The notes under the pieces were generated by a model that saw nothing but the letters and a program-made list of their open reading frames with translations, did no database searches and was not told the DNA's origin. 64,000 nucleotides of DNA from Sediminihaliea albiluteola. GTDB taxonomy: Bacteria; Pseudomonadota; Gammaproteobacteria; Pseudomonadales; Halieaceae. The first letter of the stretch is position 1. Each line of letters opens with the position of its first letter. A program made the position numbers and the translations under genes. Shown here piece by piece: positions 1-64,000 of the stretch. Where the stretch lies: NCBI RefSeq assembly GCF_014077625.1, contig NZ_JACFXU010000014.1, positions 620,001-684,000 on the forward strand, written 5' to 3'.

Positions 1-69
1 ACTATCAAGTTCCATAACCCTAATGTCACAGACGCTTGCGGCTGCGGCGAAAGCTTCAGCATCAATTAA
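1..69 (+). CDS. A-type Fe-S carrier (SufA/IscA/ErpA family), C-terminal end only
   Basis: Only the last 22 codons are inside the window, in frame from base 1 and ending at TAA 67-69. The residues CGCGESFSI match the C-terminal cysteine pair (Cys-Gly-Cys) that A-type carriers use to hold a transferred iron-sulfur cluster. The gene is followed after 9 bp by sufT and then sufE, so SufA is the most likely member of the family, but IscA or ErpA cannot be excluded from the tail alone. Confidence 0.85.
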   Translation, partial: TIKFHNPNVTDACGCGESFSIN

Positions 70-78
70 GGCCCTGCA

Positions 79-618
79 ATGAGCTCAGAAAGAACTCTGC
101 TGACTACTCAGCGCGACTGCCCAGGGCGTCTGGTGCCCGTGGGTGACGAGGTCGTTATACCAGCCAACACTTTCGTCACTCTTACGCAAGCGCTAGGTGG
201 CAACTACACCGTCATTTACAACGGCAACATGGTGCGCGTTGACGGCACTGACGCAGACGCTCTTGGTCTTGAGCGACTCCAGCTAGAATTTGAGCCTCCG
301 GCCGACAAGCAAATCAGTGAAGAGCAAGTGTGGGAGGCCCTACACACGGTTTTCGACCCCGAAGTTCCGGTCGACCTTGTCAATCTCGGCTTGATCTACA
401 AACTGACCATCGATCAAGAAATGGGCCGAGTCGAGGTTCAAATGACTCTCACCGCTCCGGGCTGTGGCATGGGGCCGGTACTGGTCGGTGATGTCAAATA
501 CCGGGTTGCCCAAGTGCCCTACGTCAAGAGTGTAGCGGTTGACCTGGTCTTTGACCCGCCTTGGAACCGCGACATGATGTCAGAAGAAGCCAAACTTGAA
601 ACAGGCATGTTTTACTAA
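79..618 (+). CDS. sufT: SufT, Fe-S cluster assembly auxiliary protein (DUF59/MIP18)
   Basis: This 179-residue protein has the arrangement of bacterial SufT: an N-terminal segment of about 80 residues and a C-terminal DUF59/MIP18 domain (about 80-165) with the motif LTAPGCGMG, Cys at about 129. DUF59 proteins help mature Fe-S proteins; the eukaryotic relative is MIP18/CIA2. It lies between an A-type carrier and SufE with short spacing, so it is probably cotranscribed in the tail of a SUF operon. The start is ATG at 79, 9 bp after the preceding stop. The family is clear; the exact client proteins are not known from sequence. Confidence 0.9.
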   Translation: MSSERTLLTTQRDCPGRLVPVGDEVVIPANTFVTLTQALGGNYTVIYNGNMVRVDGTDADALGLERLQLEFEPPADKQISEEQVWEALHTVFDPEVPVDLVNLGLIYKLTIDQEMGRVEVQMTLTAPGCGMGPVLVGDVKYRVAQVPYVKSVAVDLVFDPPWNRDMMSEEAKLETGMFY

Positions 619-631
619 GGAAACACCCCGC

Positions 632-1075
632 ATGACACAAGGCACGAACCCCTTCGGCCACAGCATCACTGACGACGACATTGTAGAAACCCTATCATTC
701 TTCGATGACTGGGAAGACCGCTACAAATACATCATCGATCTGGGTAAAGAGTTGCCCGCCATGCCCGAGGAGCTTCGCACAGAAGAGCGCAAGATTCGCG
801 GCTGCCAAAGCCAAGTATGGATTAACACCCGCTTAGAGCAGGGACGCTTGGAGATGGATGTAGACAGTGATGCCTTTATCGTTAAAGGCTTATTGGGGGT
901 CGTGCTGGCCGCCTACAACAACAAAACCCCTGCCCAAGTGCTGGCCTTTGACGTAGACGACTACTTCGGCAAACTGGAATTACTGAGCCATTTATCGCCT
1001 ACCCGCGGCAATGGTTTGCGCGCCATGGTAGCTCGCATTCAAAGCATTGCCGCGGAAGCGGCTCAAGCCAGCTGA
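632..1075 (+). CDS. sufE: SufE, cysteine desulfuration protein
   Basis: SufE takes persulfide sulfur from the desulfurase SufS and passes it to the SufBCD scaffold. The motif GCQSQVW contains the persulfide-accepting cysteine, here about residue 58, and the length (147 residues) is normal. An in-frame ATG at 596 exists inside the end of sufT, but the ATG at 632 is preferred: it follows a purine-rich TAAGGA at 615-620 and gives an N-terminus typical of the family. It is the last recognisable SUF gene here. Confidence 0.92.
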   Translation: MTQGTNPFGHSITDDDIVETLSFFDDWEDRYKYIIDLGKELPAMPEELRTEERKIRGCQSQVWINTRLEQGRLEMDVDSDAFIVKGLLGVVLAAYNNKTPAQVLAFDVDDYFGKLELLSHLSPTRGNGLRAMVARIQSIAAEAAQAS

Positions 1076-1084
1076 TAGCGTCCT

Positions 1085-1741
1085 ATGAAACTATTTTATT
1101 ATCCCGGTGCTTGCTCAATCATTCCTCATATTGCACTGGAGGAGCTTGATGCGCCCTACTCCGCAGTCATGGTTGATTTTAACGCCGGTGAGCAACTATC
1201 CGCTGAATACCGAGCAATCAACCCTTTATTACAGGTGCCAGCACTAGCTTGCGATGAAGGCACTATTACACAAACTCCAGCAATCCTAAGCTACCTCGCA
1301 CTACGCTACCCCGACAGTGGACTAATAGAGTCCAGCTCCCCTTGGCAATTCGCCAAGATGCAGTCCTTTCATATGTTTATCGCAACGACAATTCATATAC
1401 TGTTTCGACAGATATCTATGCCCCATGAATTTGTTGCTGACGAAAGCGCCCAAGCCTCGCTTAAGGCGAGGGTTCCCTCGATGTCCAATCATTATTTTCA
1501 ATTTATCGAGGATCAATTAAAGGCTGGCGGTCCCTGGGTACACGGCGACAAGTTCTCTGCCTCCGATATCTACCTTTATGCATTTGCTAGCTATTTGAAG
1601 ATTGGCGACCGCGGTGATCTGAAACGCTTTGAAGCTATTTCAGCCCACCGCCAGCGGGTCCTCGCTAGACCAGCAGTAAAACGCGTACTCCTTAAGGAGA
1701 CCGAGGCAGGGGGGGATATCCCCATGTCACTATTTAATTAA
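1085..1741 (+). CDS. Glutathione S-transferase family protein
   Basis: A 218-residue cytosolic GST. The N-terminal thioredoxin-like half begins MKLFYYPGACSIIPHIALEE, with the YxxGACS pattern of bacterial beta-class-like GSTs, and continues with the cis-proline region QVPAL and the glutathione-contact segment TQTPAILSYLA. The all-helical half follows from about residue 90. It lies 9 bp after sufE and may be read from the same transcript. The substrate cannot be predicted; detoxification or glutathione-dependent reduction is the usual role. Confidence 0.85.
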   Translation: MKLFYYPGACSIIPHIALEELDAPYSAVMVDFNAGEQLSAEYRAINPLLQVPALACDEGTITQTPAILSYLALRYPDSGLIESSSPWQFAKMQSFHMFIATTIHILFRQISMPHEFVADESAQASLKARVPSMSNHYFQFIEDQLKAGGPWVHGDKFSASDIYLYAFASYLKIGDRGDLKRFEAISAHRQRVLARPAVKRVLLKETEAGGDIPMSLFN

Positions 1742-1780
1742 ATAATCCTGCCTTCGCCATCTGGGTATTACAGCTGATGA

Positions 1781-3142
1781 CTACTGGAGCTGATAACAGG
1801 GCTTATAGTTGGCTTGGTTTTCGCCCAGCTTCATCCGCCCCTCTTCCACCAACATCTGCAGTAGTTTATCCATGGCATGCAGCAACTCCGGATCACCACG
1901 CAACTGATATGGACCGTGGCGCTTGACCTGTTCAATACCGAAGGCTTTTACGTTACCCGCTACCAAACCTGAAAACGCTTTGCGCAGCTGGCTGGCCAGC
2001 TCATGCCCAGGTAAGTCTCGTGATAAATTGAGGCCGGCCATATTCTCGTGTGTAGGCACAAAAGGCTCTTGCAGGGAGCTGTCGATCTTCAAGTCCCAGT
2101 TGTAATAGTAAGCTTGGTGCGTTTTGCGCCGCTGATCATGCACGCCAGTTACCGCTTGACGCACCATGCGACCGACCTCATCGGGTTGACCAGTAATCAC
2201 TTGATAGTAGTTACGTACCTCAGGCCCTAGGCTAACAACTAAAAACTCCTCCAGTTGCGCAAAATACTCGCTGCACTCATCCATACCAGCAAAGACTAGA
2301 GGCACTGCATTTTCATTACCGGGGTACATCAGGATGCTCAAGAGATAAAGCACCTCCTCCACCGTACCAACACCACCGGGGAAGACGATAATGGTGTGCG
2401 CCAAGCGAACAAAAGCTTCCAAGCGCTTCTCGATATCCGGCATGATCACCAGCTCGTTAACGATCGCATTGGGCGACTCTGAGGCAATAATACCCGGCTC
2501 ACTAATACCTATGTAACGGCCATTTTTAATTTGCTGTTTCGCATGACCAACCGCAGCACCTTTCATCGGACCTTTCATCGCCCCGATGCCGCAGCCGGTG
2601 ACAATATCGAGCCCGCGCAAACCGAGCTCATAACCCACTTGCTTAGCGTAATCATATTCCTGGCGCGGAATCGCATGGCCACCCCAACAGACTACCAGCT
2701 GTGGCTGCAGGTCTGGCCGCACAACACCCGCATTACGCAGAATACGAAACACCGTATTGGTCGCCTGCTCTGAGCTCAGCGGCGGCTCTTGACCACCGGT
2801 AATTTTATAATCGGTGAACACAATATCGCGCAGCGCAGAAAACAAGTGCTCTTGAATACCGTAGATCATCCGACCGTCAACAAAAGCCTGAGCTGGCGCA
2901 TTGATCAACTCTAAGCGAACACCACGAGGTTGCTGCAAGAGGTGTATTTCAAAATCAGAGTAATGAGCATATATTTCTGCCGCATCATCTTTATCACTGT
3001 CGGTATGGAGAATCGCTAGAGCACAATTGCGAAATACCTCATAGAGATCGCGCCGGCTCGAAGTAAGACCTTCAATTTCAGCGCGAGACAGGAGGTTAAG
3101 GGACTTCACAGGGTGAATCAGAGCGTGTGGCAGCTTTTCCAT
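1781..3142 (-). CDS. ppnN: PpnN, nucleotide 5'-monophosphate nucleosidase (YgdH, LOG family)
   Basis: The protein has 453 residues, almost the length of E. coli PpnN/YgdH, which cleaves purine and pyrimidine nucleoside monophosphates to base and ribose 5-phosphate and is controlled by (p)ppGpp. The central Rossmann-like LOG domain shows the motif PGGVGTVEEVLYLL, with the related segment VTGCGIGAMKGPMKGA upstream. The flanking N- and C-terminal regions present in PpnN but absent from short LOG proteins are also there. It is transcribed alone, convergent with the GST gene; no partner gene is adjacent. Confidence 0.93.
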   Translation of the reverse strand: MEKLPHALIHPVKSLNLLSRAEIEGLTSSRRDLYEVFRNCALAILHTDSDKDDAAEIYAHYSDFEIHLLQQPRGVRLELINAPAQAFVDGRMIYGIQEHLFSALRDIVFTDYKITGGQEPPLSSEQATNTVFRILRNAGVVRPDLQPQLVVCWGGHAIPRQEYDYAKQVGYELGLRGLDIVTGCGIGAMKGPMKGAAVGHAKQQIKNGRYIGISEPGIIASESPNAIVNELVIMPDIEKRLEAFVRLAHTIIVFPGGVGTVEEVLYLLSILMYPGNENAVPLVFAGMDECSEYFAQLEEFLVVSLGPEVRNYYQVITGQPDEVGRMVRQAVTGVHDQRRKTHQAYYYNWDLKIDSSLQEPFVPTHENMAGLNLSRDLPGHELASQLRKAFSGLVAGNVKAFGIEQVKRHGPYQLRGDPELLHAMDKLLQMLVEEGRMKLGENQANYKPCYQLQ

Positions 3143-3471
3143 ACAAAAGGTCCGTTGGCATTCAGAAGCTTGCTATTTTAGCATTTTCTTCCTAGCGAAG
3201 TGTGTCGCTACTCAAAGGATAAGCTGGGAAAGCTTTATCGCTCTATCTTAAGTCTGAGCCATGCCAGCCACTGAATCGGCGCAATAATTCGCGATTGGTT
3301 TAGTTCGGCTTATAGCAAACTTAGATGTTGTCCGAGACAATAAACACTTGAGTAGGCCACCTAGAGCCGTCAACACAAACACCCTGTGTCTAATACAAAC
3401 CGTCTTTTGCTGAAAAAATTTAATAACCCAGAGCTGACCAGGCTCTCACAAACCCTAAACATAAACAGTTA
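3143..3471. other. Intergenic region, divergent promoters
   Basis: A 329-bp gap between the divergently transcribed ppnN (minus) and SDR gene (plus). I see no ORF, RNA gene or strong hairpin. It must hold both promoters, but no convincing -35/-10 pair stands out. The segment before the SDR gene is AT-rich. Confidence 0.5.
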
Positions 3472-4254
3472 ATGAGAAAAACCATGACCACTGATATTAC
3501 TCCCTCTAACATTCACTATGATTACAGCGGCGCTGCAGTGCTCGTCACAGGCGGCACCAGCGGTATCGGCGCGGCAATTGCCGAAGCATTTCAAGCGTCT
3601 GGCGCTGAGGTCACTATCACCGGCACCCGTAGCACTGCCAGTGACTACGAGCTGGACTTGTCGAAATATCAATACCTTCAGCTTGATGTAGAAAACACAG
3701 AAAGCATCGATAGCGTAGCAAATGCCTTGCCACGACTGGATATCCTGGTAAATAACGGCGGCGTTGCGCTGCCCAGCTTGGGTCTGGACGAATCTGATCC
3801 GGACGTTTTCCAGCGCGCTGTACAAATGCACCTAGTAAGCGCCCACCGCATGGCCGAGCGCTGCAAAGACAAGCTTGCCAAAAGCGCATTACCTGGCGGC
3901 GCCTCCGTCATCGGCATAGCCTCTATGAGCTCGTTCTTCGGCATGGAGATCGTGCCGGGTTATGGCTCGGCAAAAACCGGCCTCGTTGGCATGACCCGCG
4001 CTTTGGCTGTGGCTTGGGGCAAGCACAACATCCGAGTTAATGCGGTCGCCGCCGGCCTCACCGCCAGTCGCATGACTGCAGCCACAGTCGCCAATGCAGA
4101 GTGGTCTGCCCCCACCCTGGCACGTACCCCTGCTGGACGACTGGGCGAGCCGACAGATATTGCCGCACCAGTACTATTTTTAAGCAGCGCCGGCGCCTCA
4201 TGGATCACCGGACAAACTTTAGCCGTAGATGGTGGCTATACCATCTCAGGCTAA
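3472..4254 (+). CDS. SDR family NAD(P)-dependent oxidoreductase
   Basis: A classical short-chain dehydrogenase of 260 residues. It has the cofactor loop TGGTSGIG near the N-terminus, NNGG in the NNAG position, a catalytic YGSAK (YxxxK), and the C-terminal segment GQTLAVDGGYTISG. The sequence before the cofactor site is short, as in classical SDRs acting on small alcohols or ketones. Two ATG codons, 3472 and 3484, are possible starts; neither has a strong ribosome-binding site. It stands alone, divergent from ppnN. The substrate is unknown. Confidence 0.88.
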   Translation: MRKTMTTDITPSNIHYDYSGAAVLVTGGTSGIGAAIAEAFQASGAEVTITGTRSTASDYELDLSKYQYLQLDVENTESIDSVANALPRLDILVNNGGVALPSLGLDESDPDVFQRAVQMHLVSAHRMAERCKDKLAKSALPGGASVIGIASMSSFFGMEIVPGYGSAKTGLVGMTRALAVAWGKHNIRVNAVAAGLTASRMTAATVANAEWSAPTLARTPAGRLGEPTDIAAPVLFLSSAGASWITGQTLAVDGGYTISG

Positions 4255-4268
4255 AGACCATGCACCAG

Positions 4269-4319
4269 CTCAGCTACGAGTGCGCAGAGAACTCCACAGT
4301 TCTTGCACTCCTAGCTGAG
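4269..4319. terminator. Strong hairpin after the SDR gene
   Basis: CTCAGCTA (4269-4276) pairs with TAGCTGAG (4312-4319), and the inner parts GAGTGC and AGAACT pair with AGTTCT and GCACTC, giving a long nearly continuous stem with a small loop. It begins 15 bp after the SDR stop. There is no T tract, so it may stop transcription weakly or protect mRNA ends. It lies between convergent genes and could serve both. Confidence 0.55.
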
Positions 4320-4474
4320 TCTGGGCAGCACAAAGGAAGTTAAGTTGAATTTCGCTGCTTATTTGCAATAAAAACCGCTACTCCCAAGCCTGATAGCGAT
4401 GTTAGAAACAAGAGCCCTAATACAGCTAAAACCTGATTAAGCTGCTGCAATTTTTAGCCGTCAACCGCAGAGCC

Positions 4475-5692
4475 TCAAGGGAAAAGCCATAACTGGGAGA
4501 CGCTGGCGATGACACACCATAGCACCACAATGAGTGGGGACACTCGCCACACAGCAAGTAGAGCGAACGCGACCACCGCAACGGCCAGGTCTGTCGGGCT
4601 GCTTACGCCAGAGATGAAAATGGGGTCATAAAGGGCGGCAGCCAGCAGGCCAACCACTGCAGCATTAACACCGGCAATAGCTCGGCCCGCGGTCGGGTAG
4701 CGTGAAACTGCACCCCAGAAAGGAAGAACGCCAGCGACCAAAAGGAAGCCCGGCAAAAACATAAAGACCAAGGCCGTAGCTGCCATTAGGTAGGTATTTT
4801 CCAAAGGCGACAATACCGCGCCAAGGTAGGCTGAGAAAGCAAACATTGGCCCAGGAATTGCCTGAGATGCACCGTAGCCAGACAGAAATTGCTCTGCTGT
4901 GACCCAGGCCGTGGCAACGACCGAATCTTGGAGTAAGGGTAGGACGACATGACCTCCGCCGAATACCAATGCACCCGCTCGATAAAACGCCTCCGCAACA
5001 GACGCGAAATCTGGCCTGCCCGTTGCAATAAGTGGCAGACCAAGCAATAAGCCTCCGAAAATGACAAGCAGAGCCGCGCCAATACGCGGGCCGTAGTAAA
5101 TTTGGAAGCCGCTATCATTCTCTGCTGCCGCTATCTCACGAATAAAGTAAGCGCCAATAACAGCAGCCACTATCACTACGGTAAGCTGGGCCACCGCGGA
5201 AGAGGCGACCAGTAACGCTGCCGCAGACAACACAGCAATAGTTCTTCTTAGTGCGTCAGGACACAATTTCTTAGACATGCCTAAAACGGCATCGGCAACC
5301 ACGGCGCAAGCTACAAGTTTTAAACCATGTACTGCAGCCTCTCCTATAGCACCAGAGAGCAAGGGCAAAGCAGCTGCGAAAGCGAGCAGCATAAGCGCCG
5401 ACGGCAAGGTGAAAGCGACAAAGGCTGCAAGCGCACCGAGCCAACCTGCACGAAGCAAGCCGAGAGTGAAGCCCAGTTGGCTACTGGCTGGGCCCGGCAG
5501 AAACTGGCAGATTGCCAGCAATTGCCCGAACTGCTCATCACTCAGCCAGCGACGACGCTCGACAATCTCAATCCTGAAATAACCCAAATGCGCGATTGGC
5601 CCACCGAAAGAGGTAAGGCCAAGCTTTAAGAACGTCGAGAAAACCTCTGCAGGGCTACCGGAGGGTGTTTTCTTTTCCGCGATTCCAATCAT
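4475..5692 (-). CDS. chrA: ChrA, chromate efflux transporter
   Basis: A long-form CHR-family transporter of 405 residues with two homologous halves. The N-terminal half has LTSFGGPIAHLGYF followed by QFLPGPASSQLG; the C-terminal half has ALVFGGGHVVLPLL followed by AIPGPMFAFSAYLG. Each half is a membrane domain of about five to six segments. ChrA expels chromate from the cytoplasm. It is on the minus strand, and an attC-like site (5729-5793) lies just upstream; no attC is visible downstream, so whether it was a cassette is unclear. Its last codons and 3' flank are duplicated at 6123-6230. Confidence 0.93.
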   Translation of the reverse strand: MIGIAEKKTPSGSPAEVFSTFLKLGLTSFGGPIAHLGYFRIEIVERRRWLSDEQFGQLLAICQFLPGPASSQLGFTLGLLRAGWLGALAAFVAFTLPSALMLLAFAAALPLLSGAIGEAAVHGLKLVACAVVADAVLGMSKKLCPDALRRTIAVLSAAALLVASSAVAQLTVVIVAAVIGAYFIREIAAAENDSGFQIYYGPRIGAALLVIFGGLLLGLPLIATGRPDFASVAEAFYRAGALVFGGGHVVLPLLQDSVVATAWVTAEQFLSGYGASQAIPGPMFAFSAYLGAVLSPLENTYLMAATALVFMFLPGFLLVAGVLPFWGAVSRYPTAGRAIAGVNAAVVGLLAAALYDPIFISGVSSPTDLAVAVVAFALLAVWRVSPLIVVLWCVIASVSQLWLFP

Positions 5693-5728
5693 GAGATAGG
5701 GCTTCGTTTTAATCTAGCACTGAATGCC

Positions 5729-5793
5729 TAACACCGCATTTGCGGCTGGTTTGTAGCACAACGGAAAACCAGTCAGACAACATGCGCTTACTA
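5729..5793 (-). other. attC site (partly degenerate)
   Basis: Plus strand reads CTAACACCGC ... GCGCTTACTAT. The interior (AGCACAACGGAAAACCAGTC) is nearly the same as in the attC at 14947-15016, but the R'' core has decayed from TTGTTAG to TTACTAT. It is the leftmost recognisable attC. Confidence 0.7.
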
Positions 5794-6080
5794 TGTGTTG
5801 ACTTCATAGTCATTGACATCAAATGACTGAATTAACGAAAAATAATCGCTATCTGGGCCGGACTTTCTAAAATCATCTAGCGCCCTACGCGAATTCCATT
5901 TTTCAAAGATATTTACTCTATTCTGATCGATTGGGTCTGGTGACACCGTAAAATCCTCGCAAGCTTCTAACCCCTTGCTTGCAAAATTGCATCACGCGAT
6001 TTTTCAATATACTCATCACGTAAGCCGGACTTCAACATTAGTTGACCGGCAACGATTATTGATATCAGACTACTCTCCAA
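5791..6080 (-). pseudogene. Antibiotic biosynthesis monooxygenase (ABM) domain protein, frameshifted
   Basis: Two minus-strand frames together encode an ABM-type ferredoxin-like monomer of about 95 residues. The first frame gives IIVAGQLMLKSGLRDEYIE; the second gives EACEDFTVSPDPIDQNRVN and then IFEKWNSRRALDDF. The pattern of ...CxDFxVSxDP...N.FExW.S..AL..F is typical of ABM/YgiN-like proteins. A one-base change near 5965-5975 separates the frames. TTG at 6080 is a possible start. The stop TAG (5791-5793) lies at the edge of the attC, as expected of a cassette gene. It is probably inactive unless the frameshift is a sequencing error. Confidence 0.72.
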
Positions 6081-6122
6081 GACATCTAAGGCCCACGTTC
6101 AGGGTCGGCAGCGATATGCGTC

Positions 6123-6230
6123 CTGCTGCAATTTTTAGCCGTCAACGGCAGGAGCTCAAAGGAAAAGCCATAACTACGAGACGCTAGCGATGACATACCA
6201 CAGCAACACAATAATTGGGGACAGTCGCCC
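6123..6230 (-). pseudogene. Copy of the 3' end of chrA
   Basis: This segment matches 4442-4548 closely: about 107 bp with scattered substitutions and almost no gaps. It covers the last 20 or so codons of chrA, including the stop, and about 30 bp of downstream sequence. The match fades beyond 6232, where an unrelated lipoprotein cassette lies. No other part of a second chrA is visible, so this is a remnant of a duplicated copy lost by recombination. Confidence 0.75.
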
Positions 6231-6327
6231 CATGTAGATCGCCTTGGCCCCCTCTTTGTTGCCCGTTCGCCCCCAGTAAATCTGAGCGCCGTCGGCAGTC
6301 CTTACGCCACCATCCGGCATCCAATTA

Positions 6328-6894
6328 TCATTTCATCAGCCCTTCAAGTACTCCATCGGGTGTAACCTTTAGGAGTAGTGTCGCGGGCTTCGATGGCAGA
6401 GTCGACATCGGCTCACCGCGCGCGCGCTCGTTGAAATTAACCTGAAGTTCTTGACTGCCCCTGCTGATCTGCATGGTCTCGGGGACAATTCGGTCGCCAA
6501 CAAAGAATGCGTTGGTTGTGGTATATCCAGAAGGCCTTTTCAGCGCGACAACCACATAGTAGAACGTACCGCTTCCGCCAGCATTCTGCGCAACCCAGAA
6601 CGAGAAGTCCTCCAGGCCGTCCCCATTCAAATCCCCCACTGCCTCCCCGCCGAGGTAGCGTGTTGTTGTCCTGGATGATGAGTTTGCTATTGGCTCGCTC
6701 GAAACACCGTTGACTAGTTCTATCAACGTACCGTCCAGGGTAAAGGATGCGTTCTTGCCAAAGCTCAATGACGCCCCAGAGAGTTGGGCGCCACTCTCAA
6801 CTGTCTCAGGGCTCGGGCCTGGTGAGCTACAAGCTCCCAATCCCAAAACCGCAGCGATGACTAGTGCAATAGCCTTCTGCCTTACCATGATCAT
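6328..6894 (-). CDS. Cassette-encoded lipoprotein, function unknown
   Basis: The predicted 188-residue protein starts with a lipoprotein signal (basic residues, hydrophobic core, lipobox LGAC with Cys at about 22), then a Ser/Pro-rich linker. A central VGDLNGDGLEDFSFW segment resembles the calcium-binding DxNxDGxxD loops of FG-GAP/VCBS-type repeats. It should be anchored in the outer or inner membrane facing the periplasm. It is a minus-strand gene in the cassette array, but its downstream attC is not recognisable. I do not recognise a family. Confidence 0.75.
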   Translation of the reverse strand: MIMVRQKAIALVIAAVLGLGACSSPGPSPETVESGAQLSGASLSFGKNASFTLDGTLIELVNGVSSEPIANSSSRTTTRYLGGEAVGDLNGDGLEDFSFWVAQNAGGSGTFYYVVVALKRPSGYTTTNAFFVGDRIVPETMQISRGSQELQVNFNERARGEPMSTLPSKPATLLLKVTPDGVLEGLMK

Positions 6895-6925
6895 ATATTT
6901 ACCTTATATGTTGAGGTGGGTTTAG

Positions 6926-6976
6926 GATGCCTATCTTCGCAATCACGTGCTCATCCTGTGAACTGCTTTGTTAGCT
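6926..6976 (-). other. Degenerate attC site
   Basis: The R'' end (TTTGTTAGCT, 6966-6975) is good and supplies the stop of the next gene, and the inner arms AGGATG and CATCCT pair. The R' end (expected TAACGCC) is not recognisable, so the left boundary is approximate. Confidence 0.4.
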
Positions 6977-7315
6977 GTCTATTCGCCTAACCGTCATCAA
7001 TAGTGTTGTGCCGCCGGAGCTTATGCTGGCCTCTTCATCGTATTCAAGCAGAAGTGACGGAGTGAATTGCTTCCCATCCACAACTAGGTTGGCGTTTACT
7101 TGGGCCGTATGCTCATCGACCGGACTGAGGGTGAGCTTTAGCATGTATTTCTCCCCTTCCGAAATCGATGCCTCGCTATTAGCTATCACAGCCATAGCGG
7201 GTGAGCTAATAAGATTCCCTTCATCGAATATTTTTGAATCTATAAGAAACGCCTCATCAGCATGTACTGAAGCAGCTGCTAGTGTCAGCATGAGCACCCA
7301 AATCATTTTTCTCAT
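6971..7315 (-). CDS. Small exported cassette protein, unknown
   Basis: The gene encodes 114 residues with a clear signal peptide (MRKMIWVLMLTLAAASVHA, cleavage before DEAF), so it should be periplasmic. The mature part of about 95 residues is acidic and rich in beta-forming residues, without a motif I recognise. The stop TAA (6973-6971) is part of the attC core, a pattern seen in many cassettes here. Confidence 0.72.
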   Translation of the reverse strand: MRKMIWVLMLTLAAASVHADEAFLIDSKIFDEGNLISSPAMAVIANSEASISEGEKYMLKLTLSPVDEHTAQVNANLVVDGKQFTPSLLLEYDEEASISSGGTTLLMTVRRIDS

Positions 7316-7338
7316 TCTTCAATCCCTACCATTACTTT

Positions 7339-7535
7339 GCTTGTATTCAAACACTGATTACTTTTCTACAACATCACCTAGCGTTACATCATTAGAAGCA
7401 GCCATATTATAGATACAATAGCTCATCTTGAGTTCCCCGGTTAATGCGCGTGAATCACCTTTTGATTTATTTCACCATGTAGCAATCGACTTCGCAGCGG
7501 AGCCATCAGAAGAAAGAGCTTTAAGCGCTGTGGGT
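7339..7535 (-). repeat. Fragment copied from the 17148-17543 cassette
   Basis: Matches 17405-17600 along about 195 bp, with several small indels. It includes the first 45 or so codons of the 17148-17543 gene and its upstream leader. The copied reading frame is disrupted by frameshifts and stops just after the start (7478), so it is not functional. The match stops abruptly at 7535/17600, where a truncated protease gene begins. Confidence 0.8.
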
Positions 7536-7847
7536 GGTCGATTTCCACCTCAAATACGTGGGTATGACTTCAACCTTGCCCTCACCTGCACCGGTGCCTT
7601 CGGCGCTCTGGGCAGCAAGTGGAGTTCCAAGAGATTGGGCCAAGTGAAGATCAATCGCGGACGGATCCGTACCACTATCCAACAGCATGTTGAAGGGACC
7701 TGCATCATTTACAAATACCGATACAACTATTTGCTGTCGAATAAACTCAAAGCTTGTCGTTCTGGCTGGGCTCGGAGCTACAGGCATGACATGGCAACCC
7801 CAACATGAACAGCGATAAGGCGATGACCAGGCCTGTACCTCGTTTCA
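7521..7847 (-). pseudogene. Retropepsin-like aspartic protease, frameshifted and truncated
   Basis: ATG at 7847 opens a good signal peptide (MKRGTGLVIALSLFMLGLP), then the frame shifts near 7785-7800. The second frame reads FEFIRQQIVVSVFVNDAGPF followed by NMLLDSGTDPSAIDLHLA. The LLDSGTDPSAI segment is the catalytic Asp-Ser/Thr-Gly of clan AA proteases, which act as periplasmic or membrane-anchored enzymes. The rest of the protease is missing after GEGKVEVIPTYL, where the sequence joins the copied fragment of another cassette. It is thus broken at both ends. Confidence 0.72.
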
Positions 7848-7893
7848 TAATGCCTAGTCCCTTTATAACTTACTGCTTGGCTTGGGCAACCTA

Positions 7894-7969
7894 CTAATCG
7901 CGGCATGCCGTCCAGCACCTGAGCACAGCGACGCACATAAGTGCAGCCGAATGACGCGACTTGTTATGT
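7894..7969 (-). other. attC site
   Basis: Plus strand runs from CTAATCGCGG to GACTTGTTATGT. R' is slightly degenerate (TAATCGC). R'' supplies the stop TAA of the YnfA-like gene. Confidence 0.7.
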
Positions 7970-8296
7970 GCTACGCGGTCCAAACATAATGATTGCCATA
8001 CCGATCAATGCAACGGCTGAGCCTAGCAAATCCCAGGTACTTGGACGGATGCCATCTACCGCCCACAGCCATAGAATTGCCATAAAAATATAAACGCCCC
8101 CATACGCAGCATAGACCCTGCCAGCGGCTGTTGGATGCAAAGTCAGCAGCCAAGCAAATACTGCAAGGCTCAACACACCCGGCACCAGAAGCCAGATAGT
8201 TTTGCCCTCACGAAGCCAGAGGTAAGGCAAATAGCAGCCGACAATTTCCGCCAATGCGGTCACGAGGAAAAGGCCTACGGTTTTCAACTCAGGCAA
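7964..8296 (-). CDS. YnfA/UPF0060 family membrane protein
   Basis: The protein is 110 residues with four hydrophobic helices, and matches the UPF0060 pattern: [20 protein letters not shown] in helix 1, then [20 protein letters not shown] and a conserved [20 protein letters not shown]. The family is related to small multidrug resistance pumps, but its substrate is not established. This is a minus-strand cassette; the stop TAA lies in the attC. Family assignment is strong, function is not. Confidence 0.9.
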
Positions 8297-8322
8297 AAGA
8301 ATCTACCCCTTGGCAGCTAGAC

Positions 8323-8407
8323 ATGACGCCCAAATAAGGGGCTGATAAATAGTTGGCTAAAATGCTAAGAGGAGCTTAGCAGTTCCCGCTTAATTTTCTT
8401 GTTATGA
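8323..8407 (-). other. attC site
   Basis: Plus strand runs from TGACGCCCAAATAAGG to CTTGTTATGA, with a self-complementary interior (GCTAAGAGGAGCTTAGC). R'' supplies the stop codon of the next gene. Confidence 0.75.
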
Positions 8408-8815
8408 GTGCTTAACGCTAAACCAACCATTTTGATCTTTAATAACTTTAAACTTGGCGTTACCACTTGCATAACAGCCTAAACCTAAAGATGAAAAGTC
8501 TATATTATTTCGTGGTACCTCAAAGTATTGAACCACTTTATTTTGATTAGTTGCGACTAACAAAGTAATTCCGTCTAATACGTCGATACTACTTTTGGAC
8601 TCAATGTCATATTTAAAACCTATCGTTTCTTGGACAATAGCGTTATTTGAATATGGAGTTATGATACATATTCGATCCCAATCACCATCGACTTCCATCG
8701 ATAAATCAATAAACTCCTGAGAAACATTAAACATACGTTTAGGTGCAGCCTGAAACTCATAACAGGAGCTAGTTAATAATATTATAAGTAGAAATAAATA
8801 CCGATTCATAGACAC
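8402..8815 (-). CDS. Cassette-encoded lipoprotein, unknown
   Basis: This gene specifies 137 residues. The N-terminus MSMNRYLFLLIILLTSSCYE is a lipoprotein signal with lipobox TSSC. The mature region contains two further cysteines (DRICIITP, GLGCYASGN) that could form a disulfide in the periplasm. I recognise no domain. Codon use is AT-rich compared with the core genes. The stop TAA overlaps the attC. Confidence 0.72.
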   Translation of the reverse strand: MSMNRYLFLLIILLTSSCYEFQAAPKRMFNVSQEFIDLSMEVDGDWDRICIITPYSNNAIVQETIGFKYDIESKSSIDVLDGITLLVATNQNKVVQYFEVPRNNIDFSSLGLGCYASGNAKFKVIKDQNGWFSVKHS

Positions 8816-8817
8816 AC

Positions 8818-8902
8818 ATAACGCCTCAATAATGGGCCGGAAAACCGCACAGCGGTTTGGAGGTCCAGCCCCGAAGGGGCGACATTGATTGACTTGTTAT
8901 CT
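8818..8902 (-). other. attC site
   Basis: Plus strand runs from CATAACGCCTCAATAATG to GATTGACTTGTTATCT, with GCCCCGAAGGGGC forming the tip of the central stem. R'' supplies the stop codon of the next gene. Confidence 0.85.
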
Positions 8903-9223
8903 GTAGCCCTTTTCAATTTGCTCGATTTTCCTTTTAAGATGAGTTTTAAATAGATATTCAGTCCTATCTATTCCCATCCTGCTGCCTCTACAGGACCTTA
9001 CGCCTGCCTCCTGTAGCGCGCTCGACAAATTTGAAATAGGCCAGTAAGAACCCGACCTATCAAAAATTATGTACATTTCAGCCGCCGCGCGAATGAATTC
9101 GTTTGAGTATGTAGTTGCCCAGCTTCCAGAGCCATGGTGTGCTTCCAAATATTCACCTTGGGTCTTTTTACATACTTCGATCAATTCGTTCAGTCGAGAT
9201 TGATCTTCTTGTGATATTTTCAT
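8897..9223 (-). CDS. Small cassette protein, unknown
   Basis: A soluble 108-residue protein without signal peptide or membrane segment. The first half is helical and acidic (SRLNELIEVCKKTQGEYLEA), followed by an aromatic stretch (SGSWATTYSNEFIRAAAEMY) and a basic C-terminus. No family recognised. It is bounded by two good attC sites, so this is a complete cassette. A ribosome-binding site (GAGGA) lies about 8 bases before the ATG. Confidence 0.7.
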   Translation of the reverse strand: MKISQEDQSRLNELIEVCKKTQGEYLEAHHGSGSWATTYSNEFIRAAAEMYIIFDRSGSYWPISNLSSALQEAGVRSCRGSRMGIDRTEYLFKTHLKRKIEQIEKGYR

Positions 9224-9242
9224 CGATCCTCCTCATGGAAGA

Positions 9243-9297
9243 CTAACGCCTCAAACAGCGGCGGCGTTAGCTGTCCGACTGATTTGACTTGTTACAT
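9243..9297 (-). other. attC site (short)
   Basis: Plus strand runs from CTAACGCCTCAAACAGCGG to TTGACTTGTTACAT. It is about 55 bp, among the shortest in the array. The reading frame of the adjacent gene passes through almost all of it. Confidence 0.8.
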
Positions 9298-9862
9298 GCT
9301 GAACCCACTCAAGTTGCTTTGCATAAATTCTCGGTAATGGGTGATAGTACGAGTATCTTGTGTTTGGTTTTAAAATTCCAAGAGGGTTTCTAACACACAA
9401 GGTTTCTATGGCCTGTTTAGCTAAAGGAATTAAAGCTCGGTTTACGCCCCAGGCAAAAATAACCGGAATACCACTAACGAATAAATGCTCTAGCTCAGAT
9501 CTACGGTTTTGCGAAAAAATAGAGTGCTCTACTGCACTGCTCTCTTCGGATCTCAAGAAACGATATAACTCACTTGAATCCGGTGTACGCAGATCAGACA
9601 AATTTAGAATCCTCGCGTAGTTAAACTCCGCTGCATTCATGACTTTCATAATTTGTTGTTGCGTAGTGTCTGGCTCCGCCTCTGATGGTGCGGAGTTATT
9701 ATCGATACCGTCCAATGGGTAAGAAGAACCAGGGTTCATCATTACAACCATTAGATCAGGTTCATTAAATCCTACGCCAACTCGCTTGATGTCGAGATAC
9801 TTTCGCAACTTGTATCCATTGGACTCGTAAAAGAGTCCTGTAACTTCGAATTTACCGCTCAA
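9251..9862 (-). CDS. DUF1643-like protein
   Basis: A 203-residue soluble protein. The segment DLMVVMMNPGSSYPLDGIDN followed by QQIMKVMNAAEFNYARILNL and SDLRTPDS resembles DUF1643 proteins, which share a (M/L)NPS/G..D..D.T motif and an LNL segment. The biochemical role of the family is not established; some members occur in mobile elements. Unlike its neighbours, this frame continues through the attC and ends at TGA 9251-9253, so the last 15 residues (SQISRTANAAAV end) are encoded by attC sequence. Confidence 0.68.
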   Translation of the reverse strand: MSGKFEVTGLFYESNGYKLRKYLDIKRVGVGFNEPDLMVVMMNPGSSYPLDGIDNNSAPSEAEPDTTQQQIMKVMNAAEFNYARILNLSDLRTPDSSELYRFLRSEESSAVEHSIFSQNRRSELEHLFVSGIPVIFAWGVNRALIPLAKQAIETLCVRNPLGILKPNTRYSYYHPLPRIYAKQLEWVQHVTSQISRTANAAAV

Positions 9863-9881
9863 CTTAATTCCTTGGAGTCAT

Positions 9882-9965
9882 GTAACGCCGAAATATGCGG
9901 ATTTTTAAAGTAGAGGCCGCTTTTGGCCTGAGCTTTTAAAATTCCGAACCATTGCCTTGTTAGCT
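9882..9965 (-). other. attC site
   Basis: Plus strand runs from TGTAACGCCGAAATATGCGG to CATTGCCTTGTTAGCT. Long inner arms GAGGCCGCTTTTGGCCT and TTTTTAAAG/CTTTTAAAA are self-complementary. Confidence 0.82.
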
Positions 9966-10044
9966 GGGTTTCCTAAATAATAGGTGACTCAGTTTTCAGC
10001 AACAGCCTCAAACTCACTCCACCATTACTCTTAATACTTGTTGA

Positions 10045-10710
10045 TCAAAAAAGCCCATTTCCAGTAAGAAAATACTTGACTGCATCGCCAACTAGCGCGA
10101 ATCCAGTAATTGCAAGTAAAGCCGGCATAATATACGAGCTACCACGTTCCACAATTTTATTTATACGCTTCAATAAAGATTGACTGCGCTCACCACTGGT
10201 CACCACAAGAGCAGGAACAATCACGAAGGGCAAAGCATAAAACAGGTTGTAAACAAATAAGGTAATTACCGAATCAAAAACCGTTAAGTTGGCCTTCAGA
10301 ATTTGATTAAGTGCCGCAAAATACGGCAATGCAAAGGGAATGCCTATAAAGTTGACAGTTGCACCTAAGCAGAATGCCTTTATCGGAGTAAAACTCTCGT
10401 CCAGATTAGATTGATTCCCTTCTTTTTTATTTTGGGGGCGAAGTAAAATCCATATTAGAATAATGCCGATTAGGAAGCTAATAATGTAATCAATAAATTG
10501 TGGGTTTACCAAACGGTCACTAATTTGTTCAAGCCCAAGCGCTAAGATAAAGCCTGCACCGAAGTAAGCTACAGTATGACCAATAAGGACCGCACTACTA
10601 TTTGATACTGGGTATTTTGTGCCTGCCGCATACACCATAAAAGCAAGTAACACGGGGTTTATTACATCCACAATTAGGATGGGAAACAGGACGTTCCAAA
10701 CTTCAACCAT
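10045..10710 (-). CDS. GAP/LysE-like multi-pass membrane protein
   Basis: The 221-residue product has six hydrophobic helices. The N-terminus contains DVINPVLLAFMVYAAG, and the half following a charged loop (about 95-110) starts with KAFCLGATVNFIGIPFALPY. The two-half layout with an Asn-Pro near each start resembles the LysE/GAP/CcdA-like transporter superfamily, whose members export small molecules or carry reducing equivalents. The exact family is uncertain. It is a minus-strand cassette; about 80 bp separate its stop from the attC. Confidence 0.65.
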   Translation of the reverse strand: MVEVWNVLFPILIVDVINPVLLAFMVYAAGTKYPVSNSSAVLIGHTVAYFGAGFILALGLEQISDRLVNPQFIDYIISFLIGIILIWILLRPQNKKEGNQSNLDESFTPIKAFCLGATVNFIGIPFALPYFAALNQILKANLTVFDSVITLFVYNLFYALPFVIVPALVVTSGERSQSLLKRINKIVERGSSYIMPALLAITGFALVGDAVKYFLTGNGLF

Positions 10711-10748
10711 AGACTCTCACTCATCTTTCGTCTGAAGGTGATATACAG

Positions 10749-10805
10749 CTAACGCTCCGCTAATGTGCGCCGCTTGCGGCGTCACCATTGAGCGGCTTGT
10801 TAGCA
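10749..10805 (-). other. attC site (short)
   Basis: Plus strand runs from GCTAACGCTCCGCTAATG to CATTGAGCGGCTTGTTAGCA, with stem tip GCCGCTTGCGGC. The tail of the broken brnA reads into it. Confidence 0.82.
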
Positions 10806-11029
10806 GCTTCTGCTTGAAGGCGCTCAACCAGCCACACCTTGATGATTGATTGGCGGGTAACGCCAATACGCGCGGCCTCACGATCCAACGACTCTTCGAC
10901 CTATGCGGGAAAGTCCACGTTGATTCGCTTTTGTTCCAGATTGTGGCGACGGGCCGTGGACAGATCAAGAGCTTCAACAATATCTTCCTGGCCTTCGTTG
11001 AATTTTTTATCGAAGTCTTTAGCCTTCAT
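10760..11029 (-). pseudogene. brnA: BrnA-type antitoxin, nonsense mutation
   Basis: The frame from ATG 11029 reads MKAKDFDKKFNEGQEDIVEA, then QKRINVDFPA, a TAG at codon 43 (10903-10901), then VEESLDREAARIGVTRQSII and KVWLVERLQAEA. The second part is the ribbon-helix-helix DNA-binding domain of BrnA antitoxins, normally continuous with the first (FPxWxxESLDREA). The stop thus likely replaced a Trp codon (TGG to TAG). The gene overlaps the end of the BrnT-like frame in the usual brnTA order. The tail reaches into the attC. Antitoxin activity is likely lost unless the stop is read through. Confidence 0.78.
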
Positions 11030-11222
11030 AGAGCTCAACCTCCTTCTTGCGGGAACCTCTGACTGACATCAGACGAATACGACCCTCCCTATACGTGACG
11101 ACAGCGGGCCAATGCTTGCTTGGGGTTCGTCTCACTTTACTGAAATGGCTCCCTAGCACAGCATTTGGACAGGCAGGAACAGAACTAACGGTGAAGGGCG
11201 GTTTGTTGAAGATGACCTTCAT
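11019..11222 (-). pseudogene. brnT: BrnT-type toxin, 5' part degenerate
   Basis: The last 40 residues, PAVVTYREGRIRLMSVRGSR then KKEVELYEG, match the C-terminal half of BrnT ribonuclease toxins (VVYT-R-GRIRIISAR-KERxxYE). The gene ends overlapping brnA by 11 bases, as in functional brnTA operons. Upstream I cannot find the expected N-terminal strand with FEWDxxKAxxNxxKHG, so the 5' half is frame-disrupted or missing. The start shown (ATG 11222) is only the first in-frame ATG. The toxin is probably dead, which would allow loss of the antitoxin. Confidence 0.62.
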
Positions 11223-11292
11223 ATTGTAGCCTTGATAGCGCTGCTGATACCGGCCGGCGATTAATGACCTTCGATGGAGACAGTACATAGCA

Positions 11293-11820
11293 ATGGAAGA
11301 CGAAAATTCTCCTGCTCTGCGTGTTGGTGTGGATTTTCGTGGCACCCAAAACGCGACTCAGCCAGTCCTTGAGCACATCAGGCCAGGCAAAAAACGCGCA
11401 CCGCTGTTGCGCTACATCCGTATCAATCTGCCGCAGACCACCCGGCTGCTACTAGTCGCTGTGATCGCCGTGATTGGTGCCGCTTCGGCAGCAGTTGCGC
11501 TATCGGACCACGAACCATTCCTATTCGCGACCCCGCTTCTGTGGGGTATCTGCGGGGCTGCCATGGTGTTCGTCACCGTGGGCTTGATGAGCTCTGCCCG
11601 CATCTGGACATGGGGGTTGATCATCGCGCTGTCATCCCTGCTGGTCTACATAGGCGGCCTGCTGGGCAATGCGCCCTATGTCTGGAATGGGGCCAGTGTC
11701 GCTTCCGCCGCGATTTGGAATCTGACACTGTTTGCTTCCATAGCCTACATCGTTCTTTTTTGGGCACTGCGCTACGGCATGATCGTCGCCGCTCCCGACA
11801 AGCAAAATTTTCTGGACTGA
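11293..11820 (+). CDS. Four-helix membrane protein, first gene of the Moco operon
   Basis: A 175-residue protein. After a soluble, basic N-terminal segment of about 45 residues it has four hydrophobic helices (about 51-72, 76-101, 104-125, 141-165). No known motif is seen. The next gene, the cytochrome b-molybdopterin fusion, starts 13 bp downstream, so the two are almost certainly cotranscribed and may form one membrane complex. It is on the plus strand, opposite to the cassettes, and visibly more GC-rich than they are. Confidence 0.72.
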   Translation: MEDENSPALRVGVDFRGTQNATQPVLEHIRPGKKRAPLLRYIRINLPQTTRLLLVAVIAVIGAASAAVALSDHEPFLFATPLLWGICGAAMVFVTVGLMSSARIWTWGLIIALSSLLVYIGGLLGNAPYVWNGASVASAAIWNLTLFASIAYIVLFWALRYGMIVAAPDKQNFLD

Positions 11821-11833
11821 TAAGGGTTTATCA

Positions 11834-13351
11834 ATGGATCTCGGGTTTCCGTGGTGGCTTCGTGTAGAGCATTTCCTCAACATCATTTTCATCTCGTTCC
11901 TCGTTCGCTCGGGCCTCGAGATTCTGGCTACATACCCCAAGCTTTACCGCTCGCAGCATACAGTCCCTGGCACATCCTGGGCTCAGTTTACGGTTCAGGA
12001 AGAAGCGAAGCATAAATACTACACGGTGGGCGGCGAGTACAGCGACTACTCCCCTCGCATTTCCCTCCCCGGACGCGGCCTGCTGGGTCTCGGGCGCTAC
12101 TGGCATTTCATCGCCGTTACGGGTTTTGTAACCTGCTGGATAATCTATTTCGTCTTACTGCTGGTTACCGGTCAGTGGCGGCGCTACGTGCCCACCAGTT
12201 GGGACACTTTTTCTCAGGCGGGTCAGGATCTGCTGGCCTATCTTGCCTTCACCATGCCCCAGCCCGTCGATGGCATGGTGTTTAATGCCCTGCAGCAACT
12301 GTCCTATGGTTTTGTGATACTGGTACTGACACCTTTGGTCATCATTACGGGTGCATTTCAGTCGCCGGCCATTGCCAACCATTTTTCGCGCATTACCCGT
12401 GCACTCGGTGGCCGCCAGGTGATCCGTAGCATCCACTTTCTTTGCCTTGTTGGCTACGTCGCATTCTTCGTAATACACGTGCCGCTGGTCTTTCTTCACG
12501 GCTACCTGCACGAGACATCCAAGATGGTATTGGGGCACTCCAACAACCCTGTTTTGGGTGGCGCCATTTTCACCTTTGGCCTCATCCTCGTCATCGTCCT
12601 GCACGTGCTTGCTACGCGCTGGACCCTGGCAGACGGCCGTGCCGTTGAGAGACTGCATAACGTGATTGTGCGGCCATGGTCGAACCTGCTCTACAAACTG
12701 CCCGCGCGCATGCACTACGATCGCTCGAATATCACCGGTAAGGATGTAGGTCTTGATAACACCACCCATAATTTCCGTGGCAGCGGGCGGCCACCAGAAA
12801 CCGCCGAGTACCTTGCTCTTATGGCCAACTGCTACGAGGACGACTACGTGCTGGAGATCGGTGGCTACGTGGAGCGGCCTATGACACTGACCATTGCGGA
12901 ACTTCGCGAGCTTGCCGCAGGCCACTCCCAGACAACGCTTCACCACTGTGTACAGGGCTTCACCTCGATTGGGCGGTGGCGCGGCATTACTGTGTCAGAC
13001 CTCCTGGATCTGGCTGGGCCCTTGCCCGGCGCGACTGACGTGGTGTACACCAGCTTCCAGAACATGGGCCGTGATGACGCCCTGTACGAGGGGGGAACCT
13101 ACTATGTGTCCACACCCATGGTTGAGGCTCGAATGCCCCAGACGTTAATTGCCTTTGAGCTTAACGACGAAGGCGAGATCCCGGCCAAAAATGGGGGGCC
13201 GGTTCGGCTGCGCCTGGAAAGCTCGACCGGCTTTCGCAGTCTGAAGTGGCTGGAACGTATTGAGGTGGTCAACCGCTACGATATTATCCTTGAGGGCCGT
13301 GGGGGCTACTTCGAGGACACGGACTTCTTCGACCGCAACCAGTTGATCTGA
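11834..13351 (+). CDS. Cytochrome b561-like / sulfite-oxidase-like molybdopterin oxidoreductase fusion
   Basis: 505 residues in two modules. Residues 1-265 form about five membrane helices with histidines suited to bind two hemes (VEHFLN, GRYWHF, RSIHFL, VIHVPLVFLHG), as in cytochrome b561/formate dehydrogenase gamma. Residues about 310-490 are a sulfite-oxidase/YedY-type Mo-cofactor domain with LHHCVQGFTS, where Cys372 would ligate Mo, and the following GRWRGI. There is no Tat signal; by the positive-inside rule the C-terminal domain faces the cytoplasm. In MsrPQ the same functions are split, with the Mo subunit in the periplasm. Substrate unknown. Confidence 0.85.
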   Translation: MDLGFPWWLRVEHFLNIIFISFLVRSGLEILATYPKLYRSQHTVPGTSWAQFTVQEEAKHKYYTVGGEYSDYSPRISLPGRGLLGLGRYWHFIAVTGFVTCWIIYFVLLLVTGQWRRYVPTSWDTFSQAGQDLLAYLAFTMPQPVDGMVFNALQQLSYGFVILVLTPLVIITGAFQSPAIANHFSRITRALGGRQVIRSIHFLCLVGYVAFFVIHVPLVFLHGYLHETSKMVLGHSNNPVLGGAIFTFGLILVIVLHVLATRWTLADGRAVERLHNVIVRPWSNLLYKLPARMHYDRSNITGKDVGLDNTTHNFRGSGRPPETAEYLALMANCYEDDYVLEIGGYVERPMTLTIAELRELAAGHSQTTLHHCVQGFTSIGRWRGITVSDLLDLAGPLPGATDVVYTSFQNMGRDDALYEGGTYYVSTPMVEARMPQTLIAFELNDEGEIPAKNGGPVRLRLESSTGFRSLKWLERIEVVNRYDIILEGRGGYFEDTDFFDRNQLI

Positions 13352-13382
13352 CTGTCCGCGAGAAGAAAAAGGAAGCAGTTTC

Positions 13383-14255
13383 ATGACGCTGAAAAAAACA
13401 CGCCCACGCACCCAAGCCGAGCTCGATGCCTACATTGCCGCGCGCCCCAGACCGGTGCGCAATACTTTTGAAGGTATGTACCCTCTGCATGAGGACATCG
13501 AGCTATCGGACGAACAAGTGCAGATTGTGCTGGACTACCTGCAAGAGGTTAATTTCCACTTGCCCGGCGCCGCTGCCCATGAGTTTATCGTGGTTCGCTG
13601 GGCCCGCTACACCGGCTTTCAGTTTATGCAGGAGCCCTTGGAAGCTTATGCCATCGGGCTTCGCTGCACTCATCCCGGTATGGAAGACCAACACACCTTC
13701 ATTCGTATGTCCTGGGGTCAGTTGATGGGTGATCCCGAGGCTGTCCGTCTGCCGGTCAATGAGCCGGTGCTGGCCAGCGATATGATGACACTTGCCCGTT
13801 ATCGCGATACTCGTACTGGGCCCTCGCGAACGGGTATTGACGCCTATGGTGCTGCGTCCGACAACTCGGTGCCCGGCGCAGACTTCGACCTGAAGCTGTT
13901 GAATGGAGCACTCGATGACGTGCTGAAGCAGCATCTGAGCGGCAAGGGTCGCGAAGTTAACTCATGGTGGGATCCCGCACTTAACTGGGGGGTCGCGTTG
14001 GCAGGACGCTACCCGCGACTGAAATACTTCGAGTCTAAGGGGCGTCTTGATGAGGAAACCTTAGCTGGTTTACGCTCCTTCGAGGCACGGGCAGCGCAGG
14101 CGGAAACTGCGTTGCAGGAACTCGGTCTGGCCTCCCCTGCATCCGTGGCCGAGTCAGCGCTTAAACAGGCGGAGCAAGCGGAGAATAGAAAGTTTTTTCG
14201 CCGCCATCGTATCCGCAACCCACAGCCGCTCACCGAATCAGAACGTGACACCTAG
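13383..14255 (+). CDS. Unknown soluble protein, third gene of the Moco operon
   Basis: 290 residues without signal peptide or membrane helix. The first 110 residues contain a conserved-looking core (AHEFIVVRWARYTGFQF, GLRCTHPGMEDQHTFIRMSW); the last 80 are helical and very charged (FEARAAQAETALQELGL..., KFFRRHRIRNPQPL), possibly a coiled coil. It follows the fusion gene by 31 bp with a GAAGAAAAAGGAAG ribosome-binding region. It may be a cytoplasmic partner or substrate-delivering subunit of the oxidoreductase. I recognise no family. Confidence 0.72.
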   Translation: MTLKKTRPRTQAELDAYIAARPRPVRNTFEGMYPLHEDIELSDEQVQIVLDYLQEVNFHLPGAAAHEFIVVRWARYTGFQFMQEPLEAYAIGLRCTHPGMEDQHTFIRMSWGQLMGDPEAVRLPVNEPVLASDMMTLARYRDTRTGPSRTGIDAYGAASDNSVPGADFDLKLLNGALDDVLKQHLSGKGREVNSWWDPALNWGVALAGRYPRLKYFESKGRLDEETLAGLRSFEARAAQAETALQELGLASPASVAESALKQAEQAENRKFFRRHRIRNPQPLTESERDT

Positions 14256-14273
14256 CGCCAGCGATTAGGCGCT
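14254..14273 (+). terminator. Hairpin at the end of the Moco operon
   Basis: AGCGCC (14254-14259) pairs with GGCGCT (14268-14273) across an 8-base loop, overlapping the stop codon of the last operon gene. It lacks a clear T tract, so its strength as a terminator is uncertain. Confidence 0.45.
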
Positions 14274-14387
14274 GTCTGGCTAACAGGACTAGGTTGTGTC
14301 TCCCTAAGCCATCGCACTGCATCATCGAAGTGAAGTTTACATCCGCATACCCTATTACTAAGCGTGTTACTACAATTGGAGCCTACA

Positions 14388-14634
14388 ATGGCCGATCTAT
14401 ACGACATAAGCGCACCAAAAAAAAGCCGCAAATTTATCGGCTAACAGCGACTTGCTGAAAAAGACCCGCGCTCTGAACATTAACCTGTCCGCGACCCTTG
14501 AACGAGCACTGAAAGAAGAATTAGCAAAGCACAAGCCTGCCCAATGGATAGAGGAAAACCGGACAGCAATCAGAAGCTACAACGAGTTCGTCGAACAGCA
14601 TGGCTGTTTCGGGGATGAATTTCGGGAGTTTTGA
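14388..14634 (+). pseudogene. ccdA: CcdA-type antitoxin, one-base frameshift in an A8 run
   Basis: ATG at 14388, preceded by TTGGAG, gives MADLYDISAPKK as in CcdA antitoxins, then shifts out of frame at the eight A residues 14417-14424. With seven A the frame would read on as AANLSANSDLLKKTRALNIN and LSATLERALKEELA to the characteristic C-terminus AIRSYNEFVEQHGCFGDEF that binds CcdB. The downstream frame is intact to TGA 14632-14634, overlapping the ccdB start. The extra A may be a sequencing error or could be restored by slippage. It is on the plus strand, opposite to the cassettes, as is common for toxin-antitoxin cassettes. Confidence 0.8.
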
Positions 14635-14950
14635 TGTCTCAGTTCGACGTTTAACCAAACCCCAGCAAAATTAGTAAGTCACACTACCCTTACTTGCTGG
14701 ATGTTCAAAGTTCTCTCCTGACAGATCTCACAACTCGTATTGTTATCCCACTAGGCAGGCACGCGGCTTTTAGCGGTCAAGCTATGCAAGGCCTCACTCC
14801 GGTAGTCACTTTTGCCGACCAGGAATTGCTGTTGCTAACACCACAAATTTCTTCAGTGCCTGAAACTAGCTCAAGAACCCGATCGGTTCCCTTTCACATT
14901 TCAGAAATCAGATTGTTGTAGCTCTCGATCTCGCTTTCACGGGCATTTAA
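14634..14950 (+). pseudogene. ccdB: CcdB-type gyrase toxin, nonsense codon and frameshift
   Basis: The frame from ATG 14634 (overlapping the ccdA stop) reads MSQFDV, then TAA at codon 7 (14652-14654) where CcdB has Tyr, then PNPSKISKSHYPYLLDVQSS, LLTDLTTRIVIPLGR and TPVVTFADQELLLLTPQI. After SVP the frame is lost; a second frame supplies LKNPIGSLSHFRNQIVVALD and LAFTGI, ending at TAA 14948-14950. CcdB poisons DNA gyrase; this copy has two independent lesions and cannot make toxin. Its stop abuts the attC at 14947. Confidence 0.85.
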
Positions 14951-15016
14951 CGCCGCGCTTTGCGGTAAATTTGGAGCGCAGCGGAAAACCAGTCCGACAA
15001 CATGCGCTTGTTAGTT
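14947..15016 (-). other. attC site
   Basis: Plus strand runs from TTAACGCCGCGCTTTGCGG to ACATGCGCTTGTTAGTT; the interior GGAGCGCAGCGGAAAA is shared with the attCs at 5729, 17085 and 18948. R'' supplies the stop of the DUF3800 gene. Confidence 0.9.
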
Positions 15017-15868
15017 GCGTTGTACGCCATACGCACGCCGCCATTGTGTTCTAGGTTTGCACTGACATCTTGCAAGGTGGTCGTTTAAATGATTTAAGTT
15101 CCTACCATTACGCTCAGCAATATTCCGGCTCTTTACTCTCTTATCAATTAGATTGAAGCATTCTGCGTAAAAACTCTTAACTTCATCAGGAGTATTTGGT
15201 TTATATCCTTTCTCAATTTCCAAGAACCTTCTAACACAAAGAACCACTAAGTCTGAAAGTTGTATCATTGGGTTTTTGCGAGAGTCTATTGGGTGACTAA
15301 ATTCGACTATCCACTTTACCTTCTGGTTGTTTGGTACCTCAAAACGACGATTTTGAATAATAGTCTCCACGCTCTCATGGTGCTCTTCCTTTTCATCGAG
15401 CACGATCATGCCTCTAGCGGACTGACCGAGATTGTTTTTCACATGCCAGTTCATGTAGGTAATTAAGTAATCGAATGATAATAAATATGGGTGCTTTGAC
15501 TCAAAAACGGTCTGATACTCGCATTCAGACTCTATGAGGCATGACTTTTCAATCGCGAAAAAGTGTACTTGATGACCAAGCTCCTCAATTAAACCAAGTA
15601 GTGAACGCACAAGAGATAACCTGTTTTCAATGAGGTGACCTGCAAAGAACCCCTCACCATTTGGCGACAGTAATTCGTGTGAATGAACCTCAAACCCTGC
15701 AGGTACGTTACCATCGAAGTACCCACTGATTACTGCATCAAGTCGTTCTTTTGTGTTATTCCATTTCTTGTCAGCAACGCTCAAGCCACCTAAGACGAAA
15801 ATTGGTTGTTGTTCATCATTAAGATTCGCTCCTGAGTCTCCACTCTCATCTAGGTAGAAAAAGTGCAT
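15011..15868 (-). CDS. DUF3800 domain protein
   Basis: The gene encodes 285 residues. The opening MHFFYLDESGDSGAN is the diagnostic start of DUF3800 proteins, which carry an RNase H-like arrangement of acidic residues; further acidic positions appear in GMIVLDEKEEHHES and MIQLSDLVVLCVRRFLE. The family is frequent in mobile elements and near defence genes, but its activity is not settled. Transcription is minus strand; the stop TAA is inside the attC. A complete, apparently intact cassette. Confidence 0.88.
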   Translation of the reverse strand: MHFFYLDESGDSGANLNDEQQPIFVLGGLSVADKKWNNTKERLDAVISGYFDGNVPAGFEVHSHELLSPNGEGFFAGHLIENRLSLVRSLLGLIEELGHQVHFFAIEKSCLIESECEYQTVFESKHPYLLSFDYLITYMNWHVKNNLGQSARGMIVLDEKEEHHESVETIIQNRRFEVPNNQKVKWIVEFSHPIDSRKNPMIQLSDLVVLCVRRFLEIEKGYKPNTPDEVKSFYAECFNLIDKRVKSRNIAERNGRNLNHLNDHLARCQCKPRTQWRRAYGVQRN

Positions 15869-15885
15869 TTACTTGATTCCTTATG

Positions 15886-15970
15886 GTAGCGCTTCGCATC
15901 ACCGGCAGCAGAAAGCAGAGCGACGAAGAAGCGGCGCTTTTTGCTGTCCGCGTGCATGTGATTGTTAGGT
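15886..15970 (-). other. attC site
   Basis: Plus strand runs from GTAGCGCTTCGCATCACC to GTGATTGTTAGGT. CAGCAGAAAGC pairs with GCTTTTTGCTG inside. The R' core (TAGCGCT) is degenerate; R'' is good and supplies the next stop codon. Confidence 0.7.
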
Positions 15971-16420
15971 ATACTTTCTATCTTGTACCCAAAGAACCCC
16001 ACGAAATATTACGCCTCGAATTCTGCCTTGACTTATAGCCTTTGAAAGTTTTTTCTCGCTATTTCTGTATTTTTTGACATATCGTACTGCTTCAATTGGT
16101 GTACCAAGGTAAGCAATTTGATCCTCGGATAATCCGCAGTTTCTTGCTCTATTAACGGGATCGGAAAGTTGTGCGGCGCGAGCTTTAATTGCCTCTTCAT
16201 TGATCGACTCATTGACTTCTATTTCATCCTTAATTGATTGCACTCTATACCGTACATACAACGCCTTTGCTTTGCCTTCTAGTCCGTCGCTGTTTGCCAA
16301 TGCCTTTGCCCAAAGTCCATCTCGTCTTTGACCGCTTACTAATTCCTGAACAACTTGCTCATAAAGTTTCTCTTCGAGCAATCTATTAGTAGCTGATCTG
16401 CGCTGAAACTTCTCTAACAA
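15965..16420 (-). CDS. Cassette protein with HTH-like C-terminus, unknown
   Basis: 151 residues, soluble and mainly helical. The C-terminal 55 residues (LSEDQIAYLGTPIEAVRYVK, then KLSKAISQGRIRGVIFRGVL) have a turn-helix and a basic hairpin that could suit nucleic-acid binding, but I recognise no family. No signal peptide. Stop TAA inside the attC; complete cassette. Confidence 0.7.
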   Translation of the reverse strand: MLEKFQRRSATNRLLEEKLYEQVVQELVSGQRRDGLWAKALANSDGLEGKAKALYVRYRVQSIKDEIEVNESINEEAIKARAAQLSDPVNRARNCGLSEDQIAYLGTPIEAVRYVKKYRNSEKKLSKAISQGRIRGVIFRGVLWVQDRKYT

Positions 16421-16441
16421 AACCGAATCTCCTTTGTGTAC

Positions 16442-16523
16442 CTAACGCCGCCAGTATGCGCGGCTTTGTAGTGGAGGCAAAGCCGCAACGGAAAAGCCGC
16501 CGCTGTGCTTGGCCTTGTTAGAT
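16442..16523 (-). other. attC site
   Basis: Plus strand runs from CCTAACGCCGCCAGTATG to GCTTGGCCTTGTTAGAT. Long complementary arms GCGGCTTTG and CAAAGCCGC. One of the clearest sites. Confidence 0.9.
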
Positions 16524-16530
16524 GTGGAGT

Positions 16531-16800
16531 TCATACTCTGACCTTTATCATTCGCGCATCCGATGCAATTAGATCGTTTCTTTTCACGAACTCATAAATC
16601 TTTTCCCGCTCTTTATCATATGTTTCGCACCACCTACCACAGGCGTGCCCAAACTCTATGATCAGATGCAGTAGACTAAAATACCCCATCGTATCGCTAC
16701 TACGTGGAGCATGCTCTGGTAACCCGTCGACATAAGCAACTAGCCGCCTGGCCTCTCCATTTCTCACCTTTCTTGAGCCTAGATTACTCATATGAAGCAA
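16531..16800 (-). CDS. Cassette protein, probably N-terminally truncated
   Basis: 89 residues from ATG 16800. The reading frame is open further upstream, giving KPEELWEQRNSLLHMSN, up to the R' core of the next attC at about 16836, without another ATG. This suggests that the cassette captured a gene lacking its 5' part, or that a non-ATG start (TTG) is used. The sequence ends ...YEFVKRNDLIASDARMIKVR. No family recognised. It lies 8 bp upstream of the attC in coding direction. Confidence 0.58.
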   Translation of the reverse strand: MLHMSNLGSRKVRNGEARRLVAYVDGLPEHAPRSSDTMGYFSLLHLIIEFGHACGRWCETYDKEREKIYEFVKRNDLIASDARMIKVRV

Positions 16801-16830
16801 GGAATTTCTCTGCTCCCATAGTTCTTCGGG

Positions 16831-16954
16831 CTTAACGCCGATAGGTCCGAGGTTCGCGTAACAGTATATCTAAGCAACGAATGGATTACGTTCTTCTTAA
16901 CCGAATTCAATGTAACCGACCGAATCGATTGCAACCAACAGAAGCTTGTTGGCT
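16831..16954 (-). other. attC site (long)
   Basis: Plus strand begins CTTAACGCCGATAGGTCCG and ends GAAGCTTGTTGGCT. At about 124 bp it is in the size range of Vibrio VCR-type sites. The R'' core is GTTGGCT rather than GTTA. Confidence 0.6.
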
Positions 16955-17084
16955 GAAACATAATACTCCGCTCTGAAAGAATACGAATTGGCTCAAAAAA
17001 TCCAAATTTAGTAGGCCTGTGAAGTCGAAACCTTTGTCAGTAAAGAAAGTGCCTATGTAGTCAATCGCCATGTTACTATCCAGC
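16955..17084 (-). other. Very small cassette without a recognised gene
   Basis: About 130 bp lie between two attC sites. The only frame of note starts at ATG 17071 (MAIDYIGTFFTDKGFDFTGL) but runs on through the next attC, so it may be a short peptide gene, a gene remnant or no gene. No promoter or RNA structure is recognised. Confidence 0.4.
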
Positions 17085-17153
17085 TTAAGCCGCGCTCTGT
17101 GGAAAATTTGGAGCGCAGCGGAAAATTTGTCCGACAGCAGCGCCTTGTTATTT
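17085..17153 (-). other. attC site
   Basis: Plus strand runs from TTAAGCCGCGCTCTGTGG to CAGCGCCTTGTTATTT. R' is altered (TAAGCCG). The interior GGAGCGCAGCGGAAAATTTG is shared with other sites. R'' supplies the next stop codon. Confidence 0.78.
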
Positions 17154-17543
17154 GCTGACATGCTTCAACAGCAGCCATATTCTTTTACTGATATTGATTA
17201 CCCTCACTCCCCAACGATAATTCTTACTATTACCGACATGAGGGAAACGTGTTTTTATTTCGTTTATCTTGTCGTAAATAGAAACAACCAATTCTTCGGT
17301 TTCTTTCCCACCCCATTTCTCCAAGTCCGTCCCTTCAAGGGACGGATATTTCGTTATTTTAGATTTCTTGAGCTTGTTAAAGTTGAAACCTTCATTAGCT
17401 AGGCGCTTGTATTCAGTCACTGATAGTTTCTCTGCAACATCGCCTAGCGATACACCATCAGAGGCGACCATATCGAGATACGATAGGTTATCTTTGAGCT
17501 CCCCAACTAGTGCGCATGAATCACCTTTTGATTTACTCACCAT
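17148..17543 (-). CDS. Cassette protein, unknown (parent of the fragment at 7339-7535)
   Basis: A 131-residue protein without signal peptide. The first 45 residues contain LSYLDMVASDGVSLGDVAEKL, which looks like a helix-turn-helix-like helical pair; the rest is basic (FNFNKLKKSKITKYPSLEG) and ends KRIWLLLKHVSK. No family recognised. Its 5' half and leader occur again, decayed, at 7339-7535. Stop TAA lies inside the attC. Confidence 0.7.
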   Translation of the reverse strand: MVSKSKGDSCALVGELKDNLSYLDMVASDGVSLGDVAEKLSVTEYKRLANEGFNFNKLKKSKITKYPSLEGTDLEKWGGKETEELVVSIYDKINEIKTRFPHVGNSKNYRWGVRVINISKRIWLLLKHVSK

Positions 17544-17632
17544 GAAGTAATCGACTTCGCAGCGGAGCCACCAGAAGAAATAGCTTTAAGTGCTGTGGGT
17601 ATTGTTATGTCCATGTCTTTATTCTTGTGCAG

Positions 17633-17714
17633 CTAACGCTGTGGTTTGGGGCGGCTGGAGCGCAGCGTAAGCCGGCCCAGCCGCGCAGCGGCGATTAACA
17701 CCACCTTGTTAATT
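17633..17714 (-). other. attC site
   Basis: Plus strand runs from GCTAACGCTGTGGTTTGG to AACACCACCTTGTTAATT, with complementary arms GGGGCGGCTGG and CCAGCCGC. R'' supplies the next stop codon. Confidence 0.88.
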
Positions 17715-18269
17715 GCGATGTCGCACATTTGCAATATCAATATCCAATAGTCTAGCAACACCTTTCAAGCTACTCTCTCGATAAAATGAACCAATGACCT
17801 CTGCAATCTTGTAATCAATACCGTCAGGTGACCACGTAAAGAATCGATCGTTTCCCGAAACCCTTTGTTCAGGGAGTGGCAGAGTATATCTACCTCTATC
17901 AGCAGAAATGAATGGCATTGATTTAATAGTTACACCATTAACTTGGAGGTGAATATGGAACATTGTTGTGAAAGGATCAGGGAAAAACGATGTCCAAGGT
18001 TCTTTGAAAGGTCTGTCATCACCTCCAATCTTTAGCTGGTATGATTGATCTGACTCACAGATCCAGCATTCAACCTGACCAATATATTCTTTGCTCCAAT
18101 TGCTCGAGGATAACTTTTGTTCAAATGTTGTGAGTGTGGCCGGAGAGTTCAGCTCTCGTGTTTGCTTTGCAAGCTCTCGCCTCAAATTCTCGCCAGATGC
18201 TTTGTAGTACCAACGAGAAATTAACCATGAAACAAAGCCACCCAAAATTACACCTATAAGTAGCTGCAT
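17709..18269 (-). CDS. Membrane-anchored cassette protein, unknown
   Basis: A product of 186 residues. Residues 2-18 form one N-terminal membrane helix (MQLLIGVILGGFVSWLIS), followed by a charged helical linker and a domain rich in aromatic and beta-forming residues (VECWICESDQSYQLKIGGDD, PWTSFFPDPF). The end, SLKGVARLLDIDIANVRHRN, is helical. No family recognised. Stop TAA inside the attC. Confidence 0.7.
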   Translation of the reverse strand: MQLLIGVILGGFVSWLISRWYYKASGENLRRELAKQTRELNSPATLTTFEQKLSSSNWSKEYIGQVECWICESDQSYQLKIGGDDRPFKEPWTSFFPDPFTTMFHIHLQVNGVTIKSMPFISADRGRYTLPLPEQRVSGNDRFFTWSPDGIDYKIAEVIGSFYRESSLKGVARLLDIDIANVRHRN

Positions 18270-18290
18270 GCTCTCTCCTCGTTCTTACGT

Positions 18291-18414
18291 TTAACGCCCG
18301 CTTAAGGGGCAGACAGCGCTACTACCAAGCTTCCGCATAAGAAAGTAATCACAAAAACCAACACATAGTAAAAATGCCTCGGGTTAGCTGTCCTTCTTGA
18401 AGCGTTTGTTAGGT
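18291..18414 (-). other. attC site (long)
   Basis: Plus strand begins TTTAACGCCCGCTTAAGG and ends GAAGCGTTTGTTAGGT; about 124 bp. CGGGTTAGCTGTCC near the right arm pairs imperfectly with GGGGCAGACAGCGCT. Confidence 0.72.
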
Positions 18415-18416
18415 AT

Positions 18417-18932
18417 TTATTGCTGCTGAACATAAATGAGCTGATTTGTATCGAAGCCTCGCTCTTTCGATATTTGAAGGAATTTTTCTAGGACTTCTGG
18501 AGCGACTGAGGGTGTTCGTGAAAGCAGCCATAGATAATCCGTATTCGGGCCAGAAACAAAGGCATAACTATAGTTTTCACGGTCTAACTCAAACACGACG
18601 TAAGAGCCATTAAATGGACCAAAAAATGAAACTTTCAGATAACCTTCCGACGGACTATTTACAAAATAAGCTTTTCCTTCAGCTTCTTTCCACTCCTTTT
18701 TTTCTTCGAAAGAACCACGATTAAGAACCGAAACACCACCATCATTTCGAACGCTATATTCCGCAGTAACCTGACTTAACCCACTTTCGAATGAATGATC
18801 AAGCCGAGCGACTTCATACCATTTACCCAAATAACTATTCAACTCGAGCCCAGATAGGGGTTTTACCGATTCAGGCATACCCAAGCAACCACACAGATAA
18901 GTAGCGCAAATAATCATCAAAGTTGTTCTCAT
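18417..18932 (-). CDS. Lipocalin lipoprotein (Blc family)
   Basis: 171 residues starting with a lipoprotein signal with lipobox LCGC. The lipocalin signature is present: YLGKWYEVARLDHSFE at about 34-49 (GxW motif), then YSVRNDGGVSVLNRG, KAYFVNSPSEGYLKVSFFGP and the C-terminal WLLSRTPSVAPEVLEKFL. Blc-type lipocalins sit on the outer membrane and bind fatty acids or lysophospholipids. Here it is a mobile cassette gene, with intact frame. Confidence 0.92.
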   Translation of the reverse strand: MRTTLMIICATYLCGCLGMPESVKPLSGLELNSYLGKWYEVARLDHSFESGLSQVTAEYSVRNDGGVSVLNRGSFEEKKEWKEAEGKAYFVNSPSEGYLKVSFFGPFNGSYVVFELDRENYSYAFVSGPNTDYLWLLSRTPSVAPEVLEKFLQISKERGFDTNQLIYVQQQ

Positions 18933-18947
18933 GATGCCTCCAAATAT

Positions 18948-19017
18948 CTAACGCCGTCCTCTGCGGCAATTTTGGAGCACAGCGGAAAAATTGTCCGACA
19001 GCAGCACTTTGTTATAC
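18948..19017 (-). other. attC site
   Basis: Plus strand runs from CTAACGCCGTCCTCTGCGG to CAGCACTTTGTTATAC. The interior GGAGCACAGCGGAAAAATTG and GTCCGACAGCAGC match other sites. R'' supplies the stop of the helicase gene. Confidence 0.9.
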
Positions 19018-20970
19018 TCTTTCCATATCGTTTTCTATAGCGTCTGATAACTCAATTACCTCAAGAGAGCCTTTAAAAAAGTCGGAATACTTAGAGTTTT
19101 TTTCGAGAAAAACAACCAAGTTGAACTTTGCTCTTGTGAGACCAACATAAACCAACTCAGCGCTATCTAGCTCATTAACAATCAAAAAAACAGTTGGTGA
19201 CTCATAACCTTTAAAACTATGTATTGTCGATATTTTTAAAACACCACTATTCAGGTTGAATCCATATTTTTTATTACTTCTTATTTTTTCAGTTTCACTA
19301 CGATCTATACGTGAAGAACAATAAGCTTCTTTTGTTTCAAATGTTGTCAAAGTTTTTTCGTTAAAGTTTGCATTTTTTCTTATCAAAAAATCGATTTCCC
19401 GCATTTGAGAAATGCTTGATGAAATAATAACCATGTCATTTGGGTGAATAGACTCACGTTTTGCAACAGAAAATACATAACTAACGATTGAATCTATATC
19501 GCTTCCGTCAATCAATACACATTCATTTACTCCAACCCCTGTCAACGCAGGTTGCATCGCCTCAGAAAAATCGAGTTCGTACCGATCACTAAAAAATGCT
19601 TCCTGAAACCTTTTTGCAACATCTAATATGTGCGAATCTTCTTTATAACGAAAAGATTTAGACAGCTTATTCCAACGACCAAAACCTTGAATTACCTTTG
19701 TTGAATTTTCTTCATCAATTTCCCTTTCATAAATATTCTGCTTCTCGTCCCCAAAAAGAACCATTTCGCCTTGATCAGATAAAAAGTATTTACGTATTAT
19801 CTTTATCCACTCAGGCTTATAGTCTTGAATCTCATCGATTAATATTGTGTCGAACTTTTCTTCAATTTCGCAACTTTCAAAAACACTTTCATTTGAGTAA
19901 TATTTCGAATCCAGGTAGGCACTGACCTTTTTCTTATCATTTTTTATTTCTTCAGGAACACTTACATCTATCCCATATTGACTGAGTGCTGCACTCATAA
20001 ACCTATGGTAATTAATGATGCCAAAAGCTCCCCAGGAAAAATCACTTCTCACTTCATTTAATTTGTCTTTAATGTACATCCTAAGAGTAAGATTAAACGT
20101 GAGTATAAGAACGTTACCGCGATGTCTCGAATGTGCATTTACCGCCCTTTTCGCCAGTACGGTAGTTTTTCCTGAACCTGCAACCCCTTTAATTTTTTCT
20201 CGCTTGCCCTGCTCGCTGGTTACGAGCCTTTCTTGCACCTTGGTGTATTCAATTTCTTTCCCTTCATTGAGATAATGATAAGGAGGCTGCAAATATCTTA
20301 AGAAAGCATCATGAATTGATATAGGGTATATTTCACTCTTCTTGGAAAGTGGAAATTTGATTTTTATTAACTGATCTTTGGTAACTGAATGCCGATACAG
20401 ATCCCTTTCAAACCTTTTTATTTTTGAGTTCAGCCATTCTCTCTTTCGCTCATATTTGTCATAGTCTATTGGGTTTTCAGCATATGCATTATTATGCTCT
20501 TTGAGCATACCCTTGAATTCGTCTATTCTGGGAGAAAAAAATCTTTGAATAGACTCTTTATTCTCGCTATGGAAATAAACGTAACAAGATATCGCCTTGT
20601 AAAAATTCTTATTATTTAAGTTTTTTTCTAAAAGCCCATTAATATGAAGATCAAACATATTCTTCTTGTAGCCAAAAACTTGGGCGAACGGTGATCGTAT
20701 TACCGACCCATTGTTATTTACATGCCACTTGTTGTTTTCATCCAAATTATAAAATGACAAGTCCCAGTCTTTTACTTCGATTATGATCACACCCATTATC
20801 TGGTGAATAATTATAATGTCAGGTCTTTCACCGTTAAAAAATGGCTGAAAGTATATCTCCACTTCCGCATCAAAATTCTGCGACAGCTCATTTAGAAGAA
20901 ATAACTCACCCTCAGTCGGCTTCTGCTTGCTTTTCTTGATGACTTCAAGGCTTGGGAATATTTTAGCCAT
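19012..20970 (-). CDS. NERD-domain / UvrD-like helicase
   Basis: 652 residues. The N-terminus (about 15-130) is a nuclease-related NERD domain: GELFLLNEL, then RPDIIIIHQIMGVIIIEVKD with its Asp-(x)n-Glu-x-Lys core. The rest is a superfamily 1 UvrD-like helicase: Walker A GVAGSGKTTVLAKRA (about 262-276), Walker B ILIDEIQDY, and a C-terminal VYVGLTRAKFNLVVFL. No RecB-type nuclease domain follows. It is the largest cassette, complete, and strikingly AT-rich compared with the flanks. NERD-helicases are found near defence genes; a role against foreign DNA is possible but not shown. Confidence 0.88.
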   Translation of the reverse strand: MAKIFPSLEVIKKSKQKPTEGELFLLNELSQNFDAEVEIYFQPFFNGERPDIIIIHQIMGVIIIEVKDWDLSFYNLDENNKWHVNNNGSVIRSPFAQVFGYKKNMFDLHINGLLEKNLNNKNFYKAISCYVYFHSENKESIQRFFSPRIDEFKGMLKEHNNAYAENPIDYDKYERKREWLNSKIKRFERDLYRHSVTKDQLIKIKFPLSKKSEIYPISIHDAFLRYLQPPYHYLNEGKEIEYTKVQERLVTSEQGKREKIKGVAGSGKTTVLAKRAVNAHSRHRGNVLILTFNLTLRMYIKDKLNEVRSDFSWGAFGIINYHRFMSAALSQYGIDVSVPEEIKNDKKKVSAYLDSKYYSNESVFESCEIEEKFDTILIDEIQDYKPEWIKIIRKYFLSDQGEMVLFGDEKQNIYEREIDEENSTKVIQGFGRWNKLSKSFRYKEDSHILDVAKRFQEAFFSDRYELDFSEAMQPALTGVGVNECVLIDGSDIDSIVSYVFSVAKRESIHPNDMVIISSSISQMREIDFLIRKNANFNEKTLTTFETKEAYCSSRIDRSETEKIRSNKKYGFNLNSGVLKISTIHSFKGYESPTVFLIVNELDSAELVYVGLTRAKFNLVVFLEKNSKYSDFFKGSLEVIELSDAIENDMERV

Positions 20971-21001
20971 ACCACCTCAGTTTGACTGAATTACTTTGAG
21001 C

Positions 21002-21074
21002 ATAACGCCCACATAACAGGCGGAGCATCAGCGACATCTAGTCCGAAGGGCGATTGTTGATGTGTTTGTTAGTG
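21002..21074 (-). other. attC site
   Basis: Plus strand runs from ATAACGCCCACATAACAGG to GTTGATGTGTTTGTTAGTG. Confidence 0.85.
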
Positions 21075-21442
21075 CTATTTGGTTCGATTTGGGTAAAGCT
21101 CATTTACGACTGCGATTATTGCATCCATATAATCTTTAAGAGGGTTCTCTCTACAATATTTCTGAACGTAAGCTCTTACACCCGCGCTATCAGTATTTCC
21201 CTTGATATTTTTTGTATCAGAGAGATATCTATTGACTCCTGTAAAATAGCTATCGAGGTAAGCATGGTAGTAACCCATTGTTGTTTTGCTTCCTCCTCTG
21301 CCGGCCTTTTCAACAGCCTCTATATATCTTCCGCAACTTGCAGCTCCTTCTGAAAGAACAGTATATTCACCCTCCTGATTTGCCGCGTAGTCAAAAGAAG
21401 CGGTAAACATGAAAAAATAACTGTGTTAACAATTTCATTCAT
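21075..21442 (-). pseudogene. Small secreted cassette protein, possible frameshift in signal peptide
   Basis: An open frame from ATG 21410 gives 111 residues, including EYTVLSEGAASCGRYIEAVE and AYVQKYCRENPLKDYMDAII, with two cysteines, but it lacks a signal peptide. A better start is ATG 21442, preceded by AAAAGGAAATT; it begins MNEIVNTVIF and is out of frame by one base at the six-base A/T run 21412-21417. One more T would join them into a hydrophobic N-terminus. It resembles small secreted proteins with a helical cysteine-containing domain; function unknown. Either a broken gene or a homopolymer sequencing error. Confidence 0.6.
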
Positions 21443-21465
21443 CGGTGTTAATTTCCTTTTAAGCA

Positions 21466-21555
21466 CTAACGCTTTGCTAAGGAACAAATAATGGTTTGCT
21501 ACAATGCGCGAAACGCAGCAAACTGTTATTTGTCCGTTTAAGCAACTTGTTAGAC
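21466..21555 (-). other. attC site
   Basis: Plus strand runs from ACTAACGCTTTGCTAAGG to TAAGCAACTTGTTAGAC, with arms AAGGAACAAATAATGGTTTG and CAAACTGTTATTTGTCCGTT complementary. Confidence 0.9.
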
Positions 21556-21559
21556 ACAA

Positions 21560-22168
21560 CTAAAAATTCCAAACGTAGTCGATTTTTGTAACGTATTTAG
21601 AAGTGTCCGCATCTATATCTAATGTACCCTCATAGACATAAGTATCTACTTCACCACTATAACCTAGCCACCTAATATAGTCTCTTGAGATTCTAATATC
21701 TTTCTCAAAAAGATTGAAATTATCTTTATCCATTAATCGAATTGTCACTTTATTGTATGAATCAAAATCTTTGATCTCTTTTTTATACCATTCAAAGTTA
21801 GCTCGATCTGTTTTAATAGTTCCATCTTCATTCGTTGTTTTAATTTCAACAGGCGAAATTTTAACTATATACAGAGCCTTTCTTTCGAGAAATTTTATCG
21901 ATGTTTCAATTTCAATTCTGTTCTCTGAAATATTTTCTTTATGTTTTATAACCTCACCAATAGTTAATGCGGTTGGGTTGGACTTTTTTAATTGAACCAA
22001 CTTGTCTTTTGATATAACAAATGCCTCTTTTTTAGCTTGATCAATTAGGTAGGTTGTATTCCCAACTTGTTCTATTGTAATGTCTTTTGATTCTTTCATG
22101 CAGCCTGAAATAATAAATGGAAAGACTAATAGTGGAACAATTTTATTATTCATTATTGATAACTCCAT
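21560..22168 (-). CDS. Cassette-encoded lipoprotein, unknown
   Basis: 202 residues. After an N-terminal hydrophobic stretch a lipobox (ISGC) is followed by MKESKDIT, so the protein is lipid-anchored. ATG 22153 (MNNKIVPLLVFPF) is an alternative, more typical start for a lipoprotein signal. The mature protein has a beta-rich, lysine-rich body (TYLIDQAKKEAFVISKDKLV) without recognised motif. AT-rich coding sequence. Four bases separate its stop from the attC. Confidence 0.7.
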   Translation of the reverse strand: MELSIMNNKIVPLLVFPFIISGCMKESKDITIEQVGNTTYLIDQAKKEAFVISKDKLVQLKKSNPTALTIGEVIKHKENISENRIEIETSIKFLERKALYIVKISPVEIKTTNEDGTIKTDRANFEWYKKEIKDFDSYNKVTIRLMDKDNFNLFEKDIRISRDYIRWLGYSGEVDTYVYEGTLDIDADTSKYVTKIDYVWNF

Positions 22169-22199
22169 TTTGATTACTACTCCTGATTATATTGTGCGG

Positions 22200-22288
22200 C
22201 TAACGCCGTGTTTTGGGGTGCCGGAGCGTCAGCGGAGGCGTCCCAAAACACGTCCTTTTTGCGCTGCGAAAACAACACCTTGTTATGC
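22200..22288 (-). other. attC site
   Basis: Plus strand runs from CTAACGCCGTGTTTTGGG to AACAACACCTTGTTATGC, with complementary arms GTGTTTTGGGG and TCCCAAAACAC. Confidence 0.9.
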
Positions 22289-22479
22289 GCTTACTACGGG
22301 CACACTGAACATATATGACACCGGCTATTATAAAAAGACCGAGCTGCTATGCGCGCCACTTTATAATTGACGAGGTCGGCATGGAGAGACATTCCAGTGC
22401 ATTTTCCGTATCATGAGAAGCGTCTTTATATACGCCTAGACCTCTTCGACGCAAGCTAAGCAATCGCAGCCCTTGGGGT

Positions 22480-22863
22480 TCACATCAGGCCACTAGCCTT
22501 CCATTCTTGAGCAAACAGATCGAGTGTTTCGTTCATGCTGCCTGCGACGGTGTCGTAGAAGTCTAGTGAGTGATTGCTGTAGCAGGTTTCGCGTACATCT
22601 GAGGACGTGAGGCTGGTGAGCCCGCCTAGTATCTCTTGGTTGGCCATGGCGATCTTGAGGGCTTTGGCCCGGTCGGTATATTTAGCTGCGGCGATCCGGC
22701 TGGCGCGCAGAGCAAAATTGGTTCTTATTAGGTCGATCTGGCCCTTGGACATTCTGGCGTTGGCGGTATTCGCGCCTTGTTTAACGTAGTCACCGCAGGT
22801 TTGAGCTTGGATGCTACCGCATAGGATCAGGGTGAGGGCGGGGATGAGATGGCGTATTTTCAC
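22480..22863 (-). CDS. Small exported cassette protein, unknown
   Basis: A GTG at 22863 preceded by CAGGAG is the preferred start; it gives 127 residues with a signal peptide (VKIRHLIPALTLILCGSIQA, cleavage before QTCGDYV). Upstream in-frame ATGs at 22884-22923 would put the signal peptide internally. The mature domain of about 105 residues is helical, with two cysteines (QTCGDYV, VRETCYSN) that may form a disulfide. No family recognised. About 190 bp without a gene separate it from the attC at 22200. Confidence 0.7.
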   Translation of the reverse strand: MKIRHLIPALTLILCGSIQAQTCGDYVKQGANTANARMSKGQIDLIRTNFALRASRIAAAKYTDRAKALKIAMANQEILGGLTSLTSSDVRETCYSNHSLDFYDTVAGSMNETLDLFAQEWKASGLM

Positions 22864-22891
22864 GAATACTCCTGTCGTCTTAGTCATTTGT

Positions 22892-23380
22892 TTATATAAC
22901 ATGATTGAATCGGGGTCGAGCATTGTTCTGCCGTTGCTTGAACACGGTGTCGCATAACGCCAAAATCAGCGGACCGAAAAAGCGAAGCTTTTTTGTGTCA
23001 GCTGGCTTACCTTGTTTTGAGCCGCCACGATTAGCACTATTGCGCGTAAAAACCCAAAGCCCGAAAACTATTAAAGCAAAAGACAAGGGTATAATATTTA
23101 TAATATTCCAAAGCCCAATCCATGTCTTTGGCTCACTATATGCCCAGGGCATATAGAACCCACCGATGAAGTTTGCAAGCGAAATTGATTTCCAAACACC
23201 ATTATATAAATAGCCAAATACTTGGGTAGCAAAAACCCCTCGGCCAGAAATGCAAAATAGTACGGGAATGGCATAAAGAAAGAAGTTGCCAATAGATAAT
23301 ATTTTTTCACGGGAACGATCACGCTCTTCTTGTTCTAAGCGACCTTCTTCAATTATTCGCTCTCTTTCTGCTTCTTCCAT
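22892..23380 (-). CDS. Cassette membrane protein, unknown
   Basis: 162 residues. A charged N-terminal helix (MEEAERERIIEEGRLEQEE) precedes two or three hydrophobic segments (about 29-48, 62-78, 93-110). The frame continues through a probable attC (22954-23020), so the last 40 or so residues (LRFFGPLILALCDTVFKQRQ) are encoded by recombination-site sequence and may not be functional. The start lies 23 bp from the R' core of the attC at 23402, typical cassette spacing. Confidence 0.6.
   Translation of the reverse strand: MEEAERERIIEEGRLEQEERDRSREKILSIGNFFLYAIPVLFCISGRGVFATQVFGYLYNGVWKSISLANFIGGFYMPWAYSEPKTWIGLWNIINIIPLSFALIVFGLWVFTRNSANRGGSKQGKPADTKKLRFFGPLILALCDTVFKQRQNNARPRFNHVI
22954..23020 (-). 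other. Possible attC site
   Basis: Plus strand runs from CATAACGCCAAAATCAGCGG to GCTTACCTTGTTTTGAG. R' is good; R'' (GTTTTGA) is poor. It lies inside a reading frame. Confidence 0.5.
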
Positions 23381-23401
23381 CTATGCCTCCGTTCTAGGCT
23401 C

Positions 23402-23472
23402 ATAATGCCGCGCTCACCGGTAAATTATGAACGTAGCGAGTAATTTATCCGAGTGCAGTGCCTTGTTAGGGG
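23402..23472 (-). other. attC site
   Basis: Plus strand runs from ATAATGCCGCGCTCACCGG to GCAGTGCCTTGTTAGGG, with arms GGTAAATTATGAACG and CGAGTAATTTATCC. R' is TAATGCC. The rightmost attC. Confidence 0.85.
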
Positions 23473-23753
23473 CTAAGAACTATTTTTGGGTGTGTACCGT
23501 CCACCAAAGCATATTTTTCCAGTACTGCTTTCGTGCCAGCTTCCGTACTCGCCACCACAGGCGACTTCTCCTGTACTGCTCTGATGCCAGCTTCCATACT
23601 CCTCACCGCAAATAACTTCACCGTTTTTGAATTCAATATAGCTTGAATAACCAGGGATTCGATTTTCTGCATTAGCAGAGCCGATACTTATTGAAAAATA
23701 AACAATATTAATATGGTTGAAAGCAAACGATCTGTGTAAATAGTCATACTCAT
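23473..23753 (-). pseudogene. Secreted repeat-containing mini-protein, frameshift in T5 run
   Basis: ATG 23753 begins a signal peptide (MSMTIYTDRLLSTILILFIF) that hits a stop unless one base is added in the T5 run near 23690. The other frame continues SISIGSANA, a good cleavage site, then ENRIPGYSSYIEFKNG and two tandem units GEVICGEEYGSWHQSSTG and GEVACGGEYGSWHESSTG, then a partial third (GKICFGGRYTPK). The unit has one cysteine and a GSWH core. It ends at TAG 23475-23473 beside the attC. This would be the first cassette of the array, starting just after the GTTAGGT core at 23764-23770. No family recognised. Confidence 0.65.
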
Positions 23754-23762
23754 ATTTTATGG

Positions 23763-23833
23763 CACCTAACAGCTAATTAGCAGGACCAAACCGTATAACA
23801 GCTCTCGCGCTAACTCCAGCACAGCCAACAGCT
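23763..23833 (-). other. Possible attI-like site
   Basis: On the minus strand AGCTGTT occurs at 23833, 23803 and 23774, spaced 30 and 29 bp, and is followed by GGCT, ATAC and AGGT, close to the integron core GTTRRRY. A fourth core-like GTTAGCG lies at 23814. attI sites carry several such integrase-binding repeats and end with the core where the first cassette joins. The last repeat here is exactly where the first cassette begins. No integrase gene is next to it. The rest of 23754-24026 shows no gene. Confidence 0.4.
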
Positions 23834-24026
23834 TCGACTGTGATACTCCTCACAAAATCAATCACATAGCATTGTTTCTTTACCAAAGCTGCCCATTAGT
23901 CGGGCCATCCGGAAGTTAGCAAGAAATCAAATCCGTCCACCACAGTTTATGTTTTATGCAATAAATACAATTACTTAGCTCAAAGCCAAGCCCCTTTCTA
24001 ATCTGTTCTTGTTAAAAAGCCCTTTG

Positions 24027-24350
24027 TCATCCGGCCCCGCCATATTTCTGTCTATGCATACAGCTATGACTTAGAACAGCCATAGGCGACATCAGCCCCC
24101 AATTCTCACAAGCTTCGCGAGCAGATACGTCGGCATAGGCAAAATACTTGCGATGTTTTGAAGACCGAGAAGCCCTTAATCCTTCAGGCCTTACATCCAT
24201 TTCCACGATAAACAGCACCCTGTTTAGCTGTCGGACACTCATATCAGGCAGTTTCTCAGCGCGCTCCGGCCTTTCGACTGCTTGGGCATCAATACCCCAT
24301 TGTGCGCTTCTCAAAAAAATGCCCTCCACTATTGAAGAATTAGTAAGCAT
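24027..24350 (-). CDS. Hypothetical ORF, uncertain
   Basis: 107 residues, no signal peptide, no membrane helix, contains VRQLNRVLFIVEMDVRPEGL and SKHRKYFAYADVSAREACEN. Composition is not obviously artefactual, but there is no strong ribosome-binding site or neighbour support. It lies where an integrase gene would be expected but on the wrong strand and without tyrosine-recombinase motifs. Confidence 0.35.
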   Translation of the reverse strand: MLTNSSIVEGIFLRSAQWGIDAQAVERPERAEKLPDMSVRQLNRVLFIVEMDVRPEGLRASRSSKHRKYFAYADVSAREACENWGLMSPMAVLSHSCMHRQKYGGAG

Positions 24351-24461
24351 CCTTATAATAACTGCGCTTAGCTTAGACCGCTATTAGCGTCGGACCGTCT
24401 TAGCTCTGTTACGCCACCATTTGTCATGCAGCGCTTCGGGCGCAGATAGAAAGGCCCCACA

Positions 24462-24902
24462 ATGACTCGCAAAGACCTCGCAGCCCAACTGAGTTTTGAG
24501 CTGCACAGTTCCGCCCGCTTGTTACGGCGCAACTTTGATCGCCGTGCTAAAGAGCACGGCTTGAGCCGCTCTCGCTGGCAGGTGCTCTGGCACCTGTCAC
24601 AACAAGAGGGCCTCAAGCAAGCCGAGTTAGCCGAGCGCATGGATGTGGCACCGATCAGCCTAGCTCGCCAGATCGATAACTTAGAGCAGGAAGGCCTAGT
24701 TAAGCGCCACCGCGATGAGCAGGATCGCCGCTGTTTCCGCATTTGGCTGACCGATGCAGCACAACCGGCCTTGGTTGTACTGCGCAAATTAGCACTCGAA
24801 ACCCGCCACCAAGCACTGGCGGGGCTATCGGAACAGGATATTGAGCAGCTACATACACTACTGGACCGGGTGCGTCAGAACCTGGCCAACGAGAGAGATT
24901 AA
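24462..24902 (+). CDS. MarR family transcriptional regulator
   Basis: A MarR-type winged-helix repressor of 146 residues: the recognition region is LKQAELAERMDVAPISLARQ, the wing is RHRDEQDRRCFRIWLTD, and both ends are dimerising helices. It starts 4 bp before an EmrA-like gene and 1.07 kb before an EmrB-like gene, so it probably represses its own operon and releases on binding a drug or phenolic ligand. It marks the return to core-type sequence after the cassette array. Confidence 0.9.
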   Translation: MTRKDLAAQLSFELHSSARLLRRNFDRRAKEHGLSRSRWQVLWHLSQQEGLKQAELAERMDVAPISLARQIDNLEQEGLVKRHRDEQDRRCFRIWLTDAAQPALVVLRKLALETRHQALAGLSEQDIEQLHTLLDRVRQNLANERD

Positions 24903-24905
24903 AGC

Positions 24906-25973
24906 GTGAGTAAATCATTCTCAGTAAGCACTCGTCAGTTGAGCTTTGCTGCTGGCATCATTGTTTCCGCCGCCGTTACTGCTTGGCTGCTACTGGGTGG
25001 GCGGGGCAGCGTGCACACCGACAATGCTTACATCAAAGCCAGCAAGGTATCGCTAGCGACAGAAGTCGGCGGCGTCATTGCCGAAGTGACGGTGCGCGCC
25101 AACCAGTCGGTGAAAAGCGGTCAGTTGCTGCTGCGTTTGGATAACACGCCTTTTCAGCTCGCCGTGGATGAGGCAGAAGCTCACCTCAACCAGGTTAAAA
25201 ACCAACTTCTTTCACGACGCGCGGACTACGCCGAGGCCGAAGCAGCATTAGAGCAAGCTCGTCGGGATGCTGCCTTCTACCAGCGCCAGTTACAGCGCAA
25301 TGAAAAAATGGGCCCCCTAGCCATTTCCGAGGTACAGCTCGACGAGGCCAAGCAAGCTCTGAGCCGAGCCCGAGCGCAGATTGCTATTAATCAACAAAAA
25401 CTATCCAGTTTAGCGGCGGCACTCGGTGGCGATAACACCACGCCTTTGGAGCAGCAGGCCGACCTGCAGGTTGCTCAAGCCCAGCTCGACAAAGCGCTTT
25501 ATCAATTATCTCGCACCGAGATTTATGCCCCCATCGATGGCGTCATCGCCAATGAAACCCCACAAGTTGGCGAGATGGTGCCCGCTGGCCTGACCCTAAT
25601 CAGCATGATCAGTAGTACAGATACTTGGGTAGAAGCCAACCTCAAAGAAACACAGCTCGCCGAGGTGCAAGCCGGGCAAGCGGCAACGGTAGTGATTGAC
25701 GCCTACCCCGGTGTTGAGTGGACAGCGATAGTGGAAAGCCTCAGCCCTGCCAGCGGCTCAGAATTCGCTCTGATACCCGCGCAAAATGCCAGTGGCAACT
25801 GGGTCAAAGTGGTTCAGCGTGTCCCCGTTCGCCTACAACTGCTCAATAAGCAGGGCCCAGATGACGGCCCCGTATTGCGCGCTGGGATGAGCGCCGCCGT
25901 GCGCATTGATGTCCGCGGCTCACAGCAGGAGATGCCAACAGCCAAACTAGCCACTGTGTTTCCCGCTAAGTAG
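24906..25973 (+). CDS. EmrA-like HlyD-family efflux adaptor
   Basis: Starts at GTG 24906, 3 bp after the marR stop. 355 residues: one N-terminal membrane helix (about 12-31), a biotinyl-lipoyl-like half (SLATEVGGVIAEVTVRANQS), a long alpha-helical hairpin of about 100 residues rich in Ala, Gln and Glu, then the second lipoyl half (TEIYAPIDGVIANETPQVGE) and a beta-barrel domain. Adaptors of this kind link an inner-membrane EmrB pump to an outer-membrane channel such as TolC. Confidence 0.9.
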   Translation: MSKSFSVSTRQLSFAAGIIVSAAVTAWLLLGGRGSVHTDNAYIKASKVSLATEVGGVIAEVTVRANQSVKSGQLLLRLDNTPFQLAVDEAEAHLNQVKNQLLSRRADYAEAEAALEQARRDAAFYQRQLQRNEKMGPLAISEVQLDEAKQALSRARAQIAINQQKLSSLAAALGGDNTTPLEQQADLQVAQAQLDKALYQLSRTEIYAPIDGVIANETPQVGEMVPAGLTLISMISSTDTWVEANLKETQLAEVQAGQAATVVIDAYPGVEWTAIVESLSPASGSEFALIPAQNASGNWVKVVQRVPVRLQLLNKQGPDDGPVLRAGMSAAVRIDVRGSQQEMPTAKLATVFPAK

Positions 25974-27484
25974 TGAAGCTCCCTCGCTTTGACACCTCCC
26001 GGCGTGGCAATGTACTGCTAGTCACGGCCAGCACTATGCTGGCGACTATTATTCAGGTCTTAGATACCACTATTGCCAACGTCGCCTTGCCGCACATGCA
26101 AGGTAGCCTCGGCGCCGGTGGCGATCAGATCACTTGGGTGTTGACCTCTTATATTGTCGCCACCGCCATCATGACTTTGCCGGTCGGCTATTTGGCCCAG
26201 CGCTTTGGTCGCCGCAATGTCTTTCTCTGGTCAGTCGCCGGCTTCACTGTTTCGTCGATGCTCTGCGGTCAAGCCAGCTCACTGACCGAGATGGTTATTT
26301 GGCGCATGTTGCAGGGCCTGTTCGGCGCTTCTCTGGTACCACTTTCTCAGGCCACGATGCTCGACACATTTCCGCGAGAAAGGCTGGCTTCGGCCATGAG
26401 CATTTGGAGTATGGGAGTGATGCTCGGCCCCATCCTCGGCCCCAGCCTCGGCGGCTGGCTTACCGACACCTATTCTTGGCGCTGGGTGTTCTATATCAAC
26501 GTGCCACTGGGGATTTTGTCGCTGATTGGCATCTACCTGTACTTACCCGATACGCCACTGCGCAAGCAGCGCTTTGATCGCTGGGGATTTGCCTTTATCG
26601 CGCTGGCCGTAGCCACCCTGCAGTTGTTACTAGATCGCGGTGAACACGCAGACTGGTTTGAATCTTTTGAAATTCAGTTTTACGCCGTGCTCTCACTACT
26701 TGGCTTATATTTATTCGCGGTGCACACCAGCACCACAGATAATAAGTTCTTCTCTCCCGCACTATTTAAAGACCGGAACTTCATGTCTGGCACGGTATTT
26801 ATTTTTATTGTCGGGATTGTGCTACTGGCCACTATGGCGCTGCTGCCACCCTTCCTGCAACAGTGGAAAGGCTACCCGGCAGTCACCACCGGACTGGTGC
26901 TGATGCCACGCGGCATTGGCACCATGGTCTCGATGTTGGCAGTGAGCCATATTCTCAAGGTTGTCGATGCTCGCGTGGTGATCTTAAGCGGCATGGCACT
27001 GGTATCTATCTCACTGCAGCAAATGTCGGGATTCACCATGGATGTCGGGCAGCGCGAGCTGATAGTGACTGGCGTTATACAGGGGCTCGGCCTAGGGCTC
27101 GTTATGGTACCTGTCTCCATTCTGGCCTATGTCACCTTAGCCCCTAGCTTGCGCGATGAGGCCACAGCCCTATTTAGCCTATCGAGAAACCTGGGTAGCA
27201 GTATCGGTGTATCGATCGTTATGGCGGTACTGTCGCGAAGTCTGTGGATTAACCAGCAGGACTTAAGCTCACGCATACAGCTCTCACCTGATCTGCTAGC
27301 GAAAGTTCAAAACGGAAACGAGCTGTTAGCAATGTCCGGCGGACTGATTCAGGAGGTGAACCGACAGGCAGCTGAGATCGCCTTCGTTAACAACTTCCAC
27401 TTGCTGATGCTGATTAATCTGGCCGCGATGCCGCTGGTGCTATTGCTGTCAAACCCCAAAGCTGAAGCCAATGCCACAGGCTGA
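25973..27484 (+). CDS. EmrB-like DHA2 family MFS drug transporter
   Basis: 503 residues, about 14 membrane helices. Begins at GTG 25973, overlapping the adaptor stop by one base (TAGTG). Typical DHA2 motifs: LDTTIANVALPHMQGSL in helix 1, then PVGYLAQRFGRRNVFLWSV (motif A) and MGVMLGPILGPSLGGWL (motif C). It expels hydrophobic compounds in exchange for protons, working with the adaptor gene upstream. Confidence 0.93.
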   Translation: MKLPRFDTSRRGNVLLVTASTMLATIIQVLDTTIANVALPHMQGSLGAGGDQITWVLTSYIVATAIMTLPVGYLAQRFGRRNVFLWSVAGFTVSSMLCGQASSLTEMVIWRMLQGLFGASLVPLSQATMLDTFPRERLASAMSIWSMGVMLGPILGPSLGGWLTDTYSWRWVFYINVPLGILSLIGIYLYLPDTPLRKQRFDRWGFAFIALAVATLQLLLDRGEHADWFESFEIQFYAVLSLLGLYLFAVHTSTTDNKFFSPALFKDRNFMSGTVFIFIVGIVLLATMALLPPFLQQWKGYPAVTTGLVLMPRGIGTMVSMLAVSHILKVVDARVVILSGMALVSISLQQMSGFTMDVGQRELIVTGVIQGLGLGLVMVPVSILAYVTLAPSLRDEATALFSLSRNLGSSIGVSIVMAVLSRSLWINQQDLSSRIQLSPDLLAKVQNGNELLAMSGGLIQEVNRQAAEIAFVNNFHLLMLINLAAMPLVLLLSNPKAEANATG

Positions 27485-27485
27485 A

Positions 27486-28646
27486 TCAGGCACGAGTTTC
27501 GATCAAGCGTGTCCAGTACTCCAGTACATTAAGCTGCTGGGCCGCGAGCTTGAGACAAACCAGCAAAGGCACCGCCAGCAATACTCCCACCGCGCCCCAG
27601 AGCCAGCCCCAAATAATCAACCACAAAACTAAAACTAATGGATTCAAACGCATGTGATGGCCCAGCACCAAGGGTGTAATAAACTGGGCCTCCAACATAT
27701 TGATAGCAAAATAGCTGGCAGCGGGTACTAGCGCCGCCAACACCAGGCCATATTGCACCAGTCCCGCCACACTGAGCACGCATATCGCTACTAATGGCCC
27801 TACGTAAGGAGCAAAGTTCAGCACGCCAACCAGTGCCCCCCACAACAGCGCATCTTCCACCCGCAGTAACCACAGCACGATAGCCGTAGCTACGCCAAGC
27901 CCCAGATTAATCAGACTGACTGTCAGAATGTAGCGCGACAACTCTTTCTGCATCCGCGCTATCAGCAAGCTCGCCCGCTGTTTGTCGCGTACTCGCGGAA
28001 AAATCTCGATAGCGCTGAGATATAGGCGCTGACCAAAAATCAGCTGGAACAACACCAAAATGACGAAGGTCAGCAGTTGCACCGCCATCATTGGCGCGGC
28101 CCCCAACATAGAGACCACCAGCTCCATACTGCTTTGCATTAGCTTTTCGCTAACTGCCCCTTGTCCAGAGGATTCATCTGACTCCGCTAGGACTTCCTCG
28201 CGCTTCCAAAAGCCCCAAAAGCCGGACTTTTTTTGGATCTCAGCTTTTGGCGCCAACGCACCGGTAAATTCATCGATTTCTTGGGTAAGTTCCTTACTGA
28301 GCTCTGGCAAGCGCTGGAGCCACTTTTCTGCAGGCTCGGCAAGTCCAATCCCCAACGCAGCAATCGGGCCACCAATACAAGCCAGCAATAAAATGGCAGA
28401 AACACTGCGAGGAATATAAAAGCGCTTTAAAAGGGCTACCAAAGGACTCAACAAGAGAGCAAACAGCAGTGCAACAACAATTGGCATCAGCAGTGTTTTG
28501 GCAAAGTACAAGGTGTAGAGCGTAGCCAGAGCTAAGAGGCAGTAAAGCACCACCTGAGACGCTGAACGCTGGCCTGCCTTGGGCTTATCATCCAGGTCAT
28601 CCGCGCTGCTAGAATTCAAAGGCATGCCCGTTTTGGCTTTACTCAT
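27486..28646 (-). CDS. AI-2E family transporter (PerM/UPF0118)
   Basis: 386 residues with seven to eight membrane helices, a cytoplasmic region of about 60 residues (140-200) and the family's C-terminal pattern GVLNFAPYVGPLVAICVLSV ... LEAQFITPLVLGHHMRLNPL. Members export AI-2 or small ions; the name reflects one characterised member and does not prove autoinducer transport. It overlaps the preceding gene by 4 bp (ATGA) and is last in a four-gene operon of YqjD/YqjE-like proteins. Confidence 0.9.
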   Translation of the reverse strand: MSKAKTGMPLNSSSADDLDDKPKAGQRSASQVVLYCLLALATLYTLYFAKTLLMPIVVALLFALLLSPLVALLKRFYIPRSVSAILLLACIGGPIAALGIGLAEPAEKWLQRLPELSKELTQEIDEFTGALAPKAEIQKKSGFWGFWKREEVLAESDESSGQGAVSEKLMQSSMELVVSMLGAAPMMAVQLLTFVILVLFQLIFGQRLYLSAIEIFPRVRDKQRASLLIARMQKELSRYILTVSLINLGLGVATAIVLWLLRVEDALLWGALVGVLNFAPYVGPLVAICVLSVAGLVQYGLVLAALVPAASYFAINMLEAQFITPLVLGHHMRLNPLVLVLWLIIWGWLWGAVGVLLAVPLLVCLKLAAQQLNVLEYWTRLIETRA

Positions 28647-28915
28647 AGCTCAAGCAGCTCAGCGGCATTGAGCCCTGGGATCATGCGCAAAAAAGAAAAT
28701 AGGCTGAGACCTCGACGAGCCAAACGCACGCTGCCCCGCGCTCCTTGGCTGCCAAGCACGGCGCCTGAGACAAAAGCAGCCCCAAGCCAATAGAGTGGCG
28801 ACAGTTCCTTGATGCGACGCTTTAAGCGTTTCCGATGCAGGGACAAAACAGCCTGCCGCTGGCTCAAGCGTTGGTCTATGACTTGAATTTCACGAATTAG
28901 AGACTTTCGACTCAT
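28643..28915 (-). CDS. Small membrane protein of the yqjDE-like operon
   Basis: 90 residues, very basic: MSRKSLIREIQVIDQRLSQR then HRKRLKRRIKELSP before one hydrophobic segment (about 41-57). The position after yqjE and the basic helical start resemble YqjK, the third gene of the E. coli yqjCDEK cluster, but the similarity is only in layout. Overlaps both neighbours. Confidence 0.7.
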   Translation of the reverse strand: MSRKSLIREIQVIDQRLSQRQAVLSLHRKRLKRRIKELSPLYWLGAAFVSGAVLGSQGARGSVRLARRGLSLFSFLRMIPGLNAAELLEL

Positions 28916-29312
28916 CGCTCTGTGCTCCGACCAAATACTGCAAGTGCTTACGTGTCTGGGGCAGGCTCAGCGTACGTCGATAGCGCATCCATGAGCTGTA
29001 GACGCCCCATAAGGCCAAACCTTGAATAGTCAAAAAAAGCACTATGGCCCACGTTACCGAGTCACTACTCTGGTACAAAACCCAGGAGGCTAAGACCGAA
29101 AAGCCCAGCCACAGCAGTATAAGTAAGGGTAAAAAAGCCACTGCCAGAACAACCATCCGGCCCAAGTTAGCCATCGCTAAACGCAGCTCGAGCGCCATAA
29201 GTTGCGCTACGTCCGAGCCTGTTTCTGCGGCGAGTTGCGCTAGGCGCAACCACTCCTGCTCGCTGCCTTGTGCCGATTCTTCCGACTGTGGGCTAGGACG
29301 ATCTTCACTCAT
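28890..29312 (-). CDS. Phage holin-like / YqjE family membrane protein
   Basis: The protein has 140 residues: a soluble N-terminal segment with Glu/Gln, an amphipathic helix (LAAETGSDVAQLMALELRLA), then two membrane helices (about 52-76, 85-109) joined by a short loop, as in YqjE-type proteins (phage holin family, superfamily 3 of Actinobacteria and proteobacteria). They are thought to be inner-membrane stress proteins acting with YqjD. Overlaps neighbours by 4 and 26 bp. Confidence 0.78.
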   Translation of the reverse strand: MSEDRPSPQSEESAQGSEQEWLRLAQLAAETGSDVAQLMALELRLAMANLGRMVVLAVAFLPLLILLWLGFSVLASWVLYQSSDSVTWAIVLFLTIQGLALWGVYSSWMRYRRTLSLPQTRKHLQYLVGAQSDESKVSNS

Positions 29313-29605
29313 CGTCGACTGGTCACCTGCGCCAGCACATAGCCCACCAGAAAAGCGATGCCCAGAGTCGCCAATGGCTTGTCGCGGACAAAAGCACTGG
29401 CTTCTGCGCCCAGCTCATCTACCTTGTCACGACCTTTGTGAATTTGCTCTATGGCTTCGCCTTTTAAATCCATTCCGGCAGCTTGAGCCGCCTGCTGAAA
29501 ATGCAAACGCGCTTCCTGCAGCTTGTCGTAAGCCTCTAAGGCCGCTTCCTTACTGGCAGCAAACTCTTCATTTTTTCGCTTATCGGCGTTCCTGTGCTCT
29601 GACAT
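29309..29605 (-). CDS. DUF883 family protein (YqjD/ElaB-like)
   Basis: 98 residues: a charged alpha-helical segment of about 75 residues, then DKPLATLGIAFLVGYVLAQV TSRR-type C-terminus with one membrane helix, exactly the YqjD/ElaB layout. E. coli homologues bind ribosomes to the inner membrane in stationary phase. It is first in the operon; a good ribosome-binding site (GGAGG) lies 6 bp before the start. Confidence 0.9.
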   Translation of the reverse strand: MSEHRNADKRKNEEFAASKEAALEAYDKLQEARLHFQQAAQAAGMDLKGEAIEQIHKGRDKVDELGAEASAFVRDKPLATLGIAFLVGYVLAQVTSRR

Positions 29606-29827
29606 GTTGAACCTCCATTGGCTCTACGTTACGAACAAACACTCGTAACTCCAGACTAGTTGAATAAGACTTAAAATGCACGAGGCAAGACTCACTTAAG
29701 AGGCTCAAGTCACTCGCAGGGCTATAGCAGGTGCTAGCGCTCTGAAGCCTTAAATAAAGGGGGTTTGCTCGACAGTGACTTAAACGCTTATGATGAAGAT
29801 CGTAGGATCTGCACAGGATTGTCAGTG

Positions 29828-31009
29828 ATGCCTAATAATCAGCCACCTATTCTGCTGGCTTATGCCTTCCGTCCATTTTTTTTACTCTCCGCGTTCTACG
29901 CCGCTGCGGCTATGGCGGTGTGGATCAGTGCCATCCTCGGTGGCCCAGTGCTGTTACCCGCCACCTTGACGCCTGACTGGCACGCCCACGAATTAGTCTA
30001 TGGTTTTGTCGGCGCAGCGATTGCCGGCTTTCTACTCACTGCCATCACTAACTGGACCGGTTCAGCGCCCCTGGCGGGAACAAAACTGGCGCTACTACTG
30101 CTGCTGTGGTTCGCGGGCCGCATCGCTATGGCTTTCAATGCAACACTAGCCCCTGCAGTGGTTGCGCTGCTCGACCTGAGCTTTCTTCTGGCACTGGCGC
30201 TCTACGTCGCCCTCATTTTGTGGCGCACAAAGAATCGTCGCAATGCGCCTCTAGTCCTGGTGCTGCTGACTTTAGTTGCCGGCAACGCTCTGATGCATGC
30301 CGGCTGGATACAGCGCTCAGCAGAACTCATTCTACTGGGTAGAAACCTCGCCCTAGACCTCATTACCGTGTTAATGACCATCGTAGCGGGCCGTATTACC
30401 CCTGCCTTTAGCGCCAACTGGCTGCGTGCTCGCGGCGAAACGATTAACACTGTAGCCACGCCGCGTCTGGATCAGGCTGCCATTGGCAGTGTTGCCCTCA
30501 TGGCACTCTGTAGTTTGGCTGGCGCAGCTGCGCTAGTGACAGGCCTGATTGCCATCACCGCGGGCTTACTCAACGCACTGCGTCTTTACCGCTGGGCTGG
30601 CTGGCGCATTCGCCGTGAGCCGCTGCTGTGGATTTTGCATCTTGCCTACGGCTTTATCGTTGCAGCCTTGCTCGCGCGAGGCTTAGTCTTGCTCGATATT
30701 CTGCAGGCCCCCTCACTGTGGCAGCATCTCATTGGAGCAGGCGCGATGGGCATTCTGGTGCTGGGCGTCATGACCCGAGTGAGTATGGGTCACACTGGTC
30801 GCCCACTCGCCTTGCGACCAGGTGGGCTAGTGATTTATATAGCCATTATTGTGGCCGCCCTATTACGGGTTTTGGTAGCACTCAATACTATTGACTATCA
30901 AAGTGGCCTACTACTCTCTGCAGGCGCCTGGATAGTGGCTTTTGCGCTGTTCTGCATCGCTTACGCCCCTGTGCTATGGAGCCCACGCGCCGACGGACGC
31001 CCCGGCTAG
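29828..31009 (+). CDS. nnrS: NnrS family protein
   Basis: 393 residues from ATG 29828; the frame is open to TTG 29765 but the conserved sequence begins after the ATG (PPILLAYAFRPFFLLSAFYA). About twelve membrane helices, with the NnrS motifs WHAHELVYGFVGAAIAGFLL and TAITNWTG, and a later GAMGILVLGVMTRVSMGHTG. NnrS is a heme- and copper-containing membrane protein linked to nitric oxide stress. No denitrification genes are adjacent. Confidence 0.92.
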   Translation: MPNNQPPILLAYAFRPFFLLSAFYAAAAMAVWISAILGGPVLLPATLTPDWHAHELVYGFVGAAIAGFLLTAITNWTGSAPLAGTKLALLLLLWFAGRIAMAFNATLAPAVVALLDLSFLLALALYVALILWRTKNRRNAPLVLVLLTLVAGNALMHAGWIQRSAELILLGRNLALDLITVLMTIVAGRITPAFSANWLRARGETINTVATPRLDQAAIGSVALMALCSLAGAAALVTGLIAITAGLLNALRLYRWAGWRIRREPLLWILHLAYGFIVAALLARGLVLLDILQAPSLWQHLIGAGAMGILVLGVMTRVSMGHTGRPLALRPGGLVIYIAIIVAALLRVLVALNTIDYQSGLLLSAGAWIVAFALFCIAYAPVLWSPRADGRPG

Positions 31010-31161
31010 GGCCCTATCCACTATCAGGCAGCCAGCTCTAGCCTCGCCACTGGGGGTAATTAAGTTTCTTTGCACTTAATCTGCTCCCAGACCCCCACAG
31101 CGCAACACCTGCAGCCAGCTCTGTCTTATAATAGGCGCTTATTTTCTTAAGACGGGATGAG

Positions 31162-32424
31162 GTGTTTTCTGTGAAGTTGTCAGCATTTGGCGAAAAGTTC
31201 GCCGGCGACTCAGGTGTCGTTCAGTTAATGGACGATTTGAGTAGTGCATTGAGCGACAACCCCGACATGATTTTCATGGGCGGTGGCAATCCTGGCCGCC
31301 TGCCTGAAGTTGAGGCCGTCTTCCAGCAGCGCCTGGAAATCATTATGGCTGACCCACAGCAACGTCACAGCCTGTTTGGCATCTATCAGTCGCCCCAAGG
31401 GGAGCGGGCATTTCGTGAGCAACTAGCTGCTTTACTCAACAAAGAGCTAGGCTGGGCGGTGACTGGCGCCAATATCGCAGTCAGCAATGGCAGTCAGTCC
31501 GCATTTTTTGTGCTGTTCAATATGTTAGCTGGTCAAATGTCAGACGGTAGCCAGCGCTGTATCCATCTGCCACTCGCACCTGAGTACATAGGCTACGCTG
31601 ATACCGGCCTTAGTGAGCCTTTGTTTACCGCGACCCAGCCCGATATCGAACTGCTCGATGATCAGCTATTCAAATACCGCGTGGATTTTTCGGGGCTGTC
31701 ACTCTCCGACAGCACGGCAGCGCTATGCGTCTCCCGTCCCAGCAACCCAACCGGCAATGTACTGACCGACGAGGAAATCAGCCACCTCGACCAAATCGCG
31801 CGTCAGCGCGATATCCCATTGATTATCGATGGTGCCTACGGCCTGCCCTTCCCCAGTATTTTATTCGAACCCGCCAGCCCACACTGGAATGAGAATACCG
31901 TGCTTGTATTGAGCCTCTCCAAGCTCGGCTTGCCCGGAGCTCGCACTGGCATTGTGGTAGCTAGCGAAGAGTTTATCCACGCCTTTACTAACGCCAATAC
32001 AGTGCTCAGCCTAGCCAGTGGCACCATGGGCCCGGCCTTGGCGGGAGCACTGTGTAGCAGCGGTGAACTGCTGAGCTTGTCGCGCAATCACATCATGCCT
32101 TTTTACCGCGACCGGGCACAGCAAACACTCGAGTGGTTCCGGGCCGCCATGGGTGATTTGCCCTACCGCATCCACAAGCCCGAGGGCGCTATTTTCCTCT
32201 GGCTGTGGTTCAAAGACTTACCCATTAGCAGCCAGGAGCTCTACGAGCGACTTAAGCAACGCGGCGTATTAGTGGTGCCTGGGCATAATTTTTTCGTCGG
32301 TCTCGGCGATGACTGGCAGCATAAACACGAGTGCATCCGGGTTTCTTACGCCCAAGATGCCGAGCGCGTTAAACTGGGAGTAGAGCTTATTGCAGCGGAA
32401 GTTGCTCGAGCCTACCAAGAGTAA
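31162..32424 (+). CDS. avtA: Valine-pyruvate aminotransferase AvtA
   Basis: 420 residues, aminotransferase class I/II fold type I. LSAFGEKFAGDSGVVQLMDD and MIFMGGGNPGRLPEVEAVFQ match AvtA openings; ASNPTG-equivalent SRPSNPTGN, and SLSKLGLPGARTG carries the PLP-binding lysine. AvtA makes valine from 2-oxoisovalerate using alanine. Start is GTG at 31162 or, by fit to the family N-terminus, GTG at 31171. It is monocistronic. Confidence 0.9.
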   Translation: MFSVKLSAFGEKFAGDSGVVQLMDDLSSALSDNPDMIFMGGGNPGRLPEVEAVFQQRLEIIMADPQQRHSLFGIYQSPQGERAFREQLAALLNKELGWAVTGANIAVSNGSQSAFFVLFNMLAGQMSDGSQRCIHLPLAPEYIGYADTGLSEPLFTATQPDIELLDDQLFKYRVDFSGLSLSDSTAALCVSRPSNPTGNVLTDEEISHLDQIARQRDIPLIIDGAYGLPFPSILFEPASPHWNENTVLVLSLSKLGLPGARTGIVVASEEFIHAFTNANTVLSLASGTMGPALAGALCSSGELLSLSRNHIMPFYRDRAQQTLEWFRAAMGDLPYRIHKPEGAIFLWLWFKDLPISSQELYERLKQRGVLVVPGHNFFVGLGDDWQHKHECIRVSYAQDAERVKLGVELIAAEVARAYQE

Positions 32425-32498
32425 TTGTCGGCAAGCGTTTTCGCGAAAAATAGTCTGTTAAGATAGCCCTATTAACAAGCCCTAGCCGAGGAGTTTTT

Positions 32499-34358
32499 AT
32501 GCTGCGCGTGTTGCTGTACTTGATCATCACCCCCATCCTGCTGATCCTTGCTGCAGCATTTATCATTCCTTTGTTTTTGGACGAAGACAAACTACTGGCC
32601 ATTGCAGCAGAGGCCCTAGAAAAGCAAACAGGGGCCACACTCACCGTCGGTGGCGAAGCCAAACTCAGTCTGTTTCCGCGGATAGCTATGCAGCTAAACG
32701 AGGCCGAGCTGAGCTTAGCCGGCGAAGGTCAGCCAGACCTCAGCGCACGCTCACTCGATATTGCCGTACAACTGATGCCCCTATTCTCTGGCAGTGTTGA
32801 AATTGAAGGCTTAGCCATCAAGGGCTTATTAGTGAATGTGCCGCCGGCACCTAAGCGGCCAGAAATCGACACCAGTGACATGAGTGACGCGGAGTTAGAC
32901 ATGTTCTACGCCGCCCGTCGCAAAGCACTCAGCGAAGCTGGCACTAAGCGCGGTGCGAGTGCAGCTCTGGCTTTGCCCATGGCACTTGAAGTAGACCGTC
33001 TCTCTATCACTAACTCGCGAGTGGTGTTACTTGCCAAGGGCCCTGCAGCACCCACGGTAATCGACATTAAGGCCCTCAAGGCCAAGCATCTGAATCTCGA
33101 TGGCGAGGAAGTTCCGCTCAGCCTGTCACTATCAATCCTCGGTGCGGGTGACAGCGAGCCTGTTAAAGTGGAGCTTGAAAGTAGCTTTACTGTAGATAGC
33201 GAAGGCCAGCAGTTGGCACTGAGCTCACTCTCAGCTGTCATTAGCGGAGCTAGCGCAGAGCCGATCAGGCTCAGCGCGACGGGTGATGCGAGTCTTGAGC
33301 AAATGACCGCCGACTTAGCCATGCAAGTGGATATTGGTCAAGCTCATGGCAGTGGTACTTTACGCTACGCTAGCTTTAGCAGCCCTCAGATTGATGCCAA
33401 CCTGCACTTCAACCAGCTTAATCCCTCCCTGTTTGCCCTAGCAGGCCCAAACAGCAAAGATCCAAAACAAAGTGACAAAGACGCCCGAGATGGCGATGCC
33501 CCCCTGCCGCTAGCGGGCCTGCGCTCAATCGATAGCCGCGCCCAGCTGCGCATCGATAAAGCTATTATCGATGGCTACGAAATTGACAATTTAAACAGCC
33601 AGCTGCGAGTCTCTGAGGGCGTAGTCAAAATCAATCGGCTCAGCGGCCAGCTTTACGGCGGCGAGCTGGCATTAGAGGCCACTTTCAATGCCAAGCATAA
33701 CAGGGCCAAACTCAATACCCAGGGCAGCATCACTGGGGTCGATATTGCGCAATTATTGCAGGCTCTAGAGGCTGAGCCTCTTGCCACGGGCAAAGTCTCA
33801 ATGAACTGGCAGTTTGCCAGCGCCGGTACCACCAGCAATGCCCTGCGCGATAAGCTCAATGGCCCCCTTAGTATGCACACCAGCGACTTAGTGCTGAAAG
33901 ATATAGGCATTGAAAAAATGCTCTGTGAAACCGTGGCTCTGGCCAACCGCGAGTCACTCAGCAGCGAACTAGCCACTGACAGCGCTTTTGAAGCACTGAC
34001 TGTAGATATTAAGGTTGAGGAGGGCAAAGCTCGCCTCGCTCCCTTACGTGGGGAGCTACAACACCTTGCACTCAACGGTACCGGCGATCTCGACCTAAAG
34101 AGCCTCAAATTTGACGCTAAGTTCAAGGCGCGTATCGCTGAAGGTCTTTCAGAGCTGGATCCTGCCTGCCGTATCCATCAACGCTACACAGCCATCGACT
34201 GGCCGCTGGAGTGTGAAGGAGAACTCGGTGGAAAGCCGAGTAAGTGGTGCTCCGTTGACAGTGGCGAAATACTGGAGGAGCTGGCCAAAAATGAAGTCAA
34301 ACGTAAGTTAGGCCAAGAAGCTGGTCGCCTGCTCGACAGGCTCCGCAAACAGGATTAA
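32499..34358 (+). CDS. AsmA family protein
   Basis: A protein of 619 residues: one N-terminal membrane helix (about 5-27), then the AsmA/TamB-like repeating-groove body, with LTVGGEAKLSLFPRIAMQLN and the C-terminal AsmA_2 domain, including GKVSMNWQFASAGTTSNALR and LSMHTSDLVLKDIGIEKMLC. AsmA-like proteins span the periplasm and are implicated in phospholipid transport to the outer membrane. An RBS GAGG lies before ATG 32499. Confidence 0.9.
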   Translation: MLRVLLYLIITPILLILAAAFIIPLFLDEDKLLAIAAEALEKQTGATLTVGGEAKLSLFPRIAMQLNEAELSLAGEGQPDLSARSLDIAVQLMPLFSGSVEIEGLAIKGLLVNVPPAPKRPEIDTSDMSDAELDMFYAARRKALSEAGTKRGASAALALPMALEVDRLSITNSRVVLLAKGPAAPTVIDIKALKAKHLNLDGEEVPLSLSLSILGAGDSEPVKVELESSFTVDSEGQQLALSSLSAVISGASAEPIRLSATGDASLEQMTADLAMQVDIGQAHGSGTLRYASFSSPQIDANLHFNQLNPSLFALAGPNSKDPKQSDKDARDGDAPLPLAGLRSIDSRAQLRIDKAIIDGYEIDNLNSQLRVSEGVVKINRLSGQLYGGELALEATFNAKHNRAKLNTQGSITGVDIAQLLQALEAEPLATGKVSMNWQFASAGTTSNALRDKLNGPLSMHTSDLVLKDIGIEKMLCETVALANRESLSSELATDSAFEALTVDIKVEEGKARLAPLRGELQHLALNGTGDLDLKSLKFDAKFKARIAEGLSELDPACRIHQRYTAIDWPLECEGELGGKPSKWCSVDSGEILEELAKNEVKRKLGQEAGRLLDRLRKQD

Positions 34359-34397
34359 ACGACTGGCTTATCTCTCTAGACTGACTCTGAGCGCCGC

Positions 34398-36104
34398 TTA
34401 AATCGCTGCGCTCAGCTGCTTGATACTGTAATTGAGTATCTGATCGTTCTCCGAGTAATCCACCGGACAATCGATTAAATGCACGCCCTCGCTGTTCAGG
34501 CACTGTTCTAGTAAAGGCCCGAGCTGAGCGCTACTTGTGATACGGTGCCCCTGAGCACCATAGGACTCGGCATATTTAACAAAGTCTGGGTTGCCGTATT
34601 GTAAACCCCAGTCAGCAAAACCCATGTTGGCCTGTTTCCAGCGAATCATGCCATAGGAAGAGTCATTGAGGATTAGGCAGCTCAGGTTCATCTTGAGTCG
34701 CACTGCGGTTTCCAGCTCCTGACTATTCATCATAAAGCCACCATCCCCACAAATAGCCATCACTTTGCGCTCGGGATAAACCAAGTGCGCAGCCATCGCT
34801 GAGGGCAAGCCAGCCCCCATACTGGCCAAAGCATTATCCAGCAGCACAGTGTTAGAGCTGTGAGCACTGTAATTACGTGCAAACCAGATTTTGTAGATCC
34901 CATTATCGAGGCAAATAATACCGTCATCAGGCATTACCCGCCGTACTTGGGCGACTAAATATTGAGGGTATATAGGAAATCGTTGGTCGTCCTCGCCCTT
35001 GGCAATATTGGCATCGTGATGCTTCTTCACTGCTTTCATGCGGGCAAAGTCCCAATTGGGACGCGGCCCCTCGGCCAAACCGCTTTTAATCTGCCAGATA
35101 GCGTTGGCGATATCGCCGATCACTTCCAGTTGAGGGAAGTACACCGGATCCACTTCGGCGCTGCGAAAGGAAATATGAATCACCTGCGTACCTTCGGGGA
35201 CCTCCACTGGGTTGTTGGGATCATCTTCACTGGCATCCTCCCTCTGCCCGTGACGCATAAAGAAAGGCGGTTTCTCGATGACATCGTGCCCTACATTAAT
35301 AATCAGGTCTGCCGCTTCAATTGCCCGATGAACAAAGTCACCCGCCGACAAAGCAGTGCACCCCATAAACAGAGGGTGGCGCTCATCGATCACGCCTTTA
35401 CCAAGCTGCGTAGTCGCAAAGGGGATAGCAAAATCATCCACTAACTGAGTGAGCACCTTGCTGGTGAGTTTGCGATTGGCGCCAGCACCAATGACTAAGA
35501 TCGGTGAGCGCGCAGTGGCGATACGCTCTACAGCAATCCGCACAGCTTTCTCTTCTGCCACCGCTCGCCGCACCATCGAGGGCTGAACTGGATACTGCTG
35601 GGTCTCCTCGGCGGCGATATCCTCTGGCAGCTCCAAATGCACGGCGCCGGGCTTCTCTTCTTCTGCCAAACGCAGGGCCTCGCGCACGCGGCTGGGAATA
35701 TTGTCACCAGAGACTATCTGCTGAGCATACTTGGTGATCGGGCGCATCATCTCCACAACGTCGAGAATCTGAAAGCGCCCCTGCTTAGAGCTCTTGATCG
35801 GCTTCTGACCGGTGATCATCAGCATCGGCATGCCGCCAAGTTGAGCGTAGGCCGCAGCAGTGGTTAAGTTCGTCGCCCCCGGCCCCAAGGTCGCCATACA
35901 AACCCCGGCCTTACCCGTCAGGCGGCCATAAGTCGCCGCCATAAAGCCCGCGGCCTGCTCATGGCGGGTCAGTATTAACTGAATCTTTTGGGAGCGCGAC
36001 AAGGAGTCTAAAAAATCTAAGTTTTCCTCCCCGGGTATACCAAAGACATAGTTCACGCCTTCTTGTTCTAGGGCCCTAACAAGTAGATCAGATGCTTTGG
36101 TCAC
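34398..36104 (-). CDS. Acetolactate synthase, TPP-dependent large subunit
   Basis: 568 residues with the three TPP-enzyme domains. The catalytic glutamate is in RHEQAAGFMAATYGRLTG (about residue 48), the TPP-binding motif is GDGGFMMNSQELETAVRLKM with later NDSSYG. No small regulatory subunit (ilvN) gene is adjacent, so this may be a catabolic AlsS-type enzyme or an orphan. It condenses two pyruvates to 2-acetolactate. Promoter lies in the 145-bp gap before the DUF1214 gene. Confidence 0.88.
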   Translation of the reverse strand: MTKASDLLVRALEQEGVNYVFGIPGEENLDFLDSLSRSQKIQLILTRHEQAAGFMAATYGRLTGKAGVCMATLGPGATNLTTAAAYAQLGGMPMLMITGQKPIKSSKQGRFQILDVVEMMRPITKYAQQIVSGDNIPSRVREALRLAEEEKPGAVHLELPEDIAAEETQQYPVQPSMVRRAVAEEKAVRIAVERIATARSPILVIGAGANRKLTSKVLTQLVDDFAIPFATTQLGKGVIDERHPLFMGCTALSAGDFVHRAIEAADLIINVGHDVIEKPPFFMRHGQREDASEDDPNNPVEVPEGTQVIHISFRSAEVDPVYFPQLEVIGDIANAIWQIKSGLAEGPRPNWDFARMKAVKKHHDANIAKGEDDQRFPIYPQYLVAQVRRVMPDDGIICLDNGIYKIWFARNYSAHSSNTVLLDNALASMGAGLPSAMAAHLVYPERKVMAICGDGGFMMNSQELETAVRLKMNLSCLILNDSSYGMIRWKQANMGFADWGLQYGNPDFVKYAESYGAQGHRITSSAQLGPLLEQCLNSEGVHLIDCPVDYSENDQILNYSIKQLSAAI

Positions 36105-36249
36105 TTTTGCCTCCTGCAGAACTCTGCGGGCTTGGGGTGAGACTTCCTTGCAATCTGTATTGATGCTAGCACAAGCTCAGCACTTCGCCGTTTCAGCACC
36201 GGCCAAGTGGACTGCCAGTGCTGATCTGCATTAATGTGAGCAAAGCCCC

Positions 36250-37635
36250 TTAAAAGACACGGTAGCGGCGCTGTACATGCTGCTGGCGCAGTGCAATGTC
36301 GCGGCTCCGCTGCTCGGCAGTGACCACAGGCGTATCGGCTGGGAAACAATCCCTAATTTCAGCAAAGCTCACTTTACGCGCCGAAATTGTCGGCCAATCC
36401 TGTTCTGGCGGCAGTACAGAATAAGCCCAGCGATTGGACAAGTAGCCTTTTTTAAGCCCGGTAGTATCAATCCAGTTAGGCACTCCAGGATCGCGGTGAG
36501 CTACCACCCAGCGCTGCACCCCATCTGCTGCCATGTGCATTTGAAAGCCATTCAGACTGCTCTGGTGATTAGCATAGTCGGGTGACTCGCCCCACAGATT
36601 GCCCAAGTGCAAACTGGTATAGACCGGCTCACCGCTGTATGTCGCCTCGATGTAAAGCGCCTCATCTTGTTCAAGATCAAAGATGCCGCCGGCGTAAATA
36701 TTAGTACTCATACCGCCGCCGGTATCACCAGAAGCCCCATTGGGTTTGTTATAGCCGTTTACCGGCATGAAATAACGCCCATCCTCGGGCCCGCCATGGC
36801 TGCCATTACAGTTCAGCACGCGGTCATAGAAGGCCAGCCAAAAGTGCATTTGCCCCCGCACAATGCCACCGAGCCGACGCAACTGTTCGGCAGTGCGCGC
36901 GCTACTTAAGGGCTGTGGCTGGCTGCCCTCGGTGTCCAGCGCTGTGATATTGAACTGAATTGCCTGCTCGCGTTGCCAGTCGTAAAACAATTGACGGCCG
37001 CTGATATAAGTAGCGAAACGCTCCTCACCATCAGGCTTAGCCCGAGGTGGTGGCTTGCGGGTGCAGATAAAGTTGCCCTCGTAACCCTCTGGCTTTTCCG
37101 GCCCAAGCAGCAACTCAAAAGCGCCATCATCAGCGACCAGAATTTGTGATGAATCCAGGGTTCCAAAACCGGTCCGAGTACCCGGCGTCAGCTCACGCAG
37201 GTCACCCGAGTCCCCGGCAAGCTGTCCGCTCTGAGTTTCAAAAATCACATACTGCGGCGCGAGAGGGCCCGACTCCACTCGCGCTTCGCCGCGCCAGTGG
37301 CGAGTATCGGGCAGGGTGGCGTGCACTCGGTAGTACTTACGGCCATCGATGGGAGCATAAAAGTAAATCGCATCTGAATTGTCGATGGTCGATTTATTGT
37401 AAACCGACAAGGCATTGCGAAAGGCCGGAAAGTCGGGGTCCTCATGAAAGCTGCGCTCTACCGCATGATGGATAAAACCAGCCAGATAGCGATAACCTTC
37501 GGCCAGCGTGCGGTCCTCTGCTTGCGGTGGAAAGAACTCTGGGTGATCAATAGCATCTCGGGCAGCCTGTAACTCACTGATCAAGTCATCCCAAGCCTGT
37601 CGTAAAAGCTCCTTGCTCTGCTGCGCATCATTCAT
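36250..37635 (-). CDS. DUF1214 domain protein
   Basis: 461 residues. The C-terminal third holds the DUF1214 pattern LEQDEALYIEATYSGEPVYT with SLHLGNLWGESPDYANHQSS and the end region VPNWIDTTGLKKGYLSNRWA. No signal peptide. Third gene of a minus-strand operon (sulfotransferase, SDR, this gene), 2 bp after the SDR stop. DUF1214 proteins often occur with catabolic genes for lipids or steroids; activity is unproven. Confidence 0.85.
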   Translation of the reverse strand: MNDAQQSKELLRQAWDDLISELQAARDAIDHPEFFPPQAEDRTLAEGYRYLAGFIHHAVERSFHEDPDFPAFRNALSVYNKSTIDNSDAIYFYAPIDGRKYYRVHATLPDTRHWRGEARVESGPLAPQYVIFETQSGQLAGDSGDLRELTPGTRTGFGTLDSSQILVADDGAFELLLGPEKPEGYEGNFICTRKPPPRAKPDGEERFATYISGRQLFYDWQREQAIQFNITALDTEGSQPQPLSSARTAEQLRRLGGIVRGQMHFWLAFYDRVLNCNGSHGGPEDGRYFMPVNGYNKPNGASGDTGGGMSTNIYAGGIFDLEQDEALYIEATYSGEPVYTSLHLGNLWGESPDYANHQSSLNGFQMHMAADGVQRWVVAHRDPGVPNWIDTTGLKKGYLSNRWAYSVLPPEQDWPTISARKVSFAEIRDCFPADTPVVTAEQRSRDIALRQQHVQRRYRVF

Positions 37636-37637
37636 CC

Positions 37638-38498
37638 TTACTCACCCCCCGTCTGCTCATCAAGTTGCGCTGCTAAAAAAGCATCACCTAAGACACGCTG
37701 TCCATCGAGGCTGTAAACCTTGGCGCCAAGGGAGTGCAACAAGCGGCGACTGTAAGCCACTTGGCCTAAGAGTTGCCCCGAGCACAGTTGCAGTGCGGCC
37801 TCTGCCATAACTTCTAATGGTTCCGCCATGTCAGGATTGCGCTCGGCAATATCTCGCACATGGGCTGCCCCTGGCGTTAATACGATGCTCTCTGGCGCGA
37901 GGGTATTCACATAGACCCCCTCCCCCGCCACTTCGTGAGCCAAGCCGAGGGTATAGCGATTTAAAGCCGCTTTAGTCGCACCATAAGCCGCGATAGCATG
38001 CGCCGCCATCGCCGAATCGCGATAAGGCACCTGTGGTTGTTCACAGGTAGAAGAGCTAATGTTAAGAATCCAACCCTCTCCTCTGGCGCGCATGCCCGCT
38101 AGAGCTTGCTGAGCCAGATCGATCGGCGCATTCAAGTTTAATTCGTACATCCAAGTACGCTGCGCTGCTGTCACCTTACTGGGTAAACCCATCTTGGCGC
38201 CGGCAGCGTTGTTAACCAGTATTGATAAAGGCCCCAGGGCTTGCTCAGCGCGCGCTACTAAATCGGCGCGGGCCTCTGGATCACTGAGGTCACAGACCAG
38301 TGCGACAACCTTGGCGCCACCGGCGCTCAACTCCTCTACCGCGCCTTCCAGCGTCCCTGGCAGTTTGCCATGCGCCCCGAGACGCGACGCACACAGGGCC
38401 ACGTTCGCGCCTTCGGCGACAAAGCGCTTCGCAATGGCTAGCCCAATGCCGCGACTAGCGCCAGTAATCAGTGCCGATTTACCCTGCAATTGTTTCAT
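37638..38498 (-). CDS. SDR family oxidoreductase
   Basis: 286 residues. Cofactor site TGASRGIGLA near the N-terminus, NNAAGAKMG, ILNISSSTCEQP with the catalytic Ser, then AYGATKAALNRYTLGLA (YxxxK). The first Gly-rich motif and Arg suggest preference for NADPH but this is not certain. It overlaps the sulfotransferase gene by 4 bp (ATGA), so translation is coupled. Confidence 0.88.
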   Translation of the reverse strand: MKQLQGKSALITGASRGIGLAIAKRFVAEGANVALCASRLGAHGKLPGTLEGAVEELSAGGAKVVALVCDLSDPEARADLVARAEQALGPLSILVNNAAGAKMGLPSKVTAAQRTWMYELNLNAPIDLAQQALAGMRARGEGWILNISSSTCEQPQVPYRDSAMAAHAIAAYGATKAALNRYTLGLAHEVAGEGVYVNTLAPESIVLTPGAAHVRDIAERNPDMAEPLEVMAEAALQLCSGQLLGQVAYSRRLLHSLGAKVYSLDGQRVLGDAFLAAQLDEQTGGE

Positions 38499-39673
38499 TT
38501 CTTATCTCCTTGCTCGTTGTCGCTTATAGATTGAGTGCGTCGCGGCCAGCCGTATTGATCAAACAGCTCAGGCAACTCGGCTTCGATTCGCTCCGGTGAT
38601 AACTCGTAATCATCAATCGTATACTCAAAGCTTGTTTTGTGGCCACGCTCGCGCTCTTCCTGCTGCTTGAGCCAGTGGTCAAATTCGTCGGTCATAGGCA
38701 GCGACAACTCTTGGTAAACCTTTTGCAGCGTTGCTCGTGGCTGCGTAGTGATGTCGCGGTAGTCGACAAAAATTTGCGCTGTGTTGGGATGGGCCGCCAG
38801 CACCGCAGCGGGATGGCGGAAAGACTCAAAGGAAATATCCGTCATCACCCGCAAAGAAGCGGCATATTGCTCGGGCTTCCAGCCGCGTCCCTTCCAGGTG
38901 ATTTCGAGCAGTCGCAGTGTGCTCGGAATACACTGATGCGGATCGCGCATCAGCACCACAAAGCGAGCGTCGGGGAAGGTTTCAATCAAGGCGCTAACCC
39001 AGCCACACATCAGCGGATTCTTACTCAAATGAATACGATCGCCGCCATTTAGCAGCAATTGACGTTTCACACACTCACGATAGTGGTGTAACCAACGGCG
39101 ACGCTTTTTAGCTGACATTTGATCGACATGAAACAAATCGATCTTATCCATCATTGGCACGTCCAAAGCCCACTGCTGAGTCACAAAGGCAGCGCGCATC
39201 ACAAACTGATCTTCTTCAGCGTTCCACAAACTCATATCGTGAATATGGCGGAACTTGCCGAAGGTTTTATCGTCCCACTCCCGCAGGCGCTGTTTAATTG
39301 CTCCGCCCAAGCAGCGCGCATCAAAGTACCCAAGCCCACGAATGACCTTTTTTTGTAGCAGGGAGGGAAACAGTAGCTCCCAATACAAGAAATAACTGAA
39401 AGTATCGCCATCGGCGGCCAGCAAACGGTGCGCCAGCGTGGTACCACTGCGTGCATGGCCAATAATAAATACTGGGCGCTGCACTTTTTGCCGCCACAGA
39501 CTGGGAAACAGGACATAGTCCAATAAAAAACACAGGCTGTGAAATAGGGTTGCCAGAGGCACTAGCAATAGCAAGCGAAACAACATACGAGGGCGGCCAG
39601 GCCAATCGCGCAAAGACCAAACATGGCGCAATACCCGCCCATAATAAACCCAATCAAAATACACCGCTTGCAC
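38495..39673 (-). CDS. Sulfotransferase family protein
   Basis: 392 residues. The PAPS-binding loop is PVFIIGHARSGTTLAHRLL (about 68-86) and the 3'-phosphate site is RFVVLMRDPHQCIPSTLRLL. A hydrophobic segment near residue 30-50 (LLLLVPLATLFHSLCFLLDY) may anchor it to the membrane. It would transfer sulfate from PAPS to an unknown acceptor. First gene of the operon, divergent from tetR 150 bp away. Confidence 0.86.
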   Translation of the reverse strand: MQAVYFDWVYYGRVLRHVWSLRDWPGRPRMLFRLLLLVPLATLFHSLCFLLDYVLFPSLWRQKVQRPVFIIGHARSGTTLAHRLLAADGDTFSYFLYWELLFPSLLQKKVIRGLGYFDARCLGGAIKQRLREWDDKTFGKFRHIHDMSLWNAEEDQFVMRAAFVTQQWALDVPMMDKIDLFHVDQMSAKKRRRWLHHYRECVKRQLLLNGGDRIHLSKNPLMCGWVSALIETFPDARFVVLMRDPHQCIPSTLRLLEITWKGRGWKPEQYAASLRVMTDISFESFRHPAAVLAAHPNTAQIFVDYRDITTQPRATLQKVYQELSLPMTDEFDHWLKQQEERERGHKTSFEYTIDDYELSPERIEAELPELFDQYGWPRRTQSISDNEQGDKK

Positions 39674-39698
39674 TCCTAGCTAATAACACAGACCATCA

Positions 39699-39714
39699 GC
39701 CTAGGGTGCTAGGC
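39699..39714. promoter_or_regulatory. Palindrome between sulfotransferase and TetR genes
   Basis: GCCTAG-GGTG-CTAGGC is a perfect inverted repeat of 6 bp arms around 4 bp, in the 151-bp divergent intergenic region. It could be the operator of the TetR regulator encoded next to it; the position suits control of both directions. No footprint data exist in the sequence. Confidence 0.45.
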
Positions 39715-39824
39715 GCGGGCCCGCAACTGGCATTTAGCCACCCAAAACAAGTAGGCAAGCCTTTGATTTTTATATGATTTATAAAGTATCACTCTAAGAC
39801 CTTACATTTTAAAGCAGTCCAAGA

Positions 39825-40466
39825 ATGCCAAAACATCAACCCCCTAGAGCGCGCAAGCGCCCCAAGCAAAGCCGCTCAGTTATGGCCGTACAAGCCATCC
39901 AACAAGCCTGCCTAAATATCCTGAACAGCGAAGGTGCGGACAAACTGACCACCGAGAGAATCGCCGATGTCGCGGGGGTGAACATCGCCTCGGTGTATCA
40001 GTACTTTCCAAACAAAGAGGCCATCCTGAGCGATGTCTACGAAGAGCTGCTAACGGAGATGGCCGATCGTGCGGCACAGCGTTTCTTGGAAATACAGGCA
40101 CTGGCGGAGGAATCACTCGAAGCCACTCTCACTGCTATCATCGACTTAGAGTGTGAACAGCTGTTAGCGCTGCAGAGCTTAGACCCGAACTTTTTTCTGA
40201 AGTATCAGCACAGTTTTGATATCCACCAGCGCGTGAACGAGCTCACCCAAAGCCAGAGCAACCCCTCCTGGGAGGAATGGCTAGATCAACTCCTGCAAAG
40301 GAGCTGCCCACCGAGCGAGCAGGCCGAGCTTCGCGGATTACTCCTAAGGCAAAGTCTGCAGGGCAATCTACATATTACCCTGCGCGATCGGCCCGAGTTG
40401 TTAAGCTCTGCCAGCTTTCGTAAAGAGCTGCTAAAGCTCTTGCTCGGCTACGTGCAAGCGCCTTGA
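39825..40466 (+). CDS. TetR/AcrR family regulator
   Basis: The protein has 213 residues. The N-terminal HTH is KLTTERIADVAGVNIASVYQ followed by YFPNKEAILSDVYEEL, typical of TetR. The C-terminal ligand domain is not classified. It is divergent from the sulfotransferase-SDR-DUF1214 operon and convergent with the amidohydrolase gene, so it most likely controls the operon. Ligand unknown; a lipid or acyl compound would fit the operon content. Confidence 0.9.
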   Translation: MPKHQPPRARKRPKQSRSVMAVQAIQQACLNILNSEGADKLTTERIADVAGVNIASVYQYFPNKEAILSDVYEELLTEMADRAAQRFLEIQALAEESLEATLTAIIDLECEQLLALQSLDPNFFLKYQHSFDIHQRVNELTQSQSNPSWEEWLDQLLQRSCPPSEQAELRGLLLRQSLQGNLHITLRDRPELLSSASFRKELLKLLLGYVQAP

Positions 40467-40487
40467 TATAAGGCACTATCAAAACAC

Positions 40488-42359
40488 TCAAGCCGCATGT
40501 AAGGCTCTGCCTAGTGGTCGGGATCCCAAAGCGGCAGTAAAGTCACTGCCATCCCAAACTAACTCACCGCGAATCAGAACTTGAGTCACCACACCGTCGG
40601 AGCGGTTCACCATCTGATCGTGCTCAAATAGCTCACGGTACTCGAGCTTGCGATGGTCATTGCTATCCCAAGCCGCAAGGGCTTGCGGATCTATCATCGT
40701 GATATCTGCCTGGGCACCGAGCTCAATACTGCCCACGTCCAAACCAAAGAAAGCAGCAGGTTCACGGGTTAGGCGCTTGACCATCTTGCTCACGGTGGCC
40801 ATGTCTTGTTGCTGAGCCAGCTTGAGTGACATCAAGTTGGCATCGAAAAAGGCCATGTTAGTAATGTGTGCGCCGGAGTCATTAAAGCCGGGCAATGCGT
40901 GGGGATGCATGAGAAACCCCAAGGTCGCGCGGTTGCCGACATTACTGACATCCACCCAGAAGCGGAACTTCTTGTCATATTGGCGCAGTAAGCCCAGCAT
41001 AAAATCAGCGTCATCTGTTATCGGGGCGCTAAAGCCTTCAAAAGCGATACGCTCCTGCTCTGAGCGAGCCTCGCCAGCCTTGCCGCGCTGGAATCGCAGC
41101 AATCGCTCGAAGACCTGCTGCAAACTTTCGCCCTCCCACTCAGCTACCGGCGCACCATCAAAAATCATCAGGGCGAGGTCACGCACCACTAAGTTATCTG
41201 GCATACCGATGCGAGCCATTAGGTGGGCCAGATTGCGCCCCCGGCGCCCGTGGTGCCAGTCACGGCGGAAGTCCTCGACAAACTGGGGGTCATTGAGCAG
41301 AGCCAAGCGCCCCTCAACATCATCGTACTCTTTGGCAATCACCCGACAGGCGCTGTCTAGCTCTTCAAATAAAGGACTTACAATGCCATCTGACCACACC
41401 CGAAAATTGGTGCCCAGCGCTTGAAAATGTATCTGGCCATTAAATAAACGACTATTCAGCAAGGACGCAAAGCGCAGGAAGGCATGGGGGACCCTAGGCG
41501 CTAGGGCAAACTCCATGACCGACAGGGCCGAAGTTTTCAAGCGCTTGCCAAATAAGCGGCCGCTAGACAGCATAAAGTAGCCCAAGGCTTTCAAGCGGTT
41601 GTCCAAAATCGGCGTGGTTTGCCAAACTCGGTCGTGGCGGCGCACCACAGCAAGCAAGCGCTTCATCTCAGAAAATGTCGCAAACTGTGTAGGAATGCGC
41701 TTATCCGTATTAGGCGCGTTGGCTAAATAGTGGAATGGCAGGCCGTCAGTCGACAGCCCCAAATAACCCTGCTGCATAGCACTTTCCAGTAGCGACTCCA
41801 TATGCGAGAGCTCTGCTTCAGTTGGCTCTCGAGAGATACTATCCTGCAAGCCCATGGCCTCAATCCGCAGCATCGAATGAGGTACAAAACTAGCCACGTT
41901 TGGCCCCAGGGCTAGCTTGTCAAAGTGCTTCATATAATCGGCCGTGTTATCCCAATCAATGGCATCGACACATTTTTCTAGCACGGCTTTGGGAATGTTC
42001 TCTACGCGGGTGAAACAGTCGACAATAGGATTTTGCTCGCCCTCTATTTGCCGCCCAAAACAGGTGCCCAGACTGCAGTTGCCAAACAGCACTGTGGTGG
42101 TACCGTGGCGTACCACTTCAGGTAAACGCGGATCTAAATCGACTTCCAGATCTAAGTGAGTATGGATATCTAAGAGACCCGGCATCAGCCACTGGCCGCT
42201 GCCGTCAATCACCTCTTTGGCCGCAGCCTGCGGCAAGTCCAAGCCCCGGGCCGCAATCTTGCCCTCAGCAATGGCTATATCTTCCTTCCGTGGCGCCTCG
42301 CCGCTGCCATCAAACACCAAAGCACCGGTGATCAGTACATCCCATGTAGCCGTAGTCAT
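40488..42359 (-). CDS. N-acyl-D-amino-acid deacylase-type amidohydrolase
   Basis: 623 residues, amidohydrolase superfamily. The metal motif HTHLDLEVD is at about 66-74, the body has a (beta/alpha)8 barrel, and the C-terminal DSGAHITNM and later QADITMIDPQALAAWD are typical of COG3653 D-aminoacylases. Zinc is expected. No signal peptide, so cytosolic. The usual reaction is removal of the acyl group from N-acyl-D-amino acids; substrate range is uncertain. Confidence 0.86.
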   Translation of the reverse strand: MTTATWDVLITGALVFDGSGEAPRKEDIAIAEGKIAARGLDLPQAAAKEVIDGSGQWLMPGLLDIHTHLDLEVDLDPRLPEVVRHGTTTVLFGNCSLGTCFGRQIEGEQNPIVDCFTRVENIPKAVLEKCVDAIDWDNTADYMKHFDKLALGPNVASFVPHSMLRIEAMGLQDSISREPTEAELSHMESLLESAMQQGYLGLSTDGLPFHYLANAPNTDKRIPTQFATFSEMKRLLAVVRRHDRVWQTTPILDNRLKALGYFMLSSGRLFGKRLKTSALSVMEFALAPRVPHAFLRFASLLNSRLFNGQIHFQALGTNFRVWSDGIVSPLFEELDSACRVIAKEYDDVEGRLALLNDPQFVEDFRRDWHHGRRGRNLAHLMARIGMPDNLVVRDLALMIFDGAPVAEWEGESLQQVFERLLRFQRGKAGEARSEQERIAFEGFSAPITDDADFMLGLLRQYDKKFRFWVDVSNVGNRATLGFLMHPHALPGFNDSGAHITNMAFFDANLMSLKLAQQQDMATVSKMVKRLTREPAAFFGLDVGSIELGAQADITMIDPQALAAWDSNDHRKLEYRELFEHDQMVNRSDGVVTQVLIRGELVWDGSDFTAALGSRPLGRALHAA

Positions 42360-42558
42360 CTTAGGCCCTCACTAAACTATTATTTGTCTCCGAGTCTAGA
42401 ACAAGCAGCTAGGCATGACCAGAACAGCTAACGAGCTATTAGTAGGCCACTTAGAAGGCGGCCATGAGTCGCTCTGCTGTTATGGGGCTTTGCCGGATGC
42501 TACAGTGCGACTCAATCCAACCCTTGATATTGTCGGGTCCTGCCCGAGGCGAGTTCTC

Positions 42559-44052
42559 ATGCCCAGCACCAGCTTAAGCTCAAAACTAGTTTTTAATAAC
42601 AGTTACGCTCACCTGCCCAATGTATTTTTTAGCTCACTGTCCCCAACAGCAGTCACTAAGCCTTCGTTAATTCGAGTTAACGAGGCGCTGGCCACAGAAC
42701 TGGGTATTGATCCGAACTGGCTGGCCTCAGATGAGGCGCTAGCGATACTAGCGGGAAACCGAGTACCCGAGGGAGCAGAGCCCATAGCGGCGGTCTATGC
42801 CGGCCACCAATTTGGTCACTTCAATCCACAACTGGGCGACGGTCGCGCCATCCTACTGGGAGAAATGCTCAGCAGCGAAGGGCGGCGCTTCGACATCCAA
42901 CTCAAGGGCTCTGGCCCCACCCCCTACTCCCGAGGTGGCGACGGCCGCTCACCGCTGGGCCCAGTGTTGCGGGAGTATTTGATCAGCGAGGCCATGCACA
43001 CTCTGGGCGTGCCCACGAGTCGGGCACTGGCAGCTGTGGCCAGTGGCGACACAGTAATGCGTGACAGCCCCCTGCCTGGCGCCATTCTGACCCGAGTGGC
43101 CAGTAGCCACATCCGCATCGGCAGCTTTGAATATTTTGCCGCCCGCAAGGATTATCAGGCATTGGAAACCCTGACCCGCTATACGCTCGAGCGGCACTAT
43201 CCCGATCGCCTGCACAGCGACAATCCGGCACTGGCACTCTTAGAAGGCGTGATTGAGCGACAGGCGAGACTGATCTCGAGCTGGCAGTTACTGGGCTTTA
43301 TTCACGGCGTGATGAATACCGATAACATGCTGCTCTGCGGGGAGACCATCGATTATGGACCCTGCGCGTTTATGGACAGCTTTAACCCAGAAACTGTGTT
43401 TAGCTCCATTGATCATCATGGCCGCTATGCTTATCACCAGCAGCCCGCCATCGCCCACTGGAACCTAGCCGTACTGGCACAGTGCCTGCTACCACTGCTG
43501 CACGACAATCAGGATCAAGCGGTCGAGTTGGCACAGGCCGCTGTCGACACCTTTCCCGAGCACTTCCAAGCAGCCCACCTTGCCGGACTCCAAAAAAAGC
43601 TGGGGCTCAGTGAAACCCGCCCCGAAGACCAACAGCTGGTGGCAGATTTGTTTGAGCTGATGAGCAAGCATGGCGTAGATTTCACCCTATTCTTCCGCCA
43701 CCTGGCGGATCTCGCAGCCCCGCAAAGCACATCCTCTAAGGTGTCAGAGCTATTCACCCTACCCGCCAGCTTTTTGCCCTGGCTACAGCGCTGGCAGGCG
43801 CGCTGCGAGCTGGACAAGTGTGGGGCAGCTGAGCGCCAGCAGAGCATGTACCGAGCCAACCCGGTCTATATTCCGCGCAACCATCTGGTAGAAGAACTAA
43901 TCAACAGCGCCACCTTCGACAATGACTTTAAACCATTTCACCGACTGGTAGAGCGCCTAGCTAAGCCCTTTGAGTTTGAGCCACAGGACTCACGCTATGC
44001 CCTGCCACCGGCAGCAAATGAAGTTGTGCAGCGCACTTTTTGTGGTACTTAA
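42559..44052 (+). CDS. selO: SelO/YdiU, protein AMPylase
   Basis: 497 residues from ATG 42559; an earlier in-frame ATG at 42415 adds 48 residues of non-conserved sequence and is disfavoured. Contains VYAGHQFGHFNPQLGDGRAI, FDIQLKGSGPTPYSRGGDGR and GVMNTDNMLLCGETIDYGPC, the hallmark segments of SelO pseudokinases, which transfer AMP to proteins in redox stress. It lacks a C-terminal selenocysteine/cysteine motif, ending TFCGT instead, the usual bacterial variation. Confidence 0.93.
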   Translation: MPSTSLSSKLVFNNSYAHLPNVFFSSLSPTAVTKPSLIRVNEALATELGIDPNWLASDEALAILAGNRVPEGAEPIAAVYAGHQFGHFNPQLGDGRAILLGEMLSSEGRRFDIQLKGSGPTPYSRGGDGRSPLGPVLREYLISEAMHTLGVPTSRALAAVASGDTVMRDSPLPGAILTRVASSHIRIGSFEYFAARKDYQALETLTRYTLERHYPDRLHSDNPALALLEGVIERQARLISSWQLLGFIHGVMNTDNMLLCGETIDYGPCAFMDSFNPETVFSSIDHHGRYAYHQQPAIAHWNLAVLAQCLLPLLHDNQDQAVELAQAAVDTFPEHFQAAHLAGLQKKLGLSETRPEDQQLVADLFELMSKHGVDFTLFFRHLADLAAPQSTSSKVSELFTLPASFLPWLQRWQARCELDKCGAAERQQSMYRANPVYIPRNHLVEELINSATFDNDFKPFHRLVERLAKPFEFEPQDSRYALPPAANEVVQRTFCGT

Positions 44053-44168
44053 GAGCGAAATCGCCCCTTGATCGTGCTTAGACTCACACCGGTCGAGACA
44101 GTATAATTGCCGCTCATCCGGCCTTTGGGTCGAGCCCTGAATCACTTAACTAAACTTCGAGCAGCGCA

Positions 44169-45791
44169 TTGACTATCGAATTCTTTGGCAAGACCCTGTC
44201 CGGCCCCTTCACAGTGCCCTCCGGCATCGTGAGCACGGCGGTCCCCATTATTCAGTACATCTTCGACCACATGCCAGAAGTGGGTGTGTTGACCACTAAA
44301 AGTATCGGTCTAGAGCCACGCCTAGGTAATCGAGAACCGGTGTTAAGCCAATACGCACCGGGCTGCTTTGTTAATGCCGTGGGACTGACCAACCCTGGGG
44401 CGCATAAATCCGCTGAATTGATGGCGCAGCTCAAAGTGCCAGAAGACCGCTTCCTGCTCACTTCGATTTTCGGGGGCAGTGTAGAAGAGTTTGTCGAAGT
44501 GGCAAAAATTATGGCCCCCGTCTCGGATGGTTTGGAGCTCAACCTATCCTGCCCTCATGCTAAAGGCTATGGCATGGCTATGGGCCAAGACCCCGAGCTG
44601 GTTCGAGAGATCACTGCTGCGGTCAAAGCCGTAGTGGATATCCCGGTGATCCCCAAACTGACCCCCAATGCACCCAATATCGGCGTCATTGCCCAAGCAG
44701 CAGTAGCCGGTGGCGCAGATGGCATCTGTGCGATCAACACGGTCGGCCCCGGTTACACCTCCGCCCATGGCGAGCCCATATTAAGCAACGGCGCCGGCGG
44801 GATGTCAGGTAAAGGCGTGCTGCCTATTGGCCTCAAATGTGTTCGGGAAGTTGCGCAGGTCACTGGCCTACCCGTCATTGGCTGTGGCGGTGTCAGCAGT
44901 GCCGATGACGTGCGGGCCTACTTTGATGCTGGCGCCACTGTAGTCGGGGTCGGCTCTGCACTAGTGGGCATGACCACTGAGGAAATGGCCGCTTACTTCC
45001 AGCAACTAAGCAGCGACTTAGCCACTGACGGCAACCGCGCTGAAAGCCATATCCGCTACGATATCGATATGCGCTTTAATCCCGTGACTCTGGTGGAAAA
45101 CAAGCGCGTCTGCCACGACATCACGGTTCTCACTTTTGACCGCAAGATCAACATACAGGCAGGTGAATTCGTCTTCCTGTGGATCCCCGGCCTGGGCGAA
45201 AAACCCTTCTCGGCAATGACAGACGACCCATTCTCTCTGGCAGTGATCGATGTCGGTGAGTTTACTCACGCGCTGATGGATTTGCCCGAAGGCACTCAGG
45301 CCTATGTCCGCGGCCCCCACGGCATCCCCGTATCCCCCCCAGAAGACGCCACTATTATGGCGGTCGCCGGTGGCACCGGGCTGGCTGCGGTGTACCAAAT
45401 TGCTCGCGACTTCGGCAACGCGCATATCTTCACCGGCGCAAGAACTGCTGAGCGACTGTATTTCTTAGAGGAATGCCGGCAAATTGCCGACGTGCATGTT
45501 GCGACCGACGATGGCAGTGTCGGCTTCCACGGGGTGGTGACCGAATTGCTTCGGCAAGCACTGGAGAAACTGTCGGCCGATGAGCTCGACAAACTGGTGT
45601 TTTACAACTGTGGCCCAGCCCCCATGGTGCATGCCGCGGAAGCTGTGCAGCGCGAGTTCTGTCGCCCCGAGCAAATTTTCAATGCCATTGATTACCTGAC
45701 TAAGTGCGGAGTGGGCATCTGCGGGGCCTGCGCCCTGCCAGATGGGCGCCGATCTTGTGTTGACGGCCCCTTCCTCGGCTTAGGCAACTAA
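44169..45791 (+). CDS. Fused dihydroorotate dehydrogenase (PyrD 1B) and PyrK-like subunit
   Basis: 540 residues. Residues 1-290 form a class 1 DHODH: the catalytic Cys is in LNLSCPHAKG (Cys128), and FMN contacts appear in IGCGGVSSADDVRAYFDAG. From about residue 300 there is a PyrK-type module with FAD- and NAD-binding parts, and a [2Fe-2S] site CGVGICGACALPDGRRSC. In class 1B enzymes PyrD and PyrK are separate chains. Start is TTG 44169 with no competing ATG. Catalyses the dehydroorotate step using NAD, in pyrimidine synthesis, if active as expected. Confidence 0.85.
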   Translation: MTIEFFGKTLSGPFTVPSGIVSTAVPIIQYIFDHMPEVGVLTTKSIGLEPRLGNREPVLSQYAPGCFVNAVGLTNPGAHKSAELMAQLKVPEDRFLLTSIFGGSVEEFVEVAKIMAPVSDGLELNLSCPHAKGYGMAMGQDPELVREITAAVKAVVDIPVIPKLTPNAPNIGVIAQAAVAGGADGICAINTVGPGYTSAHGEPILSNGAGGMSGKGVLPIGLKCVREVAQVTGLPVIGCGGVSSADDVRAYFDAGATVVGVGSALVGMTTEEMAAYFQQLSSDLATDGNRAESHIRYDIDMRFNPVTLVENKRVCHDITVLTFDRKINIQAGEFVFLWIPGLGEKPFSAMTDDPFSLAVIDVGEFTHALMDLPEGTQAYVRGPHGIPVSPPEDATIMAVAGGTGLAAVYQIARDFGNAHIFTGARTAERLYFLEECRQIADVHVATDDGSVGFHGVVTELLRQALEKLSADELDKLVFYNCGPAPMVHAAEAVQREFCRPEQIFNAIDYLTKCGVGICGACALPDGRRSCVDGPFLGLGN

Positions 45792-45803
45792 TCATCTACA
45801 ATA

Positions 45804-45834
45804 ACTATGCCGCGCAGTCACAGCGCGGCATAGT
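45804..45834. terminator. Hairpin after the pyrDK fusion
   Basis: ACTATGCCGCGC pairs with GCGCGGCATAGT around AGTCACA (12-bp stem). It begins 12 bp after the stop. There is no T run next to it, so it may be an attenuating or mRNA-end structure rather than a classical terminator. Confidence 0.55.
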
Positions 45835-45869
45835 CAGCACTCTTCTCACTCTTTAAAAAAGACTGTCCT

Positions 45870-47207
45870 ATGTCACGAGGTATTTACCACGCTCCCTGGG
45901 AAAAAGCTTTCGACCGGCTGATGACGCCGCTGGAAGAGTTTATCCATCGCCAAACCACCAGCGGCATCCTGCTGATGGCCTGTGCAGTAATTGCCTTAGT
46001 GATTGCCAACAGTCCCTGGCACGACGTCTATGAAGACTTTTTACAGACAGCCATAACACTGGGGATTGGCGAGCACAGCTTTTCGTTTACCGTGCATCAT
46101 TGGATTAACGAATTGCTGATGACCTTCTTCTTTTTAGTGATGGGGCTAGAGCTTAAGCGCGAACTGCTAGTAGGAGAGCTGTCTTCACCGCGACAGGCCT
46201 TCCTGCCCATTGCTGCGGCACTCGGCGGCATGCTCATTCCCGCCCTAGGCTACTGGGTGTTCAATACTTCCGGGCCGGGCGTCGACGGCTGGGGGATCCC
46301 CATGGCCACCGATATTGCCTTCGCTATCGGCGCTTTGAGCTTACTCGGATCACGTATTCCAAAAGCCTTAGTGACGTTTTTGATCGCACTGGCGATTGTC
46401 GATGACCTCGGTGCCGTCGCCGTTATTGCCCTGTTCTATACCGATTCCTTAAACATCAACGCCTTACTCTACACCTTAGCCTGCAGTGGCCTAATGGTAT
46501 TTCTTAATATCGCTGGCATTCGCGCCTCCCTGCCCTACGCCATTGTCGGTTCACTGCTATGGGTGGCAATGCTGGCCTGTGGCATTCACGCCACAATCGC
46601 CGGGGTGATTATTGCCTTTAGCATCCCAATCCGGCCTAAGTTTGAAGCGGATACCTTTATCGACCGAGTCGAAGTTGCCTCGAGAAACATGCGCCGCGTT
46701 GTTCGGGAACAACCAGACATCATTCACAATGAGCCCTTTCGCGCAAAAGTGACCGCGCTGGGCAAGGGCGTAAAACTGGTGCAAGCTCCAGCGCAGCGTG
46801 CTGAACGGGCCCTCCATTTACCAGTTGCCTACCTGGTGATTCCTATTTTTGCACTGGCCAATGCGGGTATCCCAGTGGACTTCGCTAACTTTAGTGACTA
46901 CTTAGGCAACAGCATCACTTTGGGGGTGTTATGCGGTTTGGTCCTCGGTAAGCCGCTCGGCATTGCCGGCTTTTCTTGGCTGGCAGTGAAGCTAGGCTGG
47001 GCAGACTTGCCCAAGGGGATTAACTTTAGTCACATTATCGGTGTCGGTTTGCTCAGCGGCATCGGCTTTACCATGTCAATTTTTATCGCTGATTTAGGCT
47101 TTGCTGGGCAGGCCCACGATTTACTGATGGCTAAAACCGGCATCTTACTAGCCTCCTTAGTGGCGGGCTTGAGCGGCTTTTTTCTACTGCGTTACTTAAG
47201 CCGCTAG
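45870..47207 (+). CDS. nhaA: NhaA, Na+/H+ antiporter
   Basis: 445 residues, 12 membrane helices. Diagnostic sequences: VHHWINELLMTFFFLVMGLE, WGIPMATDIAFAIGALSLLG, and the ion-binding Asp pair LIALAIVDDLGAVAVIALFY. NhaA keeps sodium and pH balance and is expected in marine bacteria. Monocistronic; single ribosome-binding site unclear. Confidence 0.95.
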   Translation: MSRGIYHAPWEKAFDRLMTPLEEFIHRQTTSGILLMACAVIALVIANSPWHDVYEDFLQTAITLGIGEHSFSFTVHHWINELLMTFFFLVMGLELKRELLVGELSSPRQAFLPIAAALGGMLIPALGYWVFNTSGPGVDGWGIPMATDIAFAIGALSLLGSRIPKALVTFLIALAIVDDLGAVAVIALFYTDSLNINALLYTLACSGLMVFLNIAGIRASLPYAIVGSLLWVAMLACGIHATIAGVIIAFSIPIRPKFEADTFIDRVEVASRNMRRVVREQPDIIHNEPFRAKVTALGKGVKLVQAPAQRAERALHLPVAYLVIPIFALANAGIPVDFANFSDYLGNSITLGVLCGLVLGKPLGIAGFSWLAVKLGWADLPKGINFSHIIGVGLLSGIGFTMSIFIADLGFAGQAHDLLMAKTGILLASLVAGLSGFFLLRYLSR

Positions 47208-47294
47208 TTGCTGCCGATGACAGGTCTTTAGTTAATTGTTTTGGGTAAAGACTAAAGAGCAGCTCTGTTTACAGTTCTAGTGAAACGTGGATTT

Positions 47295-47307
47295 CCTATA
47301 AGCTAGA
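47295..47307. promoter_or_regulatory. LysR-type box candidate upstream of lysR
   Basis: CCTA-TAAGC-TAGA, one mismatch to TCTA-N5-TAGA, 55-67 bp before the lysR start. Fits autoregulation. A further inverted repeat TCTAT-AAAAA-ATAGA lies at 47319-47333. Confidence 0.4.
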
Positions 47308-47361
47308 AAAAGGTACACTCTATAAAAAATAGATAGTTCATTTGCTCAGGGGGAATCCGCA

Positions 47362-48261
47362 TTGCACAAAACTACGCTGGAGCAGTGGCGGATGTTTAAA
47401 GCTGTCGTCGATGAAGGCGGTTTTAATCAAGCAGCCAGTAAAATCCACAAAAGCACATCAAGCATTCATCATGCTGTTAGCAAATTAGAAGATACGCTTG
47501 GCGTTAAGTTATTGGTGGTAAAGGGCCGCAAAACCTCACTGACAGATATCGGCCAAGTGCTCTTGCACCGGGCTCAGTACTTACTTGAAGAAGTTAGCCG
47601 CATTGAAGCAGTGGCTGACTTTCTAAGCTCTGGCGTTGAGACAGAGCTGCGCATCGCCGTTGATGCCGCCTTTCCCCAAGACACGGTTTTCCAAGCATTA
47701 GAAAAAGTCTCTGCGCTGTTCCCGCAAATTAATATAGACCTTATTGATACCATACTATCAGGTGCTAATGAGCTATTAGCGGAGGGCAACGTCGATATTG
47801 CCTTATCTCCTCTACCCATGAATAACGGCCTGAATGATGAGCTATGCTGCATAGAGTTTGTGGCTGTTGCGCATAAAAATCATGCCCTGCACCAGCTAGG
47901 CCATGAGCTGAGTGTGGAGAATTTAAGATCGTTTCGACAGGTTATCGTCCACGATTCCGCCATCCAGAATAAAACTGATGCTGGCTGGCTGGGAGCAAAA
48001 CAACGATGGTCTGTCAGCCATTTACATACCTCGATAAAACTGGTCGAAAACAATATGGGTTACGCTTGGCTACCTTTGCCCGCAATCAAGGATGCCTTAA
48101 GCGAGGGCACTCTTAAGCGCCTCCAGCTTAAAGATGGCGGCAGCCGGAGGGTGAGTTTTTACCTAAACTACTTCGATAAAGACCGCGTCGGCCCTGCAGC
48201 GCGAGAATTTATGGGAGAACTGCGCTTATCAACGATGGATATGTCAAACTCAGAGACATAG
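47362..48261 (+). CDS. LysR family transcriptional regulator
   Basis: The gene specifies 299 residues: winged HTH at residues 1-65 (FKAVVDEGGFNQAASKIHKS then SIHHAVSKLEDTLGVKLL) and a periplasmic-binding-like effector domain. The start is TTG 47362, preceded by AGGGGG; no ATG fits. It is followed by a pirin gene, a TauE/SafE permease and a redox operon, with matching boxes in front of several of them, so it is the likely regulator of this set. Inducer unknown. Confidence 0.9.
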   Translation: MHKTTLEQWRMFKAVVDEGGFNQAASKIHKSTSSIHHAVSKLEDTLGVKLLVVKGRKTSLTDIGQVLLHRAQYLLEEVSRIEAVADFLSSGVETELRIAVDAAFPQDTVFQALEKVSALFPQINIDLIDTILSGANELLAEGNVDIALSPLPMNNGLNDELCCIEFVAVAHKNHALHQLGHELSVENLRSFRQVIVHDSAIQNKTDAGWLGAKQRWSVSHLHTSIKLVENNMGYAWLPLPAIKDALSEGTLKRLQLKDGGSRRVSFYLNYFDKDRVGPAAREFMGELRLSTMDMSNSET

Positions 48262-48285
48262 TAAGCCCAGCATTCCGCTCTACGT

Positions 48286-48298
48286 TCTAGTATCTAGA
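48286..48298. promoter_or_regulatory. LysR-type box upstream of pirin 1
   Basis: TCTA-GTATC-TAGA inside the perfect 15-bp palindrome 48285-48299, 81 bp before the pirin start. Confidence 0.55.
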
Positions 48299-48378
48299 AT
48301 AAAAGGCATCAAAATATGAAATTCTTATGATGTCTTCGATTCGCTAAGATTGCCCCCATCACAACTGAGGGGAACACT

Positions 48379-49077
48379 ATGTATTACCTACGATATGGCA
48401 ACGAACGTGGCCGAGCAGACTTTGGCTGGCTCAAGAGTAAGCATTCTTTCTCTTTTGGAAATTACTTTGACCCCAAGCACATGGGTTTCTCAGCACTGCG
48501 GGTCATCAATGATGACACCGTTCAAGGCGGCGCTGGCTTTGACACGCACGGCCATCGAGACATGGAAATTATCTCCTATGTTTTAGAAGGCTCTATCGAG
48601 CACAAAGACAGTATGGGTCAGCAGTATATTGTGCCTGCCGGTGATATTCAGCGTATGAGCGCTGGCACAGGCGTCACCCATTCGGAGTTCAACCACTCCC
48701 AAAATAAGCCTCTGCGCTTTTTGCAAATTTGGATTCAACCCAACAAAAAAGGGGTTGCGCCAAGTTACGAGCAAAAATCTGTTGAACAGCGGGGACCGCT
48801 AACCCCACTGGTTACAGCTGATGGCCGTGAGGGCTCACTGTCTATGCATCAAGATGCCAGCCTTTATCGCTTGCAACTGAAGCAGGGGGATGAGTTTCAG
48901 CTCGACACACAACAGCGCCCCGGCTACCTGCATGTCATTGAGGGTCAGCTAGAGGCCAACGGCCATCCGCTGGCAGCAGGTGATGCGCTCGGAGCCTATC
49001 AGGAGAGCTTAAACATTAGCGCTCAGACTGATCTAACGGCGCTATGGTTTGACTTACCTGCCATCAAGGCGAGCTGA
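48379..49077 (+). CDS. Pirin family protein (YhhW-like)
   Basis: 232 residues, bicupin. N-terminal pirin domain with FDTHGHRDMEIISYVLEGSI and IVPAGDIQRMSAGTGVTHSE; His and Glu metal ligands are present. C-terminal cupin is short. Pirins of this type can act as quercetin dioxygenase or as redox-sensitive proteins. The next gene starts 1 bp after the stop or overlaps it, so both are in one operon. Confidence 0.92.
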   Translation: MYYLRYGNERGRADFGWLKSKHSFSFGNYFDPKHMGFSALRVINDDTVQGGAGFDTHGHRDMEIISYVLEGSIEHKDSMGQQYIVPAGDIQRMSAGTGVTHSEFNHSQNKPLRFLQIWIQPNKKGVAPSYEQKSVEQRGPLTPLVTADGREGSLSMHQDASLYRLQLKQGDEFQLDTQQRPGYLHVIEGQLEANGHPLAAGDALGAYQESLNISAQTDLTALWFDLPAIKAS

Positions 49078-49816
49078 AGTGGCTGCTCCAGATAGTCCCC
49101 TGTTCTGGCTACTAGCCATTACAGGGGTTTTATTAACCGGCATTTCCAAATCAGGCTTTGCTGGCGGTGCTGGCGTAGTGGCAGTTCCCTTGCTGTCACT
49201 GGTCATGCCCGTCCAGCAAGCTGCAGCACTCATGCTGCCCTTGCTCTTAATTATGGATATGAAAACCGTTCGCCTTTATTGGTCTACGGTTAATCTGCGA
49301 GAGGTTAGGGACATAGGCCTTGCCGCTTTGCTGGGTATTGCGCTTGCAGGAACGGCGATGGCCTCACTGTCATCGACAAGCCTGCAATGGATTCTGGCGC
49401 TGTTTTGTATTGTTTTTGCTAGCTGGCAGCAACTAACACCGCTACTGGGAAAGTTACCTGGCGCTGCATTTATCTGGGGAACCTTATCGGGTATCAGTAG
49501 CACCCTGTTACATGCTGGTGGCCCGCCTATTAGTATTTATTTTTTGTCTAAAGGGACCAGTAAGAAAGTATGGCTGGCGCAGGCAGCGGTCTTTTTTGCC
49601 CTGATGAATGTCGTCAAGCTCATACCCTACAGCATGAACAATGTGTGGCGCTTAGAGTTTTTTGTGCTTGATTTGATCTTGTTGCCTCTGGCTATCGCCG
49701 GTGTCTATCTCGGCCACAAAATACAGGCTCACTTAAATGAAGCGGTCTTCACCCTGTGCTGTCGCATATTGCTTGGCATCACAGGCACATTACTTCTACT
49801 AAAAATACTGCTTTAG
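49049..49816 (+). CDS. TauE/SafE family sulfite exporter-like permease
   Basis: 255 residues, about eight membrane helices, with the family signature GISKSGFAGGAGVVAVPLLS in the first half and a second half LHAGGPPISIYFLSKGTS. The family moves sulfite, sulfonates or other anions. ATG 49049 overlaps the pirin gene; GTG 49079, 1 bp after its stop, is an alternative. Confidence 0.9.
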   Translation: MTYLPSRRAEVAAPDSPLFWLLAITGVLLTGISKSGFAGGAGVVAVPLLSLVMPVQQAAALMLPLLLIMDMKTVRLYWSTVNLREVRDIGLAALLGIALAGTAMASLSSTSLQWILALFCIVFASWQQLTPLLGKLPGAAFIWGTLSGISSTLLHAGGPPISIYFLSKGTSKKVWLAQAAVFFALMNVVKLIPYSMNNVWRLEFFVLDLILLPLAIAGVYLGHKIQAHLNEAVFTLCCRILLGITGTLLLLKILL

Positions 49817-49842
49817 AGCGCTTTGAGCAGTGCTCGAGATAA

Positions 49843-49867
49843 GAGGCTGCCTCGCCAGGCAGCCCTC
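49843..49867 (+). terminator. Hairpin terminator after tauE-like gene
   Basis: GAGGCTGCCT and AGGCAGCCCTC form an 8-10 bp GC-rich stem around CGCC. A short T-containing stretch (TGTT) follows; likely a rho-independent terminator of the pirin-TauE unit. Confidence 0.6.
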
Positions 49868-49900
49868 TGTTAGAACTTGGCAAAGCCAAGTCACTGATAT

Positions 49901-49913
49901 TCTAATTTATAGA
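49901..49913. promoter_or_regulatory. LysR-type box 1 upstream of the FMN reductase operon
   Basis: TCTA-ATTTA-TAGA inside the perfect 17-bp palindrome 49899-49915; about 210 bp before the reductase gene. Confidence 0.55.
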
Positions 49914-49954
49914 ATGATAGGGCCAGAATAAATCAATTTTATTCTTTTTCGAAG

Positions 49955-49967
49955 TCTATAATCTAGA
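49955..49967. promoter_or_regulatory. LysR-type box 2 overlapping a TATAAT element
   Basis: TCTA-TAATC-TAGA, starting 54 bp (about five helical turns) after box 1. It contains TATAAT (49957-49962), a probable -10 element, so binding here would directly affect the promoter. The transcript leader to ATG 50123 would be about 150 bp. No other gene is seen in the 306-bp gap 49817-50122. Confidence 0.5.
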
Positions 49968-50122
49968 GCACATCCCAGAAGCCTGTGGGGTGTTAGGCAC
50001 TTCAACTGGGTCACTTAGAAACTTAATAATGTCGTTCGGGTGCAGAGCAGGAACATGAAGTTGATTATTAAAAATCGTTTCTTCTCAACACCCTGAATCC
50101 TCAATTTTTAATAGGAGATTTT

Positions 50123-50716
50123 ATGACTGACTCAAGCAAGACACTTAATGTGCTCGGCATTTCCGGTAGCCTGCGGCGTGACTCTTACAATACCGCTGCA
50201 CTACGCGTAGCCCGGGATAACGCTCCGAGTGACATGAACATTGAATTTGCCGACCTCTCAGAGATTCCTTTGTATAACCAGGACCTGCGAGATGAGAAAG
50301 TGCCGGCTGCTGTGACTAAGCTTGTGGAACAAATCATTGCCGCTGATGCCCTGCTGTTTTCTACACCTGAGTACAACTATTCAATGCCTGCTGTACTGAA
50401 GAATGCTATTGACTGGGTATCCCGTGAACAGCCGCAGCCCTTTGCCGGTAAGCCAGCAGCTATCATGAGCAGCAGTATGAGTTTATTAGGTGGAGTGCGT
50501 GCACAGTACGACTTGCGTCGCTCCATGGTGTTTTTAGATGTGCACTGCCTTAACAAGCCCGAAGTGATGATCGCCTCTGCCCATGAGCGCTTCGATGAGC
50601 AAGGCAGGCTCACCGATGAGGATACTAAAGCGCATATCAATAAAATGGTTGTGGCCTTAGGTAAATGGACGCGACTTTTACAGGCTGGAAAACAATTTCA
50701 GGCAGGAGATAAATAA
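50123..50716 (+). CDS. NAD(P)H-dependent FMN reductase / quinone reductase
   Basis: 197 residues, flavodoxin-like fold. FMN phosphate loop GISGSLRRDSYN at the N-terminus, SPEYNYSMPAVLKNAIDWVS-type motif (here TPEYNYSMP) and a late AAIMSSSMSLLGGVRAQYDL. Similar to chromate/quinone reductases of the ChrR type. First gene of an operon: the next start (ATG 50716) directly follows. Good ribosome-binding site TAGGAG before ATG. Confidence 0.93.
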   Translation: MTDSSKTLNVLGISGSLRRDSYNTAALRVARDNAPSDMNIEFADLSEIPLYNQDLRDEKVPAAVTKLVEQIIAADALLFSTPEYNYSMPAVLKNAIDWVSREQPQPFAGKPAAIMSSSMSLLGGVRAQYDLRRSMVFLDVHCLNKPEVMIASAHERFDEQGRLTDEDTKAHINKMVVALGKWTRLLQAGKQFQAGDK

Positions 50717-51642
50717 TGAGTACGCAAACACTAAAACCCACTGAAGATTTTGACCAGAACTGTGTCGAGCCTAGCGGATGCAAAACCGTGGAGCTGTTGA
50801 TTCAGCCGCGTGACAAGGACCTTGGCGGATTCTCAGTCCGACGCGTGCTGCCGACTCGCCAACGCCGGATGGTTGGACCGTGGATTTTCTTCGACCACAT
50901 GGGGCCCGCCGATTTCCCCGCCGGCGAAGGTATCAATGTGCGCCCTCACCCACATATCAACCTAGCGACAGTGACCTATTTGTTCGAGGGAGAGATATTA
51001 CACCGAGACTCCCTCGGCAGTTACCAGCCTATCCGCCCTGGGGATGTCAATCTCATGGTCGCCGGCAAGGGCATCACCCATTCCGAGCGGGAGAGGCCCG
51101 AAGTCACTGCAACAGCCCACAGCCTCCACGGGCTGCAACTCTGGCTGGCTTTACCAGAAGCCGATGAGGAGATTGATCCGGCCTTTTACCACTATCCAGA
51201 CGCCGATATTCCACGACTTGATCTTAAAGGTGTCCCAGTCCGAGTGATTATGGGTAGTGCCTTTGGTGCCACATCACCCGTCAAGGTATTTGCGGACACA
51301 CTTTACCTTGAAGCACACCTCAAGGCGGGGCAACAGATCATCGTGCCCGATGCCGAAGAGCGTGCTGTCTATGTCGCAGAGGGCGAAGTAAAAGCAAACG
51401 ACACCCTAGTGCCAGAGCACGCCATGGCTGTGTTATCGAGCGCCCCAGGTATCGAGTTAACGGCTACTCGCGATTCACGCATCGCCATCGTTGGCGGCCA
51501 GAACCTAGGCAAGCGCTATATGGAGTGGAACTTTGTGTCCAGTCGCCGCGAGCGCATAGAGCAGGCAAAAGACGAGTGGAAAGCCCAAACCTTCCCCAAG
51601 GTCACCGGGGACGAAGAGGAATACATCCCACTGCCTGAATAA
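50716..51642 (+). CDS. Pirin family protein
   Basis: 308 residues, the second pirin in this region. Contains VRPHPHINLATVTYLFEGEI, LMVAGKGITHSERERPE and a full C-terminal cupin (AVYVAEGEVKANDTLVPEHA). The conserved His and Glu ligands for Fe are present. It has the longer form typical of proteobacterial pirins. Follows the FMN reductase immediately. Confidence 0.93.
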   Translation: MSTQTLKPTEDFDQNCVEPSGCKTVELLIQPRDKDLGGFSVRRVLPTRQRRMVGPWIFFDHMGPADFPAGEGINVRPHPHINLATVTYLFEGEILHRDSLGSYQPIRPGDVNLMVAGKGITHSERERPEVTATAHSLHGLQLWLALPEADEEIDPAFYHYPDADIPRLDLKGVPVRVIMGSAFGATSPVKVFADTLYLEAHLKAGQQIIVPDAEERAVYVAEGEVKANDTLVPEHAMAVLSSAPGIELTATRDSRIAIVGGQNLGKRYMEWNFVSSRRERIEQAKDEWKAQTFPKVTGDEEEYIPLPE

Positions 51643-51663
51643 GGCAGCTATAGGAGAAATACG

Positions 51664-53487
51664 ATGGCTAAGAAACTAACAGTTCGTATCGCTTTAAGTT
51701 TGATTGCCAGCGCGGGTCTTACAGCTGGGGCAGGGGCCGCAGAGGTGCCCAGCACAGACAAAGCATTGTCAGCCGCTAATTTGATCCTGCATAACGGCAA
51801 GGTCGCTGTATCCACAGACGATGGCGCTTACCGCTTCGCCGAGGCTGTAGCGATCAGCGACGGTCATATTGCGGCGGTGGGTGGCAGCCAAGAGTTATTG
51901 GCGAAGGCTGGAGAGACGGCTCGAGCCATTGATTTACAAGGCCGCACCGTAATCCCAGGCTTGAACGACTCCCACAGCCACGTTGTGCGTGGCGGGCGAT
52001 TCTACAATTTGGAACTGCGCTGGGACGGCGTCGACAGCCTAAAAGAGGCATTGAGCATGGTCGGCGAACAAGCCAAGCGTACGCCGCAAGGTGAGTGGGT
52101 GCGGGTGATCGGCGGCTGGTCGCCCTACCAGTTCGAAGAACAGCGCATGCCCACCCCGGCCGAGTTGACCCGAGCTGCACCTGACACACCGGTGTTTGTC
52201 TTATTCCTTTATAGTCGGGGCTTCTTAAACGCTGCTGCGGTGGAAAAGCTGGGCATTACTGAAAACACCCAGGCGCCAAAGGGCGGGCGCTACGAGATGA
52301 CCAAGGACGGCGGTGCTATCCTCTACGCCGAACCCAATCCCACCATCCTGTATCAGACCATCGGCACGCTGCCCGGTCTCTCAGAAGAGAAGCAGGTCAA
52401 TTCAACCAAGCACTTTTACCGTGAACTTAACCGTTTCGGACTGACCAGTGTAATTGATGCTGGCGGCGGCGGGCACATCTTCCCGGATGACTATGAAGGC
52501 ACTCGCAAGCTGTCGGAGCAGGGCGAAATGCCACTGCGCGTGTCCTACTACCTGTTCCCCCAAAGCCCGGAAAAGGAGCTGAGCACCTTCCGCTACTGGG
52601 TGAACAATTTCGAGCAGGGTAAAAACCAAGCTGACCTCGCCAATGGCTACGTGCTTGAAGGCGGCGGCGAGTTCCTCACCTGGAACGCTGGTGATTTCGA
52701 GAACTTTACCGCAGCAAGACCCGAGATCCTGAGCAAGCCCTACATGCGACAAGAACTCTACGAGGTCACCAAGTATCTGGCCGAGAACAAGTGGCCGATC
52801 CGCATTCACGCTACCTATGACGAGAGCGTGAGCAAAATTTTAGATATCTGGGAAAAAGTGGATGCCGAGCACCCCTTCGATGAGCTGCGCTGCACTCTGG
52901 ATCATGTGGAGACGATCACTGACAGCAATATCGAACGCGTCAAGGCACTGGGCTGCGGCATAGCGCTACAAAGCCGAATGGCCTATGCCGGCGAACAATT
53001 CATCGAGCGCTATGGCAAGGACCTTGCCGCCACTTCGCCGCCATTGCGTAAACTCGCCGAGAGCGGCCTCCCTGTCGGCTTGGGCAGTGATGGCACCCGC
53101 GTGGCTACTTACAACCCCTGGATAACCTTGTACTGGGCGGTCACCGGCAAGACGGTGGGTGGCACACAAGTCTATCCAAGTGAAAATCGCCTATCCCGCG
53201 CTCAAGCCCTGCGCTTACACACCGAAGGTAGCGCTTGGTTTTCAGGTGAACAAGGCCAGAAGGGCCGTATTGAGCCTGGCCAATACGCAGACTTGGCTGT
53301 GCTAAACGCAGACTACTTTACAGTGCCAGATGAGCAAATCCGGGACATTGAATCCGTTCTGACTGTGGTGGGAGGCAAAGTTGTTTATGGCGCAGCTGAA
53401 TATGCTGAGTTGGCGCCACAATTACCTCCGATTCAGCCAGAGTGGTCGCCGGTGGCGCGCTTCAATGGTTACAAAGCCGCTAACTGA
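51664..53487 (+). CDS. Exported amidohydrolase (YtcJ-like, amidohydrolase family 3)
   Basis: 607 residues with an N-terminal signal peptide (MAKKLTVRIALSLIASAG..., cleavage near AGA-AE). HxH metal motif NDSHSHV (about 102-107), central IRIHATYDES, and GLGSDGTRV in the C-terminal half as in YtcJ proteins. It should act in the periplasm, hydrolysing an amide, ester or ring. 21 bp after the pirin gene with RBS AGGAG; third in the operon. Confidence 0.88.
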   Translation: MAKKLTVRIALSLIASAGLTAGAGAAEVPSTDKALSAANLILHNGKVAVSTDDGAYRFAEAVAISDGHIAAVGGSQELLAKAGETARAIDLQGRTVIPGLNDSHSHVVRGGRFYNLELRWDGVDSLKEALSMVGEQAKRTPQGEWVRVIGGWSPYQFEEQRMPTPAELTRAAPDTPVFVLFLYSRGFLNAAAVEKLGITENTQAPKGGRYEMTKDGGAILYAEPNPTILYQTIGTLPGLSEEKQVNSTKHFYRELNRFGLTSVIDAGGGGHIFPDDYEGTRKLSEQGEMPLRVSYYLFPQSPEKELSTFRYWVNNFEQGKNQADLANGYVLEGGGEFLTWNAGDFENFTAARPEILSKPYMRQELYEVTKYLAENKWPIRIHATYDESVSKILDIWEKVDAEHPFDELRCTLDHVETITDSNIERVKALGCGIALQSRMAYAGEQFIERYGKDLAATSPPLRKLAESGLPVGLGSDGTRVATYNPWITLYWAVTGKTVGGTQVYPSENRLSRAQALRLHTEGSAWFSGEQGQKGRIEPGQYADLAVLNADYFTVPDEQIRDIESVLTVVGGKVVYGAAEYAELAPQLPPIQPEWSPVARFNGYKAAN

Positions 53488-53693
53488 AGCCAGAACTGAG
53501 CTCTTGCTGGCCCTCAAAGTGACTGAAATCCGGGGGCCATCACTTCAGCTTTCTTGAACAAAGCAATTGTGGAGGTAAGCCTATGGTTTTATAGATTTAA
53601 ACAACTTTTAAAATGCTGAACTACACTTTCGACTCGACGGCCGCAAATTGAAAAGGTCGCGACACAATACTTTAATCACCTCAGGATACGATT

Positions 53694-54473
53694 ATGAAAC
53701 GCACAAAACGACTTGGAAAAGCTCTTCTCGCGTTTGCCGCATGTGCTTCGCTACTCATGCAGCCGATAATGTTCTCCAGCGTGGCTCAGGCGCAGGAAGC
53801 AAGCCAACTGCACCTTAAAGGTCTATCGCACAAGCCGAGCAAAGCTGCGAATGAGGCTCTGTTTGATCCAAATGACGCAGTATTGTTATTGCTTGACCAC
53901 CAGACCGGTCTATTCCAGACCGTCAACGACATCTCCGTAAGCGAGTTGAGAGCCAATACCGTGGCGCTGGCAAAGATCGCGGAACAGGCAGGTATTCCAA
54001 TTATCTACACCGCCTCTGAGCCCAATGGCCCCAATGGCCCAATCATGGAAGAGCTCCCCGCTGCAATGCCTAGTGCCCAATATGTTGCTCGTAAGGGCGA
54101 AGTGAGCTCTTGGGATAATGCGGATTTTGTTAAAGCCGTGAAAGCGACTGGCAGAAAAACCTTGGTGATGGCTGGCGTCTGGACCAGCGTCTGTGTCGCC
54201 TTCCCTGCCCTGCAGGCCCATGCTGAAGGCTACAAGGTATTCACCGTAATGGATGCCTCAGGTGACGTCAGCAAGATGGCCTCTGACGCGGCCTTAGCCC
54301 GAATGACTGCAGCAGGTATTATTCCAGTCACCACCAACACCATGCTGAGTGAGACACACCGCACTTGGAATCGTCCTGATGCCGCTAAGTGGGGCTCGCT
54401 GTACTCCGAACTCGTACCGGAATACCGCGCCGTGACCGAAAGCTACACTCGCGCCCAAGAAGCAGCGAAATAA
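53694..54473 (+). CDS. Exported isochorismatase-family hydrolase
   Basis: 259 residues; signal peptide of about 33 residues (MKRTKRLGKALLAFAACASL..., ending VAQAQEA). The cysteine-hydrolase core has Asp in LLLLDHQTGLF, Lys in VARKGEVSSWD and Cys in MAGVWTSVCVAFPAL. YcaC-like members are of unknown substrate. A Tat motif is absent, so export is by Sec. Separated by 206 bp from the amidohydrolase; whether it shares the promoter is unclear. Confidence 0.9.
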   Translation: MKRTKRLGKALLAFAACASLLMQPIMFSSVAQAQEASQLHLKGLSHKPSKAANEALFDPNDAVLLLLDHQTGLFQTVNDISVSELRANTVALAKIAEQAGIPIIYTASEPNGPNGPIMEELPAAMPSAQYVARKGEVSSWDNADFVKAVKATGRKTLVMAGVWTSVCVAFPALQAHAEGYKVFTVMDASGDVSKMASDAALARMTAAGIIPVTTNTMLSETHRTWNRPDAAKWGSLYSELVPEYRAVTESYTRAQEAAK

Positions 54474-54514
54474 GGCCTTAGCCAACACCTGAAAAACAGG
54501 CTAGCCCTTTGACT

Positions 54515-54544
54515 AAAGTGGCCGCTCCTTAGAGCGGCCACTTT
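54515..54544. terminator. Rho-independent terminator after isochorismatase gene
   Basis: AAAGTGGCCGCT pairs fully with AGCGGCCACTTT around a CCTTAG loop. The stem is 12 bp, GC-rich, and ends in a T-containing stretch (TTTCATTG). The flanking A and T runs make it work in both directions. Confidence 0.85.
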
Positions 54545-54619
54545 CATTGTCTGTCGAGATACCTTCGACGAGCGCGACCTAGTGCAGCGCGCGAAACCCG
54601 AAAATTGAGGCTCTATAAC

Positions 54620-55879
54620 ATGACAATTATGCTCAATTTTTTACGCACGCTAATGATTGCTGTAACTCACAAGCGGCACTGCCTCAACCTTTCGCCAACC
54701 CTGCTAAGCCCACGGTGGCAGCTCGCGATCGTAGGCACAGTACTACTTAACGCCTGTAGCATAGGCCCAGAACGGCTCGCCAGCAGTCGCATGGCATACA
54801 ACGAGGCGGTTCAAATCACCGAGCAGCGCGAACTACTACTCAATATCGTCCGCTTGCGTTATCACGAAACGCCTGAGTTTCTTGCCATCAACAGTATATC
54901 CTCACAATTTGAGCTCACTACGACTGTCGGAGTCAGTAGTGAATTTGACGGCGATGGCGATGCCAGATCGATTCAGCCACAGGCTGAGCTTGGTTTCGCA
55001 GAGCGCCCGACTATTACCTTCACTCCGCAGCAAGGACAAGAATTCACACGTCAGCTAACCGCTCCAGTGGGGCCAGAAACGCTGTACCGCTTAATCGAAT
55101 ACGGCTGGGGACTAGATCGGATTTTTGAGCTGACTGTTCGCCAGATTAACTCTGTCGGCACGCCGATTGGTGTGGCGCGAGAGACATCTGAATCCCCATC
55201 ATCAGCGGAACTACTCAAGATCATTTCGACCCTCGCTAAATGGCAGCGTGAGGGTCTTGTCACATTGAGCCTAAGCGATGAGTTTGAAGATATCTCAGCT
55301 CTGGTACCGGCCACAATGGTCAGCGCTGCTGACATAGTGGAAGCCGCCAAAAGTGGCTATCGCATGCTCGCTCGAGATAAGGGCTATGTCCTAGCCCAAA
55401 AGGTATACCGCCTGACACTTAAGGTTGATAGTTCATTGAGGCCAACGCTCGAGTGGCAGCATGTGGCCCGCAGCTTAGGTATCGAGGCCGGCCGGCAGAG
55501 CTATGCCATTGATTTAGCAGACAAAGACGGGCAGGAACTAGGACGGCCGCTGGATACGCTGTACATCGCGACGCGCTCCCCCCTGGGCATCATGGCTTAT
55601 TTGGCCCAAGGCGTGACTTTGCCAGCCAAGGACAGCCATGCTCAGGATGCAGCTTCAATCGACGCACCTATGAGCACTCTGTTTCGCATCAAAACCGCGG
55701 AGGAAAAGCCTGACAGCGCCTACATCGCGGTGCCACACCGAGGGCGTTGGTTTTATATTCAGGCTGAGGACCTAGCCTCCCGGCGTAGTCTGGGAGCACT
55801 GATCTCCTTGCTCCGACTGGAACTAGAAGCCGGTGGCGCACAAAATGTGCCCACATTAACATTGCCTGTCGGGCTGTAG
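54620..55879 (+). CDS. Putative lipoprotein, unknown
   Basis: About 419 residues from ATG 54620; TTG 54605 and ATG 54653 are other possible starts. A hydrophobic segment followed by LLNACSIGPERL is a lipobox, so the mature protein is probably lipid-anchored. Sequences EQRELLLNIVRLRYHETPEF and TTVGVSSEFDGDGDARSIQP occur in a conserved group of uncharacterised outer-membrane-associated proteins. No catalytic motif seen. Confidence 0.72.
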   Translation: MTIMLNFLRTLMIAVTHKRHCLNLSPTLLSPRWQLAIVGTVLLNACSIGPERLASSRMAYNEAVQITEQRELLLNIVRLRYHETPEFLAINSISSQFELTTTVGVSSEFDGDGDARSIQPQAELGFAERPTITFTPQQGQEFTRQLTAPVGPETLYRLIEYGWGLDRIFELTVRQINSVGTPIGVARETSESPSSAELLKIISTLAKWQREGLVTLSLSDEFEDISALVPATMVSAADIVEAAKSGYRMLARDKGYVLAQKVYRLTLKVDSSLRPTLEWQHVARSLGIEAGRQSYAIDLADKDGQELGRPLDTLYIATRSPLGIMAYLAQGVTLPAKDSHAQDAASIDAPMSTLFRIKTAEEKPDSAYIAVPHRGRWFYIQAEDLASRRSLGALISLLRLELEAGGAQNVPTLTLPVGL

Positions 55880-55933
55880 TTCTGAAAAAATCTCACAACA
55901 ACGCCACCTTGAGCATGGAGTTAAGGCTTATTA

Positions 55934-57037
55934 ATGAATGAGACAATCCGCAAAGCAACCTGGCTTGAGCTGTTTTACGATCTGATTTTCGTGGTAGCAA
56001 TTGCCAAGGCTGTCGATACCCTGGGCCATGCCAATCAGGGACAGATCGAGTTCGAGTCATACTTCAAGTACATACTGATTATGATCCCACTGTGGTGGGC
56101 ATGGACTGGCCATACTCTGTTCGCCAATCGCTTTGATAATGATGACCTCTTTCAGCGTCTCATGACCCTCGGGCAAATGGCCGTCGCCGCCTCCTTATCA
56201 GTATTTATTGATCCGGATTTTGATCCTAACTATCTCGGTTTTCTGCTGTCCTATGTCGCCCTTCGCGGCCTCCTCGTACTGATGTATGGACGAGCTGCCA
56301 TGCTCGCTGAAGGGGCCTGTCGGGATGTAGCTAAGTTTCTCGGCCTGGGCTTCACCGTGGGGCTATTAATTAGTCTGTCGTCACTACTCTTTACCGGGCC
56401 ATGGAAATATGTGGTGCTCTATCTCGGCATTATCGTCGATATTATTTTTCCACTGCTCGGACGGCGCTATCTGGCACGCGCCCCGGTCGAGAGCCATCAC
56501 GTGCCGGAGCGCTACGCGCTTTTGATCATTATCTTACTCGGCGAATCAGTGGCAAACCTAGTATCGTCCTTTGAAAGCGTCGCGGTATCCCTACAAACTG
56601 TCGTGGCAGCAGTGGCCGGCTTCTTGCTCCTTGCTGCTATTTGGTGGGTCTACTACGACAATCTGGAAAGGCGGATCTACGGCCAGGAGTTGGGTACCGG
56701 CCAGGCAGTCATCTATCTGCATCTCGCGCTATTTATCGGCCTAGGTGGCATTGCAACTATGATCGGTTTCGCCATCGATCCAGTACTGGCAGTGGCCGAT
56801 TACAAGCTGCTCGTTGGTCTCAGTACGGCAGTCTTTCTCATTGCGCTACAACTGCTACTGCAAATTTACCACCCCAAAGCTGAGCGGGCTCCCCTGCTGC
56901 GCAACGCTGTGATTACCTTGGTACTTAGCCTTGCAGCGCTAGCTCTTGCACCAACAAATGTAACAGTGCTTTTAGCAATGACCGGGGTGTTTTTGATTCA
57001 CGCAATTAGCGATATAAGACGACAACGTGCTATTTGA
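55934..57037 (+). CDS. LtrA (low temperature requirement A) family membrane protein
   Basis: 367 residues with about ten to twelve membrane helices. TWLELFYDLIFVVAIAKAVD is the family's first helix and has conserved acidic and aromatic residues; GRAAMLAEGACRD and ERYALLIIILLGESVANLV follow. First found for Listeria growth in the cold; its biochemical role is not settled. RBS GAG/AAGG precedes ATG 55934. Confidence 0.92.
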   Translation: MNETIRKATWLELFYDLIFVVAIAKAVDTLGHANQGQIEFESYFKYILIMIPLWWAWTGHTLFANRFDNDDLFQRLMTLGQMAVAASLSVFIDPDFDPNYLGFLLSYVALRGLLVLMYGRAAMLAEGACRDVAKFLGLGFTVGLLISLSSLLFTGPWKYVVLYLGIIVDIIFPLLGRRYLARAPVESHHVPERYALLIIILLGESVANLVSSFESVAVSLQTVVAAVAGFLLLAAIWWVYYDNLERRIYGQELGTGQAVIYLHLALFIGLGGIATMIGFAIDPVLAVADYKLLVGLSTAVFLIALQLLLQIYHPKAERAPLLRNAVITLVLSLAALALAPTNVTVLLAMTGVFLIHAISDIRRQRAI

Positions 57038-57183
57038 GGCAAGCGAATTTAGCCGCAAATCAGTGCTTGTTTTAACAGTTAGTTAGCATGGGGCGCTGGA
57101 CGATGGTGAGATCAAGCAGTGCTAAAGTTATCGTCCCCCTGGCGGGTCTGAGAGCCTAGCAAAGGCCTGCTGATCGAAAGCAA

Positions 57184-57212
57184 CAAAAAAGGCCCTGCGT
57201 GAGGGCCTTTTT
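57184..57212. terminator. Bidirectional rho-independent terminator
   Basis: AAAAAAGGCCCT ... AGGGCCTTTTTT: a 7-bp GC-rich stem extended by A6/T6 with a GCGTG loop. It lies between ltrA (plus) and the tRNA gene (minus) and can serve both strands. Confidence 0.9.
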
Positions 57213-57237
57213 TAGCGGTCGCTGCCGCTGAGATATT

Positions 57238-57314
<77 letters not shown>

Positions 57315-57428
57315 ATTAAGGAGGCGCATTATACGGCTGCAGCTCAGATTGCTCAACTGCGATTTTGTATTTCGTGTTTTTTTAGCCTTTATGGGGCCTG
57401 CCTATGCTATTTCGCCATGGCCGCATTA

Positions 57429-59096
57429 TCAGCGGAATCGAGGCGCTTGATAAACTTGCTTACCGGCAACGTACACCGCCTTCACCTGCAACTGCCCCAG
57501 TTCAGCCTCTGGCACCTCAAAATAATCTTTGTCGATGAGAATAAAGTCGGCAAAATAACCCGGCTGAAGGCGACCTATGGCCGCTTCTTGATGCGCTGCG
57601 TAGGCCGCACCTTCCGTAAATAGCGCCAGAGCATCTAAGCGGCTTATTTTCTGTTCGGGCATCCAAGCAGTATTTGGCTCCCCACTTTGATCCTGACGAC
57701 TCACCGCTGCATGGAGCCCTAAAAAGGGATTAGGCGACTCGACGGGAAAGTCGGAACCAGCGGCCATATGCGAAGCACTCGCTAGCAGCGACTGCCAGGC
57801 GTAGGCTCCTTGTAGTCGCTCCTTCCCTAGGCGTGCGCCAGCCATATTTTTATCGCTAACTGCATGTAAAGGCTGGATCGATGCAATCACGTTCAGCGCT
57901 GGAAAACGCGCAATATCTTGCCTGCGCAAAACCTGCGCATGTTCGACTCGGTGCCTTAAAGCTGCACTTTTGGGGTCGCTGTTAAGACGCTCGTATAAGT
58001 CCAGCACTCGAGCATTGGCTCGATCACCAATAGCATGGGCACTGACCTGATAACCTGCCGCCACCGCGCGGTTCATATGCTGCTCGAGGGCCTCAGCACT
58101 CTGCAACAGCAAACCGCGCTCACCGGGCGCGTCACTGTAATCCTCAAATAAAGCCGCACCTCGAGAGCCCAAGGCGCCATCGACCCAGATCTTAACACTG
58201 CGAACATCCAGCCTGTGTGCTTGATCCACTGAGGGGCCAGCCTCTAGGTAAACATCGTTGCCTGGATCGCGCAGATCGAGCATCGCATAGACCCGAATGG
58301 GTAGGCGACCGGCCCGCTGTAAGACGCGGTAGGCCTGCACTTCCAGCGCAGATACACCGGCATCATGCACTGAGGTAATACCGTAGCTGGCCAGATCTTC
58401 TAAGGCCCTGTACTGCCACTGCGCTAACTGCTCAACACTCGCTTGAGGCATCACTCTGTGCACTAGGGTCATAGCGTTATCAATTAACACCCCAGTGGGC
58501 TGCCCCTTGCTATCACGCACTATCTGACCGCCTTCAGGGTCGGGGGTGCTGGCGCTAATTCCCGCCAAAGCCAAAGCGTTTGAGTTGGCCCACAAGGCGT
58601 GACCATCGACTCGGGTTAAAACCACCGCGCTGTCGGCGCTAATAGCATCTAAACTTGCCTTGTTAGGGAAAGTTTTCTCAGGCCACAAGACCTGATTCCA
58701 GCCTCGCCCCTGCACCCACTCACTGGCCGGATGCTGCGCCAAGTAGCTCGCCACCCGCTGTACAGCTTGCTGCTCACTAGTCACCCCCACCAAATCCACT
58801 GAGGACAGTGCCCGGCCATGGCCGCTCACATGACCGTGTGCATCAATCAAGCCCGGCAGCAGTGTGGCACCTCCAGCATCAATACGTGTTTCGGCGCTAC
58901 TGCGCTCTGCATTAAGAGCGCTGGCGTAGAGGCGTGTCACCTTGTCCTGCTCAAACTCCAAGGCGACAAAGCGCTGCAGCTCGCCCTGATTTAGGCTATA
59001 GCCATTGACGTTATATATTAATGTCGCAGCCTGCAGCGGCTGCAGCGTAGCCAGCACCAGGCACAGTGACAGTATTTTGGCTAAAGTTTTATCCAT
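57429..59096 (-). CDS. Exported amidohydrolase (YtcJ-like)
   Basis: 555 residues with a signal peptide (MDKTLAKILSLCLVLATLQP..., cleavage near LQA-AT). HxH in LIDAHGHVSGHG (about 86), then SVHDAGVS, VKIWVDGALGSRGAAL, SAHAIGDRAN, RHRVEHAQVL and AAGSDFPVE follow the family order. It is a second exported member beside 51664-53487, with different organisation and no operon partners. Substrate unknown; periplasmic. Confidence 0.9.
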   Translation of the reverse strand: MDKTLAKILSLCLVLATLQPLQAATLIYNVNGYSLNQGELQRFVALEFEQDKVTRLYASALNAERSSAETRIDAGGATLLPGLIDAHGHVSGHGRALSSVDLVGVTSEQQAVQRVASYLAQHPASEWVQGRGWNQVLWPEKTFPNKASLDAISADSAVVLTRVDGHALWANSNALALAGISASTPDPEGGQIVRDSKGQPTGVLIDNAMTLVHRVMPQASVEQLAQWQYRALEDLASYGITSVHDAGVSALEVQAYRVLQRAGRLPIRVYAMLDLRDPGNDVYLEAGPSVDQAHRLDVRSVKIWVDGALGSRGAALFEDYSDAPGERGLLLQSAEALEQHMNRAVAAGYQVSAHAIGDRANARVLDLYERLNSDPKSAALRHRVEHAQVLRRQDIARFPALNVIASIQPLHAVSDKNMAGARLGKERLQGAYAWQSLLASASHMAAGSDFPVESPNPFLGLHAAVSRQDQSGEPNTAWMPEQKISRLDALALFTEGAAYAAHQEAAIGRLQPGYFADFILIDKDYFEVPEAELGQLQVKAVYVAGKQVYQAPRFR

Positions 59097-59368
59097 GACC
59101 CAGCGTCCAAAAAGCGATCCATCAGCCCATTTATTGACAAGTCATCATAGCGCCTGCATCACTCTGAAGCATTAGCGACAACCTTCGGTGGTGACAGCTG
59201 TCCAGCTAGAGTGTTGATAAATGCTGCAATAAGACCCAGCATAGGGCTGTTATTTTTGCCTATATCCCGACTGCTTAAACCGTGACGGCCATTGCTTAGC
59301 TCGCAACAGGCTACACTGGAGGTGGATCGGGTAACCCTCTGACACAAACTCACCACTGGAGACGACTT

Positions 59369-59827
59369 ATGTTTGACAATGAACACCCCGCTCGTCGCGC
59401 CGCTCTCTTGTCACGGCAGTATGTGCACGAAAAGAACCGCGAAGGCTGGCTAAGCTTATACGCCGAAGATGCTATTATTGAAGATCCAATTGGCGTCTCT
59501 CACATTGACCCTGTGGGTGATGGGCACCGTGGACCTGCAGCCCGAGAAGCCTTCTGGGACAATTTCATCGCCCCTGCCAATATCAATATTGAGATCTTAG
59601 AGTCCTATGCCGCAGGCAAAGAAGTCGCTAACCATGTACTACTCACAGTGACTGTTGACAGCGGTGAGGGTAAGAAAATACAGCAAAATATTCACGGAGT
59701 TTTCACCTACGAAGTCAACGACGAAGGCAAGTTGCTCGCGCTGCGCGGCTACTGGGAAACAGATGATCCACGCAACGCCATGATGGAGTTTGACGAACAG
59801 GGCAATGCACGGCCTTTAAGCTCCTAA
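59369..59827 (+). CDS. SnoaL-like / NTF2-fold protein
   Basis: 152 residues. RQYVHEKNREGWLSLYAEDA and IIEDPIGVSHIDPVGDGHRG match the SnoaL/ketosteroid-isomerase-like family with its conical barrel. The C-terminal beta strands end RGYWETDDPRNAMMEF. Members may isomerise or hydrolyse steroid- or polyketide-like substrates. RBS GGAGACGACTT lies before the ATG. Promoter within the 272-bp gap 59097-59368, where I see no other feature. Confidence 0.85.
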   Translation: MFDNEHPARRAALLSRQYVHEKNREGWLSLYAEDAIIEDPIGVSHIDPVGDGHRGPAAREAFWDNFIAPANINIEILESYAAGKEVANHVLLTVTVDSGEGKKIQQNIHGVFTYEVNDEGKLLALRGYWETDDPRNAMMEFDEQGNARPLSS

Positions 59828-59999
59828 ACCTAGCCTCAGGCCTTCAACTGAACAAATTAGCCCGCGGTAAATAGGGAGCGAGTCACAAAAAGCCCCTTTT
59901 AACCGCGGCTGCCCTTGCCCTTCACCACTATTAATGCGTTATGCTTCTGCTTAGGGTCTTGCATGGACCGACAAAAAGATAACAGCAGGCGCAGAACAC

Positions 60000-61673
60000 A
60001 TGACGACAATAGACCAGCTCTTGAAGGACATTAACGACGCCCCCGATGGCCCCTCCATAGCTGCAATCTTTGATTTCGATGGCACCATCATTGCCGGCTA
60101 CTCAGCCACAGTCTTTATTCGCGAACAGCTTCGACGCGGTGATATTTCGCCCAGACAACTGGTGGAACTATCCGCCGCCATGACCGGTTTTGGCATGGGT
60201 AGAATGGGCTTTTCTGCCATGATGGCGGTCACCGCTCAGTTTATGCGCGGCGTTGAAGAGGCGACCTACGAAGAAATAGGTGCGCGACTCTACGACAAAC
60301 AGATAGCAAGGATGATTTATCCAGAGTCGCGAGCGCTGATTGAAGCGCACCAGCGCAAAGGTCACAGCGTCGCGGTCATTTCCTCAGCCACCCCCTACCA
60401 AGTTAAATATGCCGCCGAAGATTTAGGCATCGAACACGTGCTGTGCACTGAGCTAGAAGTCAAAAAAGGCCGCTTTACTGGCTCAGTCTTGTCGCCGACC
60501 TGTTTTGGTCAAGGTAAGGTAGATGCCGCCGAGATGTTAGCTAAAGCAACGGGGGCCGAGCTCGATGCCAGCTTTTTTTACAGCGACAGCAGCGATGACT
60601 TGTTGTTACTCGAACGGGTAGGCTTGCCCCGGGCCTTAAACCCCAATGCTCGCCTGGCCGGCATTGCTAACGACCGTAATTGGCCCAGCGCACGCTTTGG
60701 CAGCCGCGGTCGAGCCACCATGTCCCAGTGGTTACGCTCTGTAGCGGCCACTGCCAGCGTAGTCTCAGCCTATGCTGCGGGGCTGCCAATTTATGCGCTA
60801 ACTGGGTCACGCCGAGATTCTCTGAACTTCTCATTTTCTTTGTTTGCCGATACCGCCAGCGCACTAATCGGCCTACACCTGAACATTAAAGGGCAGAAAA
60901 ACCTTTGGGACCAGCGCCCCGCAGTGTTTATTTTCAATCATCAAAGTAAAGCTGATGTAGTCATAATAGCCAGCCTTTTGCGCCGCGATATCGCTAGTGT
61001 AGGCAAGCAAGAAATTAAAAAACTACCGATTATTGGCAAAGTACTCGAGCTTGGCGGGGTAGTCTTTATCGATCGCAGCAACTCAAAAAATGCTATCGAA
61101 GCTATGACTCCACTCGTTGATGCGATGCGTGAGGAAGGTAAATCTGTGGCTCTAGCGCCAGAGGGCACACGCAGCACCTCAGCAAAGCTACTGCCTTTCA
61201 AGAAAGGTGCCTTCCATTTAGCCATGCAGGCAGGAGTGCCGATAGTACCTATCGTTATTCACAATGCCGGCGATGTGGCGCCAAAAGGTGAATTTGTATT
61301 TCGCCCTGCGAGCGTCGATGTCGAAGTACTCGAACCCATCTCCACTGAGGACTGGAAAGTCGAAGATTTGGATGATCATGTGCGCAGCGTACGAAATCTA
61401 TTCTTAAAAGCGCTCGGACAAGCACTGGAGCCCGAAGCAACAGCGACAAACAAGAAAACTCAAGCAAAAACTAAGGCAAAGCCTGCTGCCAAAACCAAAA
61501 CCAAAACCAAAACCAAAACCAAAACCAAAACCAAGGCTAAGGCTAAGGCTAAGGCCAAATCAAAAACCACAACTAAAGGCGCTGCGCCTAAATCTAGTGC
61601 CAGCCCAAAAGCAGCCAAGCCAGCAGCACGATCAAAAGCCAAGCCTAAAAATGCAGTGAGTGGTGGGAAATGA
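60000..61673 (+). CDS. HAD-IB hydrolase fused to PlsC-type acyltransferase
   Basis: 557 residues in three parts. Residues 15-235: HAD-superfamily IB, with FDFDGTIIAGYSA (about 22) and SDSSDDLLLLERVG. Residues 290-470: 1-acylglycerol-3-phosphate acyltransferase, with FNHQSKADV (Asn313, His314 and Asp319), VFIDRSNSKN and LAPEGTRSTS. Residues about 480-557: a very basic tail of Lys-Thr and Lys-Ala repeats. The tail may bind acidic membranes. The next gene overlaps by 4 bp and encodes a GPAT, so the pair probably performs successive steps of phosphatidate synthesis. Confidence 0.9.
   Translation: MTTIDQLLKDINDAPDGPSIAAIFDFDGTIIAGYSATVFIREQLRRGDISPRQLVELSAAMTGFGMGRMGFSAMMAVTAQFMRGVEEATYEEIGARLYDKQIARMIYPESRALIEAHQRKGHSVAVISSATPYQVKYAAEDLGIEHVLCTELEVKKGRFTGSVLSPTCFGQGKVDAAEMLAKATGAELDASFFYSDSSDDLLLLERVGLPRALNPNARLAGIANDRNWPSARFGSRGRATMSQWLRSVAATASVVSAYAAGLPIYALTGSRRDSLNFSFSLFADTASALIGLHLNIKGQKNLWDQRPAVFIFNHQSKADVVIIASLLRRDIASVGKQEIKKLPIIGKVLELGGVVFIDRSNSKNAIEAMTPLVDAMREEGKSVALAPEGTRSTSAKLLPFKKGAFHLAMQAGVPIVPIVIHNAGDVAPKGEFVFRPASVDVEVLEPISTEDWKVEDLDDHVRSVRNLFLKALGQALEPEATATNKKTQAKTKAKPAAKTKTKTKTKTKTKTKAKAKAKAKSKTTTKGAAPKSSASPKAAKPAARSKAKPKNAVSGGK
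61491..61556 (+). repeat. Hexanucleotide tandem repeats in the HAD-PlsC gene
   Basis: Seven exact copies of AAAACC (61491-61532) encode Lys-Thr, followed by four AAGGCY units (61533-61556) encoding Lys-Ala. Because the unit is a multiple of three, change in copy number would alter tail length without breaking the frame. Confidence 0.9.
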
Positions 61674-64000
61674 GCAACGCTAAACTGATCGACAAACTTA
61701 ACAGCAGCAGTCCTTGGCCTAAGGACCCTCAAGGCCAGGTTGTTTTTATCTTTGATGCTCGCAGCAAAGTAGAGCTTGAACTGCTCCGCCAATGGGTCAG
61801 TGATCACGCCAGCACCAGTGGCGAAAGCATTCAGGTCGAGATGACCCTGGCTGATGACCGCAAGACTATTAATGCCCAGCAACTGCTGGAGCACCTCGAC
61901 ATGGATGGCTCGACTGTCATTGCGCCCCTGCGGGTTGCCTGGACAGCCAGCGAAGACAAACGACGCTCAAGGCCGCGTCTGCGCAATTTATTACTCGGTG
62001 ATCCGCGGCAGCCCAACGCGCGCCGCGCGCGTCGGATCATGGCCAATGAACCAGAGCGCATGCATCTAATTGCCGGCGAGCCCGATACTCTGACCAATCT
62101 GCGCGAGCGATATCAGCGCAAATATCAGCGAAACCTTGCTGACAATCGCAGCTCCTTTGGCATATTCGTGGCTCGCCAAGCAGCGATTGTGCTGGATATC
62201 GCGGAGCGTCGCTTACAGGGCAGCCGCTACAAAGTACCCCGCTACGTCGCCGAAAGTTTGCGCACCAACCGCAGCTTTAATGAGGCAGTCGAAAAGCTCG
62301 CACAAGAACAAGGCAAAACAAAGTCCGAGCTGATGAAAGAAGCCTCCGAGTACATGAAGGAGATGATATCTACGCCCAGTAAATTCTGGCTGGATGTCTA
62401 CGCTCGCTTCAATAACTTTTGCCTCGGACTGGGCTATGAGGATCGCATCGTTTACGACCAGCAAGCCGTAGAACAAATGCGCAATACCGTGCGCGACTAC
62501 CCCTCCCTGCTACTGTGGACCCATAAAACCTACCTCGATGGCATGGTGGTACCAAAAGTTCTCTACGACAACGACTTCCCAATGCCGCACATGTTTGGCG
62601 GTGCCAACATCAACTTTGCAGGTATTGGTTTTCTTATTCATCGCGCCGGCGGCATCTTTATCAAACGCAGTTTTAAAGACAACGAGCTCTACAAGCTCAC
62701 CCTGCGTCACTACATCGCGTACCTGATGGAAAAACGTTTTCCGATGAACTGGTCCTTCGAGGGTACCCGGTCGCGGATGGGCAAATTGATGCCTCCTCGT
62801 TACGGCTTACTCAAGTACGTTCTGGAAGCCTGCTATAGCAACGACGCCAGGGACATACATATTATCCCTGTGACCATTAGCTACGACCTGATTCGAGACG
62901 TAGAAGAATACGCCACTGAGCAAACTGGCCGCGGTAAAGGCGCTGAATCATTGCGCTGGTTTATCGGCTACATTCGCAGCCTGGCCCGCCCGATGGGCAA
63001 AGTCTACATGGACATTGGCCAGCCCGTGGTGCTAGCTCGAGCGCCCGCTCCAGACGACAGTCTGGCGCTATCTAAAATTGCTTTCCAAGTGGCTGTCGAA
63101 GCCAACCGCGTCACTCCAGTTACCTTCCCGGCACTGGTTGCGATGAGTCTTCTCGGCGCCGCCCCTCGGGCCTTAACCGAGGCCGAGGTGAGCGATGACC
63201 TCGACCGACTCCTACAGTGGGCGGAGGAGCGGCAGCTGCGCATCTCAGCGGACTTCGACCGAGCCTATGCGGATCATATGGATGGTCTGTTGGGCATCAT
63301 GATCAACGAAGGTATTATTACACGCTACGATGGAGGCCCAGAGACCGTCTACGGTATTGCACCTGAGCAACAGCCTGTAGCGAGCTATTACCGCAATACC
63401 ATCATTCATTTCTTTATCAATAAAGCGATTATTGAACTGGCCTTGTTAAAGACTAGTGAAGATCCCCGTGATATCCCAGCAGAACGCTTCTGGAATGAAG
63501 TGGACAACTTGCGTGACCTATTTAAATTTGAATTTTTCTATTCACCTAAGGCTGAGTTCCACCAGCAAATTTGCCAAGAACTAGAGCGCTACGACGCCGA
63601 GTGGGAGCAAAAACTCCAATCTGGTCGACGCGGTATTACCGCCCTGCTCACGGGCATGCGTCCTCTGGTTGGCCACATGGCCTTGCTGACCTATGCCGAG
63701 GCCTACTCAGTAGTTGCCGATCTCGCCTCACGACTAGAGCCCGGCGAAATATTAGAGCAACAAGACTGCGTCAACCGCGCCTTAAAGCTAGGTCGGCAAG
63801 CCTATATGCAGCGCCGTATCAGCAGTGAGTCCTCTATCGGAAAACTCTTGTTCAAAAACGGCTACCAGCTGCTCCAGCACCGCCAGCTCATTGAGGGCGA
63901 GGATCATGCTGCGCTTCGCGAGAAACGTGTAGCGCTATCTAAAGAGCTGCGCGAGATTTTGCGCAGACTGGAAGTCATCCGTGCGATTAGCTTGGCTAAC
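61670..64000 (+). CDS. Glycerol-3-phosphate acyltransferase (PlsB family), partial
   Basis: Starts at ATG 61670, overlapping the previous stop (ATGA), and runs open for 777 codons off the window. The acyltransferase motifs are HKTYLDG (about 285), GGIFIKRSF, and SFEGTRSRMGK (about 360). The N-terminal 230 residues and long C-terminal helical part are as in PlsB-type enzymes. It would make lysophosphatidic acid, the substrate for the upstream PlsC-type protein. It is not a complete gene in this window. Confidence 0.9.
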   Translation, partial: MSNAKLIDKLNSSSPWPKDPQGQVVFIFDARSKVELELLRQWVSDHASTSGESIQVEMTLADDRKTINAQQLLEHLDMDGSTVIAPLRVAWTASEDKRRSRPRLRNLLLGDPRQPNARRARRIMANEPERMHLIAGEPDTLTNLRERYQRKYQRNLADNRSSFGIFVARQAAIVLDIAERRLQGSRYKVPRYVAESLRTNRSFNEAVEKLAQEQGKTKSELMKEASEYMKEMISTPSKFWLDVYARFNNFCLGLGYEDRIVYDQQAVEQMRNTVRDYPSLLLWTHKTYLDGMVVPKVLYDNDFPMPHMFGGANINFAGIGFLIHRAGGIFIKRSFKDNELYKLTLRHYIAYLMEKRFPMNWSFEGTRSRMGKLMPPRYGLLKYVLEACYSNDARDIHIIPVTISYDLIRDVEEYATEQTGRGKGAESLRWFIGYIRSLARPMGKVYMDIGQPVVLARAPAPDDSLALSKIAFQVAVEANRVTPVTFPALVAMSLLGAAPRALTEAEVSDDLDRLLQWAEERQLRISADFDRAYADHMDGLLGIMINEGIITRYDGGPETVYGIAPEQQPVASYYRNTIIHFFINKAIIELALLKTSEDPRDIPAERFWNEVDNLRDLFKFEFFYSPKAEFHQQICQELERYDAEWEQKLQSGRRGITALLTGMRPLVGHMALLTYAEAYSVVADLASRLEPGEILEQQDCVNRALKLGRQAYMQRRISSESSIGKLLFKNGYQLLQHRQLIEGEDHAALREKRVALSKELREILRRLEVIRAISLAN

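Follow-up and report, generated by a model that had tools for sequence, protein, structure and literature searches.

Three genes in an attC-like array

Three plus-strand genes lie next to one another in an array within the window, the whole 64,000-nucleotide stretch of Sediminihaliea albiluteola DNA analysed here, to which all coordinates refer. Gene 1 (11293–11820, plus strand) encodes a membrane protein of 175 amino acids with a basic 51-residue N-terminus, four hydrophobic segments by hydropathy (residues 52–70, 76–94, 107–125, and 141–159), and a conserved loop, NAPYVWNGAS. Gene 2 (11834–13351, plus strand) encodes 505 amino acids, a cytochrome b with five transmembrane segments (TMs) fused to a sulfite-oxidase-fold Mo domain, and gene 3 (13383–14255, plus strand) encodes a soluble orphan of 290 amino acids, the core of which (residues 23–215) is strongly conserved. 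These open reading frames bear out an earlier note on this DNA, which had described a four-helix membrane protein, a cytochrome b-Mo fusion with Cys372, and an unknown 290-residue protein in this order. Its remark that the genes are GC-richer than the neighboring cassettes also held, with a GC content of 0.54–0.58 for the trio versus 0.40–0.47 in the surrounding array.

Neither gene 1, which represents an orphan family, nor gene 3 had a relative in Pfam, NCBIfam, or PDB. An AlphaFold2 model of gene 3 built from 20 orthologues reached a pLDDT of 62, and its best match in PDB had an E value of only 0.26. Upstream of gene 1, the stretch 11236–11292 (plus strand; CACCGGCCGGCGATTAATG...GGAG) is the probable promoter and ribosome-binding region; the alignment and the blastn extents show it to be conserved at roughly half of the loci.

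The module has one attC-like site on its left (10747–10805) and one on its right (14947–15014), the latter belonging to a direct-repeat family, D1, with four other members; another site of the array lies at 16440–16523. The two flanking sites span a 4.1-kb stretch that holds the trio and a degraded ccdAB. No integron integrase scored over the cut-off in the genome, so that the array, built of attC-like repeats, has the look of an attC cluster without an integrase. The ccdAB toxin-antitoxin remnant (14390–14900, plus strand), between the trio and the right-hand site, has interrupted frames, with a CcdA part that matched PF07362 at 85 bits. On the other side, 10820–11230 (minus strand) resembles a decayed BrnT/BrnA-type pair by eye, but the piece of it that was tested was unconfirmed by Pfam. 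Farther along the array, a related cassette pair is repeated at 7339–7600 and 17405–17600 (80–92% identical DNA in three blocks), and a gene at 19012–20970 (minus strand), encoding a NERD domain and a UvrD-type helicase, matches the PADLOC candidate defence model C3a187.

Domains and cofactors of gene 2

The N-terminal part of gene 2 matched the Pfam family Ni_hydr_CYTB (PF01292) over residues 5–232 (E 1.2e-13; 51.6 bits, cut-off 30.1), and the C-terminal part matched Oxidored_molyb (PF00174) over residues 335–481 (E 5.4e-26; 91.6 bits, cut-off 24). Cys372, at the Mo-ligating position, was invariant in 20 of 20 orthologues and, together with the PF00174 score, places the protein among the sulfite-oxidase-fold (Oxidored_molyb) molybdoenzymes. 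His13, His91, His201, and His215 were also invariant in the 20 orthologues and line up across the wider family of fusions; with the PF01292 score, these conserved histidines place the N-terminal part among the Ni_hydr_CYTB cytochromes b. The four residues are likely heme ligands, in a pattern that fits two b hemes. A structure model of gene 2 reached a pLDDT of 38 and was left out of use.

Mo-cofactor genes, to which the earlier note had pointed, were present in the form of MoaA in the window's genome and in 19 of 19 other hosts. All trio hosts make molybdopterin, and gene 2 is predicted to bind Mo-molybdopterin. At C10:305072, the window's genome carries another sulfite-oxidase-fold gene, separate from gene 2.

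Membrane topology of gene 2

Hydropathy gave five TMs for gene 2, of which TM5 is strongly hydrophobic. When the N-terminus was set outside, the inside loops carried 16–19 lysine and arginine residues versus 4–5 on the outside loops, and this was so in all 20 proteins. A twin arginine (RR) was absent from the TM4–TM5 region, and from the position before TM5, in 20 of 20 sequences. Relatives from Rhodococcus, Curtobacterium, Variovorax, and Bradyrhizobium have one extra TM at the N-terminus, which mostly begins with basic residues; the same charge rule again puts their C-terminal domain inside. In one split relative (L029), the charge pattern was reversed and the Mo subunit bore a twin-arginine sequence. 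A cytoplasmic Mo domain is favored because of the charge bias, the absence of RR, and this comparative evidence; gene 2 would thus probably have five TMs, with the N-terminus out and the Mo domain in the cytoplasm. The earlier note had claimed that a Tat signal is lacking and that positive charges put the Mo domain inside. The first claim agrees with the RR count (0/20), and the second with the charge pattern of all 20 proteins and of the wider fused family.

Relatives of the fusion and known systems

A tblastn search of plasmids with gene 2 returned 96 records at 80% coverage or more, in which the fused matches were 32–36% identical. The best plasmid fusions (33–36%) came from Rhodococcus, Natrinema, Curtobacterium, Variovorax, Rhizobium, and Bradyrhizobium and were annotated as "molybdopterin-dependent oxidoreductase." By full-length similarity and the same charge sidedness, gene 2 belongs with these fused Ni_hydr_CYTB-Mo oxidoreductases. 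They share its domain order over the full length, its conserved His and Cys residues, and its sidedness by charge, but many differ from it in the extra N-terminal TM. No counterparts of genes 1 and 3 were found in the annotation of six neighborhoods of such fusions. In open-access papers, we found no study of a Ni_hydr_CYTB-Oxidored_molyb fusion, and the family is apparently annotated but unstudied.

The earlier note had called the arrangement undescribed. This stands for the trio and its orphan partners but overstates the case for the fusion because annotated fusions that share this architecture over their full length are common, occurring in rhizobia, Rhodococcus, Curtobacterium, Natrinema, and other taxa, haloarchaea included. 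What is new here is the conserved trio, its two orphan partners, its mobility, and its link to trimethylamine monooxygenase (Tmm); the fusion itself is already known.

Three known systems resemble gene 2 in part. In MsrPQ (YedYZ), too, a membrane heme b protein supplies a Mo domain of the sulfite-oxidase fold, but the two parts are encoded by separate genes and the Mo subunit is Tat-exported; the fusion to a cytochrome and the absence of RR in the TM4–TM5 region set gene 2 apart from MsrP. The split cytochrome b561/Mo subunit pairs, as in Paraburkholderia fungorum and in genome G032, contain the same two domains in adjacent genes but differ in a twin-arginine, lipoprotein-like signal on the Mo subunit and a reversed charge pattern in the cytochrome. 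The heme-Moco fusion Sco3746 has five TMs with heme b and then a C-terminal Moco domain in one chain, as does gene 2; its Moco domain is exported, in dependence on an RR directly before TM5, and its heme ligands lie in TMDs 2–4 (Tooke et al. 2017; PMC5449189). By contrast, a twin arginine directly before TM5 was found in 0 of 20 gene 2 proteins, the charge bias is opposite, and one likely heme ligand lies in TM1. The earlier claim of a topology inverse to that of MsrPQ is supported by the comparative evidence. The word "undescribed" goes too far for the fusion also because an analogous cytochrome b-Moco fusion, with an exported domain, was studied in 2017 (PMC5449189).

Conservation and horizontal spread of the trio

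With gene 3 as the sole query, 84,980 species genomes were scanned and yielded 19 further loci, and genes 1, 2, and 3 were present in the same order and on the same strand in 19 of 19; because gene 3 was the query, copies without it would be missed by this count. Across the 19 loci, identity was 71–87% for gene 1, 81–95% to the window copy for gene 2, and 71–91% for gene 3. This protein-level conservation in 19 other genomes means that the trio is not a chance find, and the co-occurrence of the three genes in diverse genomes, proposed earlier, extends over two phyla. The hosts are Gammaproteobacteria (Denitrificimonas, Oceanisphaera, Oceanimonas, Marinospirillum, Marinobacterium, Halomonas, Vreelandella, Marinomonas, Marinobacter, Aliidiomarina, and an Aeromonadales MAG), one Betaproteobacterium (an Alcaligenaceae MAG), and Actinomycetota (Arthrobacter and Dietzia). 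A transposase gene is inserted between genes 2 and 3 at the Vreelandella locus. The trio is rare, gene 3 occurring in 1 of 369 genomes of the class and 1 of 398 of the phylum, in both cases the window itself, with no further relatives in either set. No relatives of gene 2 or gene 3 were found in viral contigs, and none of gene 3 in plasmids.

The trio flanks were mostly unrelated between loci, the exceptions being a handful of related strain pairs. In blastn, DNA identity came in blocks whose ends lay close to the trio. A tree of the joined proteins was star-like, with Marinobacterium nested within Oceanimonas. Because the order is kept while the flanks are unrelated, similarity stops near the trio, and the tree is star-like, we read the trio as one horizontally moving functional unit.

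A role in phage defence was rejected, as the trio had no PADLOC match. Betaine/choline transport as a common context was rejected too, since its occurrences were too scattered (BCCT genes in 3 of 19 flanks and a choline-dehydrogenase-like gene in one). The two Arthrobacter copies (L044 and L045), both from hosts without Tmm, have downstream of them a Rieske gene resembling glycine-betaine monooxygenase, a gene for an IclR regulator, and one or more genes for small membrane proteins. In Denitrificimonas, a TauE-type exporter gene adjoins the trio.

Association with trimethylamine monooxygenase

In Vreelandella jeotgali, the only tmm gene lies directly upstream of gene 1 on the same strand (831 bits, cut-off 675), and because of this adjacency, which was seen in one genome only, Tmm was searched for in all hosts. 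It scored over the curated cut-off in 16 of 20, including the window's genome and Dietzia; the hosts without it were Marinospirillum, the Alcaligenaceae MAG, and the two Arthrobacter. In the same order, 18 of 293 genomes had Tmm, two of which are hosts (the window's own and one taken as Marinobacterium weihaiense from the matching contig number, coordinates, and score of its tmm), leaving 16 of 291 non-hosts. The difference between hosts (16/20) and order (16/291) gave a Fisher p of ∼1e-14; when each host genus was counted once, p was ∼1e-11. These values take no account of habitat and partial account of phylogeny, and the hosts are partly non-independent. Within the family of Halomonas halodenitrificans, Tmm was present in 3 of 3 hosts versus 10 of 148 other genomes (p 5e-4), so that the background is ∼5–7% in both order and family. 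On the Tmm tree, the host label needs at least six changes, and one shared ancestor therefore fails to explain the link. The converse does not hold: the trio was found in 0 of 27 Tmm-positive or near-positive non-hosts, and Tmm thus does not imply the module.

Catabolism of trimethylamine (TMA) via TMAO demethylase was rejected as a common pathway for most hosts, since DUF1989, the demethylase marker, was present in 2 of 20 hosts and missing from 18; 14 of the 16 Tmm-positive hosts lacked it. Among non-hosts, a demethylase homologue lay near tmm in 11 of 26, a weak difference (p 0.04). By eye, tmm was within ∼10 kb of thiamine-synthesis-like genes in the Oceanisphaera and Oceanimonas hosts (L058, L059, L064, and L069). 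Because phylogeny is partly and habitat wholly uncorrected and the idea first came from the flanks, we grade the Tmm link as a strong lead, not proof; it may partly reflect a common saline niche.

A model for the trio and its alternatives

The reading that we tentatively prefer, with somewhat less than even confidence, is that the trio encodes a mobile, membrane-bound, quinone-linked molybdoenzyme facing the cytoplasm, with Tmm-made DMSO or TMAO as its most likely substrate. From the evidence above we infer the complex, its hemes, its topology, its substrate, and its direction. The fused cytochrome b, with five TMs, the N-terminus out, and two b hemes, would be the electron path that connects the Mo site to the quinone pool. 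The four-TM protein of gene 1 would probably be the membrane partner of gene 2, and the gene 3 protein may dock on the cytoplasmic side, where it could confer specificity or take part in electron transfer. With its Mo site in the cytoplasm, the enzyme would meet the Tmm product where it is made and could exchange an oxygen atom with DMSO (or TMAO). If a single reaction had to be named, it would be the oxidation of DMSO to dimethyl sulfone, with quinone as the electron acceptor, as sulfone formation would be sulfite-oxidase type chemistry, the transfer of oxygen to a sulfur lone pair. The reverse sense, a quinol-driven, YedY-like reduction of the oxide, would be nearly as likely, the sequence deciding for neither.

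Tmm oxidizes DMS to DMSO (PMC8498191), and for marine bacteria DMSO has been described as apparently the end product (PMC13352529). That the mobile three-gene enzyme continues DMS or TMA oxidation past Tmm, for example from DMSO to dimethyl sulfone, for respiratory use is in our estimate an unlikely extension; if true, bacteria could put to use in respiration what has until now been regarded as an end product. Through the Tmm link, the trio gains a candidate substrate that can be tested directly and that belongs to the marine DMS and methylamine cycles, where the point at issue is what becomes of DMSO made by Tmm. In MsrPQ and Sco3746, the bacterial combinations of a sulfite-oxidase-fold Mo domain with a membrane heme b protein described so far, the Mo domain is outside. 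A conserved, widely transferred unit with its catalytic domain inside would, if true, show the same parts turned round.

The trio could instead form a reductase of S- or N-oxides, whether methionine sulfoxide, DMSO, or TMAO, that faces the cytoplasm and is driven by quinol; MsrPQ chemistry would then run inward, for repair or to use the oxides as electron acceptors. We regard this as possible though not probable. The best PDB match, the bacterial sulfite oxidase-type structure 1xdq, is E. coli YedY, and the best curated profile for the Mo domain is that of MsrP (NF003767). However, the domain scored 46.4 bits against a cut-off of 207 there, with all scores far under the MsrP cut-off, and MsrA/MsrB already take care of methionine sulfoxide in the cytoplasm. 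YedY, the nearest characterized type, weakly reduces DMSO and TMAO (PMC4228395). Re-reduction of the Tmm product would set up a futile cycle in air, which speaks against this reading.

More doubtful is a dehydrogenase for sulfite or another small molecule that is unrelated to Tmm, in which case the Tmm link would come from saline habitat and gene exchange among halophiles. Sulfite dehydrogenases belong to the fold family, marine or halophilic bacteria make up most of the hosts, and the TauE-type exporter gene beside the Denitrificimonas trio would fit such a role. Against this, Tmm is rare in the same order and family, and gene 2 falls far short of the sulfite dehydrogenase cut-offs (SorA, 42 of 600 bits; SoxC, 32 of 420; SorT, 21 of 570).

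The succession of five TMs and a C-terminal Mo domain would also suit a Sec-Tat hand-over to the periplasm, as in Sco3746 (PMC5449189), but the lack of a twin arginine before TM5 (0/20), the strong hydrophobicity of TM5, and the opposite charge bias make export improbable. Least credible of all is a pterin-binding sensor without Moco: pterin-sensing proteins that share the sulfite-oxidase fold have been reported, but here the Mo-ligating Cys is invariant (20/20), a heme-binding cytochrome b is fused to the domain, and Moco synthesis is present in every host.
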